From contig CANLWY010000004.1 in NCBI GenBank assembly GCA_947494995.1, positions 1-64,000 of the forward strand: DNA of 64,000 nucleotides, in the 5' to 3' direction. The notes beneath the pieces were generated by a model. That model worked only from the letters and a program-made list of their open reading frames with translations. It did no database searches and was not told the origin of the DNA. The translations under genes and the position numbers were made by a program. Origin of the DNA: an uncultured Campylobacterales bacterium. Lineage in GTDB: Bacteria; Campylobacterota; Campylobacteria; Campylobacterales; Arcobacteraceae. Below, one piece after another: positions 1 to 64,000 of the stretch (position 1 is the stretch's first letter; each line of letters begins with the position of its first letter).

Positions 1-20
1 CCAGCTCTGAGTTTTTACTA

Positions 21-72
21 AAGCTTATCTTTATCAACTTCTTTAAGTTGCTAACGGTAAGCTTTTTTTTTA
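21..72 (+). terminator. probable intrinsic terminator of an upstream gene
   Basis: An interrupted hairpin pairs AAGCTTA (21-27) with TAAGCTT (58-64) and CAACTT (35-40) with AAGTTG (45-50), and the second arm runs straight into a run of T. It would end a plus-strand transcript that enters from the left of the window. The central part of the stem is mismatched, so strength is uncertain. Confidence 0.5.
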
Positions 73-97
73 GCCTAGCTTTTTCTTTTTTCTTTTT

Positions 98-1042
98 TTA
101 TTTAGCTATTAATACTCCTAAATTAATTTTTAATATATAATTTTCATCAAAATCATTACTTCTATTCCATTGTATCTCTGGAACTAAATCATAATAGAGC
201 CATTTTCTTATATATTTTCTATATGAAGAATAAACTCTATATTGGTTTGTACGGTAAGAACTGTCATAAGTAGAACTATATGATGCTACATAATTTATGT
301 ATTTTGATTTGCTGGGTGTCTTATTTAATCTAATTGAGCTATAGTAATTGTTGATTTTATCTTCACTATTAATATGATATTCAAAAAAGTTTGATATATG
401 GATTTTGCTATTGTAGTTATATTTGTATTCAAAACTTGTATTGTTGTCAAATTTATCTTTTGTTGAGTATCTTATTTTCTCTTTGACTAAAATACTGGAA
501 TTGAAATTCAATTTAAAATTCTTTTCTGCTTTTGCTTGAACAAAAAGATATGGATCTGATGTAAGTTTGATACCTGTTTTAAATTTTAAATCATATTTAT
601 TTTTAAAAGTATCATATAAAAGTCCAACACTATATTTATTATCTTCATTGATTGATTTTTCATTACTATCTGAATATTTTTTGTTTATTTTATCATCAGT
701 ATTTGTTAATTGGAAAGATAGTTTCTTTTTAAGCTTAGGTAGTTTAAATTTTATATCTACATCAAGTTCAGAGTCATTATCTCCTTTAGTTTGAATTTTA
801 TTGAAGTATTCAATTCTAATATAACTATCTTCATAGATTTGATTGTCTTTTTCATTAGTTAATAGTTCATCGACATATTTAGAAGAAGAGTTTAATTTAT
901 CATAAACATATTCAAGTTTATTTTCAACTTTATTTAATGTTCTATCAATAAATGGTGTTTTATCTGTTTCATCTTTTTTTTCATGAAGATGAAATGCGAG
1001 TAAGGTATGTGTAAATATTAGTAATAAAACTAGTGTTTTCAT
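98..1042 (-). CDS. secreted, possibly outer-membrane, protein of unknown function
   Basis: The 314-residue protein starts with a short signal peptide (about residues 1-17, hydrophobic core LVLLLIFTHTLLAF). The mature part is rich in Lys, Asn, Asp, Ser and Tyr, with no Cys and no motif I recognise. The C-terminal half alternates polar and aromatic residues as in an outer-membrane beta-barrel, but the last residue is Lys rather than the usual aromatic, so this is only a suggestion. The start is set by a perfect AGGAGGT ribosome site just upstream. That site lies in an 11-bp inverted repeat that could hide it (see findings). It follows the cyclophilin gene in the same direction after a gap of about 90 bp. 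Confidence 0.6.
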   Translation of the reverse strand: MKTLVLLLIFTHTLLAFHLHEKKDETDKTPFIDRTLNKVENKLEYVYDKLNSSSKYVDELLTNEKDNQIYEDSYIRIEYFNKIQTKGDNDSELDVDIKFKLPKLKKKLSFQLTNTDDKINKKYSDSNEKSINEDNKYSVGLLYDTFKNKYDLKFKTGIKLTSDPYLFVQAKAEKNFKLNFNSSILVKEKIRYSTKDKFDNNTSFEYKYNYNSKIHISNFFEYHINSEDKINNYYSSIRLNKTPSKSKYINYVASYSSTYDSSYRTNQYRVYSSYRKYIRKWLYYDLVPEIQWNRSNDFDENYILKINLGVLIAK

Positions 1043-1045
1043 AGG

Positions 1046-1091
1046 ACACCTCCTAATTCATATATTTAAATTATATAATTTTAGGAGATGT
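1046..1091 (-). promoter_or_regulatory. inverted repeat covering the ribosome site of the secreted-protein gene
   Basis: ACACCTCCTAA (1046-1056) and TTAGGAGATGT (1081-1091) pair over 11 bp with one G-U in RNA. One arm contains the AGGAGGT Shine-Dalgarno sequence of the gene ending at 98. A TATAAT-like box lies in the 24-nt AT-only loop. The repeat may therefore be an RNA that masks the ribosome site, or a DNA site flanking the promoter. Confidence 0.4.
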
Positions 1092-1131
1092 TTTTACTTA
1101 TAATAAATTTTAGATTTTTGTTTTAAGTCTA

Positions 1132-1644
1132 TTAATCTTTATTTTCAAAGATTTCAATTGAAATTATTTTATCATTTTGTCTTATACTATCAAGAACATC
1201 AAAGCTCTCTTCATCATTTTCTTCTATTTCACCAAAAACTGTATGATGTCCATCTAAATGAGGACAAGCTACGAAACAGATAAAAAATTGACTTCCACCA
1301 GTATTAGGTCCTGCATGAGCCATTGAAAGACTTCCTTTATTATGTACTTGTTTTGGTGCGTCTGTTTCACACTCAATTGCCCAATCTGGACCACCAGCAC
1401 CTGTACCATCTGGACATCCACCTTGAGCCATAAAACCTTCAATTACTCTATGAAAATTTAAATCATCATACCAAGCATCATTTGCTAAACTTGCAAAGTT
1501 TGAAACTGTATTTGGTGTTTCTTCATTAAAAAGTTTTATCCAAATAGTTCCTTTTTCTGTACTTATTTTTGCATATTGAAATTTTGCTAACTCTTCTTGT
1601 GTATAGTTATACTCTTTTAATTCTTTTCTTCCGAAACCGAACAT
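1132..1644 (-). CDS. cyclophilin-type peptidyl-prolyl cis-trans isomerase
   Basis: This 170-residue single-domain cyclophilin should catalyse proline cis-trans isomerisation during protein folding. The catalytic block is intact: FHRVI at 64-68 (Arg66), FMAQGG at 71-76, SQFFI at 118-122 and LDGHHTVFG around 130-138. In the last motif His replaces the Trp of cyclosporin-sensitive enzymes, as in many bacterial forms. No signal peptide is visible, so it is probably cytoplasmic (PpiB-like). It lies 9 bp downstream of ftsI on the same strand, so read-through from ftsI is likely. Confidence 0.9.
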   Translation of the reverse strand: MFGFGRKELKEYNYTQEELAKFQYAKISTEKGTIWIKLFNEETPNTVSNFASLANDAWYDDLNFHRVIEGFMAQGGCPDGTGAGGPDWAIECETDAPKQVHNKGSLSMAHAGPNTGGSQFFICFVACPHLDGHHTVFGEIEENDEESFDVLDSIRQNDKIISIEIFENKD

Positions 1645-1653
1645 ATATATCCT

Positions 1654-3528
1654 TTATTTTTTTTGTGTAATTATATCGTTTTTTGGTGTTAGATAGTTTA
1701 ATTTTACTAAGTTGTTAATTACTTCTTTAAATACAGGCACAGCTGACCATGAAGCATAGTGATAATACCAATGTTTACCAGTTGAAATAGGATCAAGGAC
1801 TGTTACACCTATAGTATAAGAGTTTTCACCATCGTTTACAAAACCAAAAAATGAAGATATATACTCTTTTAAGTATTTACCTTGTCTTGCTTTTTGTGCT
1901 GTTCCTGTCTTCCCTCCAATAATAAGGCCATCAATTCTAGCTGCTTTACCTGTTCCTTTATCAACAGTTTTTACTAGCAGTCGTTTAATCTCTTTTGCCG
2001 TTTTCTTAGAGATAATTCTTTTATTCTGTAATTTGTCTTCTTTATATTTATCTCCATTTATATCTATGTGTGAAAGAATTTTTGGAGTTACCATTACTCC
2101 CTCATTATCAAATACTGAGTAAGCTTTCATAAGTTGCATAAAAGTAGAAGTCATTCCTTGTCCATAAGACACTGTAGCTTTATATACATTATCTTCTTTT
2201 TTCTTGTCATTAGCAGAGAATTGCCATACTTTAGGCATTACTCCTTTTTTTTCATATGGTAAATCAATTCCTGTTTTTCTTGTAAAACCAAATCTTTTCA
2301 TACCTTCATAAAATTCTGGGCCACTTAATCTTTGTGCATATTGAAGTGTTCCAATATTTGAAGAGAATATTACAATATCATCCAAAGTTAAATAGTGCTT
2401 TTTGAATCTATGATCATCTTTGATTGACCAACGACCAAGTTTATATCTTCCTCTTGGCCATTCACCTTTTTTATTTGCTTTACCTTTTGTATTATATGCA
2501 AACAAAAGTTCATTTTTTTTGATTCTATTTTTGTCTAATACTAAAGATATTGCAATAGGCTTTACAATTGAACCTGGTTCAAATTGATACTCTACTGCAT
2601 TAACATTTAATGAAGGAATATCTTTTTGATAGATTTTTTCAGGATTAAATCTATTTGAAGAAGCTAGACTTAAAATTTTCCCTGTTTTACTTTCCATAAT
2701 AGAGACTATAATCTCTTCAGCTCCTAGTTTCTTTTTGTACATGTCTAAAATCATTTCATTGTTTTTTTGTAGTTTTAGAGGAATATTTAAAACTAAGTTT
2801 GCTCCATCAACTCTTTGTTTAATTGTAGAGTTTTTATCAAAAGAGATATAAGATAAAACATCTCTATTCCCACTTAATACACCATCTTTACTACTATTTA
2901 ATAATTCATCAAATTTTCTTTCTAAACCTTTTATCCCTTTTACTTTTGTTTTTCCTGCTTTTGTTTCAAATTTAGTTATATATCCAACTACAGGTGTTAA
3001 TGTATTTTCATAAGAGTAAATTCTTTTTTCACCACTTTCATTTACACTTAATCCTCTTAATATTTTTCCTCCAGGAACTTTCCTTGATTTAAAAACTTTT
3101 AAACGTCTTAGTTTAAACCCAAGCTCTTTTAAGTTTTTTGCAGTTTTTGAATCTATATTGTATGAAAGGACAAGGTTACCAGGTTTTTTAACATTTGCAA
3201 TTTTTTTTGCAATTTTTTTATATGGTATGTTACTATAAATTGAAAAGAGTTTAATAAATAGTTCTTTTTTATTTTCATCAAGATGTCTTGTATCAATGGA
3301 TGCTTTATATATTTTTTTTGAAGTTGTTATTTTAAAATTATCTGAACTAATTATATCTCCACGTACGGATAGCTCTTTTTTAGATGTTTCAAGAGATGGT
3401 AATCTCCTATAACTGTTCATCGTATCAAAGATAGAAATTATTAGAATTAAAAGTAAAAAAAGTATAAAGAAGAACAAAAGCATAATTTTTTTGACTTTGT
3501 TCTTTTTTTCCTCTAAAATTGAAGACAT
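1654..3528 (-). CDS. ftsI: penicillin-binding protein 2/FtsI-type transpeptidase
   Basis: This class B penicillin-binding protein cross-links septal peptidoglycan with FtsW. The chosen start is the ATG beginning MSSILEEKKN, giving 624 residues. An ATG 42 bp further upstream is in frame but would overlap ftsW. A single membrane anchor lies at about 16-35, followed by a dimerisation domain and the transpeptidase domain. The catalytic motifs are all present: SIVK (Ser about 320), SSN (about 389-391) and KTG (about 540). The gene is divergent from ftsW, with only 28 bp between the two start codons, which supports a paired role in division. Confidence 0.92.
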   Translation of the reverse strand: MSSILEEKKNKVKKIMLLFFFILFLLLILIISIFDTMNSYRRLPSLETSKKELSVRGDIISSDNFKITTSKKIYKASIDTRHLDENKKELFIKLFSIYSNIPYKKIAKKIANVKKPGNLVLSYNIDSKTAKNLKELGFKLRRLKVFKSRKVPGGKILRGLSVNESGEKRIYSYENTLTPVVGYITKFETKAGKTKVKGIKGLERKFDELLNSSKDGVLSGNRDVLSYISFDKNSTIKQRVDGANLVLNIPLKLQKNNEMILDMYKKKLGAEEIIVSIMESKTGKILSLASSNRFNPEKIYQKDIPSLNVNAVEYQFEPGSIVKPIAISLVLDKNRIKKNELLFAYNTKGKANKKGEWPRGRYKLGRWSIKDDHRFKKHYLTLDDIVIFSSNIGTLQYAQRLSGPEFYEGMKRFGFTRKTGIDLPYEKKGVMPKVWQFSANDKKKEDNVYKATVSYGQGMTSTFMQLMKAYSVFDNEGVMVTPKILSHIDINGDKYKEDKLQNKRIISKKTAKEIKRLLVKTVDKGTGKAARIDGLIIGGKTGTAQKARQGKYLKEYISSFFGFVNDGENSYTIGVTVLDPISTGKHWYYHYASWSAVPVFKEVINNLVKLNYLTPKNDIITQKK

Positions 3529-3545
3529 ATTTATCCATAATGTAA

Positions 3546-3551
3546 TATAAT
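3546..3551 (+). promoter_or_regulatory. TATAAT box 5 bp before the ftsW start
   Basis: A perfect TATAAT lies in the 28-bp gap between ftsI and ftsW. A normal -10 to +1 distance places the start of transcription at or beside the ftsW ATG at 3557. No Shine-Dalgarno sequence is visible. The overlapping AT-rich stretch can also supply a -10 box for ftsI on the other strand. Confidence 0.4.
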
Positions 3552-3556
3552 AAAAA

Positions 3557-4798
3557 ATGCATTCTAACAAAAATCAAATTAAAAATAACATTAGTAAGAA
3601 TACTAGCTATGAAGCAGATTATATACTATTTCTATTAGTATCTTGTTTGATTACAATAAGTATAGTATTCTCATACTCACTTACAATATATACCGTAGAA
3701 TATTATGGTTATAATAAATTTCATTTTTTTATAAGACAACTTTTTGTAGGAACTTTATCAATTTTGATAATGTGGATACTTTCTATGTTTGAGCCTGACA
3801 AAGTTATAAATAAAATTGGAATGGTATTTTTTGTATTATTCTTTGTATTAATGGCTATTATGCCTTTACTTCCAAGTTCGATGGTTACAGCCTCAGGTGG
3901 TGCAAATAGATGGATAAGGCTTCCAGGTTTTTCTTTGTCCCCAGTGGAGTTTTTTAAAATAGGATTTATATATTTTCTTTCTTGGTCTTTTCATAGAAGA
4001 CTTATTGAAGTTCCAAGAAAAATAGGATTAAAACAAGAGATGGTTCTTTTATCTCCATATTTCTTAGCTTTTTTTGTAGTAGTATTTATAATTGCATTTT
4101 TACAAAAGGATTTAGGGCAAGTTGTATTACTAGGAGGAATATTTTTTATTCTTTTAATTTTTGCAAATAGAAGTTATAAGGTATTTGTTTCTTTAGGAGT
4201 TGTTGGAATTTTAGCTTTTGTTGGACTTATATTAGCTGCTCCTCATAGAATACAAAGGATTTTTTCATGGTGGGCTATGGTTCAAGACAAGATTTTATCA
4301 ATTCTTCCTGCTTGGGCAGACAATTATCTAAGAATTGAAGAGCTTCCAGAACCTTATCAAGTATCTCACTCTTTAAATGCTATGCATAATGGGGGAGTAT
4401 TTGGACAAGGTATAGGTTTAGGTGATATTAAACTTGGATTTTTATCTGAAGTACATACAGATTTTGTTTTAGCAGGAATAACTGAAGAGATAGGTTTAAT
4501 TGGACTTATTGTGATTACTTCACTTATGTTTTTTATAGTTTTGAGAATCTTTAGAATAAGTGGAAGGGTTGAGAATAAAATATATCATTTATTTACTATA
4601 GGAATTGCACTTATGATCATAATAGCATTTTTGATAAATTCATATGGAATCTCTGGAATGATACCTATTAAAGGTATTGCCGTGCCATTTTTATCTTATG
4701 GTGGTTCATCAATGTTATCTATGGCAATTGCAATAGGACTTGTACTTTCTATTAGTAAATCAGTAGATTTAAAAGAAAAGGTGGTTAATAAAAAATGA
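3557..4798 (+). CDS. ftsW: septal peptidoglycan polymerase FtsW (SEDS family)
   Basis: The 413-residue protein has about ten membrane segments and the SEDS signatures GGANRWIRLPG, SPVEFFKIGFI, FLQKDLGQ (with the essential Asp) and the C-terminal PFLSYGGSSM. SEDS proteins polymerise lipid II into glycan strands, here as partner of the divergent FtsI. FtsW and RodA are hard to separate by eye; pairing with an FtsI gene and direct overlap with murG favour FtsW. Its stop codon overlaps the murG start by 4 bp (ATGA), so the two are translationally coupled. No ribosome site precedes the ATG. Confidence 0.9.
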   Translation: MHSNKNQIKNNISKNTSYEADYILFLLVSCLITISIVFSYSLTIYTVEYYGYNKFHFFIRQLFVGTLSILIMWILSMFEPDKVINKIGMVFFVLFFVLMAIMPLLPSSMVTASGGANRWIRLPGFSLSPVEFFKIGFIYFLSWSFHRRLIEVPRKIGLKQEMVLLSPYFLAFFVVVFIIAFLQKDLGQVVLLGGIFFILLIFANRSYKVFVSLGVVGILAFVGLILAAPHRIQRIFSWWAMVQDKILSILPAWADNYLRIEELPEPYQVSHSLNAMHNGGVFGQGIGLGDIKLGFLSEVHTDFVLAGITEEIGLIGLIVITSLMFFIVLRIFRISGRVENKIYHLFTIGIALMIIIAFLINSYGISGMIPIKGIAVPFLSYGGSSMLSMAIAIGLVLSISKSVDLKEKVVNKK

Positions 4799-5820
4799 GA
4801 GTAGTAATTACTGGTGGTGGTACTGGTGGACATCTTAAAGTTGCTGATGCACTTATTGAAGAGTATTCAAGACGAGGAATAAAACCTATTTTTATTGGTT
4901 CAGAAAATGGTCAAGATAAAGAGTGGTTTGAAAATGATAAAAGATTAAAAAAAGCCTACTTTTTAGAGACAAGAGGCGTAGTAAATAAAAAAGGTTTTGG
5001 AAAAATCACATCTTTATTTAATATTTTCAAAGCCATGAATCAATGTTTTGATATTTTTGATAAATATGAGGTTAAAACTGTTATATCAGTTGGTGGTTTC
5101 TCTGCTGCACCTGCAACATTTGCTTCTATTCTTTCTTGGGGATGTAAACTTTATATTCATGAGCAAAATTCGGTAATGGGAAGATTAAACCAATTAACTT
5201 CAAAATTTGCAACAAGAGTTTTTTCATCATTTGATGATAATTCATCTATTAAAGATTATCCTGTTTCAGATGAGTTTTTTGATAATGCAAGAATAAGAGA
5301 TGGGTTAAAAACAATTGCTTTTTTTGGTGGTTCACAAGGGGCGCATGCTATAAATAATTTCGCTTTAGAAGTTGCTCCTAAATTAAAAGAGTTAGGTTTA
5401 ACTATTATCCATCAAACAGGTAAAAGTGATTTTAAAAGAGTAGAATCTGAGTATAAAAAGATGGGTATAGAAGCTGATGTTTTTGCTTTTACAAGAGAAC
5501 TAGCAGTAAAAATGGGTGAAGCTGATTTTGCTGTGAGTCGTTCAGGTGCTTCTACTCTTTGGGAACTTTGTGCTAACTCATTGCCTACATTGTTTATTCC
5601 TTATCCTTATGCTGCAAAAGATCATCAATATACAAATGCAAAATTTCTTGAAGAAAAAGGTTTATGTTATATTTGTAGAGAAAAAGATTTAACTAAAGAG
5701 TATTTAATAGAAGTATTAAAAAAGGATAATTTTCAAATTAGTAAAAAACTAGTAGACTCAATACAGTGTGATGCTGTTGAGTCTATAGTTACTTTAATAT
5801 CAGATGAAAGTAAGAAGTAG
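4795..5820 (+). CDS. murG: MurG, lipid II-forming N-acetylglucosaminyltransferase
   Basis: MurG (341 residues) adds GlcNAc to lipid I on the inner face of the membrane. It has the glycine-rich GGGTGGHL loop near residue 8, a second G loop FFGGSQGA in the middle, and the UDP-GlcNAc-binding stretch [11 protein letters not shown]. Length is close to the usual 350-360. It overlaps ftsW by 4 bp. Its 3' end overlaps the convergent uppP gene by 21 bp, so the two coding regions share sequence on opposite strands. Confidence 0.95.
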
Positions 5821-6567
5821 TATTCCAAAGGCAATTCTATAAATACCAAAGGCTACAAAGGTAAAGTTTTCTAAAAATTTTAAGAAAAGTTTTATAGCTA
5901 GAAAAGCAATTATAAATGATACCACAAAACCTACAAGTAGATTTATTAAGTTTGCACCTGTAAGTAACTCTTCATGGTGTTTAAGTAAATCATATCCTGT
6001 TGTTGCACACATTACAGGAAAAGCAAGTAAAAAAGAGAATTCAGCACTTGCTTTTCTATTAAGTCCTACAAGCATCGCTCCAATAATTGAAGATCCAGCT
6101 CTACTTGTACCAGGAATTAAAGCAAAGATTTGTGCAAGACCTATATATAAAGATTGTTTATAGCTAACATCTTCTACATCTGCTGTAATATGTTTTGATT
6201 CATCGTAAAACTTTTCTACTATTAAAAATACAATACCACCTATAATAAACATCCAAGCAACAATCTCAAGTGAAAACATTGCTTTAACTTGGCTTGAGAA
6301 TAAAAATCCAATGATTGCAATTGGTAAAAATGCAATAAAAATTTTTGTCCATAAATCAATATGTTTAAAGGTGAATTTTGATGGATAGTTTAAAACTACA
6401 GCAAGAATTGCTGCAAACTGTATAATTACTTCATATGCTTTATTTACATTATTTTGATCAAGTCCCAAAAATTCACTTGCAACAATTAAGTGACCTGTTG
6501 ATGAAATAGGTAAAAATTCTGTAATTCCTTCAATTATTCCTAGAATGACTGAATCAAATATTGTCAT
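5800..6567 (-). CDS. uppP: undecaprenyl-diphosphatase UppP (BacA)
   Basis: This 255-residue membrane enzyme dephosphorylates undecaprenyl diphosphate to recycle the lipid carrier used by MraY and MurG. Near the N terminus it has the [15 protein letters not shown] motif that holds the catalytic Glu residues. In the middle it has the [10 protein letters not shown] loop. About eight hydrophobic segments are visible. Its start overlaps the mqnA stop by 1 bp, so the two are probably co-transcribed. The 3' end overlaps murG. Confidence 0.95.
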
Positions 6568-7226
6568 TATAATCCTTCTTTTTTAGCAAGAGCTAAAAAT
6601 TTTTTTAAAGCTCTTTTCTCTTGTATATTAATACTATAGTCAATTTTTTCAAGATATTCTAAAATATGCTTTTTTGAAACACCAGATCTCTTAGAATAGT
6701 TTTCTAAAATGTATTGTGGAATTTTAATATGTTTTTTATTAAAACCTTTAATAATCTTCTCTAGTATTTTTCCATTTTTTGAATAACATAAGGTTGCGAA
6801 TACAAAAGGAAGTTTATATTTTTCTCTCCATGCAAGAGCAAGGTCTATAAAATCACTATTTGGATTTTCATGAAAATACTTTAATGCCTTATCTCCAATT
6901 ATAACTTCACCTTCAAGCTTTAAAATTTTTGCTAAAGCATTTGAAGTTTCACTTTGAAAATCTTCTTTTTGTTTCCCTGGAACAAGTATTACTGATTGAA
7001 CATCTTTCTTAGCAATAATACCTAGGTTTAACCTTTTTTCACCTCTTGAAGCAATTGAAGATATAAAAGCAGAATCAACTTTTCTTTTTTTATATTTTCT
7101 ATTTATGTCCGCGGGGTAAGATTTTTTGTACGAGATTATTGACTTTATTTGGTTTGATTTAATACTTTTCTTTATATACACATGAAACGGTAATAGGTTA
7201 ATAAAATCTATTTTTGCAAATATCAT
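6567..7226 (-). CDS. mqnA: chorismate dehydratase MqnA of the futalosine menaquinone pathway
   Basis: MqnA removes water from chorismate to give 3-enolpyruvylbenzoate, the first committed step of the futalosine route to menaquinone that Campylobacterota use. The protein (219 residues) belongs to the periplasmic-binding-protein-like MqnA/MqnD fold. It shows the N-terminal [11 protein letters not shown] pocket sequence, the central SVILVPGKQ and [10 protein letters not shown] strands and [16 protein letters not shown]. It is shorter than many MqnA proteins, by my recollection typical of this phylum. Menaquinone would feed the Nap and Nrf respiration encoded later in the window. Confidence 0.85.
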
Positions 7227-7296
7227 TGATTTGTGTCATCCTAACATTAAATTAAATTTGATATAATACAAAAAATCTAGTAAATAAGGGGTTAAA

Positions 7297-7518
7297 ATGG
7301 TTAAAGTTGAATTCTTAGGCCCAATTAACAAAGACTCAATGGATGTAGAAATTAGTAATTTAAATGAATTAAGTAGTATTTTAAAGAGTGATTCAGAAGT
7401 TTCTACATGGTTAGAAACTTGTGCTGTTGCTATAAATGATACATTAATCTCTTCAAGAGATGTTGAGTTAAAAGATGGAGATAGAGTATCTTTACTACCT
7501 CCTGTATGTGGTGGGTGA
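7297..7518 (+). CDS. moaD: molybdopterin synthase sulfur-carrier subunit MoaD
   Basis: The 73-residue ubiquitin-like protein ends in the diagnostic PPVCGG tail. The terminal glycine carries the thiocarboxylate sulfur used to build the dithiolene of molybdopterin. An AAGGGG ribosome site precedes the ATG. moaE follows after 1 bp, so both subunits of molybdopterin synthase are encoded together. The cofactor is needed by NapA and FdhF elsewhere in the window. Confidence 0.92.
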   Translation: MVKVEFLGPINKDSMDVEISNLNELSSILKSDSEVSTWLETCAVAINDTLISSRDVELKDGDRVSLLPPVCGG

Positions 7519-7519
7519 T

Positions 7520-7966
7520 ATGCAAGATAAATTAATTTTGTGTGATGGTCCACTTGATGTAAATAAAATTAATTCAGAATGGTTTGATGAGTTTAAAAAC
7601 TCTAATTATGGTGCAATAATTACTTTTAATGGTGTAGTTAGAGATGAAAATGGTATAGATGGATTAAGTTTTGATATTTATGAACCTATATTAAATAATT
7701 GGTTTAATTCTTGGCAAGAAAAAGCAAAAGAGAAAAATGCAATTGTTTTAATGGCTCATTCAAGAGGTGATGTTCTAAATCATGAAAGTTCATACATAGC
7801 TGCAGTTTGCTCTCCTAAAAGAAGAGTAGCTTTAGAAATGATTGATGAATTTGTTGAAGATTTCAAAGCAGCTGCACCAATTTGGAAATATGATATTATC
7901 GATGGTAAGAGAGTATATGCTGAAGATAGAAGTACTGCTATTAAAGGTGCAGGACTTTTAAACTAA
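7520..7966 (+). CDS. moaE: molybdopterin synthase catalytic subunit MoaE
   Basis: MoaE (148 residues from the ATG beginning MQDKLIL) transfers sulfur from MoaD thiocarboxylate to precursor Z. The family landmarks are visible: GAIITFNGVVRDE near the N terminus, AHSRGDVL in the middle, and the FKAAAPIWKYDI segment with conserved lysines near the C terminus. An in-frame ATG 45 bp upstream lies inside moaD and is a less likely start. The stop overlaps the next start by 1 bp (TAATG). Confidence 0.92.
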   Translation: MQDKLILCDGPLDVNKINSEWFDEFKNSNYGAIITFNGVVRDENGIDGLSFDIYEPILNNWFNSWQEKAKEKNAIVLMAHSRGDVLNHESSYIAAVCSPKRRVALEMIDEFVEDFKAAAPIWKYDIIDGKRVYAEDRSTAIKGAGLLN

Positions 7967-8775
7967 TGAAAAAAACAAGAGTAGATTTACATAATCATAC
8001 AACTCTATGTAATCATGCAACTGGAAGTATGGAAGAATATGTTCAAAAAGCGATTCTTGAAGGAATTGATATTTTTGGATTTTCAGACCATGCTCCAATG
8101 CATTTTGATCCAAAATATAGAATGGATATCACACAAAAAGAGTCTTATGAAAAAGATGTTTTAATTTTAAAAGAGAAGTATAAAAAAGATATAGAAATAT
8201 TACTTGCTTATGAAGTTGACTTTATGCAAAATACTTCTTTAATGCTTGATGAGATTTTAAATGCAAAAGTTGATTACTTAATAGGCTCTATTCATTTTAT
8301 ACAAGAGAAAGATTCAAGTCTTTGGGGCTTTGATAATCCAGAGTTTATAGGAAAGTACAAAGAAAAGAATATAGATGATATTTGGATTGACTATTTTGAA
8401 GTCGTTGAACAACTTGCTAAATCAAAACTTTTCGATATAGTAGGACACTTAGACTTAATAAAAGTGTTCAAGTATCTTCCTAATAAAGATATAAAATCTT
8501 TATCTTATCCTGCTTTAAAAGCTGTAAAAAATGCAAATATGACTTTGGAGATAAATGCTGCTGGATTAAGAAAACCAATAAATCAGCCTTATCCTTCAAA
8601 AGAGCTTCTTGAACTTGCATTTGAACTTGATATACCAATTACTTTTTCTTCAGATGCCCATGATCCTTCACAAATAGGGTTTATGTATGATGAGGTAACT
8701 TCATTGGCAAAAAAGATAGGTTTTACTAAATGTGTTACTTACAAAAATAGAGATAAACAACTAGTAACTTTTTAA
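7966..8775 (+). CDS. PHP-family histidinol-phosphatase
   Basis: This 269-residue metal-dependent phosphatase of the PHP fold most resembles HisK/HisJ-type histidinol-phosphate phosphatases, which make histidinol. Metal ligands are visible in DLHNHT (residues 6-11), the GFSDHAPMHF segment, EVDFM, GSIHFI, GHLDLIK and the C-terminal SSDAHDP. The start overlaps moaE by 1 bp, so it is the last gene of the moaD-moaE unit, with no evident functional link. Other PHP phosphoesterases share these motifs, so the substrate is the less certain part. Confidence 0.8.
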   Translation: MKKTRVDLHNHTTLCNHATGSMEEYVQKAILEGIDIFGFSDHAPMHFDPKYRMDITQKESYEKDVLILKEKYKKDIEILLAYEVDFMQNTSLMLDEILNAKVDYLIGSIHFIQEKDSSLWGFDNPEFIGKYKEKNIDDIWIDYFEVVEQLAKSKLFDIVGHLDLIKVFKYLPNKDIKSLSYPALKAVKNANMTLEINAAGLRKPINQPYPSKELLELAFELDIPITFSSDAHDPSQIGFMYDEVTSLAKKIGFTKCVTYKNRDKQLVTF

Positions 8776-8897
8776 ACATTTTTTTTCTAAAAAGCTTATA
8801 TAAAATAGTTCATTGTATATTTTTTATACAGTTTTTTTATCTTACATTTTTTTTATTTGGATACAATATTGCATAATAATTTCAAGGAGTTTAAAAC

Positions 8898-10325
8898 ATG
8901 GGTAAATTTGTTAACAATACTGAAGAGTTTTTCAAATATTGTGAAGAGAATGAAGTTCAGTTTGTAGATTTTAGATTTACAGACTTAAAAGGTATGTGGC
9001 ATCACTTAACTTATATGATGAGTGCTGTAACTACTGATCAATTAGATTTCGGTATGCCTTTTGATGGTTCATCAGTTGATGCATGGCAACCAATTAATAA
9101 ATCGGATATGATTTTAAAACCTGATGTAGGAACTGCTTTTTTAGATCCTTTTACTGCTGATTCAACTATTATTGTATTTTGTGATGTATATGATATTTAT
9201 AAAGGTCAAATGTATGAGAAGTGTCCAAGATCTATTGCTAAAAAAGCATTAGAACATTTAAGTGAATCTGGTGTTGGAGATGAAGCATATTTTGGACCAG
9301 AAAATGAATTCTTTATTTTTGATGATGTTAAAATCATTGATTCTGTAAATGAGTCTTATTATAGAGTTGATTCAGAAGAGGGTGAGTGGTCAGATGCTAC
9401 TGATTACGAAGGTGGAAATATTGGTCATAGACCAAGAACAAAAGGTGGTTACTTCCCAGTACAACCTACAGATTCAATGGTTGACTTAAGAGCAGAAATG
9501 ATGCAAATCTTAGAGCAAGTTGGATTAGAAGTTGTTTTAGGACACCATGAAGTTGCACAAGCACAAGGTGAAATTGGTATCGTATTTGGAGACTTAATTG
9601 AAGCTGCAGATAACGTACAAAAATACAAGTATGTTTGTAAAATGGTTGCACACTTAAATGGTAAATCTTGTACATTTATGCCTAAGCCATTATTCGGTGA
9701 TAACGGAAATGGTATGCACGTACATCAATCAATTTGGAAAGATGGTAAAAACTTATTCTACAAAGAGGGTGAATATGGAAACCTTTCTGATATGGCAAGA
9801 CACTATGTAGGTGGTATCTTTAAACACGCAAGAGCTGTTGCTGCATTTACTAACCCATCAACAAACTCTTATAAGAGATTAATTCCAGGATTTGAAGCTC
9901 CTTCAATCTTAACTTACTCTTCTCAAAATAGATCTGCTTCTTGTAGAGTTCCTTATGGAGCTGGTGAAAAAGCAACAAGAATTGAGATGAGATTCCCAGA
10001 TTCAACTGCTTGTCCTTATTTAGCATTTGCTGCAATGTTAATGGCTGGTCTTGATGGTATTGCTAAAAAAATTGAGCCAATTGGTCCAATGGATGAAGAT
10101 TTATTTGAAATGCCTTTAGATGAGATTAGAGAAAGAGAAATTCCTCAAATGCCTCATACATTAAGAGGTTCATTAGAAGCATTAATTAGAGATAATGACT
10201 TCTTAAAACCAGTGTTTACTCAAGAAATGGTGGATGTATATCAACACTATAAATTTGAAACACAAGTTTGGCCTGATGAAGCTAGACCAACTCCATTTGA
10301 GTTTAAAACTACTTACTCTTGTTAG
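8898..10325 (+). CDS. glnA: type I glutamine synthetase
   Basis: GlnA (475 residues) condenses ammonia and glutamate to glutamine with ATP and forms dodecamers. It shows the N-terminal [13 protein letters not shown] and [10 protein letters not shown], the catalytic [22 protein letters not shown], the ATP-site block [17 protein letters not shown] and [10 protein letters not shown]. An AAGGAG ribosome site precedes the ATG, and a TACAAT -10 box lies at 8862-8867. It stands alone between a PHP gene and a strong terminator. It would assimilate the ammonia made by NrfA. Confidence 0.97.
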
Positions 10326-10343
10326 TATTTTAACTTTTAAAAT

Positions 10344-10378
10344 AAAAAAGGCTAGTTCATTTGAACTAGCCTTTTTTT
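10344..10378. terminator. bidirectional intrinsic terminator between glnA and mrcA
   Basis: GGCTAGTTCA (10350-10359) pairs with TGAACTAGCC (10362-10371). The stem has a run of A on the left and a run of T on the right, so it can stop transcripts from both sides. It lies between convergent glnA and the class A penicillin-binding protein gene. Confidence 0.9.
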
Positions 10379-10400
10379 ATGTTTGAAAATATAATAGATA

Positions 10401-12413
10401 TTAAAACTCTATTATATCTCCTTCTTCTGAAGCTTCATCAAAAATAGGTTCATCTGGAATTTCAATTTCTGGAAGAGGTGAAATATCAGTATAGTACTCT
10501 TTTTTCCCTTTTATAATTGATGATTTCACATTTTTTGGTACTTTAAAATTTCTATCAATTTCAGGATGGATTTCTAAGTATTTTTTATAAAAGTGTGCAA
10601 AGGCTGGTGCTGCTGTTGTTCCTCCCCCTTCACTTCTTCTCATTGGAGTATTATTGTCTTTTCCATAATAAACAATTGTTTGAATAGTAGGAGAGAACCC
10701 ACAAAACCATGCATCAATATTATCATTTGTGGTCCCTGTTTTCCCTGCAAGTTCTAAACCTTTAACTTGGGCACGTCTTCCTGTTCCTTTTGTTACAACA
10801 TCTTTTAGAATAGATTGCATTAAAAAAGTTTGTTCAGAAGAATTTACATAGTGTGTTTCCGGTTCAAAAGTAATGGTATCCCCAGTATTTGTCTTAATAG
10901 AGTTAATCATATATGGAGTAACTTGTAAACCATTATTTGAAAATACACTATAAGCTTTTGATAGCTTAAGTGGTGATATTGAAAATGATCCTAGTGTAAT
11001 AGATAGATCCCTTGGCATACCAGTAATACCGTATGATTCTAAACCTTTATACATATCAGCAATTCCAACTTCTGTAACAAGATTAATTGTTGCAAGATTT
11101 CTAGATTTTATTAAAGATTCTCTTAGGCTAAGTACTCCTTTAAAGTTTCCTCCATAGTTTTTAGGTTGCCATTTTTTCTTTTGACCTTTATTATCTTTGT
11201 AGTCATATGTTCTTCCAATATCAACTAATTCAGAAGCAGGTGAATATCCTAAGTCAAGTGCAGTTTGATAAAGAAAAGGTTTAGCAGCAGATCCAGGTTG
11301 TCTTTTACTCTGAACTGCTCTATTAAAAGAAGACTCTTTATAGTTTGTTCCTCCTACTAAAGCTAATATTTTACCTGTTGAATTTTCTATTGAAACTATT
11401 GCTCCATTTAAACTTTCTACAAAATAACCTTCTTCCACAGGCTTTTTATTTTTATCAACATTATTTCTTTTATTTTTTTGTAACTTTTTATCTCTTTTTA
11501 TAATATTGTCATATCCTAATTTAAGTGCATCTCGTGCAATTTCTTGTGCATCTAAATCTATTGTAAGGTGAACTTCATATCCTCCTGTTCTGATATTTTT
11601 TATATCTTTTTGTAAGGTCTTTATTGCATAATCAACAATATATGGAGCTTTGTTTTTTGTTAATGTATCATCATAAACTGTAGGGATGTAATTTATTGCA
11701 TATTCATATTCATTTTTATTTATCCAGCCTAGTGTATGCATTCTTTTTACAACTTGATTTGCTCTTGTTAATGCAAATTTTAAGTTTTTAGTTGGTGCAT
11801 AAAAACTTGGTGCTTTTGGAAGGCCCACTAAAATAGCAATCTCTTTAATATTTAACTCATATAAGTTTTTTCTAAAATATCCTTGTGCTGCTGTTTTTAT
11901 CCCATAATAACTATGACCAAAATAGACTTGGTTTAGATATCTCTCAAGAATTTCTTCTTTTGTTAATATAGTTTCAAGTCTTATTGCAAGTAAAGCTTCT
12001 TTTAGTTTTCTCATTAATTTTTTTTCACTACTTAATACAAGTTGCTTAATTAATTGTTGAGTTAAAGTACTTGCTCCTTCTGCATAACCTCCAGCTTTGA
12101 TATTTTTTATCATTGCTCTTGAAATAGCATCTGGGTTAACACCATAATGTTCAAAAAATTGAGTATCTTCAATTGCAACAAGCGCTTCTACAACACGAGC
12201 GGGAATATCTTCATACTTAACATATAATCTGTGCTCTTTATCAAAAATATTGGCAATTAGTTTTCCATTTTTGTCAAAAAATTGTGTTGTTTTTGGAGGG
12301 TTGTATTCAATTACTTTATTTACATCAAACCTTATATCATTATAGAGTTTTAGAAGCCAACCTGCAACACCAAGTATTACTAATAGTAAAAAGGTGAAAA
12401 TATATTTCATCAT
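10401..12413 (-). CDS. mrcA: class A penicillin-binding protein 1A
   Basis: This bifunctional 670-residue enzyme polymerises and cross-links peptidoglycan. It has an N-terminal membrane anchor (about 5-22) and a GT51 glycosyltransferase domain with the catalytic IEDTQFFEHYG at 81-91 and EGASTLTQQLIKQ. The transpeptidase domain has SAAK within KRQPGSAAKPF, SRN and KTGTTND. An AGGAAA ribosome site precedes the first of two tandem ATG codons. The upstream ABC ATPase gene ends 3 bp before its start, so the two may be co-transcribed. Confidence 0.93.
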   Translation of the reverse strand: MMKYIFTFLLLVILGVAGWLLKLYNDIRFDVNKVIEYNPPKTTQFFDKNGKLIANIFDKEHRLYVKYEDIPARVVEALVAIEDTQFFEHYGVNPDAISRAMIKNIKAGGYAEGASTLTQQLIKQLVLSSEKKLMRKLKEALLAIRLETILTKEEILERYLNQVYFGHSYYGIKTAAQGYFRKNLYELNIKEIAILVGLPKAPSFYAPTKNLKFALTRANQVVKRMHTLGWINKNEYEYAINYIPTVYDDTLTKNKAPYIVDYAIKTLQKDIKNIRTGGYEVHLTIDLDAQEIARDALKLGYDNIIKRDKKLQKNKRNNVDKNKKPVEEGYFVESLNGAIVSIENSTGKILALVGGTNYKESSFNRAVQSKRQPGSAAKPFLYQTALDLGYSPASELVDIGRTYDYKDNKGQKKKWQPKNYGGNFKGVLSLRESLIKSRNLATINLVTEVGIADMYKGLESYGITGMPRDLSITLGSFSISPLKLSKAYSVFSNNGLQVTPYMINSIKTNTGDTITFEPETHYVNSSEQTFLMQSILKDVVTKGTGRRAQVKGLELAGKTGTTNDNIDAWFCGFSPTIQTIVYYGKDNNTPMRRSEGGGTTAAPAFAHFYKKYLEIHPEIDRNFKVPKNVKSSIIKGKKEYYTDISPLPEIEIPDEPIFDEASEEGDIIEF

Positions 12414-12416
12414 ACT

Positions 12417-13115
12417 TTATTTCCTAAATTCTTTATTCTTAAATGTAGAGTTAATGAGCTCTTTTGTGTAAGCTGTTTGGGGATTAGATAAAACTTCTAT
12501 AGTTTTTCCTCTTTCTATAACTTTTCCATTTTTTATTATAACTATGTCTTTACAAATACTCTTAATAGAGTTTATATCATGAGTTACAAAAAGAATTAAT
12601 ATATTTAATTCCTCTTGTAACTTATGTATTAAATTTAATATCAGTTTTTTTGATTTTTCATCAAGAGCTGTTGTAGGTTCATCAAGAAGTAGAAGTTTTA
12701 TATCATTGCTAAGTGCAATTGCAATTACTACTCTTTGAAGTTGTCCTCCACTTAGCTCACTTGGGAATCTATTTAAAAAATTCTCTTCAAGACCTACAAT
12801 TTTTAGAAGTTTTTTCTTCTTTTTATCTTCACAGAAAAATTGATTTTTTATTTTTGTCATAGGTGAAAGTGATGTAAAAGGATTTTGAGGAATAAATCCA
12901 ATGTTTGAAGAGTTAAGTTCAAATTTTGAATCTACATTAAAAATCATTTTTAAATTTGAAGGAAGTAGGTTTAAAATAGATTTTAAAGTTAAAGATTTTC
13001 CACTACCACTTTGTCCAATTAAGGCTGTAGAATGAGTTATATTAAAAGAGATATCAACTAACTTTTTTTCATTAGTTGATATTTGTAGTTTTTTTATATC
13101 TACAGCTTGACTCAC
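12417..13115 (-). CDS. ABC transporter ATPase, peptide/nickel type, orphan
   Basis: The 232-residue nucleotide-binding protein has the Walker A GQSGSGKS, signature LSGGQLQRVVIA, Walker B LLLLDEPTTALD and a downstream switch His in FVTHD. The order and wording resemble the DppD/OppD/NikD branch, but it is shorter and lacks the C-terminal oligopeptide extension. No permease or binding protein lies nearby, so the substrate cannot be read from context. The start is GTG, overlapping the gpmI stop by 1 bp. Confidence 0.8.
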   Translation of the reverse strand: MSQAVDIKKLQISTNEKKLVDISFNITHSTALIGQSGSGKSLTLKSILNLLPSNLKMIFNVDSKFELNSSNIGFIPQNPFTSLSPMTKIKNQFFCEDKKKKKLLKIVGLEENFLNRFPSELSGGQLQRVVIAIALSNDIKLLLLDEPTTALDEKSKKLILNLIHKLQEELNILILFVTHDINSIKSICKDIVIIKNGKVIERGKTIEVLSNPQTAYTKELINSTFKNKEFRK

Positions 13116-14590
13116 TATATTAAAGCTCCATCCATTTCAGCTGGTGCATCAAGTTGCATAAGTTTTAATACAGTAGGTGCTATGTTATTTAAGCTTCCAG
13201 TTTTAACTTCTCCAATGCCCTCTGCCATAATAAAACAGTATACATCCCCTACTGTATGATTTGTAAGAACTTTGCCACTTTCATCTTTCATCATTTCACA
13301 GTTTCCATGATCTGATGTTAAAATTAAGTTATACTCCAACTCTTGCGCTTTTTCAATAATTTGTCCTAATTCAGAATCTACAGCTTCAACAGCTTTAACT
13401 CCAGCTTCATAAATACCTGTATGTCCAACCATATCACCATTTGCAAAGTTTACAACAATAAAGTCAGTTCCTAGATCCATTGCTTTTCTTACTTCTACAC
13501 CAACTTCTGGTGCAGACATCTCTGGTTTTAAATCATATGTAGCTACATTTGGAGAAGGAATTAAAACTCTTGATTCATTTAATACTGGTTCTTCAACCCC
13601 TCCATTAAAGAAGAAGGTAACGTGAGCATACTTTTCTGTTTCTGCTGTATGAAGTTGAGATAAACCTGCATTTGAAATTACTTCTGCTAAAGTATTCTTA
13701 GGTGTTTCTTTTGGAAATAAAATTGGTAATGGAAGGTTTTTGTCATATTGTGTCATACTTGCAATATTTAAAGACTCTTTGAAGGTTTTAAATTCAGAAA
13801 ATTCACTATTTGCAATGGCATTTGAAATCTCTCTCATTCTATCTGATCTAAAATTACAGAAGATTATTCCATCATTTTCTTCAAATCCATTATATCCTTC
13901 AAAAGAAGTTGGTACAATAAATTCATCAAATATCTCTTCTTTGTAAGAGTCTTCTATTATAGATAGAACATCATTATTTGTTTTAGGGTTTGCAAAAGCC
14001 ATTGCATCGTGACCTTTTTGAACTCTTTCCCATCTTGAATCTCTATCCATAGTATAGTATCTTCCTGCAATTGTAGCAATAGAAATTTTATCATCACAAA
14101 TATCAATTAATTCTTGTACATATTTACTTGCACAGTTAGGTGCAACATCTCTTCCATCTGTAATTATATGAATAAATACTTTTTTTCCATTCTCTTTTGC
14201 AATTTTTGCAAGACCAATAATATGATTTATGTGAGAGTGTACTCCTCCATCGCTAATTAATCCAAGAAGATGTATGTTATTAGAGTTTTCAATAGTATTT
14301 TTAAGAACTTCATTATCTTTTAACGTATTTTCTTTTAGTGCAATGTTGATTTTTACTAAATCTTGATATAAAACTCTTCCTGAACCAATTGTCATATGTC
14401 CTACTTCTGAATTACCCATTTGCCCATCAGGAAGTCCTACATGCTCTCCATAAGTATGAATTAAAGAATATGGAACATTTTCAAATAGATAATCATACGT
14501 TGGTGTTGCTGCATTTTTAAATGCATTAAAATTTGTTGAATCGTTGTGACCTATACCATCAGTGATAACTAAGATAGCTTTTTTACTCAT
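13115..14590 (-). CDS. gpmI: 2,3-bisphosphoglycerate-independent phosphoglycerate mutase
   Basis: GpmI (491 residues) interconverts 3- and 2-phosphoglycerate using two Mn ions. The alkaline-phosphatase-like core is intact: the N-terminal ITDGIGHN metal site, GQMGNSEVGH with the phosphorylated Ser, ITDGRDV, FNFRSDR-type FCNFRSDRMRE, and the C-terminal VNFANGDMVGHTG and TSDHGNCE. It is divergent from mraY. The downstream ABC ATPase and mrcA genes follow almost without gaps. Confidence 0.96.
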   Translation of the reverse strand: MSKKAILVITDGIGHNDSTNFNAFKNAATPTYDYLFENVPYSLIHTYGEHVGLPDGQMGNSEVGHMTIGSGRVLYQDLVKINIALKENTLKDNEVLKNTIENSNNIHLLGLISDGGVHSHINHIIGLAKIAKENGKKVFIHIITDGRDVAPNCASKYVQELIDICDDKISIATIAGRYYTMDRDSRWERVQKGHDAMAFANPKTNNDVLSIIEDSYKEEIFDEFIVPTSFEGYNGFEENDGIIFCNFRSDRMREISNAIANSEFSEFKTFKESLNIASMTQYDKNLPLPILFPKETPKNTLAEVISNAGLSQLHTAETEKYAHVTFFFNGGVEEPVLNESRVLIPSPNVATYDLKPEMSAPEVGVEVRKAMDLGTDFIVVNFANGDMVGHTGIYEAGVKAVEAVDSELGQIIEKAQELEYNLILTSDHGNCEMMKDESGKVLTNHTVGDVYCFIMAEGIGEVKTGSLNNIAPTVLKLMQLDAPAEMDGALI

Positions 14591-14658
14591 TGTTTAAACC
14601 TTTTAAAACCTATATTGTATTATAATCTGCGCGATTATACCATTTTGAAGGTTTAAAT

Positions 14659-15720
14659 TTGTTTTATTGGATATATAGACACTTAGATATTAATATTTTT
14701 CAGTATATTTCAGTTAGGGCTGGAATAGCATTTTTTATTTCATTTATTTTAACGATGTATTTATTACCTAAATTTGTAAGATGGGCAAGGTCAAAAAACG
14801 CCTCTCAACCAATTTATGAATATGCACCTGATTCTCATCAGGAGAAAGCTGGAACACCTACAATGGGTGGTGTTGTTTTTATTTTTGCAACAATAATAGC
14901 TACTCTTTTAACAGTAAAATTAAATAACTTTTATGTAGTAGGAGCAATTTTAACACTAGGGTTATTCTCTTTTATTGGATTAAAAGATGATTATTCAAAA
15001 ATTGCTAAAAATGAAAATTCAGCTGGTTTAACTCCAAAAGCTAAGTTGATTCTACAGTTTTTTGCTGCTACTATAGTAGCTGGTATATTGATAGTTTATA
15101 ATCATACAACTACTTTATATACTCCATTTTATAAATATCCTATTTTTGATATGAGCTTTTTTGCACTTGTGTTTTGGGTTTTAGTTATGATTGCTGCTTC
15201 AAATGCAGTTAATTTAACTGATGGCTTAGATGGACTTGCTACTGTTCCTTCTATTATGGCTTTTGTTACACTTTCTGGAATAGTATATGTTTCAGGTCAT
15301 GCGATATTTTCTTCTTATCTTTTATTGCCAAATATTAAAACATCGGGCGAATTAGCTATTATTGGAACAGCCATGATAGGATCTTTAATAGCTTTCCTTT
15401 GGTATAACTGTCATCCTGCACAAGTTTTTATGGGAGATAGTGGCTCTTTACCAATAGGAGCATTTATGGGATATATGGCAATTGTAGCAAAATCGGAGAT
15501 TTTACTTGTATTGATTGGTCTAATATTTGTAATTGAAACGGTATCTGTAATATTACAAGTTGGTTCATATAAATTAAGACAAAAGAGAGTCTTTTTAATG
15601 GCTCCAATACATCATCACTTTGAAGAGAAAGGTTGGAAAGAGAATAAAATCATTGTTAGATTTTGGATTATATCTTTCATGGCAAATCTTGTAGCTCTTT
15701 TAAGTCTTAAAATTAGATAA
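14659..15720 (+). CDS. mraY: phospho-MurNAc-pentapeptide transferase MraY
   Basis: MraY (353 residues, about ten membrane segments) makes lipid I from UDP-MurNAc-pentapeptide and undecaprenyl phosphate. It shows AGTPTMGG, the catalytic Asp pair in [29 protein letters not shown] and MAPIHHHFE. The start codon is TTG, supported by a GAAGG ribosome site 7 bp upstream and by the normal N-terminal length. murD follows after 67 bp, as in classical cell-wall clusters. Confidence 0.95.
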
Positions 15721-15787
15721 TCTATAATAAAGAGTATTAGCTACTTTTTTGTACATAATATAAATCTTCAAACTTGGGAGAAATTAA

Positions 15788-16948
15788 ATGATAAGAGTTC
15801 TTGGTAAAGGTGGAACAGCACAAGCTGTAAAAGAGAAGTTTGATGAGGTTACCTTATATGATGATAGTGATTTTGTTAAATATGATTTAGAATCAAATGA
15901 TATAACTATTGTAAGTCCAGGTATACCACCATATAATGAAATGGTACAAAAAGCTAAAAATCTTCAAAGTGATTATGACCTATTTGCTGATACTATGCCT
16001 TTTTCAATCTGGATATCAGGTACAAATGGAAAAACTACAACAACCCAAATGATTCAACATCTCTTGGAAGATAAAGGGAGTGTATGCGGTGGAAATATTG
16101 GAACAGCAATATCATTGCTTGATGAAAAAGCTCCAATATGGATATTAGAAACATCTTCTTTTACTTTTCATTATATAAAAAAAGCAAAACCTTCATTGTA
16201 TATACTCTTACCTATAAGTGAAGATCATATTTCGTGGCATGGTTCATATGAAGAGTATAGAAAAGCAAAATTAAAACCTCTAGACATGATGATTGAGGGT
16301 GAAATTGCAATTATTCCTGAAGAGTTTAAAGATTATCCAACAAGTGCTTATAAGATTACATATAAGAACTCCGATGATTTATGTTCAATATTTGAAATTG
16401 ATAAAGAAGAAGTCAATTTTAAAGAACCTTTTTTATTGGATGCAATTTTAGCTCTTGCCTCAAAAAAGATCATCTTTGATGAGGTTGATTATAAAAAGAT
16501 TAATACTTATAAAGTTGATGAGCATAAAGTTGAAGAGTTTTATGATAAAGAACATAGACTTTGGATAAATGATTCAAAAGCAACAAATATTGATGCAACA
16601 ATAAATGCATTAGCCTCTTATATAGATAAAAAGATATATTTAATACTAGGAGGAGATGATAAGGGTGCAAATTTAGAACCAATGTTTAAATATATAAAAG
16701 ATTTAGATGTAGAAATTTTTGCTATAGGAAGTAACTTTGAGAAGATTACTTCTTATTGTAAAAAATTTGATATAAAATTTTGTGAGTCAAAAAAATTGCA
16801 AAAATCAGTTTATGATATTGCATCGAAGCACGATAAAAACAGTGTTGCAATACTTTCTCCTGCGGCATCTTCTCTTGATCAATTTCCTTCTTATGCAGTA
16901 AGAGGAAAAGAATTTAAAAACTTTGTTAATAGTTTAAGCAAACTTTAA
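15788..16948 (+). CDS. murD: UDP-MurNAc-L-alanine:D-glutamate ligase MurD
   Basis: MurD (386 residues) adds D-Glu to UDP-MurNAc-L-Ala. The ATP loop SGTNGKTTTTQM lies near residue 80, followed by LETSSF, ISEDHISWHG, NDSKATN and the C-terminal SPAASSLDQF motif that binds D-Glu. It is shorter than the E. coli enzyme because the N-terminal domain is trimmed. A GGGAG site precedes the ATG. It is the last gene before the tRNA-tuf block. Confidence 0.93.
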   Translation: MIRVLGKGGTAQAVKEKFDEVTLYDDSDFVKYDLESNDITIVSPGIPPYNEMVQKAKNLQSDYDLFADTMPFSIWISGTNGKTTTTQMIQHLLEDKGSVCGGNIGTAISLLDEKAPIWILETSSFTFHYIKKAKPSLYILLPISEDHISWHGSYEEYRKAKLKPLDMMIEGEIAIIPEEFKDYPTSAYKITYKNSDDLCSIFEIDKEEVNFKEPFLLDAILALASKKIIFDEVDYKKINTYKVDEHKVEEFYDKEHRLWINDSKATNIDATINALASYIDKKIYLILGGDDKGANLEPMFKYIKDLDVEIFAIGSNFEKITSYCKKFDIKFCESKKLQKSVYDIASKHDKNSVAILSPAASSLDQFPSYAVRGKEFKNFVNSLSKL

Positions 16949-16960
16949 TGAAGGTCTGTA

Positions 16961-16966
16961 TATAAT
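16961..16966 (+). promoter_or_regulatory. probable -10 box of the tRNA-tuf operon
   Basis: A perfect TATAAT lies just after murD and about 40 bp before the first tRNA. A predicted start near 16973 would give a short leader with a small GACGC/GCGTA hairpin before tRNA-Phe. A recognisable -35 is not evident, which is common in this phylum. Confidence 0.4.
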
Positions 16967-17005
16967 TTCACTCCAATTTAGGAAGGACGCATACAAAAGC
17001 GTAAC

Positions 17006-17081
17006 GGCTCGGTAGCTCAGTCGGTAGAGCAAAGGACTGAAAATCCTTGTGTCGGCAGTTCGATTCTGCCCCGCGCCACCA
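17006..17081 (+). tRNA. tRNA-Phe (GAA)
   Basis: This is a 76-nt cloverleaf with D arm GCTC/GAGC, anticodon stem AAGGA/TCCTT, loop CTGAAAA, T arm GGCAG/CTGCC and an encoded CCA end. The acceptor stem GGCTCGG/CCGCGCC has one T-C mismatch at pair 4-69. Confidence 0.95.
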
Positions 17082-17097
17082 CTTAAATTGACTGGAT

Positions 17098-17174
17098 GCT
17101 GATGTAGCTCAGTTGGCTAGAGCAGCTGATTTGTAATCAGCAGGTCGGGGGTTCGACTCCCTTCATCAGCTCCA
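17098..17174 (+). tRNA. tRNA-Thr (TGT)
   Basis: The 77-nt cloverleaf has a perfect acceptor stem GCTGATG/CATCAGC, anticodon loop TTTGTAA and an encoded CCA. Confidence 0.96.
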
Positions 17175-17239
17175 TTTTTATTAATGTCGTGCGTAGTCTT
17201 AAAGACCAGCGCTTGACCAGAACAATAATATTTTTCAAC

Positions 17240-17324
17240 GGTGAGGTTGGAGAGTGGTCAAATCCAGGAGACTGTAAATCTCCCGCCTATGGCTTCGAAG
17301 GTTCAAATCCTTCTCTCACCACCA
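17240..17324 (+). tRNA. tRNA-Tyr (GTA)
   Basis: The 85-nt class II tRNA has a long variable arm. Its anticodon stem is GGAGA/TCTCC around CTGTAAA, the acceptor is GGTGAGG/TCTCACC and CCA is encoded. Confidence 0.95.
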
Positions 17325-17335
17325 CGTAAATGCGT

Positions 17336-17412
<77 letters not shown>

Positions 17413-17433
17413 TTTTTTTATTTATTGTTTACT

Positions 17434-17494
17434 GGGAGCTGAGTTATAACGCAAGAAATTGTATAACTCTACAAAATTTTTATATTTATCTCCC
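17434..17494 (+). other. structured spacer between tRNA-Gly and tuf
   Basis: GAGTTATA (17441-17448) pairs perfectly with TATAACTC (17462-17469), and an outer GGGAG (17434-17438) can close with CTCCC (17490-17494). The nested fold has no T run behind it. The whole 262-bp gap to tuf has no open reading frame and may be a processed operon spacer or a small RNA. Confidence 0.35.
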
Positions 17495-17597
17495 AATTAA
17501 TATTATATTTAGCATACTTTAAGTAGAATATGCGACCACAAATTAATTTAGCATTGAATTTGCTAGATATTTTGTACATTATAAAACAAAATAATCC

Positions 17598-17639
17598 CCC
17601 TCTGAATAGAGAAGCCATTGGGCTTATCTACTCAGAGGG
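17598..17639 (+). promoter_or_regulatory. long hairpin in the tuf leader
   Basis: CCCTCTGA (17598-17605) pairs with TCAGAGGG (17632-17639). The stem continues inward as TAGA/TCTA and AAGCC/GGCTT around a 4-nt loop, broken by two small mismatches. It ends about 35 nt before the tuf ATG. It may be a processing or regulatory structure; it is not followed directly by a T run. Confidence 0.5.
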
Positions 17640-17674
17640 CAATAACCAAAACAAAATTTTTTAAGGGGAATTTT

Positions 17675-18883
17675 ATGGCAAAAGAAAAATTCGAGCGAAG
17701 TAAACCGCACGTAAATATTGGTACTATTGGTCACGTTGACCACGGTAAAACTACATTAACAGCTGCTATCACTATGTGTTTAGGGCTTAAAAATGGTCAA
17801 GCTACTATGGATTACGATCAAATTGATAACGCTCCAGAAGAAAGAGAAAGAGGAATTACAATTGCTACTTCTCACGTTGAGTATGAAACTGAAACTAGAC
17901 ACTACGCTCACGTAGATTGTCCAGGTCACGCCGATTATGTTAAAAACATGATTACTGGTGCTGCTCAAATGGATGGTGCTATTTTAGTTATTGCTTCAAC
18001 TGATGGACCTATGGCTCAAACAAGAGAGCACATCTTATTATCTAAGCAAGTTGGTGTTCCATACATCGTTGTATTCTTAAACAAAGAAGATCAATTAGAT
18101 GACGAAGATAAAGAAGAGATGTTAGAATTAGTTGAAATGGAAGTAAGAGAATTACTTTCTGAGTATGATTTCCCAGGTGATGACACTCCAATCGTTGCAG
18201 GTTCTGCATTCCAAGCATTAGAAGAAGCTAAAGCTGGTACAGCTGGTGAGTGGTCAGAAAAAATCTACCAATTAATGGCAGAAGTTGACGCTTATATCCC
18301 AACTCCAGAAAGATCTACTGAAAAAGATTACTTAATGCCTGTAGAAGATGTATTCTCTATCTCAGGAAGAGGTACAGTTGTTACTGGTGCTATCTCTCAA
18401 GGTACAGTTAGATTAGGTGATGAAATTGAAATCGTTGGATTAAAAGATACTGTTAAGACTACGGTAACTGGTATTGAAATGTTTAGAAAAGAAATGGATT
18501 ACGCTGAAGCTGGTGATAATGCAGGTATTCTTTTAAGAGGTATTAAAAAAGAAGACGTTCAAAGAGGACAAGTTCTTGTTAAGCCAGGATCAATTACTCC
18601 ACATACTGAATTCAGAGGGGAAGTATATATCCTTTCTAAAGAGGAAGGTGGTAGACACACTCCATTCTTCTCAGGGTATAGACCACAATTTTATGTAAGA
18701 ACAACAGACGTTACTGGTTCTTGTACTTTACCTGAAGGTACTGAAATGGTTATGCCAGGTGATAACGTTGAAATGACTGTTGCATTAGTTGCACCAATCG
18801 CTCTTGAAAAGGGAACTCAGTTCGCTATTAGAGAAGGTGGAAGAACTGTTGGTGCTGGAGTTGTTGCTGAAATTATCAAGTAA
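17675..18883 (+). CDS. tuf: elongation factor Tu
   Basis: EF-Tu (402 residues) is the GTPase that brings aminoacyl-tRNA to the ribosome. GTP motifs are [18 protein letters not shown] and NKED, followed by the two beta-barrel domains. The start is the ATG of [14 protein letters not shown], set by AAGGGG at 17663-17668; an in-frame TTG at 17618 lies inside the leader hairpin and is not used. Many codons are the preferred ones, as expected for a highly expressed gene. Confidence 0.98.
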
Positions 18884-18892
18884 GGATAACTT

Positions 18893-19063
18893 ATGGGTAA
18901 CGGAGTAAGCATTAAGATTGGACTTAAATGTGAAGAGTGTGGTGATATTAACTACACTACTTACAAAAATCCAAAGACTTATACAGAAAAAATGGCTATT
19001 AAAAAATATAGCCCAAGATTAAAAAAACACACTATTCATAAAGAAGTTAAGTTAAAGTCGTAA
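18893..19063 (+). CDS. rpmG: ribosomal protein bL33
   Basis: The 56-residue protein reads [20 protein letters not shown] and continues with the basic [20 protein letters not shown]. It keeps the CEEC pair, but the second Cys pair of the zinc-binding L33 type is lost. An AAGGATAA site overlaps the tuf stop. Its place between tuf and tRNA-Trp/secE is the usual one. Confidence 0.93.
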
Positions 19064-19109
19064 GACTTTAACTTAACCTTTATTGTGCAGGTAACTGCAA
19101 AACTCAACT

Positions 19110-19185
19110 AGGTCAGTAGCTCCAATGGTAGAGCGCCGGATTCCAAATCCGATGGTTGGGGGTTCGAGTCCCTCCTGGCCTGCCA
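19110..19185 (+). tRNA. tRNA-Trp (CCA)
   Basis: The 76-nt cloverleaf has acceptor AGGTCAG/CTGGCCT, anticodon loop TTCCAAA and an encoded CCA. It sits between rpmG and secE as in many bacteria. Confidence 0.96.
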
Positions 19186-19197
19186 CTAAATTTTTTT

Positions 19198-19219
19198 AAA
19201 AGTAGTTTCGACTTTTTTT
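19198..19219 (+). terminator. weak terminator-like hairpin before secE
   Basis: AAAAGT (19198-19203) pairs with ACTTTT (19211-19216), followed by three more T. The stem is short and AT-rich, so it may attenuate rather than stop transcription. Confidence 0.35.
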
Positions 19220-19256
19220 AAAAGAATTTATAAGCTTAAAATTTTTGGAGTCGATT

Positions 19257-19439
19257 GTGAACAAATTTAAAACATATTATAAAAATGCTAAAGAAGAACT
19301 ATTTAAAGTAATTTTCCCTATTAAAGAACAAATTAGATCAGCTTACATCTCTGTTTTTGTAGTTGTAACTGTAATCTCACTATTTTTAGCATTAATTGAT
19401 GCAATCATGTCTTTAAGCTTATCTGCGATAATGAACTAA
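19257..19439 (+). CDS. secE: preprotein translocase subunit SecE
   Basis: The 60-residue protein has the amphipathic KFKTYYKNAKEELFKVIFP segment followed by one membrane helix (about 33-55). It clamps the SecY channel. The start is GTG, chosen because a GGAG ribosome site ends 6 bp before it; the in-frame TTG 12 bp upstream overlaps that site. nusG follows after 9 bp. Confidence 0.93.
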   Translation: MNKFKTYYKNAKEELFKVIFPIKEQIRSAYISVFVVVTVISLFLALIDAIMSLSLSAIMN

Positions 19440-19448
19440 GGAAATTAA

Positions 19449-19976
19449 ATGGCACAACAATGGTATGCAATACAAACACACTCAGGAAGTGAATTAGCTG
19501 TAAAAAGAGCATTAGAAAGACTTGCTGAAGAGATGGCAGATGGAAGAATTGAAGAGGTTCTTGTTCCAACTGAAGATCTAATTGAAGTAAAAAAAGGTAA
19601 TAAAACAATTGTTGAAAGACCTTTATACCCTGCATATGCATTTGCTAAAATTGACCTAGATACTGCTTTATGGCATAGAATTCAATCAATGCCAAAAGTT
19701 GGAAGATTCATTGGTGAATCTAAAAAACCAACTCCCTTATCTAAAAAAGATATTAATTCAATTTTAGACAAAGTAGAAAATAGAGCTGCTGCTAAACCAA
19801 AAATTTCATTTGATGAAGGTGAAATGGTTAGAATTAATGAAGGTCCATTTGCAAACTTTAATGGTGTAGTTGAAGACTTTGATATGGCTTCAGGAATATT
19901 AAAATTAAATGTTTCAATTTTTGGAAGAAATACTCCAGTTGAAATAACTTATACTCAAGTAGAGAGAGTAGTTTAA
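19449..19976 (+). CDS. nusG: transcription termination/antitermination factor NusG
   Basis: NusG (175 residues) binds RNA polymerase and couples it to Rho or the ribosome. The N-terminal NGN domain starts QWYAIQTHSGSELAVKRAL and includes RPLYPAYAFAKID. The C-terminal KOW domain carries FDEGEMVRINEGPFANFNG. Length and order with secE and rplK are standard. Confidence 0.97.
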   Translation: MAQQWYAIQTHSGSELAVKRALERLAEEMADGRIEEVLVPTEDLIEVKKGNKTIVERPLYPAYAFAKIDLDTALWHRIQSMPKVGRFIGESKKPTPLSKKDINSILDKVENRAAAKPKISFDEGEMVRINEGPFANFNGVVEDFDMASGILKLNVSIFGRNTPVEITYTQVERVV

Positions 19977-19988
19977 TCTCTATATCAC

Positions 19989-20042
19989 TAGGCATTAGGC
20001 AATAAAACTTAGCTTCCATAGAGTTTTCTTGCCTAATGCCTA
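19989..20042 (+). promoter_or_regulatory. 14-bp perfect inverted repeat between nusG and rplK
   Basis: TAGGCATTAGGCAA (19989-20002) pairs perfectly with TTGCCTAATGCCTA (20029-20042). An inner AAAACT/AGTTTT stem extends the hairpin after one mismatch. No T run follows, so it is more likely an RNase III-type processing site or a control hairpin for rplKA than a terminator. Confidence 0.55.
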
Positions 20043-20079
20043 AATCATTAAAAAACAATAAAAATTTAAAGGAAATACG

Positions 20080-20505
20080 ATGGCTAAAAAAGTAGAAGGT
20101 ATCTTAAAACTTCAAATACCTGCTGGTGCAGCTAATCCATCACCACCTGTTGGACCTGCATTAGGTCAAAGAGGTATTAACATTATGGAATTCTGTAAAG
20201 CGTTCAATGAAAAAACTAAAGATAAATCAGGATTTACAATCCCTGTTGAGATTTTAGTATATGCTGATAAAAGTTTTACATTTACGTTAAAGCAACCACC
20301 AATGACTGACTTAATTAAAAAAGTTTCTGGTGTTAAAAAAGGTTCTGACAATCCACTTAAAAACAAAGTAGGAAAGATGACAAAAGAACAAATTATGGAA
20401 GTAGTTGAAATGAAAATTGCTGACCTTAATACAGATGATAAAGAACAAGCTGCAAAGATTGTTGCTGGTTCTGCAAGATCAATGGGAATTGATACAGAAT
20501 TATAA
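20080..20505 (+). CDS. rplK: ribosomal protein uL11
   Basis: uL11 (141 residues) forms the GTPase-associated centre with 23S rRNA. It shows [20 protein letters not shown] near the N terminus and KTPPMT-type [19 protein letters not shown] lies near the end. The AAAGGAAA site precedes ATG, and rplA follows after 76 bp. Confidence 0.98.
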
Positions 20506-20581
20506 GATTCTGTTAAAATCTAGCCTGACCACTGGGCTTTAAATAGCGGTAGCAAAAAAAATAAAAATTGCGGAGAATAAA

Positions 20582-21280
20582 ATGGCAAAAGTTTCAAAAA
20601 GATATAAAGCGTTAGCTGAAAAAATTGAAGAAAAAGATTACACTTTAGCAGAAGCTTGTAAAACTGTTAAAGAATTAAAATCAGCTAAATTTGATGAATC
20701 AGTAGAAGTTGCATTAAACTTAAATGTTGACCCAAGACATGCAGACCAAATGATTAGAGGTGCTGTTGTACTTCCAAATGGTACTGGTAAAACTGTTAGA
20801 GTAGCAGTATTTGCTAAGGGTGCAAAAATGGATGAAGCAAAAGCTGCTGGTGCAGATATTGTTGGAAATGATGATTTAGTAGAATCTGTACAAGCTGGAA
20901 ACATTGATTTTGATGTTTTAATTGCAACTCCAGATTGTATGGGACTAGTTGGTAAACTAGGTAGAATTTTAGGACCAAAAGGTTTAATGCCTAACCCTAA
21001 AACTGGTACTGTAACTATGGACGTAACTAAAGCAGTTAACGATGCTAAAGGTGGTCAAGTTTCATATAGAGTTGATAAAAAAGGTAATATGCAAGCAGCA
21101 GTTGGAAAAGTTTCTTTCTCAGAAGAAGCAATCAAAGAAAATGTTGAAGCATTTATTTTAGCAATTAACAAAGCAAAACCTTCTACTGCAAAAGGTAGAT
21201 ATATGACTAATGCAGCTATCTCATTAACTATGTCACCATCAGTTAATATGGATGTATTAGAATTAATGGATATTAAATAA
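20582..21280 (+). CDS. rplA: ribosomal protein uL1
   Basis: uL1 (232 residues) forms the L1 stalk and in many bacteria represses its own operon. RNA-binding segments [48 protein letters not shown] and [15 protein letters not shown] are present. The 5' gap from rplK contains a small AGCC/GGCT hairpin that could serve as an L1 site. Confidence 0.98.
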
Positions 21281-21438
21281 TTTATATTTGAATAGTATTC
21301 AATAGTGGGGATAGTTTTTATCCCCATGTTTGAGTGTTATCAAAACACTACATTAAAAACTGAAGATAGTGGGTTAAATACATCTCCTGTATTTTGTAAA
21401 ACCTGCCGAAGTTGGATGTTTTGAAAGGAGAATTATAA
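21281..21438 (+). promoter_or_regulatory. rplJ leader, probable L10 autoregulatory RNA
   Basis: The 158-nt gap has a GGGGAT/ATCCCC hairpin (21307-21325) and an AGTGTT/AACACT hairpin (21333-21349). A purine-rich region with internal pairing then leads to the GAAAGGAG ribosome site. Position and layout match the known L10(L12)4 leader of rplJL, but I cannot score it against the Rfam model. Confidence 0.5.
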
Positions 21439-21927
21439 ATGACTAAACAACAAAAATCAGAAGTTATTGATTTCTTAACTGGTGAATTCAAAGAGTCTCA
21501 AGCTATCGTAGTATGTAGCTATAATGGAGTTTCTCACAAAGAATTAGAAGGTTTAAGAAAAGAAGCTAAAGAAGTTGGTGTTAAAGTTCAAGTTGCTAAA
21601 AATACATTGGCTACAGTTTCTGTAAAAAATGCTGAGTTAGGTGATATTGAGTTAACTGGAAACAACATTTTCTTATGGTCTGAAGATCAAATTTCTGCTT
21701 GTAAAGTTGCTGATAAGTTTGCTACTGCAAATAAAGATAAATTTGCAATCAAGTCTGGTATCATTGAAGGTGAAATTGCTGATCTTGATACAGTTATGGC
21801 ATTTGCTAAATTACCATCTAGAGATGAACTTCTTGGTATGCTTGCTGCTACTTGGATGGCACCACTTACTAACTTTACAATTGGGCTTGATGCTCTTAGA
21901 AAGAAAAAAGAAGAAGAGGCTGCTTAA
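21439..21927 (+). CDS. rplJ: ribosomal protein uL10
   Basis: uL10 (162 residues) anchors L7/L12 dimers to the ribosome. The N-terminal half has SQAIVVCSYNGVSHKELEGL and VKVQVAKNTLA. The C-terminal helix that binds L12 ends in RKKKEEEAA. A GAAAGGAG site precedes ATG, and rplL follows after 54 bp. Confidence 0.97.
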   Translation: MTKQQKSEVIDFLTGEFKESQAIVVCSYNGVSHKELEGLRKEAKEVGVKVQVAKNTLATVSVKNAELGDIELTGNNIFLWSEDQISACKVADKFATANKDKFAIKSGIIEGEIADLDTVMAFAKLPSRDELLGMLAATWMAPLTNFTIGLDALRKKKEEEAA

Positions 21928-21981
21928 TAAAGCAACATATTAAATAAATATATAAAATAAAAAATAATAAGGAAGAAAGAA

Positions 21982-22356
21982 ATGGCAATTTCTAAAGAAG
22001 ACGTATTAGAATATATCTCTGGTTTATCTGTATTAGAGTTATCAGAATTAGTTAAAGAATTTGAAGAAAAATTCGGAGTATCTGCACAACCTGTAGCTGT
22101 AGCTGGTGCTGTAGCTGGTGGAGCTGCTGAAGCTGCTGAAGAAAAAACTGAGTTCGATGTAATCTTAAAAGATGCTGGAGCTAAGAAAATTAATGTAATT
22201 AAAGCGATCAGAGGATTAACTGGTCTTGGATTAAAAGAAGCAAAAGCTATGGCTGAAGAAGCTGGAGCAAAAGTAAAAGAAGGTGTTTCTAAAGAAGACG
22301 CTGAAGCTGCTAAAGCTGAATTAGAAGGTGCTGGAGCTGTTGTAGAATTAGCATAA
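21982..22356 (+). CDS. rplL: ribosomal protein bL12 (L7/L12)
   Basis: bL12 (124 residues) recruits translation GTPases. It has the N-terminal dimer helices, an Ala/Gly-rich hinge at about 37-52, and the C-terminal domain with [26 protein letters not shown] and the typical ending. Confidence 0.98.
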
Positions 22357-22379
22357 TTCTTCTCCGCACTTTATATTGT

Positions 22380-22405
22380 TATACAAGGCTTTAATGCCTT
22401 GTATA
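22380..22405 (+). promoter_or_regulatory. hairpin between rplL and rpoB, attenuator-like
   Basis: TATACAAGGC (22380-22389) pairs perfectly with GCCTTGTATA (22396-22405) around TTTAAT. It lies 24 bp after rplL, with no T run behind it. This is where other bacteria place an attenuator or processing site that lowers rpoBC expression relative to rplJL. Confidence 0.5.
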
Positions 22406-22505
22406 AAGATTAGCATCTTTGAAGGCTAAGGTTAGAATTTAGGACGAATTTTAACCCTATCCTTTAAGGATGCTTTTGCGCTTTATATACAAAGCTAAAA
22501 AGTAA

Positions 22506-31200
<8,695 letters not shown>

Positions 31201-31201
31201 A

Positions 31202-31224
31202 ACATTAGGGCTTGTCCCTAATGT
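31202..31224 (+). other. hairpin directly after rpoC
   Basis: ACATTAGGG (31202-31210) pairs perfectly with CCCTAATGT (31216-31224) around a 5-nt loop, 2 nt after the rpoC stop. No T run follows. It occupies the place where a ribosome site for the next gene would be expected. Confidence 0.5.
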
Positions 31225-31230
31225 AAACTT

Positions 31231-31620
31231 ATGGATATTATTTCACTATTTATAATCTTTTTAACCATTGAGGTTTTTGAATCAAACTGGCAAAAATCAG
31301 AAACCCTTTACGGCCTATTAGAAAACAACTACAAAATATACAGAACAAGTATATTTATATATTTCCTTTTAAATTTTAGTTTTATATACTCAATTTTCCT
31401 TGTAATATATTTACAAAACAATAGTTTTTGGATGTTAAGTATTGTAGGAATCAAATTTCTTGATATAGCTTTTAAACTTAATATTATGTCTAAAATAAAT
31501 GATAATATTCCCTTAGAAGAAATTATACCAAATATTCAAATGAGTTTTATTTTTAGATATATGAATGCAATTATTTACCCTTTAACATTTCTATTCGCAA
31601 CAAATTATTTTTCTTTTTAA
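31231..31620 (+). CDS. small integral membrane protein of unknown function
   Basis: The 129-residue protein is hydrophobic, with about four predicted membrane helices (roughly 1-13, 38-61, 66-84 and 107-125) and short charged loops. I do not recognise a family. There is no Shine-Dalgarno sequence before the ATG, only the hairpin that follows rpoC, so translation may depend on coupling to rpoC. It is in line with the EAL gene that follows after 54 bp. Confidence 0.6.
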   Translation: MDIISLFIIFLTIEVFESNWQKSETLYGLLENNYKIYRTSIFIYFLLNFSFIYSIFLVIYLQNNSFWMLSIVGIKFLDIAFKLNIMSKINDNIPLEEIIPNIQMSFIFRYMNAIIYPLTFLFATNYFSF

Positions 31621-31674
31621 AATTGATAATTGATATTAAAATACTTTAAGTTTTTATTTGCTAGTATTTAAAGC

Positions 31675-32382
31675 ATGAATACACTAGAATTTAAATACTT
31701 AATTAAAAATGCGGATTACAAAACCAAATATGAACCGATTATTGATTCAAAAAATGACTCAATATATGGATATGAGGCACTTTCAAAGTTTGAAATTGAT
31801 CAGAATCTAATAAGTACTGAAGAGATATTTAGAAAACTACATCATAATAATAGACTTTTTTTTGAACTTGAAAAAAGAAATAAACAACTTCAAATAGATA
31901 ACTATGATAATGATAAAAAATTATTTTTGAATTTTGATGCAGATATAGTTAATACAACTTCACAAAAAAACTATTGGGAATTATTTTTAAAATCATGCAA
32001 AAAAGATATCGTAATAGAGATAACTGAAAATGGAAGTGATGATGAAAAGAGTACTAAAATAATGCATGGCTTTAGTTCTTGGTTACAAAATAAAGGTATA
32101 GATTCTGCTCTTGATGATTTTGCTCAAGATGGATCAATGTTCTCTTTCTTTCTTATGAATAGAAGTAAATATATAAAAATAGATAAATCATTTTTAGGTC
32201 AAATCAAAAAGAATAGTGCTTATATAGAGTATCTAAAAGGTTTGCTCAGAACAATAAGGTTAAATAATCAAAAATCAATAATAGAAGGGGTAGAAACCTA
32301 TAGTGATTATTTAATGGTTAAAGAGTTTAATGCAGATTATATGCAGGGTTACTATTTTAGTGATTTAATGATAATAAAATGA
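31675..32382 (+). CDS. stand-alone EAL-domain protein, probable c-di-GMP phosphodiesterase
   Basis: The 235-residue cytoplasmic protein is a single EAL domain. Key residues for c-di-GMP hydrolysis can be placed: Glu34 in EAL, Asn86 in LFLNFD, Glu115 in VIEITE, Asp147-Asp148, Lys171 in IKIDK, Glu204 in EGVET and Gln224 in MQGYYF. Loop 6 is altered: the usual DDFGTGYSS reads DDFAQDGS, and EALxR reads EALSKF. Activity is plausible but may be weak, or the protein may act as a binding sensor. No signal peptide or partner domain is seen. Confidence 0.8.
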   Translation: MNTLEFKYLIKNADYKTKYEPIIDSKNDSIYGYEALSKFEIDQNLISTEEIFRKLHHNNRLFFELEKRNKQLQIDNYDNDKKLFLNFDADIVNTTSQKNYWELFLKSCKKDIVIEITENGSDDEKSTKIMHGFSSWLQNKGIDSALDDFAQDGSMFSFFLMNRSKYIKIDKSFLGQIKKNSAYIEYLKGLLRTIRLNNQKSIIEGVETYSDYLMVKEFNADYMQGYYFSDLMIIK

Positions 32383-32446
32383 TTGACTCATTAGTTTTTC
32401 ATTTTAAAATGATATACTACCTTCAATAAAAAAATAGGAGTTGCCA

Positions 32447-32734
32447 ATGCAATATTTAGTAATCGCATATGATAATGAAGGTGCTTTAGAAAAAAGACTT
32501 GAAGTAAGAGATGCACATGTTGAGGGTGCAAAGAAGATGATAGCTGAAGGTAAAATCATAAATGCTGGTGCTCTTATTGAAGAAGATCGAATGGTAGGAT
32601 CAACTCTTTTTGTAGATTTCGATAGTGATGATGAAATCAATGAGTGGCTAGAAAATGAGCCATATGTAACTAATGGTGTATGGAACATGGAAGAGTTTCA
32701 AATCGTTCCTGTTAAATTACTACCTACAAATTAA
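32447..32734 (+). CDS. YciI-family protein
   Basis: The 95-residue protein starts MQYLVIAYDNEGALEKRLEV and contains the conserved His-Asp type pair in VRDAHVEGAKKM, as in YciI-like ferredoxin-fold proteins. Their role is poorly known. The ATG at 32447 is chosen because TAGGAG ends 6 bp upstream; an in-frame TTG at 32441 abuts that site. It is the last gene before a 530-bp AT-rich gap. Confidence 0.75.
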   Translation: MQYLVIAYDNEGALEKRLEVRDAHVEGAKKMIAEGKIINAGALIEEDRMVGSTLFVDFDSDDEINEWLENEPYVTNGVWNMEEFQIVPVKLLPTN

Positions 32735-33265
32735 TAAAAGAAATAAGCCCTAGAAGGGTTTATCTCTTAAAAAACTTCAATTACTTTATTTAAATCATCA
32801 AAAATTGACTTTTTCTTTTAATCAATTCTGCATAATATAAGTTTTTTAGAAAAATGAAAAAAAATTTGCAAATTTCTTTTTATATTTTTTTTATATTTTT
32901 AAGTAAGTGAAAATATAGATTACTAAAAAATATACTCAATTATTTTGAAATACATTTACTATGTTTTATAATAATTATAAGTAGGCAGAATATAGTATTT
33001 TTATGTAAAATTATTTATATTAAAAAAATAACAAAATTAAACAATTTAATATTTTGAATTTTCTTTTTATATTTTTTTTGCACAAAATAGAAACTCTACA
33101 ACTCCCTTTTTTAGGTGCCTTTTGACATTAGTCAAAAACAAAAAATCAAAATAGTTTTAAACTTTCATTGTACTTTAAACAATTAAGTATAGAAAAATTT
33201 AGGCTTTCAAAAATTATGAAATTTTAAATTTTCTAATTGTTAATAATATAAGTAAGGAGAAATAA
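32735..33265. other. AT-rich intergenic region holding the napA promoter
   Basis: No gene is visible in this 531-bp gap. The first part has a weak AAATAAGCCCT/AGGGTTTAT hairpin after the YciI gene. The middle is very AT-rich without structure I can name. The last 190 bp hold the napA promoter elements listed separately and a long leader of about 96 nt. Confidence 0.6.
33080..33192 (+). promoter_or_regulatory. napA promoter with Crp/Fnr-type box at -41.5
   Basis: The palindrome TTTTGACATTAGTCAAAA (33120-33137) has the TTGAC-N4-GTCAA form of Crp/Fnr-family sites. Its centre (33128.5) lies 29.5 bp before a TAAACT -10 box (33158-33163), which is the class II position -41.5. GCACAAAAT (33080-33088) begins exactly 42 bp before the TTGAC. 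The block after the -10 box (to 33192) matches the nrfH start region closely. Transcription should start near 33170. Confidence 0.65.
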
Positions 33266-36064
33266 ATGGCACTTTCGAGAAGAGAATTTCTTAAAAGTTC
33301 GGCGGCAGCTTCTGCAGCAGCAGCGGTAGGGATGAACGTACCTACACAAATGCAAGCAGCAGCTAAAAATGCTGAAGGTGGCTGGAGATGGGACAAGGCA
33401 GCTTGTAGATTCTGTGGTACAGGTTGTGGAATTATGTTAGCTACTAAAGGTGGTAAAATTGTTGCGGTTAAAGGTGACCCTGCAGCTCCAGTTAATAGAG
33501 GTCTTAACTGTATTAAAGGTTACTTCAATGCAAAAATCATGTATGGTGCGGATAGAATAAAACAACCATTACTAAGAGTTGGCGCTGATGGTAAATTTGA
33601 CAAAAATGGTAAATTTGCTCCTGTATCTTGGGAAAGAGCTTTTGATGAAATGGAAATTCATGCAAGAAAAGCTCTTAAAGAGTCAGGACCTGAAGGTGTA
33701 AGTGTATTAGGTTCAGGACAATACACTATCATGGAAGGTTATGCAGCTCAAAAGATGATGAAGGGTGGATTCAGATCAAATGCAATTGATCCAAATGCTA
33801 GACACTGTATGGCATCTGCGGTTGTTGGTTTTTATCAAACATTTGGTATTGATGAGCCTTCTGGTTGTTATGATGATATTGAGTTAACTGATACTGTAGT
33901 ATGTTGGGGAGCTAATATGGCTGAGATGCACCCAATTCTATGGTCAAGGGTAACTGATAGAAAACTTTCTGATCCTAAAAATGTAAAAGTTGTAAATATT
34001 TCAACTTATAGACATAGAACATCTGATTTAGCAGATATGGAAATTATATTTACTCCAAGTTCAGATTTAGCACTTTGGAATTATATTGCACATGAAATAG
34101 TATTTAATAATCCAGAAGTTATTGATTGGGATTTTGTAAGAGAGCATATTGTATTTGCTGCAAGTCCTGTTAATATGGGTTATGGTATGAAAAGAGCTGG
34201 CGAAAAGTCAATGGATAAATACTCTAATAAAGAGAAAGAAACAATGGTTAAAGAGATGGAAAAAATTGTCTCTGAAACTGAAGCCCCTGCACTTGCTCCA
34301 TATGGATATAAAGCTGGTGATAAGATGGTAAATAAACCCGCTGGATTAAAACACTGGGAAATCTCTTTTGAAGAGTATAAAAAATTCTTAGAGCCTTATA
34401 CACTAGACTATGTAGCAAAAATCTCTAAAGGTGATCCAGATGAAGATATTAATATTTTTAAAAAGAAGTTAAAAGCATTAGCAAATCTTTATATTGAGAA
34501 ATCAAGAAAAGTTGTTTCTTTCTGGACAATGGGTATGAACCAACATACAAGAGGTACTTGGGTAAATACATTAGCTTATAACGTTCACTTCTTACTTAAC
34601 AAACAAGCTAAACCAGGTTCTGGTGCATTCTCATTAACAGGTCAACCATCTGCATGTGGTACTGCTAGAGAAGTTGGTACATTTACACACAGATTACCTG
34701 CTGATATGATGGTTAAAAATCCTAAGCATAGAGCAATCACTGAAAAAGGTTGGAGGGTTCCATCAGGAACACTTAATCCAATAGGAAATCAACATGTTAT
34801 GAAGATATTTCGTGATTTAGAAGATGGTTTTGTAAAATTTACTTGGATTCAAGTAAATAATATGTTCCATACTACTGCATCTGCATCTCACTGGATTAAA
34901 GCAGCGAGAGAGATGGATAACTTTATAGTTTGTTCCGATCCTTATCCCGGTATCTCTGCAAAAGTATCTGACCTTATCTTGCCAACAGCTATGATCTATG
35001 AAAAATGGGGAGCTTATGGAAATGCTGAAAGAAGAACTCAACATTGGAGACAACAAGTATTACCAGCTGGTGATGCCATGTCTGATATTTGGCAAATGGC
35101 TGAATTTATGAAAAGATTTACTGTTAAAGAGTTATGGGGTGAATCTACATTAAGAAATGGTAGTAAATTACCTGATGTAATTAATGAAGCAAAAAAACTA
35201 GGATACAAAGAAGATACTACAATGTATGAAGTTTTATTTGCAAATGAAAGAGCTAAATCATTTAAAGTTGATTTAAATGACCCAATTCAAAAAGGCTTTG
35301 ATAATACAGAGTGTTTAGGGGATAGTAGAAATGTAAAAGGTTCAGATGGTAAACCATGGAAAGGTTATGGTTTCTTCATCCAAAAATATCTATTTGAAGA
35401 GTATGCTGATTTCGGTAGAGGACATGCTCATGACCTTGCAGACTTCGATACTTACCACAGAGTAAGAGGATTAAAATGGCCAGTAGTTGATGGTAAAGAG
35501 ACTCAATGGAGATTTAATACTAAATATGACCCATATGCAAAAAAATATGGTAAGCCAGGTACTGATTTTGCATTCTACGGAACATTAGCAAAAGCATTAT
35601 CTCAAGGTGATTTATTAGGTGTTAAAGAAAAAGCTAAGAAATCTCTTAAAAATAAAGCGAAAATCTTTGCTAGACCATATATGGATCCACCAGAAATGCC
35701 AGATAATGAATACCCATTATGGATGAGTACAGGAAGAATCTTAGAACATTGGCACAGTGGAACAATGACTATGAGAGTTCCAGAGCTTTATAGATCTGCT
35801 CCTGAGGCATTAGTGTATATGCATCCTGACTCTGCTAAGAAGTTTGGAGTTAAACAAGGTCAGTTAGCTTGGGTTGAATCTAGACGTGGTAAAGTAAAAG
35901 CTAGAGTTGAAACTAGAGGAAGAAACAGACCTTCAAGAAATCTTGTTTATGTTCCATTCTTTGATGAAAAAGTATTTATTAATAAAGTTTGTGCTGATTA
36001 TACGTGTCCAATGTCTAAACAAACAGACTTTAAAAAATGTGCGGTAAAAGTTTATAAAGCATAA
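33266..36064 (+). CDS. napA: periplasmic nitrate reductase catalytic subunit NapA
   Basis: NapA (932 residues) reduces nitrate to nitrite in the periplasm with a bis-MGD molybdenum centre. It has a twin-arginine signal (SRREFLK at 4-10, then an Ala-rich stretch), the [4Fe-4S] ligands Cys47, Cys50, Cys54 and Cys82, and the Mo-ligand Cys181 in NARHCMAS. The C-terminal cofactor-binding part ends with the [13 protein letters not shown] segment. AAGGAG precedes ATG. Only napB follows; the usual napG, napH, napF and napL of Campylobacterota are absent here. Confidence 0.95.
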
Positions 36065-36120
36065 ATTACAGATAAATGTTCTTATTTTAAATAAATAATA
36101 AATAAAAAATGGAGAAGAAA

Positions 36121-36741
36121 ATGAAATTAACTAAGATGACTTTAGGACTTTTTGCAGTAGCTACAGTTTTTTTGGTGGGATGTAGTGCCTCAAATCAAAC
36201 AATGAGTGAAGAATCAATTGGGTTAAGGAATACTGATTTATATACAGAGGGTTCAGAAACAGTAGCTGATAAAACTGAATATATAAATAAAACAGCAGGA
36301 GAGAGCGTATTAATAACACGTTCTTTTGAGAATGCACCACCAATGATTCCTCATGCAGTTGAAGGAATGTTACCAATTACTATAAATAACAATGCTTGTA
36401 CAGGATGTCATGTGCCAGGAGTTGCTGAGTCATTAAATGCGACGCCAATACCAAAGTCACATTTTACAGATTATAGACCTGATACATCATTAGCTAAAAA
36501 TGGTAATATGGTTAAAAATGGAAAGATAATTGAAAATACTAGTGATATAAAAACATCAGCAAAAGTATTAAATACTTTATCTGGTACTAGATTTAATTGT
36601 ACAGGGTGTCATGCTCCTCAGTCAATTGCTACAGATGCTCCAATAAAAAATGAGTTTAAAGCTGAGTTTAGAGCTAAAGGTGGTGATAAAAAGTCTAATT
36701 TGATTAACAATATCAATGAAGGTGTAGATACTATTAAATAA
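36121..36741 (+). CDS. napB: diheme cytochrome c NapB, probable lipoprotein
   Basis: NapB (206 residues) passes electrons to NapA. It has two heme c sites, CTGCH at 93-97 and CTGCH at 150-154, and the family segments APPMIPHAVEGMLPI and PIPKSHFTDYRP. The signal sequence ends in a lipobox (LVGC, Cys21), so the protein is predicted to be membrane-anchored rather than freely soluble. The ATG at 36121 is chosen because GGAG at 36111-36114 is its ribosome site; an in-frame ATG 12 bp upstream overlaps that site. A terminator-like hairpin follows. Confidence 0.9.
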   Translation: MKLTKMTLGLFAVATVFLVGCSASNQTMSEESIGLRNTDLYTEGSETVADKTEYINKTAGESVLITRSFENAPPMIPHAVEGMLPITINNNACTGCHVPGVAESLNATPIPKSHFTDYRPDTSLAKNGNMVKNGKIIENTSDIKTSAKVLNTLSGTRFNCTGCHAPQSIATDAPIKNEFKAEFRAKGGDKKSNLINNINEGVDTIK

Positions 36742-36746
36742 AATAT

Positions 36747-36778
36747 AAGAAGAAGAGAGTTTTTCTTTTCTTCTTTTC
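36747..36778 (+). terminator. purine-rich terminator-like hairpin after napB
   Basis: AAGAAGAAGAG (from 36747) pairs with CTTTTCTTCTT (36765-36775) with about one mismatch around a T-rich loop, and is followed by TTCC. It probably ends the napAB transcript. Confidence 0.5.
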
Positions 36779-36793
36779 CTCTATTAAATTTAC

Positions 36794-36837
36794 AAATGGC
36801 ACTTTTTATTTCTCCTTAAAAAATAATGGTGCCATTT
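36794..36837. repeat. 9-26-9 hairpin repeat, copy 1
   Basis: AAATGGCAC (36794-36802) pairs with GTGCCATTT (36829-36837) around a 26-nt loop. The loop and right arm are nearly identical to copy 2, 92 bp downstream. A third member with the same geometry but different stem bases follows nrfA. Confidence 0.7.
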
Positions 36838-36885
36838 GCTAATTTCATATTTGAAACTTTAATAAATTACTTTTATAAAATTTAT

Positions 36886-36929
36886 AAATGGCATCTTTTA
36901 TTTCTCCTTAAAAAATAATGGTGCCATTT
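36886..36929. repeat. 9-26-9 hairpin repeat, copy 2
   Basis: AAATGGCAT (36886-36894) pairs with GTGCCATTT (36921-36929), with one T-G wobble, around a 26-nt loop. It shares about 34 nt almost exactly with copy 1. It lies just before the napD remnant. Confidence 0.7.
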
Positions 36930-36954
36930 ACTGATTTTATAAAAAAGAAATATA

Positions 36955-37044
36955 ATGAAGATAGCAAGTATAGTAGTACAAACAAGACTAGAATATTTAA
37001 AAAAACAAATCATTTTAAGATTTGTTTTTAATACCACCAATTAG
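36955..37044 (+). pseudogene. napD: probable 5' remnant of napD
   Basis: A 29-codon frame starts MKIASIVVQTRLEYLKKQ. This matches the N terminus of NapD-type NapA chaperones, where a short start is followed by a S-I-V-V-Q strand (E. coli has CSLVVQA). After about 18 codons the reading frame enters a perfect 11-bp terminator hairpin and stops. No sequence resembling the rest of NapD (normally about 80-110 residues) is found downstream in any frame. Position after napAB fits, since napD ends the nap operon in this phylum. It could also be a small intact protein by chance. Confidence 0.55.
37001..37029. terminator. intrinsic terminator inside the napD remnant
   Basis: AAAAACAAATC (37001-37011) pairs perfectly with GATTTGTTTTT (37019-37029) around ATTTTAA. 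The A run on one side and T run on the other allow stopping in both directions. It seals the nap locus from the regulator gene. Confidence 0.75.
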
Positions 37045-37062
37045 ACACCAAAAAAAAATATA

Positions 37063-37102
37063 CTTATTTTGTGACAAATAAGTGACACTATAAACAAAGT
37101 GA
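37063..37102 (+). promoter_or_regulatory. repeats upstream of the response regulator gene
   Basis: GTGAC occurs at 37071 and again 11 bp later at 37082, and GTGA at 37099. OmpR/PhoB-family regulators usually bind direct repeats about 11 bp apart. A perfect inverted repeat CTTATTT-N6-AAATAAG (37063-37082) overlaps the first pair. These could be autoregulatory sites. Confidence 0.35.
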
Positions 37103-37140
37103 ATATTTAATAAATAATTGATGATAAAATGGAGAAAAAA

Positions 37141-37821
37141 ATGTTAAGAAGTTTAAATATATTATATGCTAAGAATGAAGACATTAGTCATAGAAATATG
37201 ATTGAGGCTTTGGAATTTATGTCAATGAATGTAAGAATAGTAACTGATGGAGAAAAAGCATATGAAGAATATCAACGAAGTAAACCAGATATTATAATTT
37301 CTGATGTTGAAATCCCAATATTAAATGGGCTTGAATTGGTAGAGAAAATTCGACAAGAAGATGCTGATATTCAAGTTATTATATTAACAAAATGTACAGA
37401 GGTAGAATGTCTTCTAAAAGCAGTTGAATTAAATATTGCTAAATATTTATTAAAGCATAGTGCTTCTTTTAATGATTTAAAAAATGCATTAATGATTTGT
37501 ATAGAGAATATAACTAAGAAAAAGTCTAAACTATTAAAACATTTTAATAAGAAAGATTACTATGAACTTAATAGTCAAGTTTTATATGTAAATGAAAAAA
37601 TAGTAAGACTTGATTATCATGAAAGAGATTTCTTGGAACTATTATTAAAAAATGATTTAAGAATAGTGACATATAAAGAGATAGAAAATGAAGTTTGGAA
37701 GAATAATATGAGTAGTGCAGCACTTAGATCTTTAGTAAGAAATTTACGTAAAAAACTTCCATTAAATTCAATTGAAAATATCTCAAAAGTAGGGTATAGA
37801 GTTGTAACAGTAAATAACTAA
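37141..37821 (+). CDS. OmpR/PhoB-family response regulator, orphan
   Basis: The 226-residue protein has a receiver domain with acidic Glu13-Asp14, phospho-acceptor Asp55 in IISDVEIP, Thr83 and Lys105. A C-terminal winged helix includes LDYHERDFLELLLKN and SKVGYRVVT. The ATG at 37141 is chosen because GGAG at 37131-37134 is its ribosome site. No histidine kinase gene is next to it. It lies between nap and nrf, so control of nitrate or nitrite respiration is a reasonable but unproven guess. Confidence 0.85.
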   Translation: MLRSLNILYAKNEDISHRNMIEALEFMSMNVRIVTDGEKAYEEYQRSKPDIIISDVEIPILNGLELVEKIRQEDADIQVIILTKCTEVECLLKAVELNIAKYLLKHSASFNDLKNALMICIENITKKKSKLLKHFNKKDYYELNSQVLYVNEKIVRLDYHERDFLELLLKNDLRIVTYKEIENEVWKNNMSSAALRSLVRNLRKKLPLNSIENISKVGYRVVTVNN

Positions 37822-38282
37822 CTCTATATCAGAAAATTTATACACCAAACACCTAAAAAACTTAAAAAAAACTCCAATTTAAACTTTTTATTTTATTATT
37901 AAATCTAATCAATAATTGATAATATCCATAAATTTAAATTTATTAGTATTTCTTTTGCAAAAAGAATTTAAATATTATTAGATTTTAAAAAAAATTTTAA
38001 AATTATTTTATACTTATTTTATACTTTTTAGTGACTAGTTTTTTATTGATACATTTATAGCTTCTATTGGAAATAAATCTGTTAAATAAAGCTTTTATCA
38101 GCACTTTTTTATTAAATGATTTTTTAATTATTATAAGTAATTGGATTTAAAAAAAATGCTTTATACTTTTTTTGCACAAAATGCCATTTTTAGGGCATTG
38201 CCAGATGATGATTCTTTGATTTTCGTCAAGAAATACACATGAAAATAACCTTATACTTTCAGTGTAATTTAAAGGATTAAGT
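37822..38282. other. AT-rich intergenic region holding the nrfH promoter
   Basis: No gene is seen in these 461 bp. The first 330 bp are plain AT-rich sequence, with a TATACTTTTTAGTGAC stretch (near 38020-38036) that recalls the GTGAC sites before the regulator gene. The last 110 bp hold the nrfH promoter elements and an AATGCC/GGCATT hairpin. Confidence 0.5.
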
Positions 38283-38285
38283 ATG
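38174..38285 (+). promoter_or_regulatory. nrfH promoter with Crp/Fnr-type box at -41.5
   Basis: TTGATTTTCGTCAA (38216-38229) is a near-consensus FNR-type site. Its centre (38222.5) is 29.5 bp before a TATACT -10 box (38252-38257), giving position -41.5. GCACAAAAT (38174-38182) begins 42 bp before the box, exactly as at napA. Transcription should start near 38264, 19 nt before the nrfH ATG. Confidence 0.7.
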
Positions 38286-38819
38286 GAAAAAAACAAAATT
38301 GTTGTTTATGGATCAGTTTTAAGTTTTCTTATCGCTATTGGTCTTTTTGGTTACACTGTATATGCATCAAATATGTTGTCATATCTATCTAGTGATCCCA
38401 AAGCATGTATAAATTGCCACACAATGAACTCAGCTTATGCGACTTGGTCAAACAGTTCTCATAAGAATGTTGCAACTTGTGCAGATTGTCATTTACCTGT
38501 AGGTGATGTTGTAGCAAAATATAAATCAAAAGCCATCGATGGCTGGAATCACTCTGTAGCATTTACAATGAATACTTATGAAAATAATATTGACATAAGT
38601 GATGATGGTGCAAATAGAGTACAAGCAAATTGTATTAGATGTCATAGTGATTTAACTGAAACTATGGAATCTAATGCAAACAATTATCATAGCGGTAGTA
38701 CGAATAGCTTAAATGCAGATCGTAAGTGTTGGTCATGCCATAAGTATACACCTCATGGCAAAGTTAGAAGTTTAACATCTACTCCATATAGTATTGGTGT
38801 TAAAGAGAGAATAGAGTAA
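38283..38819 (+). CDS. nrfH: cytochrome c quinol dehydrogenase NrfH
   Basis: NrfH (178 residues) oxidises menaquinol and delivers electrons to NrfA. It has one N-terminal membrane helix (about 8-28) and four heme c sites: CINCH 42-46, CADCH 66-70, CIRCH 117-121 and CWSCH 149-153. A Met after the first motif (HTM) is the type of axial ligand known for NrfH. An AAAGGA site precedes the ATG, and nrfA follows after 19 bp. Confidence 0.95.
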   Translation: MEKNKIVVYGSVLSFLIAIGLFGYTVYASNMLSYLSSDPKACINCHTMNSAYATWSNSSHKNVATCADCHLPVGDVVAKYKSKAIDGWNHSVAFTMNTYENNIDISDDGANRVQANCIRCHSDLTETMESNANNYHSGSTNSLNADRKCWSCHKYTPHGKVRSLTSTPYSIGVKERIE

Positions 38820-38838
38820 GAGAGAAGGAAACAAAAAG

Positions 38839-40308
38839 ATGAAAAGATATAAGGCTTTACTTGCAGGTTCATTACTTGCAATAGGTTGTATGACAGCTTT
38901 AGTTGCATCTATAAATGAAAAAAAGGAGGAACAAGGATTAATTAATACTGTTCCAAAGATTGATAGATGGGAAACAAGAAACGAGGAATATAAAAAAGTC
39001 TATCCAAGACAATATGATTCTTGGAAGCAAACAAAAAATAGTGATGATATAGAAGATTTATTAAAAAAATATCCTGAACTTGTTGTACTTTATGCTGGTT
39101 ATGGTTTTGCAAAAGATTATAACTCTCCAAGGGGGCATTTTTATGCGGTTGAAGAGATTAGAAATACATTAAGAACAGGTGCTCCAAAAGATACAAAAAC
39201 TGGTCCAATGCCAAGTGCATGTTGGACTTGTAAATCTCCAGATGTGCCAAGAATTATGAATGAACAAGGTGATTTAGAATATTTTACTGGAAAATTCTCT
39301 AAGTATGGAACAGAAATTGTTAATCCTCTAGGTTGTGTTGACTGTCATAACCCAGAGACAATGGAGTTATCAGTAAATAGACAATATTTAGATAATGGTT
39401 TAAAGGCTGCTGGTGAAACTTCTTTAGCAGATGCTAAACATCAAGATATGAGATCTTTAGTTTGTGCACAATGTCATGTTGAGTATTATTTTGATAAACA
39501 AGAAAATCCAAAAGGTGGAAAAGCTGCAGTTGTAACATTGCCTTGGTCAGAAGGAACATCTGTTGAAGATATGGAAAAATATTATGACAATATAGATTTT
39601 AAAGATTGGACGCATAAAGTTTCTAAAACTCCAATGTTAAAAGCACAACATCCAGGTTGGGAGATGTGGAAAACAGGTGCACATGGTAAGAATAATGTTT
39701 CTTGTGCAGATTGTCATATGCCTTATAAATCTGAAGGTGGAATTAAATACACAGACCATAATATTGGAAATCCTTTAGATAATATGGAATATTCTTGTAT
39801 GAATTGTCACAGAACTTCTGAAGAGTCTTTACTTTCTAATATCAATGAAAAAAAGAAAAGAAAAGATGAATTACATAAGAAAAATATGAAGCAAATCGCT
39901 GCTGCACACTTAGAAGCTGGTAAAGCTTGGGAAGTTGGTGCAACAAAAGAAGAAATGGCTCCAATTTTAAAAGATATAAGGCATGCTCAATGGAGATGGG
40001 ATTATGCAGTTGCTTCTCATGCGGCATTTTTTCATGCACCAGAAGAGACTTTGAGAATTCTTGGGTCTGCTTTAGAAAAAGCTGGTAATGCTAGAATTAA
40101 ATTAGCAAAAATACTTGCTAAGTATGAAGTGTCTGATTATAAAGCACCAAAAATTTATTCAAAAGAACAAGCTCAAGAGATAACGGGATTACCTTTTGAT
40201 AAATTAATAGAAGATAAGAAAAGATTTAAAGGTACTTTACTAATGGAATGGAAAAAACACGATCCTGAATATATGAAAACTATAGAGGATAAAACTTCAT
40301 ATGACTAG
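38839..40308 (+). CDS. nrfA: pentaheme nitrite reductase NrfA
   Basis: NrfA (489 residues, signal peptide about 1-24) reduces nitrite to ammonium with six electrons. The catalytic heme has the special CWTCK motif at 128-132. Four CxxCH hemes follow: CVDCH (166-170), CAQCH (209-213), CADCH and CMNCH. The C-terminal helices include HAQWRWDYAVASHAAFFHAP. With NapAB upstream it completes nitrate ammonification in the periplasm. Confidence 0.97.
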   Translation: MKRYKALLAGSLLAIGCMTALVASINEKKEEQGLINTVPKIDRWETRNEEYKKVYPRQYDSWKQTKNSDDIEDLLKKYPELVVLYAGYGFAKDYNSPRGHFYAVEEIRNTLRTGAPKDTKTGPMPSACWTCKSPDVPRIMNEQGDLEYFTGKFSKYGTEIVNPLGCVDCHNPETMELSVNRQYLDNGLKAAGETSLADAKHQDMRSLVCAQCHVEYYFDKQENPKGGKAAVVTLPWSEGTSVEDMEKYYDNIDFKDWTHKVSKTPMLKAQHPGWEMWKTGAHGKNNVSCADCHMPYKSEGGIKYTDHNIGNPLDNMEYSCMNCHRTSEESLLSNINEKKKRKDELHKKNMKQIAAAHLEAGKAWEVGATKEEMAPILKDIRHAQWRWDYAVASHAAFFHAPEETLRILGSALEKAGNARIKLAKILAKYEVSDYKAPKIYSKEQAQEITGLPFDKLIEDKKRFKGTLLMEWKKHDPEYMKTIEDKTSYD

Positions 40309-40325
40309 GAATTAGTTTTAAGACT

Positions 40326-40354
40326 AAGAAGGAGAGATAATCCTCTTCTTCTTT
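40326..40354 (+). terminator. terminator-like hairpin after nrfA
   Basis: AAGAAGGAG (40326-40334) pairs with CTCTTCTT (40343-40350), with a small internal mismatch, followed by CTTT. It resembles the purine-rich hairpin after napB. Confidence 0.45.
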
Positions 40355-40377
40355 AGGATTTAAATACTAGAATTTAC

Positions 40378-40421
40378 AAACAGCACCCTTCTAACTTACT
40401 TCTTTACTTTCGGTGCTGTTT
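40378..40421. repeat. 9-26-9 hairpin repeat, copy 3
   Basis: AAACAGCAC (40378-40386) pairs with GTGCTGTTT (40413-40421) around a 26-nt loop. Flanks (AATTTACAAA before, TTTGCTAATT after) match copy 1 after napB. The stem differs at two base pairs, both compensated, while the loop sequence is different. Confidence 0.7.
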
Positions 40422-40545
40422 GCTAATTCTATTTACCTTAATTAAATAATTTAAAGCATTATCTAAAAATATTCTAAATCTTTATTACTGTGACTTTTTA
40501 ATTAGTTTTGTATGATATAATAATTTATGTAATTTAAGGATACTT

Positions 40546-43026
40546 ATGCAAAAAATAATTAAAGTTATTTTAATGTTAATACTTATACAGTCTGTATATG
40601 CACAAAAAATTGATTTAACAAAAGAAGAGCTTATATTTTTATCTAATCATAAAGAAATTGTATTAGGTAGTGATAAAGGTTGGAAACCTTATGTTATAGA
40701 AAATGAAGAGGGAATTAAAGGATATGATAAAGATGTCCTTACAATGATAAATAATCTTACAGGTGCAAATTTCACTTTAAAACTAGGGAGCTGGAAAGAG
40801 TTACAAAAAGATGCGGAGCATAAAAGAATTGATGGACTTAGTACAGGTACAGCAAGTGAAAAAAGAAAACACTATCTCAATTTTTCAAAGCCATATATTT
40901 CAATGCATAAGATGGTAATCACTAAAAAAGATGATAAACGAATTAAGAAACTTTCTGACCTTGATAATAAGGTCATTGTTATTCACGAAAGTAATCTAGT
41001 TGATGAGAAATTAGCATCAAGATTTAAGAAATCAAAGATATTAAAAGTTGATAGTGTAGAGAAGTTACTTCATAGCGTAGCAACAGGAGAAGCAGATGTT
41101 ATGTTTGGAAATGGAGCGACTCTTTATTTAGCAAATCAATTGGGATTGTCAAACTTAAACCTTACCATACCATTATATGAAAAAATGGATCTTGTATTTG
41201 GAGTAAGGAAAGACTGGCCGGAGGCTATATCTATTATTAATAAGGCACTTAATCATATAGGAGAACAAAAGCTTTTAGAGTTAAAAAGAGAGTGGTTTTT
41301 ATTTGATGTGAAAAAAGGTGAATTAGGCTTAACAAAAATAGAAAAAGAGTATTTAAGAAAGAAAGAAGTTATAAGACTTTGTGCTGATCCTAGTTTTCCT
41401 CCTTATGAAAGTATTAATAAAAATGGCAAGTTTGAAGGAATAGGCGCAGATATTATAAAAATTATTTCAAAAAACATTAATAAAAAAATAGAATTAGTTG
41501 ATACTAAAAACTGGACTGAGTCCATAAATAGTATTAAAAACAAAAAATGTGATCTTCTTTCAATCGCAGTAAAGACTAAAAAACGTCAAGAGTATTTGAA
41601 TTTTACAAAGCCCTATATCCATGACGCTGTTGTAGTGGCTACTAAAAATGAACAACTTTTTGTTAATGATAGCTCAGATTTATCAAATCGTAAAATTGGA
41701 ATATCAGAAGGCTATGCTTTGGGTGAACTTTTAAAAAAAGAAAATCCAGATGTACAAATAGTTACTGTTAAAAATGTAAATGATGGTTTGAAGCAAGTTC
41801 AAGATTCAAAACTATTTGCTTATGTTGATGCTTTATCAGCAATTGCTTATGCAATCCAAAAAGGTGGAATACTGGATTTAAAAATAGCAGGTAAACTTGA
41901 GTTTGATGCAAAGTTTAATATTGCTACAAGAAAAGATGAACCAGCTTTAAATTCAATTATTCAAAAAGCATTAAATAATATAGAAGAAGAACAAATTAGA
42001 ACAATAGTTGGTAAATGGATAGCAATTAAAGTTGAGAGATCCTTTGACTACAAAAGATTCATTTATATAGTAGTTATTTTTGTAATTATTTTGATTTTAA
42101 TAATACATAGAAATAGAACTATTAAAAGGATGAATAATCAATTAGAAATATCAAATAAAAAAGTAATAAAAGAACAACAGATGATAAATAGATATGTTCC
42201 AATTATTTCTACAGATTTAAATGGTGTAATAACTCATATAAATAATGCATATACAAATGTTACAGGCTACAAGGAGGAAGATTTATTAAATAAAACTCAT
42301 AAGGTTATGCATCATCCAGATATGAAAAAAGAGTTTTTTAATAATCTATGGAAAACAATTCGTCAAGATAATGTATGGCAAGGAGAGATCAAAAATTATA
42401 CTAAAGATGGAGATTCAAAATATTTTAACACATATATAGAACCTTTATTTGATGAAAATAATATAAAGGTTGGATATCGTTCCATACTAGAGGATATTAC
42501 TGATAAAAAGAGAATAGAAGAGATATCAATTACAGATTCACTTACAGGTCTTTATAACAGACGTTATTTTGATGAACTATTTCCAAAAATTATAAATAGT
42601 GCAAAAAGAGAGGAGAAACAACTTGCTTTTATTATAATGGATATTGATCATTTTAAGGAGTATAACGATACTTATGGACATAAAATGGGAGATATTACAC
42701 TTTCAAAAGTTGCAAATACTATTAAAGAGTCATTGCATAGAGCAGATGATTACTCTTTTAGACTTGGAGGTGAAGAGTTTGGAGTTGTATTTAAAACAGA
42801 TACAGAAGAGAAGGCTTTAATGTTTGCAGAAAGTATTAGATCTGATATTGAGAGTTTAAAAATTACACATATAAATAGTAGTTCTAGTAATTATGTAACT
42901 ATATCTATGGGATTAGTATGTAAAAACTCAGCAAAGATAGATAATATTGATAAAATCTATGAAGAGGCAGACATTCTTTTATATAAAGCAAAAAGAGAAG
43001 GAAGAAATAGAGTTATTACAAAATAG
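40546..43026 (+). CDS. sensor diguanylate cyclase with tandem solute-binding domains, PAS and GGDEF
   Basis: The 826-residue protein has a signal peptide (about 1-19) and two family-3 solute-binding domains (about 25-255 and 265-495; the second starts VIRLCADPSFPPYE). A membrane helix (about 503-523), a PAS domain (about 545-645, with GYKEEDLL and HHPDM) and a GGDEF domain follow. The active-site motif GGEEF is intact at 741-745, with an RxxD inhibitory site (RADD) exactly five residues before it. It should sense a small periplasmic ligand and make c-di-GMP. It follows the nrf genes; the ligand is unknown. Confidence 0.9.
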   Translation: MQKIIKVILMLILIQSVYAQKIDLTKEELIFLSNHKEIVLGSDKGWKPYVIENEEGIKGYDKDVLTMINNLTGANFTLKLGSWKELQKDAEHKRIDGLSTGTASEKRKHYLNFSKPYISMHKMVITKKDDKRIKKLSDLDNKVIVIHESNLVDEKLASRFKKSKILKVDSVEKLLHSVATGEADVMFGNGATLYLANQLGLSNLNLTIPLYEKMDLVFGVRKDWPEAISIINKALNHIGEQKLLELKREWFLFDVKKGELGLTKIEKEYLRKKEVIRLCADPSFPPYESINKNGKFEGIGADIIKIISKNINKKIELVDTKNWTESINSIKNKKCDLLSIAVKTKKRQEYLNFTKPYIHDAVVVATKNEQLFVNDSSDLSNRKIGISEGYALGELLKKENPDVQIVTVKNVNDGLKQVQDSKLFAYVDALSAIAYAIQKGGILDLKIAGKLEFDAKFNIATRKDEPALNSIIQKALNNIEEEQIRTIVGKWIAIKVERSFDYKRFIYIVVIFVIILILIIHRNRTIKRMNNQLEISNKKVIKEQQMINRYVPIISTDLNGVITHINNAYTNVTGYKEEDLLNKTHKVMHHPDMKKEFFNNLWKTIRQDNVWQGEIKNYTKDGDSKYFNTYIEPLFDENNIKVGYRSILEDITDKKRIEEISITDSLTGLYNRRYFDELFPKIINSAKREEKQLAFIIMDIDHFKEYNDTYGHKMGDITLSKVANTIKESLHRADDYSFRLGGEEFGVVFKTDTEEKALMFAESIRSDIESLKITHINSSSSNYVTISMGLVCKNSAKIDNIDKIYEEADILLYKAKREGRNRVITK

Positions 43027-43174
43027 TAGTTTTTATGTTTAAATCAAGTTAATTTACTTTTTATAATTATAGGAGTATACTAAAAAATTAAAATTAGGCT
43101 TAAGGTTTAAGCTGAACATAAGACTTAAAAAACTTATGCTTCGTGATTTAAAAAATAAATTACAGGAGAGAGTT

Positions 43175-43987
43175 TTGAAAAAACTACTACTTACCCTAAC
43201 ATTACTTGCAGGTTCTGCATTTTCTTCAGACATAGGTGCTTTCAAAGGTTTAAACGGTTCTTTAAATATAGCGGGTGGAACAGCTCACATTAAATGTGAA
43301 AAAGAAGCCATCAAAAATATTATGAGAGCATATCCTGAGATTTCAATTACAATAGCAGGAGGAGGTTCTGGTCTTGGTATAAAACAAGTAAGTTCAAAGA
43401 TGATTGATCTTGCAAATTCAGGAAGAACGCCAACACAAGCAGAAATAAAAAAAGGTGACTTAAAGCTATTTAGGTTTGCAATAGATGGTATTGGTATTGT
43501 TGTAAATAAAAACAATCCTTTATCAAATATCTCAACGCAACAGTTACAAGATGTTTTCTCTGGTAAAATTACAAACTTTAAAGAGTTAGGTTTTGAAGAT
43601 TCACCAATAAATCTTTATACAAGAGATGAGTCAAGTGCTACAAGAAAAGTATTCTGGAAAAAAGCACTTAAAAAGTCAAAGATAGTTCCAAGTGCTAAGG
43701 TTATATCATCAAATGCAGCAATGAAAACAATTATTGCAAAAGATAAAAATGCAATTGGAATAATCTCATTAGGTTTAGTTGATGATAATATTAAATTGTT
43801 GAACTTAAACGGTGTAACACCAAGCGTTAAAACAATTAATGAAAAATCATATGAAGTAGCTCGAGGTTTATATCTTTTAAGCAGTGGAACACCAAAACCA
43901 CTAGCCAAAGCTTTTATAAATTACATGAGAAGTGATACTGGAGCTAAAATTGTTAAAAAATATGGATTTATTGCGGTAAATGAATAA
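43175..43987 (+). CDS. pstS: PstS-family oxyanion-binding protein
   Basis: The 270-residue periplasmic protein starts at a TTG, supported by an AGGAGAG site 6 bp upstream and a clean signal peptide (KKLLLTLTLLAGSAFS); a longer ATG frame would lack both. Family motifs include IAGGGSGLGIKQV, DLANSGRTP and YTRDESSATRKVFW. Phosphate is the likely ligand. The N-terminal anion loop reads GGTAH where phosphate binders usually have GSTT, so another oxyanion is possible. It overlaps pstC by 8 bp. Confidence 0.75.
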   Translation: MKKLLLTLTLLAGSAFSSDIGAFKGLNGSLNIAGGTAHIKCEKEAIKNIMRAYPEISITIAGGGSGLGIKQVSSKMIDLANSGRTPTQAEIKKGDLKLFRFAIDGIGIVVNKNNPLSNISTQQLQDVFSGKITNFKELGFEDSPINLYTRDESSATRKVFWKKALKKSKIVPSAKVISSNAAMKTIIAKDKNAIGIISLGLVDDNIKLLNLNGVTPSVKTINEKSYEVARGLYLLSSGTPKPLAKAFINYMRSDTGAKIVKKYGFIAVNE

Positions 43988-44825
43988 TATTTTTTCAAGA
44001 ATACTACTTATAATAACATCAATAAGTAGTATTCTTGTCTTTTGCATTTTTTTATTATTAGCTTATTTGTGTTTTGATCTTTTTGATTCAAATCAGATAA
44101 GTAGTTTTTTAGGTACAGTTTGGAGTGTAGAAGAAGAAAAATATGGAATTCTTTTACCTTTTATAGGTACTTTAATAATAAGTATTTTAAGCTTAATAAT
44201 TGCATTTATCTTCTCTTTTTCTATCTGTTCATACATTTTTCTAAATAAATACAAAGCAATAAATTTTTTTTTAGAAAAGAGTATGCTTTTAATGGCTTCA
44301 GTTCCAACCGTAATCTATGCTTTTGCAGCATTGTTTACTTTTGTTCCTTTTATAAGTATATATATAAATGAAAGTTCAACATTATCAATACTAGTAGCTT
44401 CACTTACATTAAGTCTACTTTTAATTCCTACAATGGGCTTATTATTTCTAGACTCTTTCAAAACACTGAGCAAAAAATATGAAAGCACATGCTTTCATTT
44501 AGGTTTAAGTAAAGAAGAGTTTTTTTATCAATTTATTTTAAAAAATGCTATACCTCATATGCTTAGTGCAGTAATTTTAGCAATGGCAAGGGCTGTAGGA
44601 GATACGATGATTATATTAATGTTAGCAGGAAACTCTTTATCAATGCCAGGTTCAATATTTGATTCTGCAAGAAGTTTAACTTCACATATAGCACTTATAT
44701 TTGCAAATGATTATGGTTCATTGTCTTTTAAAGCGATTTTTCTTTGTGCTTTTTTACTTTTATGTTCAAATTTTATTTTAATTTTATCAATAAAATATCT
44801 TCAAAGAAGACATTATGAAGTCTAA
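43980..44825 (+). CDS. pstC: PstC-like ABC permease
   Basis: The 281-residue membrane protein has about six helices and the binding-protein-dependent permease EAA-type loop (STCFHLGLSKEEFFYQFILK). The typical Pst segment ARAVGDTMIILMLAGNS follows. It starts inside the end of the binding-protein gene and overlaps the next permease by 11 bp, so the four genes form one tightly coupled operon. Confidence 0.82.
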   Translation: MNNIFSRILLIITSISSILVFCIFLLLAYLCFDLFDSNQISSFLGTVWSVEEEKYGILLPFIGTLIISILSLIIAFIFSFSICSYIFLNKYKAINFFLEKSMLLMASVPTVIYAFAALFTFVPFISIYINESSTLSILVASLTLSLLLIPTMGLLFLDSFKTLSKKYESTCFHLGLSKEEFFYQFILKNAIPHMLSAVILAMARAVGDTMIILMLAGNSLSMPGSIFDSARSLTSHIALIFANDYGSLSFKAIFLCAFLLLCSNFILILSIKYLQRRHYEV

Positions 44826-45690
44826 ATACAAAATTTTTAAATTTTCTTTTGCTTTTATATCCTTTATAGCTATGTCTTTAGTATATATATTATTAGGATT
44901 TGTTTTATATAAAGGTTTTTCTTCTATATCTTTAGATTTAATTTTTTCGGATACCAATCCTCTTGATGCATTACTTTTAAAACAACGTGTTTTTGATGGA
45001 ATATTTCCTGCAATCGTTGGAACATTTATGTTAATTACACTTGCACTTAGTTTTTCTTTAGTTTTTGGTTTTAGTGCAGGTATTTATCTTAGTATTTATG
45101 CAAAAAAAACTACCAAAAAAGTTGTAAATTTATGTTTTGAACTTTTAGCATCAGTTCCATCTATTTTAATTGGTCTATTTTTTTTACTTCTAAGTATATA
45201 TTTACATGATAGGTTTCAAGCAAATTTTATGCCTTCTTTACTTTTATCAAGTTTAGCTTTAGGGGTACTTATAATGCCTTATTTAGTTCAAAATACTAGA
45301 CTTTCATTAGATAGTATTCCTAGAAATATTAGGCAAGTTGGAATAAATTTAGGACTCACTCCCACTCAAAATCTTTTTAAAGTCTTACTTCCTTATTGTT
45401 CAAAACAGCTTTTAAGTGGGGTATTTTTAAGTCTAGGACGTGCTTGTGAAGATACAGCAGTTATAATGTTAACAGGAGCTGTAGCAAGTGCTGGAATTGC
45501 ATCTTCTATTTTTGATAGATACGAAGCTCTTCCTTTTTATATATATTATCTTTCAACTAATTATGCTGATGAAAAAGAACTTTCTCAAGCTTTTGCAGCA
45601 TCTTTAATATTATTACTTGTTGCACTTATATTATTCTTATTAACTAAGATAATACAGAAAAAATTTAGGAGTTTTAATGGTTACAATTAA
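44815..45690 (+). CDS. pstA: PstA-like ABC permease
   Basis: The 291-residue partner permease shows six helices, the loop RQVGINLGLTPTQNLFKVLLP and the conserved GRACEDTAVIMLTGAVA. It pairs with PstC to form the channel and overlaps the ATPase gene by 14 bp. Confidence 0.82.
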   Translation: MKSKYKIFKFSFAFISFIAMSLVYILLGFVLYKGFSSISLDLIFSDTNPLDALLLKQRVFDGIFPAIVGTFMLITLALSFSLVFGFSAGIYLSIYAKKTTKKVVNLCFELLASVPSILIGLFFLLLSIYLHDRFQANFMPSLLLSSLALGVLIMPYLVQNTRLSLDSIPRNIRQVGINLGLTPTQNLFKVLLPYCSKQLLSGVFLSLGRACEDTAVIMLTGAVASAGIASSIFDRYEALPFYIYYLSTNYADEKELSQAFAASLILLLVALILFLLTKIIQKKFRSFNGYN

Positions 45691-46327
45691 AAATTTATCA
45701 TTAAGTTTTGAAGAAAAAGTGATTTTTAAAAATATAAATTTAAATATAAAAGAAAACAAAATTATTGTAATTACTGGACCTAGTGGTATTGGGAAAACTT
45801 CATTACTGTTATGTTTAAATCAAATGATACGATATGATTCAAACCCTACAATTGAAGGAGAGATACTATATAAGTTTAAAGGACAAAATATAGATTTAAA
45901 CTCATTAAAAGAAGAAGAACTTTGCGATTTAAGAAAAGAGATTATTTATGTTTCTCAGCATCCTGATCTATTACCTTTAACAGTTTATGAAAACCTAGCT
46001 TTCTTTGCTAGAGCTCATAACATTTCAAATATTAAAGAAAATATAGAAGAGGTATTAAAAAAAGTATTTTTATATGATGAGGTAAAAGATAAACTTAATA
46101 TCGATGCATCAAGATTATCAGGAGGGCAACAACAAAGATTAATTTTAGCAAGGGCACTTTTATTAAATCCAAAAGTTTTATTATTAGATGAACCTACTGC
46201 TTCATTAAATCAAGAATTGGCTTTAAAAATAGAAAAAATGATAAAAAATCTAAATATGACAATAGTCATAATCAGTCATTTTAAATCACAAGTTAAAAAA
46301 CTTGCTGATGAGATATATGAATTCTAA
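45677..46327 (+). CDS. pstB: PstB-like ABC ATPase
   Basis: The 216-residue ATPase has Walker A GPSGIGKTSLL, Q-loop YVSQHPDLLP, signature RLSGGQQQRLILARALL, Walker B VLLLDEPTASLN and switch His in IISHF. It is shorter than the usual 250-residue PstB. No phoU gene follows, unlike many phosphate operons. Confidence 0.82.
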   Translation: MVTIKNLSLSFEEKVIFKNINLNIKENKIIVITGPSGIGKTSLLLCLNQMIRYDSNPTIEGEILYKFKGQNIDLNSLKEEELCDLRKEIIYVSQHPDLLPLTVYENLAFFARAHNISNIKENIEEVLKKVFLYDEVKDKLNIDASRLSGGQQQRLILARALLLNPKVLLLDEPTASLNQELALKIEKMIKNLNMTIVIISHFKSQVKKLADEIYEF

Positions 46328-46401
46328 AATAATTTAATTTTTTGTATTTATCATAATATATATTATTTAATGCTTAAGAGGTAAAAATCAATTATAAGAA
46401 A

Positions 46402-47040
46402 TTATAATGATCTCAACTTGCTCCAATCAAGAATTTTGTATTTATGGTGACCTACTTTTTTTATTATTTTTTCAGAAATAAGTTCATTGAATACTGTCGA
46501 AACTGTTTGTCTTTTTGCTCCAATAAATGATGAAAATTCTTGCATTGATAAATCAAGATTAATTGTAATATCATCTTTCCCATCTAGATATTTTTGCATA
46601 AGAGCTAGCTCAACTAAGAAATGTGATATTCTAGTTCTACAGTTCTTAAATACAAGCATTTGGATAATTTTTCTTTCAATTTCTGCTCTTAATTTAAGTG
46701 AAGCTAAAACTGCTGTTGCAAAACTTGGAGTTCTAAAAAAATCTTCAAATTTATTTGCATCAATAATATAAACTTCACTCTCTTCTAGAAATTCAATAAC
46801 ACAGGTTTCAACAGGGATAATAATATTATTTTTTTCTAAATGATAAAGAACAAATTCTTCTTCTTGACCATAGATACTTACCTTAGCTTTTCCACTTTTG
46901 AAAACAAATAAATTTAAATTATTATTGGAATATTCAATATTATTTTTTGAGAATTTTTTTACTGGAATTGCATTGAATTGTTCTTCTGAAAGTACCGTAG
47001 ATAGGTCTACTGAGTCAATATTTATTCTACTGAATGGCAT
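46402..47040 (-). CDS. Crp/Fnr-family transcription regulator
   Basis: The 212-residue protein has an N-terminal cyclic-nucleotide-binding-type barrel, a long dimer helix (about 108-132) and a C-terminal winged helix with recognition segment GAKRQTVSTVFNEL. It lacks the N-terminal Cys cluster of FNR, so oxygen sensing by an Fe-S centre is unlikely. It is divergent from the formate hydrogenlyase operon, with three palindromes in the shared gap, and is the best candidate for its control. It could also read the TTGAC-N4-GTCAA boxes at napA and nrfH. Confidence 0.85.
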   Translation of the reverse strand: MPFSRINIDSVDLSTVLSEEQFNAIPVKKFSKNNIEYSNNNLNLFVFKSGKAKVSIYGQEEEFVLYHLEKNNIIIPVETCVIEFLEESEVYIIDANKFEDFFRTPSFATAVLASLKLRAEIERKIIQMLVFKNCRTRISHFLVELALMQKYLDGKDDITINLDLSMQEFSSFIGAKRQTVSTVFNELISEKIIKKVGHHKYKILDWSKLRSL

Positions 47041-47107
47041 ATTATTTTTCCCTGTTTTTTGATGTTAAATGTTTCAATATGTGTATTTTAGTAAAAAAAA
47101 AGTAAAA

Positions 47108-47180
47108 GTCAATTAAAATTGACATTTACAACAAATTTCCTTAAAAAAATCTTTTGACTGAACTGTCATTCATGTGACAG
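47108..47180. promoter_or_regulatory. palindromes between the Crp/Fnr-type gene and fdhF
   Basis: Three inverted repeats lie in the 239-bp divergent gap: GTCAATTAAAATTGAC (47108-47123), TGAC-N6-GTCA (47155-47168) and CTGTCA-N6-TGACAG (47163-47180). The last two overlap. A TATAGT box at 47224-47229 is a candidate -10 for fdhF, which puts the CTGTCA palindrome near -64. These are plausible operators for the neighbouring regulator. Confidence 0.5.
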
Positions 47181-47279
47181 ACAAGCTTTAAAAAACATAT
47201 TAAAATTCTACTTGAATATTAATTATAGTCTTAAAACATAAGGCTATTTTAAGTATTACACCATAATAAAGAGGTCGAA

Positions 47280-49517
47280 ATGAAAAAGTTTCAAACTACA
47301 TGTCCTTATTGTGGAACCGGTTGTAATCTTGATTTATTGGTTGAGAATAACAAGATTGTAAAAGCGGAACCTACAAAAGGACATCATGTAAATGACGGCG
47401 AACTATGTCTGAAAGGACTTTATGGATGGGAATATGTACATTCTCCAAGAAGGCTAACTAAACCAATGATCAGAAAGAAAAATGGCGAATTTTCTAAAGA
47501 GGGTGATTTAGTTGAAGTTAGTTTTGATGAGGCTTATGATTTCGTAGCGGCAAGAATGAAATCTACAGTTGAAAAATATGGTGCAGATAGTCTGATGGGA
47601 TTCTCATCGGCAAGATGCTCAAATGAAGACAATTATACTTTTCAAAAACTTTTAAGAACACAAGGAACTAATAATATAGATCACTGTGCAAGGTTATGAC
47701 ACGGTCCTACAGTAGTCGGTTTGACTAAAACATTAGGAAACGGGACCATGACAAATGACCTAGTAGAGTTTGCAACTCATACTGATGTATTGTTTTTAAT
47801 AGGTACAAATACAAGTGAGTGTCATCCCATCATTGCTATGCAAATGTTAAGAGGAATTGAACGTGGAGCTAAGATGATCGTAATCGATCCAAAAGAGACT
47901 GACATGGCGAAAAAGGCAGACATCTTTTTACAAATTCCAGTTGGTTACAATATTCCATTGTTAAATGCATTCATTAATTATATCATAGAAAACAACTTAT
48001 TTGATAAAAACTTCGTAAAAAAATATACTCATGGCTTTGAGTATGTAAAAGAAGCAGTAAAAGATTTTACTCCTCAAAGAGTAGAAGATGAAACTGGAAT
48101 TCCAAAAGAAAAAGTTATTGAAGTAGCTGAATTATACGCAAAAGCGGGTACGGCAGCTATTTGTTATACTATGGGTATGACACAGTTCATTGATGGAACT
48201 TCAAATATTTTCTCACTTTCAAATTTAGCATTATTAACAGGAAACCTAGGAAAAAAAGGTGGAGGTGTAAATCCACTTAGAGGACAAAACAATGTTCAAG
48301 GTTCTTGTGATATGGGTGCTTTACCACATGTAGTGCCAAATGGATTGGTAACAGATGAAAATGTAAGAGCACATATTAAAAAAATTTGGGGATATGATAT
48401 TAGTCCAACTCCAGGTTATACATTAACTTCTGCTCCTCATAAGATTGAAGAAGGAAAAGTAAAACTTCTTTATGTATTTGGTGAAAATCCAGTGATGAGT
48501 GATCCATGGACAGAACACTTTATTGAAGTAACAGAAATAGTTGAAACTTTAGTAGTTCAAGATATATTCTTTACAGAAACTGCACAAAAAGCTGATGTTG
48601 TTTTACCATCTGCCTCTTGGGGTGAAAAAGATGGAACATTTATAAATACATCAAGAAGAGTACAATTAATCTCTAAAGCAGTTGAACCAATTGAAGGTTT
48701 AGAACCAGATTGGAAAGTTCATTGTAATATTGCTAAAAGACTTGGATTAAATGGTTTTGATTTTTATAAAGCTGAAGAGATTTGGGATGAAGTTAGAAAA
48801 GTAAACCCAAAATCATTTGGTGGTATTTCTTATGAGAGAATTAAAAAACTTGATGGAATTTCTTGGCCTTGCCCTACAGAAGACCATCCTGGAACACCTG
48901 TATTGTATGAAGGAAATAAATCTATGTTACCAGATGGTAAGTTTAAATTAGTTCCAGTTGTATATGCAGATGATAAAGATAATAGAACAAATTTAGAACA
49001 AGAAATAATAGACAAAATGAAAATTCCAGAAGGGTATCCTGTTGGTTCAGGTGCATTAAGTGAAAAAGTAAATGAACTTTATCCTTGTCTTTTTACTACA
49101 GGAAGAAAAGTTTATCACTATCATACAGGAACAATGACAAGAGAATGTAAACCTTTAGAGTTAGGTTCAGACATTATGGGTCCAGCTATTGAAGTTAGCC
49201 CAGATATTGCAGAAACTAGAGATTTACAAGATAACTGCTATGCAGTTGTAGAGAATAAAAGAGGAAAAATTGCAGCAAAAGTTAGAATAAATCCAGATTT
49301 AAGACATGGAACTATTTTTACTACTTTCCACTATGCAGAGGCTGATGGAAATGAATTATCAAATGCAGAAGATACAGACCCATTATCAGGGATGAATCCT
49401 TTAAAAATGACTATTGCCGCAATTAAAAAGATTTCAGAAGAGGAGTTCCTTGCGATTCGTCAAGAATCTGATATGCATATGCATCCTTCTGAACAATATC
49501 GTACGGTAAGGAGATAG
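47280..49517 (+). CDS. fdhF: selenocysteine-containing formate dehydrogenase H
   Basis: FdhF (745 residues including Sec140) oxidises formate to CO2 with a bis-MGD Mo or W centre. The in-frame TGA at 47697-47699 sits in CARL-U-HGPTVVGL, aligning with Sec140-His141 of E. coli FdhF. A SECIS-like hairpin follows. The [4Fe-4S] ligands are Cys8, Cys11, Cys15 and Cys43, and no Tat or Sec signal is present, so the enzyme is cytoplasmic. Other family segments are GTNTSECHP, GQNNVQGSCDMG and TGRKVYHYHTGTMT. It is the first gene of the formate hydrogenlyase operon. Ordinary gene calling would split it at the TGA. Confidence 0.95.
47697..47748 (+). promoter_or_regulatory. Sec UGA codon with SECIS hairpin
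   Basis: After the TGA (47697-47699) the apical stem TAGTC/GACTA (47713-47717 and 47723-47727) closes a GGTTT loop that begins 18 nt after the codon. That is the spacing I recall for the GGUCU loop of E. coli fdhF. A lower GGTCC/GGACC stem (47703-47707 and 47743-47747) closes the element. Confidence 0.85.
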
Positions 49518-49519
49518 TT

Positions 49520-50092
49520 ATGAGCTCTCATTCAAAAGTAAATCAATTTGTAATTGCTAATCCAAAAGTTTGTATTGGTTGTGCAACTTGTATGGCTGGT
49601 TGTTATGAAGCTTCTTATAAAAGAGGAAAGCTTGCAGTATCTAGATTAATAGTAACAAGAACAGCTAGTGGAACAATGCCAAATCAATGTAGACAATGTG
49701 ATGATGCACCTTGTGCAAACGTTTGTCCTGTTGGAGCATTAAGAATTGGTGATGAAAATATTGAATTATATGAAGAGATATGTATAGGGTGTAAAATGTG
49801 TACTCTTGCATGTCCATTTGGAGCAATAAGAGCAGAAGCAGAGATTATGCCTTCTGTTAATTATGCTATGGAACCAAAATACAATTTAGGCTTAGAGTCT
49901 GAATCAGGTGCAAAAAGTATTGCTATAAAATGTGATTTATGTGCAGGTTCAGAAGATGGTCCAACTTGTGTACAAGTTTGTCCAACAGGGGCTCTAATGT
50001 TTGTAAATGGGAAAGATGATCAGAGTAATTTAGTAAATAAGAAATCGGAAGAAGCGGTATCATCATTTATTGAATCACTTTCTAAAAATTAA
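49520..50092 (+). CDS. hyfA: four-cluster ferredoxin-like subunit of formate hydrogenlyase (HyfA/HycB)
   Basis: The 190-residue protein carries four [4Fe-4S] motifs: CIGCATCMAGC, CRQCDDAPCANVC, CIGCKMCTLAC and CDLC...CVQVC. It links FdhF to the hydrogenase arm. It starts 2 bp after fdhF with AAGGAG overlapping the fdhF end. HycB, HyfA and HydN are similar; the operon position supports the electron-transfer subunit. Confidence 0.88.
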   Translation: MSSHSKVNQFVIANPKVCIGCATCMAGCYEASYKRGKLAVSRLIVTRTASGTMPNQCRQCDDAPCANVCPVGALRIGDENIELYEEICIGCKMCTLACPFGAIRAEAEIMPSVNYAMEPKYNLGLESESGAKSIAIKCDLCAGSEDGPTCVQVCPTGALMFVNGKDDQSNLVNKKSEEAVSSFIESLSKN

Positions 50093-50105
50093 TAAAGGAT
50101 TATAA

Positions 50106-52067
50106 ATGACACAAGTATATATGTTATATGTAATAGGTTGTGTTGTTTCGCTTTTTTTATATAAACAAAATAATACGGCTGCTAAAATTGGTTTCTCAAT
50201 TTCAGCAGCTGCATCTTTAACTGGTGTTTTTTATTTTTTAATAAATATAGGAGAAACAAGCAGTACAGTATTCTGCGAGCAACTTTTATATAGTCCAAGC
50301 TTCACATTAGAACCAGTAGGAAACTTCTTTTCTTTTGTGATTTCGTTAATAGCATTTGCTTCTTCAATTTATGCAATTCAATACTCTAAAGAGTATGAAG
50401 ATAAAGGTAGTTTAGCTGTAATGGCTTTCCTTTTTAATGCATTTGTTTTATCAATGTTATTAGTAGTTAGTGCTTCAGATGTATTTTGGTTCATGATTTA
50501 TTGGGAGATTATGACTGTAGTTTCTGCATTCTTAATCTGTTTTAATGATTCTAAAAAGAATTTAAAAGCGATAATGATCTATTTAGGAGTTGCTCACTTT
50601 GGTGGAATGTGTATTTTATCGGCATTCTTACTAATGGCATCTCAATCAGGTTCATTAGAGTTTAGTTCATTCGCATCTGTAGAAATGTCACCATTATTAG
50701 CAAGTAGTATTTTTATATTAGCTTTAGTAGGATTTGGTTCAAAAGCAGGAATGTTTCCATTCCATGTTTGGCTTCCAAAAGCTCACCCAGCAGCACCTTC
50801 AAATATCTCAGCATTAATGAGTGGTGTAATGATTAAATTAGGTATTTTCGGAATCATAAAATTTTGTTTATGGCTTCCAGTACAAGAGTGGTGGGGTTTA
50901 TTAATTGTTGTTTTAGGAGCATTATCTTCACTTTTAGGTGTATTATACGCTTTAATCCAACACGATTACAAAGCTTTATTAGCTTATCACTCAGTTGAAA
51001 ATATCGGAATTATTTTATTAGGTATCGGAACAGGTGTTTATGGTATTGCAGCAAATTCTCCTGTTTTAGCAACAATTGGTTTCCTTGCAGGACTTTATCA
51101 TGTAGTAAACCACGCTATTTTTAAAGGTTTATTATTCTTAGCTGCGGGAAGTGTTCTTTTTAGAACGCATACAAGAGAAATAGAAGTTTTAGGTGGATTA
51201 GCGAAAAAAATGCCATTTACAGCATTTGGTATGTTTATAGGTATTATGGGTATTGCAGCCTTACCACCTCTTAATGGATTTGTAAGTGAATGGTTTACTT
51301 ACCATGGGATGATACAAGGTGCTTTAAGTGAGGGAGTTCTTCCAAGAACTGTATTTACACTTTCTGTAATTGCGTTAGCATTAACAGGGGTTTTAGTTGT
51401 AATTCACTTAAAATTATATGCTGTTATTTTTGCAGGAACACCTAGAGATAAAAAAATCTGGGATAATGCAAAAGAAGCACCTCTTTCAATGATAATCGGG
51501 ATGTTTATCTTAATTATTGGATGTATCGCTTTTGGTGTGGGAGCTAGTGTTGTAACTGAGAATATTATGGCAGTTGTAACGTCATTTAGTGGAGGATATA
51601 ACGCAACACCTGAAGGTGGATTTATTGCTTCTACTTTAGGAAATAAAATTTCACTTCCTTTAATTACTATGGTATTAGTTGGAGCTATGACTCTTCCTTT
51701 CCTTTTAGTAATTATTTTAAAAGCAAATAAAACAAAACCAAGAGAGACTGATCCTTGGGCTTGTGGATTTAAATATAGTTCAAGAATGCAAATGATTGCA
51801 GGGCCATTTACAGGAGATCTAAGAAGATTAATGGATTGGCTATTTAGAAGTAAACCAACAGTTGAAGCTAAAGATTATTTTGCACCCGTAGTTTATACAG
51901 ATAAACCAAAAGATATTTGGTGGAGAATTTTTTATGAGCCAGTAATTAACACTACTATGTATTCAGTGAAAAAAATTGGTGCATTACAAAATGGTAGTAC
52001 AGCTGCTTATTCTGTATATATTTTATTAGGCTTATGTGGATTCTTAATCATAAGCTTTATGTTATAA
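50106..52067 (+). CDS. hyfB: hydrogenase-4 membrane subunit HyfB
   Basis: The 653-residue antiporter-like protein has about sixteen membrane helices. The proton-channel signature GSKAGMFPFHVWLPKAHPAA and SALMSGVMIKLGIFGI matches HyfB/HycC rather than NuoL. It would belong to the membrane arm that may couple hydrogen production to ion pumping. Length is between E. coli HycC (608) and HyfB (672). Confidence 0.92.
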   Translation: MTQVYMLYVIGCVVSLFLYKQNNTAAKIGFSISAAASLTGVFYFLINIGETSSTVFCEQLLYSPSFTLEPVGNFFSFVISLIAFASSIYAIQYSKEYEDKGSLAVMAFLFNAFVLSMLLVVSASDVFWFMIYWEIMTVVSAFLICFNDSKKNLKAIMIYLGVAHFGGMCILSAFLLMASQSGSLEFSSFASVEMSPLLASSIFILALVGFGSKAGMFPFHVWLPKAHPAAPSNISALMSGVMIKLGIFGIIKFCLWLPVQEWWGLLIVVLGALSSLLGVLYALIQHDYKALLAYHSVENIGIILLGIGTGVYGIAANSPVLATIGFLAGLYHVVNHAIFKGLLFLAAGSVLFRTHTREIEVLGGLAKKMPFTAFGMFIGIMGIAALPPLNGFVSEWFTYHGMIQGALSEGVLPRTVFTLSVIALALTGVLVVIHLKLYAVIFAGTPRDKKIWDNAKEAPLSMIIGMFILIIGCIAFGVGASVVTENIMAVVTSFSGGYNATPEGGFIASTLGNKISLPLITMVLVGAMTLPFLLVIILKANKTKPRETDPWACGFKYSSRMQMIAGPFTGDLRRLMDWLFRSKPTVEAKDYFAPVVYTDKPKDIWWRIFYEPVINTTMYSVKKIGALQNGSTAAYSVYILLGLCGFLIISFML

Positions 52068-52077
52068 GGAGCATGTT

Positions 52078-52998
52078 ATGAGTTTATTTTTTATGGTATT
52101 ACAAGTATTAGTAATCATCATGCTTGCACCTTTATTTGATGGAATGGCTAGAAAATTAAGAGCAAAATTACAATCAAGACAAGGTCCGCCTGATGTCTTC
52201 CAAACATATAGAGATATTACTAAACTTTTTAAAAGAGGAAGAACAGTACCTTCATGCTCACACTGGGTATTTAGATATGGACCATACACTTTATTTGGAA
52301 GTGGAGCGGCTTTATTAGCTGTTATTCCAATTGCGTATGATGCTGGAACAGTAGCTTCTTATGCTTCTGATATTTTTGTTGTTCTTTATATTGGTGCAAT
52401 GATAAGATTTATTTTTGGTGCAGCTTCAATTGATTCAGGTAACCCTTTTGCCGGAGTTGGAGGAAGTAGAGAACAAATGTTAGCAGTTTTTGTTGAACCT
52501 GTGATGATGACAAGTTTATTAGTTGTAATGCTTTTAGCAAAAACTTCAAACTTAGCAGAAATCCAAATGTTGGTTCAAACAGGTGAAGTAGGTTATCACA
52601 TGCCTGCATTTGCAGTTGCTTCAATTGCATTTTTATGGGCTATGTATGTAGAGTGCGGAAGAAATCCTTATGATTTAGCTGAAGCAGAGCAAGAGTTACA
52701 AGAGGGTGTTTTAGGTGAATATGCAGGTGCAGACTTTGGAATTGCACATGCTGGATTAATTTTAAAACAATTTGCAATGATAGGTATGTTTTTAACTATC
52801 TTTGAACCTTGGACATTTGAGAATTCATTTCTTGCTTTAATAGTTTTTGTTTTAAAAGCTGGAGTTTTTTATGTTGCTGCTGTATTTATTGATAACTTTG
52901 GGCCTAGATATAAATTACTAACAAGTTTTAAATCAAATGCTTTAGTTGCACTTTGTGTTTCTTCAGTAGCCTTGATTTTATATATAGTAGGAGTTTAA
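52078..52998 (+). CDS. hyfC: hydrogenase-4 membrane subunit HyfC (NuoH-like)
   Basis: The 306-residue protein has about eight helices and the NuoH-like loops ARKLRAKLQSRQGPPDVFQ and EVGYHMPAF...ECGRNPYDLAEAEQE. It is the heel subunit that joins the soluble hydrogenase to the antiporter arm. hyfE starts 1 bp after its stop codon. Confidence 0.93.
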   Translation: MSLFFMVLQVLVIIMLAPLFDGMARKLRAKLQSRQGPPDVFQTYRDITKLFKRGRTVPSCSHWVFRYGPYTLFGSGAALLAVIPIAYDAGTVASYASDIFVVLYIGAMIRFIFGAASIDSGNPFAGVGGSREQMLAVFVEPVMMTSLLVVMLLAKTSNLAEIQMLVQTGEVGYHMPAFAVASIAFLWAMYVECGRNPYDLAEAEQELQEGVLGEYAGADFGIAHAGLILKQFAMIGMFLTIFEPWTFENSFLALIVFVLKAGVFYVAAVFIDNFGPRYKLLTSFKSNALVALCVSSVALILYIVGV

Positions 52999-52999
52999 A

Positions 53000-53647
53000 A
53001 TGTTTGATTTATTAAGTATTTTATCAATAGCAATTATTATAACTTCATTAGGTGTATTTTCTATAAGAAACTATAAGATTTCAATTTATACCTATGCAGT
53101 GCAAACATTTATTCTTGTTGTATTATTTGCTGTACTTGCAAATAGATTTGATGCAGGTGAACTAGGTACCTGGGCAGTAGTTGCTTTCTTTACGAAAGTA
53201 GTGTTTATTCCTATTCTATTATTAAAATTAGTAGAAAAACTAAAAGTTAAAAGTGAAGATGAACCAGTTGCAGGATTTTTTATAAGTCCTATTATTGCAA
53301 TGGGATTCTCTTTAGCAATAGGAATGGCAATTTATCCAATTTATTTAGAGTTCTCTTTAATTAAAGCGGCAATTCCTTTAATGGCTTCTATAACAGTTTT
53401 CATGATGGGGATTTTTGGTTTTATTTTAAGAAATTCTGCAATAAAACAGATTTTAGCGTATTGTATGTTTGAGAATGGAGTTCATTTATCTTTAGCATTA
53501 ATGGCTTACAATTCTCCTGAAATTGCAGAGTTAGGAATATTAACTGATGCGATTTTTGCAGTAGTGATTATGTCTATTTTAGCTCAAAGATTTTTTAAAT
53601 ATTTTGGATCTTTAGATGTATCTAAAGCTAATGAGTTGAAAGGATAA
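53000..53647 (+). CDS. hyfE: hydrogenase-4 membrane subunit HyfE
   Basis: The 215-residue membrane protein has about seven helices and ILAYCMFENGVHLSL, typical of the NuoK/MrpC-like HyfE family. E. coli HyfE has 216 residues. Its presence separates this complex from the smaller Hyc type, which lacks HyfE. Confidence 0.9.
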   Translation: MFDLLSILSIAIIITSLGVFSIRNYKISIYTYAVQTFILVVLFAVLANRFDAGELGTWAVVAFFTKVVFIPILLLKLVEKLKVKSEDEPVAGFFISPIIAMGFSLAIGMAIYPIYLEFSLIKAAIPLMASITVFMMGIFGFILRNSAIKQILAYCMFENGVHLSLALMAYNSPEIAELGILTDAIFAVVIMSILAQRFFKYFGSLDVSKANELKG

Positions 53648-53650
53648 GCT

Positions 53651-55135
53651 ATGAGTATTGAATTTTTATTATTTCTTATCTTAATAGTTCCACTTTGTGT
53701 TTCAGCTGCTATTTGGTTTGTCAAAAAAGATTTGAAAACCTTAACTTCTATTCACTTAGGAGGAGCAATTGTTGAAGCTATTCTAGGATTGGCCGCTGTT
53801 TACGGTGTTGTAAATGGTAAAACATATTTTATTTTTGATCAAATGTTATTTTTAGATGCAGTTGGTGGAGTATTTGTAACGCTAATTGCAGTTACTGGTT
53901 TACTTGTTAATATGTATTCTATTAAATATATGCAATGGCAACTAGAAGCTGGACATGTTGATGAACGTGATGTAAGATTATTCTTCAGTTTATCACATCT
54001 ATTTATATTTACAATGACATTTTCTGTTTTAGCAAATAATATTGTACTTATGTGGGTAGCTATTGAAGCAACTACATTATCTTCAGTATTTATGGTTGCT
54101 TTAAATAAAGGTAAAAAATCAACAGAAAGTGGTTGGAAATATATTGTTATTTGTAGTATTGGTTTAGCTTTTGCTCTTTATGCAACAGTTTTACTATACA
54201 GTGCAGGATATGCAGTTATCAATGATAGTCACAGTACTATGTTATGGACTACATTAATGGCTCATGCAAAAGAGATAAATCCTGATGCATTAAAATTAAT
54301 TTTTGTTTTTGCATTAATTGGATTTGGTACAAAAGCTGGATTTGCTCCAACGCATACTTGGTTACCAGATGTTCACTCAGAAGGACCAGCTCCAGCATCA
54401 GCAATGTTATCGGGAATCCTTTTAAAATGTGCATTGCTAGGTTTAGTAAGATATTATGCAGTAGTAGGAAACTCAATGTTAGGATTTGAGTTTGTTCAAG
54501 ATGTTATGATAGTTAGTGGACTTCTAACAGTATTCGTAGCTGCACTATTCTTAATTAGACAACATGACGTAAAAAGAATGTTTGCATATCACTCAATTGC
54601 ACATATGGGTGTAATTGCAGTTGCTTTAGGTGTTGGTGGTATTCTTGGTATATTTGCCGCATTATTTCACTCACTTGCACACTCTTTTACAAAAGCATTA
54701 GCATTTTGTGTAACTGGAAATATCCAAAAAATTTATGGTACTAGAGATATGGAGAAAATGGGTGGAATGATTAAAATTGCACCTATTACAGCAATACTAT
54801 TTGGTATAGCTGTTTGTTCATTAGTTGGTGTGCCAGGTTTTGCAATCTTTGTAAGTGAATTTTATATTATTCAAGAAGCAATTGCTTCAGGAAGTTATAT
54901 AGCAGTATCACTATTTATTATTGGATTAATAATCATTTTTATTGCTGACTTTTCACACTATAATCTTGCAACGTTTGGACAAAGTAAAACTAAGGTTCTT
55001 AGTAACGAAGTTGAAGCGAAAGCAAACGCACCTTTAATTGCTCTTGCAGCATTAATCATCATATTTGGTATTTTCACAGTTGATATCTGGGTTAATTTAC
55101 TAAATAGTGCAGTAAAAATTATAATTGGTGTTTAA
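53651..55135 (+). CDS. hyfF: hydrogenase-4 membrane subunit HyfF
   Basis: The 494-residue second antiporter-like subunit shows GFGTKAGFAPTHTWLPDVHS, a conserved Glu-bearing helix MWVAIEATTLSS and HSIAHMGVIAVALG. About fourteen helices are visible. The third antiporter-like subunit of E. coli Hyf, HyfD, has no counterpart between hyfC and hyfE. Confidence 0.92.
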   Translation: MSIEFLLFLILIVPLCVSAAIWFVKKDLKTLTSIHLGGAIVEAILGLAAVYGVVNGKTYFIFDQMLFLDAVGGVFVTLIAVTGLLVNMYSIKYMQWQLEAGHVDERDVRLFFSLSHLFIFTMTFSVLANNIVLMWVAIEATTLSSVFMVALNKGKKSTESGWKYIVICSIGLAFALYATVLLYSAGYAVINDSHSTMLWTTLMAHAKEINPDALKLIFVFALIGFGTKAGFAPTHTWLPDVHSEGPAPASAMLSGILLKCALLGLVRYYAVVGNSMLGFEFVQDVMIVSGLLTVFVAALFLIRQHDVKRMFAYHSIAHMGVIAVALGVGGILGIFAALFHSLAHSFTKALAFCVTGNIQKIYGTRDMEKMGGMIKIAPITAILFGIAVCSLVGVPGFAIFVSEFYIIQEAIASGSYIAVSLFIIGLIIIFIADFSHYNLATFGQSKTKVLSNEVEAKANAPLIALAALIIIFGIFTVDIWVNLLNSAVKIIIGV

Positions 55136-55147
55136 GGAGAAGTCATT

Positions 55148-56887
55148 ATGAAAAAAGGTGAAAATTTTATAAATAAAGTTAAAGAGACTATCAATATTAT
55201 AAGTGTTGATAGACAAGCTGATGACCAAATAACTATTACTGTAGATAGAAATGATTTACCAGAAGCAGTTAGAATTTTATATTATGATTTAGGTGGTTGG
55301 TTATCAAGTATGATTCCTAATGATGAACGTCAACTTAATGGATATTTTGCATTATATTATGTTTTATCAATGGAAGGTGGAAAAATGACGGAAGATGATG
55401 AACTTCCGCAAGAAGAAAAATGTTGGATGACTGTTAAAGCATATCTTCCAGCAAATGATCCAACTTTTCCATCTGTAACTTGTAAAGTACCAGCCGCTGT
55501 TTGGTATGAAAGAGAAGCTTGGGATATGTTTGGTATCACAGCTGTTGGTTTACCAGATCCTAGAAGGTTAGTTCTTTCAGATGATTGGCCAGAAGGCTTA
55601 CATCCTTTAAGAAAAGATGCAATGGATTATAGACATAGACCAGCAGCAGTTGATCATAAAGATGAACCAGATTATGATTTTTTAACTCCAGAAGGAAGTA
55701 CAGTTTTAGATGTTCCTTTAGGACCATTACATATTACAAGTGATGAGCCTGGACACTTTAGACTTTATTGTGATGGAGATACTATTATTGATGCAGACTT
55801 TAGACTATTCTATCAACATAGAGGAATGGAAAAACTTGCAGAAAATAGAATGAACTATGATCAAATGGGTTATTTATCAGAAAGAGTATGTGGTATTTGT
55901 GGATATGCACATGCTATTGCTTGTATTGAAGCTGCTGAAAAAGCCGTTGGTTTAGAAATTCCATTAAGAGCTCAAGCTATGAGAGTTATATGTTTAGAGA
56001 TTGAAAGACTTCACTCTCACTTATTAAATATAGGTCTTGCTTGTGAGGTTACAGGAAACGTAACAAGTTTTATGCAGATATTCAGAATTCGTGAATATTC
56101 AATGGAGCTTGCACAGTTAGTAACTGGAGGAAGAAAAACATACGGAAATGTAGTTATGGGTGGTCTTAGACGTGATATGTCAGGTGAAGAGATCAAAAAA
56201 AGTTTAGAATTATTAAAAATTATTGAAACTCAAACAAAAGAAGTTTGGGATGCAGTTATGGATGATAAGTCTCAGATAGATAGATGGATAGGAGTAGGTG
56301 TTTTAGACAAACAAGTTGCACGTGACTTCTCTCCTGTTGGACCAAATATTAGAGGTTCAGGATTTAAAAGAGATTCAAGATACGATCATCCTTATGATTT
56401 CTTAGACCAAATTAAGTTTAATGTTCCTGTTCAACATGGTGGGGATGTATTCTCAAGAGAAACTGTTAGGTATTATGAATTATTAGAATCAGTTTCTATT
56501 ATTAGACAGTGTTTAGAGATGCTTCCTGGAGGACAAACAGTTATTTCAACTCAGACTTTAATTAGTCCTGAGGCTTTTGGAATAGGAAATGATGAAGCTC
56601 CAAGGGGAGAAAATATACACTGGATTATGCATGGAAATGCACAAAAAGTTTATAGATGGAGATGTAGGGCCGCAACATATAATAACTGGCCATCATTAAG
56701 ATATCAGTTTAGAGGAAATACTATTGCTGATGCAGCATTAATTGTATGTTCACTTGACCCATGTTATTCGTGTACTGAGAGAGTTACTGTAATTGATGTG
56801 AATAAGAAAAAATCGAAAATTCTTACTCATCAAGATTTAAAACAGTATTCTCAGACCATGAAAAATTCTCCTTTAATGAATATGTAG
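55148..56887 (+). CDS. hyfG: [NiFe]-hydrogenase large subunit HyfG/HycE
   Basis: The 579-residue protein joins an N-terminal NuoC-like domain (about 1-170) to a group 4 hydrogenase large subunit. Nickel ligands are in RVCGICGYAH (Cys248, Cys251) and DPCYSCTER (Cys539, Cys542). A 34-residue tail after Arg545 (VTVIDV...) matches the part of HycE removed by HycI during maturation. An AAGGAG site precedes the ATG. It reduces protons to H2, or works in reverse. Confidence 0.96.
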   Translation: MKKGENFINKVKETINIISVDRQADDQITITVDRNDLPEAVRILYYDLGGWLSSMIPNDERQLNGYFALYYVLSMEGGKMTEDDELPQEEKCWMTVKAYLPANDPTFPSVTCKVPAAVWYEREAWDMFGITAVGLPDPRRLVLSDDWPEGLHPLRKDAMDYRHRPAAVDHKDEPDYDFLTPEGSTVLDVPLGPLHITSDEPGHFRLYCDGDTIIDADFRLFYQHRGMEKLAENRMNYDQMGYLSERVCGICGYAHAIACIEAAEKAVGLEIPLRAQAMRVICLEIERLHSHLLNIGLACEVTGNVTSFMQIFRIREYSMELAQLVTGGRKTYGNVVMGGLRRDMSGEEIKKSLELLKIIETQTKEVWDAVMDDKSQIDRWIGVGVLDKQVARDFSPVGPNIRGSGFKRDSRYDHPYDFLDQIKFNVPVQHGGDVFSRETVRYYELLESVSIIRQCLEMLPGGQTVISTQTLISPEAFGIGNDEAPRGENIHWIMHGNAQKVYRWRCRAATYNNWPSLRYQFRGNTIADAALIVCSLDPCYSCTERVTVIDVNKKKSKILTHQDLKQYSQTMKNSPLMNM

Positions 56888-56896
56888 GAGGATAAC

Positions 56897-57436
56897 ATGA
56901 AAATAGTAGACATGGCAGAAAAATATGGTTTGGCCACATATAATTATCCTTTTGAACCATATGAAGTTCATGAAGGATTTCGTGGTAAACCAGTTTATGA
57001 TTATAATAGATGTATAGGATGTACGGCTTGTGCTGTTGCTTGTCCCTCTAATGCAATCAATGTGAAATTAAATGATGAAAATACAAAATTAGTATGGTCA
57101 TTTGATTGTGCACGTTGTATTTTTTGTGGACGTTGTGATGAGGTTTGCCCTACAAATGCAGTTGTTCAATCCGAACAGTTTGAGTTAGCTGTTAAATTTG
57201 ATAAAACAGCTTTACAAATTAAAGGTGAACTTGAATTAGAACATTGTGAAGTGTGTAACACTGCTTTTACAACTAAGAGGTTAATCTCTTATGATCTTGA
57301 AAGACTACACCGTGCAGGTTGGTCAAAAGATACTTTAGAAGAGAAAACTAAATACATTAGAACTTGTCCTGAATGTAAGAAAAATAAAGTAGTTGAAGAA
57401 GCTAATAAGTTTTTTTCAGGAGTAAATAATGAGTAA
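56897..57436 (+). CDS. hyfH: hydrogenase ferredoxin-like subunit HyfH/HycF
   Basis: The 179-residue NuoI-like protein has two [4Fe-4S] motifs, [12 protein letters not shown] and [17 protein letters not shown]-terminal CxxC pair set (CEVC...CPEC) probably binds a metal, as in E. coli HyfH. It passes electrons between the HyfA side and the small subunit. It overlaps hyfI by 8 bp. Confidence 0.93.
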
Positions 57437-58244
57437 AACATATGTAGTTCCAGAAGATATTGCTTCTGCAAATTCATTAGAAGCAAAACTAGAACATCTA
57501 AATAATATACAAAGAAGTTTTAGTGTTTATAGAGTTGATGTTGGCTCTTGTAATGGCTGCGAGATTGAAATCTTTGCAGCTATTACACCAATGTGGGATC
57601 CAGAGAGATTTGGTTTTAAACTTGTAGCTAACCCAAGACATGCAGATATTTTACTGTGTACGGGGCCTGTAACAAGACAAATGTATTATCCACTTTTAAG
57701 AGCTTATGAGGCAATGCCTGATCCTAAGATTGTTATTGCATTAGGTGCTTGTGGTTCAAGTGGTGGAATTTTCCATGATGCATATAGTACATGGGGAGGA
57801 ATTGATAAGATTATCCCAGTTGATGTTTATATCCCTGGTTGTCCTCCTCACCCAGCAGGAATAATCTATGGATTAGCAACTGCTTTAGGTATTTTAGATC
57901 AAAAAGTAAATTATATTGAACATAAAGATGGTGAAGATAATTTAGAATTAGTTTCTGAATCTGTATTTGGAAATATACTTTTTGAAAGAGATATTCTTGC
58001 AAAAGGAAAAGTTTTAATGGGGTATTTATTTGCACGTAAATTATTTGATAAATATATAGCAGCAATGAAAAAATCTGCTGATATAAAAAATATTTTACTT
58101 ACAAAAATTGCATTAGAAAAAGCTTTTGAAGATGAAGACGATGAAAGATTTGTTGAGTGTATGAAAATACTTCATGACGACGTTTATTTATCACATATGG
58201 GTTATCATGAAAAAATATTAGACGAATATAAATTTTTTGAGTAA
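57429..58244 (+). CDS. hyfI: [NiFe]-hydrogenase small subunit HyfI/HycG
   Basis: The 271-residue NuoB-like subunit holds the proximal [4Fe-4S] cluster: SCNGCEIE (Cys41, Cys44), GACGSSGG and PGCPPHP. A C-terminal tail of about 100 residues, including a stretch of acidic residues, goes beyond the usual core and makes it longer than E. coli HycG/HyfI (about 255). Confidence 0.94.
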
Positions 58245-58258
58245 AAAGTGAGTTAAAA

Positions 58259-58609
58259 ATGATTGAAATATGTAGACTAACAAAAAGACAAGTAGATCCA
58301 TCTAATAAGGAGAAAATACCTGCCCAACTAGAGCAGATTAAAGTTTTCTCTTTAGCAGTTGGACATGGAATTGGAAGTGTTGACTTTGTAGAGTGTATTG
58401 GAGAAATTGAAGAGAATGCCTATGAAGAAATGCTCAAGTCTTGCGGTAAATATGCGAGTTTTAAACTTGGAAATTTAAGTAAGTATTTTGAGCTAGAAGT
58501 TTTTCCAGAACACGCACAACAATTAGTCACTGAAATGCCTGATTGTTTTTTAAAGGAGCAATTTCTTTCATTAAAAGAGGGCTATATTGTTATAAGGAAA
58601 AAGATATGA
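58259..58609 (+). CDS. hycH: formate hydrogenlyase maturation protein HycH
   Basis: The 116-residue protein resembles HycH through QIKVFSLAVGHGIGSVDFVE (E. coli has a similar YSLAIGHHVGVID segment) and the ending EGYIVIRKKI. HycH is needed for hydrogenase 3 maturation but its exact job is unclear. It overlaps hycI by 4 bp (ATGA). Similarity is modest, so this rests on context too. Confidence 0.75.
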   Translation: MIEICRLTKRQVDPSNKEKIPAQLEQIKVFSLAVGHGIGSVDFVECIGEIEENAYEEMLKSCGKYASFKLGNLSKYFELEVFPEHAQQLVTEMPDCFLKEQFLSLKEGYIVIRKKI

Positions 58610-59052
58610 AAAAAGCATTTTTAGCAATTGGAAATACTTTACGAGGAGATGATGGTATTAGCTCTCACTTAGGTAATTTACTTGAAGAACAAAATTTAGG
58701 ATGGAAGGTTTTCTATGCAGAAGATACTCCTGAAAGTCAATTTAATTTAATAAGAGAGTATGCACCAGACTTAATTGTAATTGGTGATGCTATGACAGGA
58801 ATAGAAGTTGGTAGGGTTGAGGTAATTGATGTGAGTGATGATAGGGAATATATGTATTCAACTCATAATTTACCTATGCCAATTCTTATTAGTTATTTAA
58901 AAGGATTTTGTAAAGGAGTTCTGTTTTTAGGACTGAACGTTGATATAGAAAAAGTATTAGAGGTTAATCCTGAGATCTCAGAAGAAGCAAGAGTTACAGC
59001 TTCAAAAGGATTAGAAAAACTTCTTGAAATTGATACTATTTTCGATAAATGA
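58606..59052 (+). CDS. hycI: hydrogenase maturation endopeptidase HycI
   Basis: The 148-residue protease cuts the C-terminal tail of the large subunit after nickel insertion. Predicted nickel-sensing residues are Asp16 in GNTLRGDDG, Asp61 in VIGDAMTG and His87 in STHNLP. The ATG at 58606 is chosen since it overlaps the hycH stop and follows AAGGAAA; an upstream in-frame ATG lies within hycH. Confidence 0.92.
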   Translation: MKKAFLAIGNTLRGDDGISSHLGNLLEEQNLGWKVFYAEDTPESQFNLIREYAPDLIVIGDAMTGIEVGRVEVIDVSDDREYMYSTHNLPMPILISYLKGFCKGVLFLGLNVDIEKVLEVNPEISEEARVTASKGLEKLLEIDTIFDK

Positions 59053-59070
59053 TTAAAAAAGGATAAAACT

Positions 59071-59928
59071 ATGTTATCTCCAGCAGAAGCAGCAAAAGCT
59101 GTATCAGGCGGATCAGGGCATAAAGCAAATATGCCAATGTTAAGTATTGTATTCTTGTCAATTATGGCAGGTGGAGCAATTGCAATGGGTGATATTTTTT
59201 GGGCTCATGCAACAGTGGGCGTAGCAAAAGCAACAGCTCCAGGTATAGCAAACTTTTTAGGTGGTATTGCATTCTCAGCGGGTCTGATGATGGTTGTATT
59301 TTTTGGAGGACATCTATTTACAAGTTCTCTTCTAACTGGTGTAACAACTATGGAACATAAATTGCCTTTTGGAAAAATGGCAACTTATTGGGTAGTTGTT
59401 TGGGTATTTAACTTTGTGGGATCTGTTTTAATTGCATATATGTATTATAAATCGAATCTACCTTTAAAATATGATGGTGAAATATTAAAACACTTTATTG
59501 CTTTAGGAGCAGGTAAAACTTCTTTAACTTTTGAAGAAGCATTTATTAGAGGAATTTTCTGTAATATATTCGTTTGTATGGCAGTATGGACTGCAATCGC
59601 AGCAAAAGACACAGCTGGTAAAATTTTAGGAATCGCATTTTTAATTGGAGCATTCGTTGCTTCAGGATATGAGCACTGTGTTGCTAATATGTTTATTATT
59701 ACTGAGGGATTACTTGCTAAAGCTCATTATTTAGCTGAGGTTGGAGGAGACTTAGATGCTCTTGCTCATTTAGCACATACTTCAGTTGATAAAATTAATA
59801 ATCTTACTATAGAAGGAATGATGGTGAAAAACCTAATCCCTGTAACATTAGGAAATATTGTAGGTGGATTAGTTTTTGTTGGTATTATTGGTTTCATGTC
59901 TCATAAACCTGATATGAAAAAAGATTAA
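59071..59928 (+). CDS. focA: formate channel of the FNT family (FocA-like)
   Basis: The 285-residue protein has six membrane helices and FNT landmarks: GGAIAMGD near the first helix, FFGGHLFTSS, and ASGYEHCVANMFII with the central-pore His. It would bring formate to the cytoplasmic FdhF. Nitrite (NirC-like) transport cannot be excluded from sequence, but its place at the end of the hydrogenlyase operon favours formate. Confidence 0.88.
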   Translation: MLSPAEAAKAVSGGSGHKANMPMLSIVFLSIMAGGAIAMGDIFWAHATVGVAKATAPGIANFLGGIAFSAGLMMVVFFGGHLFTSSLLTGVTTMEHKLPFGKMATYWVVVWVFNFVGSVLIAYMYYKSNLPLKYDGEILKHFIALGAGKTSLTFEEAFIRGIFCNIFVCMAVWTAIAAKDTAGKILGIAFLIGAFVASGYEHCVANMFIITEGLLAKAHYLAEVGGDLDALAHLAHTSVDKINNLTIEGMMVKNLIPVTLGNIVGGLVFVGIIGFMSHKPDMKKD

Positions 59929-59936
59929 AAAGATTT

Positions 59937-59968
59937 AAAAGAGGCTTCACTATGAAGCCTCTTTTTTT
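59937..59968 (+). terminator. strong intrinsic terminator after focA
   Basis: AAAAGAGGCTTCA (59937-59949) pairs with TGAAGCCTCTTTT (59953-59965) around CTA, followed by more T. It closes the 12-gene operon. Confidence 0.92.
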
Positions 59969-59973
59969 ATTTA

Positions 59974-60000
59974 TATAATAATATGCAAAATATGCATATT
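59974..60000 (+). promoter_or_regulatory. wtpA promoter with overlapping palindrome
   Basis: A TATAAT -10 box (59974-59979) is followed at once by AATATGC-N7-GCATATT (59980-60000), a perfect 7-bp inverted repeat. It covers the expected transcription start near 59986. A repressor bound there would block the transporter operon; a molybdate- or tungstate-responsive regulator is the natural candidate. Confidence 0.5.
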
Positions 60001-60016
60001 TAAAAAGGAAGATAAA

Positions 60017-60973
60017 ATGAAAAAAGTTTTAGTAGGTTTAGGAATTAGTGTAGCTTTAGCATCAAGTTTATTTGCAAAGGAAAAAGTAGTTGTTTTTCAT
60101 GCAGGTTCTCTAGCGGTACCTTTTTCAGCAGTTGAAAAAGTATTTGAAGCAAGATATCCACAATATGATGTGCAAAGAGAAGCTAGTGGAAGTAGAGCTG
60201 CTGCTAGAAAAATATCAGAGATTGGAAAAGCTGCTGATGTAATGGCAAGTGCAGACTATAAAGTTATTGATAATCTTCTTATTCCAAAAGATGCTAAGTT
60301 TAATGCCCAATTTGCAACAAATGAAATGGCAATTGCTTTTACTCCCCATTCAAAATATGCAGATGAAATTAATTCAAAAAATTGGCCAGAAGTTTTTTTA
60401 AGAGATGGAGTAAAAGTTGGACACTCTAATCCCAATATGGATCCTTGTGGATATAGATCTATTTTAGTTACAAAATTAGCTGAAGAGTATTATAAAATGC
60501 CTAATTTTTACTCAAAATTATTAGGATATGGAGATTCTTATAAAGTAGGGGAAGAAAATAAAAATAAAATTATTGTAAGACCAAAGGAGACTGATTTACT
60601 TGCTTTAATTGAAGCAAAAGCTTATGACTATTTATATATTTATAAATCAGTAGCTGAACAACATGGACTTAAATATATAACTCTTCCAAAAGAAGTTTCA
60701 TTGAAAGACAATGAATTTAAAGATTTTTATAAAACAGCAAGTTTTAAAATTGATGGTAAAAAACCAGGAGAGTTTATAACTAAAAAAGGTGCTCCAATGG
60801 TATATGGAATCACTGTAGCAGAAAACAAGAAGTCTCCTACTACAAAAGATGGAGCAGTTAAGTTTGTTAATTTTATTTTATCTCCTGAAGGACAAGAGAT
60901 TATGTCAAAAAATGGACAAGGAAATATTTCTCCTGCGATTATTACAGGGGATGCATCAATAATAGGTAAATAA
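60017..60973 (+). CDS. wtpA: tungstate/molybdate-binding protein WtpA
   Basis: The 318-residue periplasmic protein has a signal peptide (about 1-20) and the WtpA opening VVVFHAGSLAVPF. It continues with REASGSRAAARKI, PNMDPCGYRS and ETDLLALIEAKAYDY. WtpA-type proteins bind tungstate and molybdate with high affinity. It should supply metal for the FdhF, and perhaps NapA, cofactors. The stop overlaps the ATPase start by 1 bp. Confidence 0.88.
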   Translation: MKKVLVGLGISVALASSLFAKEKVVVFHAGSLAVPFSAVEKVFEARYPQYDVQREASGSRAAARKISEIGKAADVMASADYKVIDNLLIPKDAKFNAQFATNEMAIAFTPHSKYADEINSKNWPEVFLRDGVKVGHSNPNMDPCGYRSILVTKLAEEYYKMPNFYSKLLGYGDSYKVGEENKNKIIVRPKETDLLALIEAKAYDYLYIYKSVAEQHGLKYITLPKEVSLKDNEFKDFYKTASFKIDGKKPGEFITKKGAPMVYGITVAENKKSPTTKDGAVKFVNFILSPEGQEIMSKNGQGNISPAIITGDASIIGK

Positions 60974-61959
60974 TGAGTTACTTAAAACTAGAAAACTTAT
61001 CAAGTAGGATAGATGAATTCCTACTTGATAATATAAATTTAGAGATAAATAAAAATGAATATTTTGTACTTTTAGGACAAAGTGGAAGTGGAAAAACTAG
61101 ACTTTTAGAGACAATTGCAGGTTTAAATAATTGTACAGGGAGTCTTTATTATAAAGGTAAAAATATATCTAATGAAGCCTCTGAGAAAAGAGATATAGGT
61201 TTTGTATATCAAGATTTTGCACTTTTCCCTAATTTAAATGTAGAAGATAATATTAAATTCTCTTCAAAATATAAAAAAATTGAAAATAAACATGAACTTT
61301 TCAATGATATTGTTGGGTTTTTAAAACTAAAGAATTTACTTAATCGAGAAACAAAAGATTTAAGTGGTGGAGAGAAACAAAGGGTTGCAATTGCAAGGGC
61401 ATTATATTCAAGACCTAAAATATTACTTCTTGATGAACCTTTAAGTGCTATTGATCCTACCTTTAGAAACTCTATTATGAAAAGTTTAAAAGATATTCAT
61501 AAAAGATATGATTTAACTACTATTCATGTAACTCATAACTTTAGAGAGGCATCTTACTTAGCAGATAAGATTGCCATAATTATGGATGGAAAAATTCAAC
61601 AAATTGGAAAAGCAGAAGAGGTATTAAATAACCCTGAGAATATAAGTGTTGCAGAATTTTTAGGTTTTAAAAATATTTTTCCTACTTCTTTACTGAAGCT
61701 TGATAGTAAGAAAGAGTTTTTTAGTGTAGATCCAAATGTTATAAAGGTTTCCAAATCTGATGATATTCAAGCAGACTATGTTTTTGAAGCTTCTTTAGAA
61801 GAGTGTATGGGAATAGTGGACCACTATAAGCTTTTTGTAAATATCAAAGAGCATCAGTTTTTTATAAAAATATTAAAAAGAGATTATGATGGGTGTTATG
61901 CTAATGCAAAAAGCATAATAAAAATTGGCTTTGATAAAAAGGATATAAGTTATATATGA
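60973..61959 (+). CDS. wtpC: tungstate/molybdate ABC ATPase
   Basis: The 328-residue ATPase has Walker A GQSGSGKTRLL, Q-loop FVYQDFALFP, signature LSGGEKQRVAIARALY, Walker B LLLDEPLSAID and switch His in IHVTHN. About 90 residues at the C terminus (after VAEFLGFKNIFP) form a TOBE-like domain that in ModC or WtpC can bind the oxyanion and inhibit transport. Confidence 0.87.
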   Translation: MSYLKLENLSSRIDEFLLDNINLEINKNEYFVLLGQSGSGKTRLLETIAGLNNCTGSLYYKGKNISNEASEKRDIGFVYQDFALFPNLNVEDNIKFSSKYKKIENKHELFNDIVGFLKLKNLLNRETKDLSGGEKQRVAIARALYSRPKILLLDEPLSAIDPTFRNSIMKSLKDIHKRYDLTTIHVTHNFREASYLADKIAIIMDGKIQQIGKAEEVLNNPENISVAEFLGFKNIFPTSLLKLDSKKEFFSVDPNVIKVSKSDDIQADYVFEASLEECMGIVDHYKLFVNIKEHQFFIKILKRDYDGCYANAKSIIKIGFDKKDISYI

Positions 61960-62726
61960 AAAGTAAATCATTTAATATTACGCTAATAGTGTTGGCATTT
62001 ATAATAGTATTTTTTCTTTCAGTACCAATTCTTAAAATGTTTATAGGTGTAGGAAGTGAAAAACTTCTTGAAACTATTAAAGATGGGGATGTATTAGATT
62101 CTATTTGGCTTACAATGAAAGTATCAGCTTGGGCAATGATTTTTGTACTATTTACTGGACTTCCTTTAGCTTATTTGATAGCAAGATACAACTTTTATGG
62201 AAGAAGTTTTATAGAAGCAATTATTGATATTCCTATTATGATCCCTCATACGGCTGCTGGTATTGCACTTTTGACAACTTTTGGAGATACTTTTTTAGGA
62301 GAGTTTTTTAAATTTTTTGGAATTGAGTTTGTAGGAACTGAGTATGGAATTATGATTGCAATGATGTTTTTGTCTGCACCTTTTTTAATAAATTCTGCAA
62401 AAGATGGTTTTAGAAAAGTTGATGTGAAGCTTGAAAAAGTTGCAAGAACATTAGGTGCAAATCCTATATCTGTATTTTTTAGAATTACTATACCAAATGC
62501 AAAGAAAGATATTATAAATGGTGCTTTGATGATGTGGAGTAGAGGACTTGGAGAGTTTGGTGCCGTTGTAATTTTGGTATATCATCCAATGACTACACCA
62601 GTATTGATTTTTGATAGATTCAATTCTTATGGTTTGGAATTTTCTGCACCCGTTGCAGCTGTAATAGTAGGTTTTAGTGTTGTTGTATTTTTAATTGTAA
62701 GATTTATTACTGGTAGATTAAAATAA
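61956..62726 (+). CDS. wtpB: tungstate/molybdate ABC permease
   Basis: The 256-residue permease has about six helices, the segment IPIMIPHTAAGIALL and the coupling loop KVARTLGANPISVFFRITIP, as in WtpB/ModB. RGLGEFGAVVIL follows, also as in that family. It overlaps the ATPase gene by 4 bp. No terminator is obvious behind it. Confidence 0.88.
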   Translation: MKSKSFNITLIVLAFIIVFFLSVPILKMFIGVGSEKLLETIKDGDVLDSIWLTMKVSAWAMIFVLFTGLPLAYLIARYNFYGRSFIEAIIDIPIMIPHTAAGIALLTTFGDTFLGEFFKFFGIEFVGTEYGIMIAMMFLSAPFLINSAKDGFRKVDVKLEKVARTLGANPISVFFRITIPNAKKDIINGALMMWSRGLGEFGAVVILVYHPMTTPVLIFDRFNSYGLEFSAPVAAVIVGFSVVVFLIVRFITGRLK

Positions 62727-62770
62727 GTTAATAAAATTGAAGATTCTAAGAGAAAAAGTTCTAAAAATAC

Positions 62771-62819
62771 ATAAGAAAAGTTAAGATTTATTTTCTTATA
62801 AAAGCTATAGTTTTATAAT
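62771..62819 (+). promoter_or_regulatory. palindrome and promoter before the nickel transport genes
   Basis: ATAAGAAAA (62771-62779) and TTTTCTTAT (62791-62799) form a perfect 9-bp inverted repeat with an 11-bp spacer. A TATAAT box follows at 62814-62819, so the right arm covers the -35 region. The N11 spacing is that of some NikR operators, although the half-site differs from those I know. Confidence 0.45.
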
Positions 62820-62847
62820 TTCACAATATTTAAAATGAAGGACGACA

Positions 62848-63564
62848 ATGAAAGCTATTTTAGTATTACTGTCTTGTGTATTTTATTTAAATGCACATTT
62901 TTTAACATTTATCCCATCAACGGATAATGTTTCTAATCAAGAGAATTCAAATGTAAAATTTGATGCAATGTTTATTCATCCCTTTGAACAAACTGGGATG
63001 ACTATGGTAAAACCTGAAGGTATTTTTTTAGGGAAGGAAAAACTTCCTTTAAAAGAGACAACAAAGTTTGAACATAAAGCTTGGCAAACTGAATATAAAG
63101 TGAAGAAACCAGGTGTTTATCAATTTTATGTACAACCTAAAGCTTATTTTGAACCAGCAGAAGAGAAACATATTGTACATGTTCCAAAATTAATTATTTC
63201 AGCTTTTGGTTTAGAAGATGGTTGGGATGAACCTCTTGGATTAAAATATGAGATTATTCCTTTGGTTAAACCATTTGCTGTTTATAGTGGAAATCTTTTC
63301 CAAGGTAAAGTTTTACATAATGGTAAACCAGCTTCAAATGTTGAAGTAGAGGTTGAATTATTCAATGAATTTGGATTAAAAGCGCCAAGTGATGCACATA
63401 TTACTCAAGTTGTAAAAACAGATGACAATGGAGTTTTCTCTTTTACAATGAATCATAAAGGATGGTGGGGATTTGCAGCACTTATCGAAGAAGGTGAAAA
63501 GGAACATAAAGGTAAAATGTATCCAGTCGAAAACGGCGCACTTTTATGGATAAAGGCTTACTAG
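62848..63564 (+). CDS. nikK: DUF4198 periplasmic protein linked to nickel uptake (NikK-like)
   Basis: The 238-residue protein has a signal peptide (about 1-16, ending LNAH) and a mature start at HFLTFIPS. It then has two beta-rich domains; the second (about 150-238) has the carboxypeptidase-regulatory-like pattern GKVLHNGKPASNVEVEVELF. Such DUF4198 proteins accompany CbiM/NikM-type nickel transporters. Direct adjacency to a CbiM gene (3 bp gap) supports a role in presenting Ni2+. The hydrogenase next door needs nickel. Confidence 0.75.
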   Translation: MKAILVLLSCVFYLNAHFLTFIPSTDNVSNQENSNVKFDAMFIHPFEQTGMTMVKPEGIFLGKEKLPLKETTKFEHKAWQTEYKVKKPGVYQFYVQPKAYFEPAEEKHIVHVPKLIISAFGLEDGWDEPLGLKYEIIPLVKPFAVYSGNLFQGKVLHNGKPASNVEVEVELFNEFGLKAPSDAHITQVVKTDDNGVFSFTMNHKGWWGFAALIEEGEKEHKGKMYPVENGALLWIKAY

Positions 63565-63567
63565 AAA

Positions 63568-64000
63568 ATGCATATTTCTGATGGAATATTATCAAGTGAA
63601 GTTGTAATTGCTACATCTGTTATATCAGTTGGATTAGTTTTATACGCACTTAAAAATTTAAAAAATTCTAATATTGCAATTGTTGCAGCAATGGGGGCTA
63701 TATTTTTTATAGCCTCTTTTATACATATTCCATTAGGGCCTACGCAAATACATTTAGTATTAATAGGAGTTATAGGATTAATACTTGGCTCTTCAGTATT
63801 TTTAGCTCTTTTAATTGCACTATTATTGCAAGCTACACTTTTAGGCTATGGAGGTTTAACTTCCCTTGGTGCAAATCTTATAATTATGGCTTTACCAGCT
63901 TTTATAGTTTATATAATAACTAAAAAAGGGTTTCTTAATTTTTTAAATGAGAAGATGAAATATTTTTTTATTGGTTTTATAGCAGTACTTTTATCAACTG
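63568..64000 (+). CDS. cbiM: CbiM/NikM-type nickel or cobalt ECF transporter component, cut by window end
   Basis: The first 144 codons are visible. The frame starts MHISDGILSSE; the N-terminal His2 of this motif is a metal ligand in CbiM/NikM. Hydrophobic helices and the conserved GPTQIHLVLIGVIGLILG follow. The rest lies outside the window. Nickel is favoured over cobalt because of the preceding DUF4198 gene and the hydrogenase operon. Confidence 0.88.
   Translation, partial: MHISDGILSSEVVIATSVISVGLVLYALKNLKNSNIAIVAAMGAIFFIASFIHIPLGPTQIHLVLIGVIGLILGSSVFLALLIALLLQATLLGYGGLTSLGANLIIMALPAFIVYIITKKGFLNFLNEKMKYFFIGFIAVLLST

Follow-up and report, generated by a model that had tools for sequence, protein, structure and literature searches.

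Known RNAs and the element described here

In the alpha-r14 or "cuckoo" small RNAs, represented by NfeR1 of Sinorhizobium meliloti, the stems vary while the unpaired part keeps an anti-Shine-Dalgarno motif, and NfeR1 has been linked to nitrogen metabolism (PMC10746234). The RepG RNA of Helicobacter pylori carries a C/U-rich loop in its second stem-loop, as part of the terminator, and targets G-repeats, an instance of loop-seeded pairing in Helicobacter. Its gene adjoins that of an orphan response regulator, and a published search did not find repG outside Helicobacter (PMC8295292). In E. coli and Salmonella, the small RNA NarS is derived from the 3'UTR of an FNR-controlled mRNA of nitrate respiration, binds Hfq, and regulates another gene of the pathway, nirC (PMC8139620). 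The small RNAs CcsR1-4 of Rhodobacter sphaeroides, which lie in a row, are processed from the 3'UTR of an mRNA (PMC8625941).

The studied RNAs behind post-transcriptional control in the Campylobacterota are few, and for the Arcobacter group the literature searches made here turned up no study of small RNAs involved in nitrate ammonification. Hfq was found in none of the 21 genomes searched here, with the positive controls being found elsewhere, and a search for CsrA that was positive in six of eight relatives from the order gave no match in any of the 13 genomes tested from the genus. As Hfq was not found, a base-pairing RNA would act without it.

The present analysis concerns a window of 64,000 nucleotides (the whole stretch of DNA that was analyzed) from an uncultured bacterium of the Arcobacteraceae (assembly GCA_947494995.1, contig CANLWY010000004.1). 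A hairpin in this window, SL2, is, on the evidence of sequence comparison, an RNA element absent from Rfam, the shape of which has been kept across bacteria of the Arcobacter group while its sequence has not. It represents a compact candidate for post-transcriptional control, in which a conserved seed is combined with a promoter and a predicted target.

Position and fold of the hairpins

The window carries a second set of nap and nrf genes (Table 1), with the main set being located on another contig (G000 contig C1, 594-605 kb; L060, L148, L158), where nrfA is also followed by a hairpin of its own. The number of SL2 hairpins per locus is one, except 3' of napB in the window, where there are two.

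Table 1. Genes, promoters, hairpins and loop segments of the second nap/nrf set, with positions in the window.
Feature	Position	Strand	Remarks
napA2 promoter region	33072..33163	+	TTTTGCACAAAA, FNR-like TTGACATTAGTCAA (33122-33135), -10-like TAAACT
napA Shine-Dalgarno region and A of AUG	33253..33266	+	UAAGGAGAAAUAA; leading candidate target
napA	33266..36064	+	second copy in genome
napB	36109..36741	+	second copy in genome
SL1 3' of napB	36747..36775	+	purine/pyrimidine hairpin, upstream of SL2
SL2 copy 1, 3' of napB	36783..36847	+	upper stem of 11 bp, then 2x2 internal loop and lower helix; UCUCCUU in the C/U-containing loop
Loop of copy 1	36805..36818	+	UUUAUUUCUCCUUA, perfectly complementary to the napA ribosome-binding site
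SL2 copy 2, 3' of napB	36875..36939	+	fold as copy 1; upper-stem base C-G to U-A
Loop of copy 2	36897..36910	+	14 nt identical to the copy 1 loop
napD remnant	36955..37044	+	29 codons then stop (MKIASIVVQTRLEYLKKQ...), directly past SL2 copy 2
OmpR-type response regulator	37129..37821	+	homologue adjoins stand-alone elements of relatives
nrfH2 promoter region	38167..38257	+	napA2 layout; FNR-like TTGATTTTCGTCAA (38216-38229), -10 TATACT
nrfH	38283..38819	+	
nrfA	38839..40308	+	
SL1 3' of nrfA	40324..40356	+	upstream of SL2 copy 3
SL2 copy 3, 3' of nrfA	40367..40431	+	fold as copies 1-2; C/U-rich loop without CUCCU core

An earlier note on this DNA described three hairpins of constant geometry, with a 9-bp stem and a 26-nt loop, two of which were placed 92 bp apart. 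The placement, copy number, spacing, and 9-26-9 geometry proved correct on re-measurement, as did the two stem pairs that are compensated between copies 1 and 3. The hairpin is real, but the true structure is larger, with an upper stem of 11 bp (36793-36803/36828-36838 in copy 1, 36885-36895/36920-36930 in copy 2, and 40377-40387/40412-40422 in copy 3), separated from a lower helix by a 2x2 internal loop, which folding gives as UA/CU. The ninth pair of copy 2 is U-G. The MFE z-scores of the three copies are -6.2, -6.8, and -9.7, with no shuffle being equally stable, and the arm pattern occurs four times in the window, with two of the occurrences overlapping, whereas 0.26 would be expected. The hairpins are not the product of chance. 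The earlier account was right but understated, and it overlooked the anti-Shine-Dalgarno loop, the complementarity to napA, and the terminator-like hairpin (SL1) that lies upstream of each SL2 site.

Covariation and strand

The argument that a fold conserved through changes of sequence reflects selection on the structure is strongly supported by the double-sided changes in the relatives. These changes were found in 10 of 16 pairs when eight sequences were compared, and in 13 of 16 pairs (47 cells) with 16 sequences, a level reached by none of 500 shuffles, while the controls in which the pairing partner was slid fell far below the 16-sequence covariation score. The stems and loops were picked because they fold, which inflates the percentages of pairing, but not the double-sided changes.

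The designated pairs include 14 G-U against three A-C appositions, which indicates that the RNA of the plus strand, the strand of nap and nrf, pairs better, and a promoter is found on the plus strand of the element in four genomes. The earlier note had left a choice between an RNA and a binding site, and these two observations favor the RNA, read from the plus strand, over the site. The related idea that the hairpin itself is bound by the response regulator or a protein of the Crp/Fnr type is not supported: the FNR-like box sits in the promoters, outside the hairpin. Overall, the structure, strand, and loop of SL2 are well supported.

The strand bias also bears on a reading in which the minus strand is functional, as a hairpin that titrates CsrA through a GGA in its loop. 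The CsrA sites have an ANGGA core, which the reverse complement of the loop, AAGGAGA, approaches, but the G-U and A-C counts and the promoters favor the plus strand, and none of the 13 genomes tested from the genus yielded CsrA. This reading is highly improbable.

The family across the Arcobacteraceae

A covariance model built from the three copies, as the earlier note had suggested, did recover further members in relatives, with matches 3' of the second napB in genome G007 and downstream of the second napB in G004. This model was too narrow, and inspection of the corresponding region elsewhere led to members in G024, G064, and G089, while a model based on eight sequences recovered hairpins 3' of nrfA in G010, G002, and the main nrf locus of the genome under study. 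The 3' side of every other nrfA found in the family was assessed by synteny, with the model unused, and an SL2 with a C/U-rich loop was found between SL1 and nrfI in 13 of these 22 loci, together with an AT-only hairpin in two and no such hairpin in seven, six of the latter in genus g27, which includes Aliarcobacter. Beside nap2 or a regulator gene, SL2 is present in G004, G007, G024, G064, and G089. In four of these genomes (G004, G024, G064, and G089), from three genera, the hairpin adjoins an OmpR-type regulator gene, and the family search recovered no nrfA match.

When 349 genomes from the order were searched, the confident members were confined to the Arcobacteraceae. One weak match, in G044 (L275, G044:C88:3453-3504), is flanked by uvrA and a transporter gene. 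It has a similar loop, AUCUUCC, and a terminator-like hairpin upstream, and is a possible member outside nap and nrf. The matches in G366 and G011:C71, which fall inside coding sequence, and in G011:C91, an ordinary terminator-like hairpin, were treated as chance. The comparison with Rfam matched only tRNAs in the window, and nothing in eight nrf loci.

The searches of the genome itself recovered the element only at nap2, nrf2, and the main nrf locus, and a sequence pattern with fixed flanks added no true copy there, so conservation does not reside in the flanks. This restricted distribution, the maintenance of position while the sequences diverge widely, and the strand bias of the wobble pairs all run against the interpretation of SL2 as a mobile or recombination element (REP/MITE-like or attC-like) that would act as folded single-stranded DNA. 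The two tandem copies and the imperfect stem would fit an element of this type, which is nevertheless very improbable here.

Promoters and gene neighborhood

The view that the nap and nrf units have a promoter in common was borne out, given that the napA2 and nrfH2 promoters align and both contain an FNR-like box. Their common layout, with equal spacing, consists of TTTTGCACAAAA, a downstream FNR-like TTGAY...RTCAA, 22 bp, and the -10 element, with TTTTGCACAAAA being a possible site for the neighboring response regulator. The same layout precedes the hairpins of G004, G064, and G089, with a weaker version in G024, and no enzyme gene in between. A direct repeat, CACCAATTAGACACCAAAA, at 37035-37054, upstream of the response regulator gene, is kept upstream of the regulator homologues in G004 and G024, with an altered form in G064, and is a possible autoregulatory site of this gene. 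In the stand-alone RNA of G024 (L149, G024:C96, ~139404-139418, minus strand), AGGAGAAAUACCAUU is found upstream of SL2 and could pair with the RNA's own AAUGG...UCUCCU, in which case a competing fold would open the hairpin.

The main rival to a regulatory RNA is a cis element, that is, a stabilizer of the mRNA 3' end, a processing site, or a second terminator, which would set the ratio of the abundant enzyme (NapB or NrfA) to the maturation factor encoded downstream (NapD or NrfI). The order of enzyme gene, SL1, SL2, and maturation gene, as seen in G007, where napD is intact at the corresponding place, and at 13 nrfA-nrfI junctions, is what such an element would lead one to expect. In the window, however, the SL2 pair has been kept although napD is reduced to a remnant, and in G064 and G089 the element has its own promoter and points toward the end of the response regulator gene, with no co-directional gene downstream, which together indicate that the RNA itself has been kept. 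No U-run adjoins the SL2 stems, which are followed by GCTAATTT, ACTGATTT, and GCTAATTC, and SL2 is absent from the listing of a terminator scan that permits only loops of 3-8. SL2 thus does not show the G+C-rich stem with an immediate U-run by which an intrinsic terminator is recognized. A cis role would also leave the conserved loop unexplained, and the loop pairs with the nrfI start no better than shuffled loops do (-4.6 vs. -4.8 kcal/mol). On this evidence, the cis element appears rather unlikely.

The loop and its candidate target

The loops carry UCUCCUU or UCUUCCUU, with a CUCCU core that is the complement of the Shine-Dalgarno sequence. Of 20 loops, 15 have this core (against a mean of 1.3 and a maximum of 6 in 3000 shuffles) and 17 the wider motif TC(T)CCT, although these figures are only indicative, given that the loop limits were set manually, the motif was picked post hoc, and several of the sequences are closely related. 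The CUCC core is missing from copy 3 and the G088 loop. In terms of functional class, the loop has the conserved Shine-Dalgarno complement, on the transcribed strand, of an anti-Shine-Dalgarno base-pairing RNA.

A stem with a short, conserved single-stranded core would be equally suited to an RNA-binding protein, with the loop binding this protein rather than an mRNA. This is improbable, however, as there is no candidate protein, and the core is a Shine-Dalgarno complement that, for copies 1 and 2, reaches 14 nt at napA, with UUUAUUUCUCCUUA perfectly complementary to UAAGGAGAAAUAAA. These two loops alone carry the 14-mer in the 64-kb window, where napA is the sole site of its complement. In addition, the 3' stem arm, GGUGCCAUUU, is complementary to the napA start, AAAUGGCACU, next to the Shine-Dalgarno region. 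For the loops of copies 1 and 2, napA ranks first among the 54 ORFs of the window, with the gene at 17618 a close second, and the ribosome-binding site of napA2 recurs at the main napA.

Across the genomes, the loops do not pair better with the napA of their own genome than with that of another (p 0.43 by permutation, 0.23 for clade representatives), which supports a general anti-Shine-Dalgarno seed; for the napB-type copies, napA is no more than the best candidate. In most loops of the nrf type, the pairing with napA is little above that of shuffled loops. Pairing with the nrfH start is at the shuffled-loop level, while that with the nrfA start is slightly better than with the nrfI or nrfH starts.

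The 5' arm, AAAUGGCAC, resembles the napA start, a likeness that is also found in G064 (AUGUCA in both). This may be a consequence of the 3' arm being antisense to the napA start, or a coincidence, which is conceivable because most arms of the nrf type read AAATAACACC or AAGTAACACC.

Proposed mode of action

Judging from these sequence features, SL2 probably acts as a small regulatory RNA that is made together with the nitrate and nitrite reductases. It would be a modular RNA hairpin with a loop exposing an anti-Shine-Dalgarno sequence, and would be transcribed in the 3' region of the reductase mRNAs or, in some genomes, as a short RNA of two hairpins (SL1-SL2) from its own copy of the FNR-box promoter. 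The SL2 of the operon copies lies downstream of a terminator-like hairpin, so read-through must be assumed. The loop would pair with the ribosome-binding sites of target mRNAs and block their translation without Hfq. In the case of the napB-type copies, both napA paralogues would be targeted, which would result in feedback or cross-regulation between paralogous nitrate reductases. This specific account, of an Hfq-independent anti-Shine-Dalgarno hairpin RNA, 3'UTR-derived or stand-alone, that blocks translation and, in the case of the napB copies, has napA as its leading target, has about an even chance of being correct; we infer within it the accumulation of the RNA, its pairing in the cell, the repression, and the choice of target.

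A more tentative and, on balance, doubtful extension is a regulon-wide family, in which the nap and nrf operons would control each other's translation through small RNAs of their 3' regions, without either Hfq or CsrA. If this were true, the promoter and hairpin would persist as a stand-alone regulator where the enzyme genes are absent.

Comparison with known RNAs

By the features tested, SL2 is outside the alpha-r14, RepG, and NarS families. It is similar to alpha-r14 in its variable stems and conserved anti-Shine-Dalgarno loop, but alpha-r14 has three hairpins with CCUCCUCCC, whereas SL2 has one or two, with UCUCCUU, and is found in the Campylobacterota, mostly inside operons. The CCUCCUCCC loop motif, three hairpins per RNA, and an Rfam match were all sought in SL2, and none was found. 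The resemblance to RepG lies in the same phylum, the response regulator as a neighbor, and, at the stand-alone loci of G004, G064, and G089, two stem-loops of which the second is C/U-rich. Unlike RepG, whose C/U-rich loop belongs to an intrinsic terminator, SL2 has no U-tail, and it is linked to nap and nrf. CcsR1-4 offer a parallel in their 3'UTR origin and their arrangement in a row, but the host gene and phylum differ, and the processing of SL2 is only hypothetical. In comparison with NarS, no Hfq was found and the target is only a predicted one, but SL2 follows the same genomic logic, that of an RNA from the 3' region of a nitrate-respiration mRNA.
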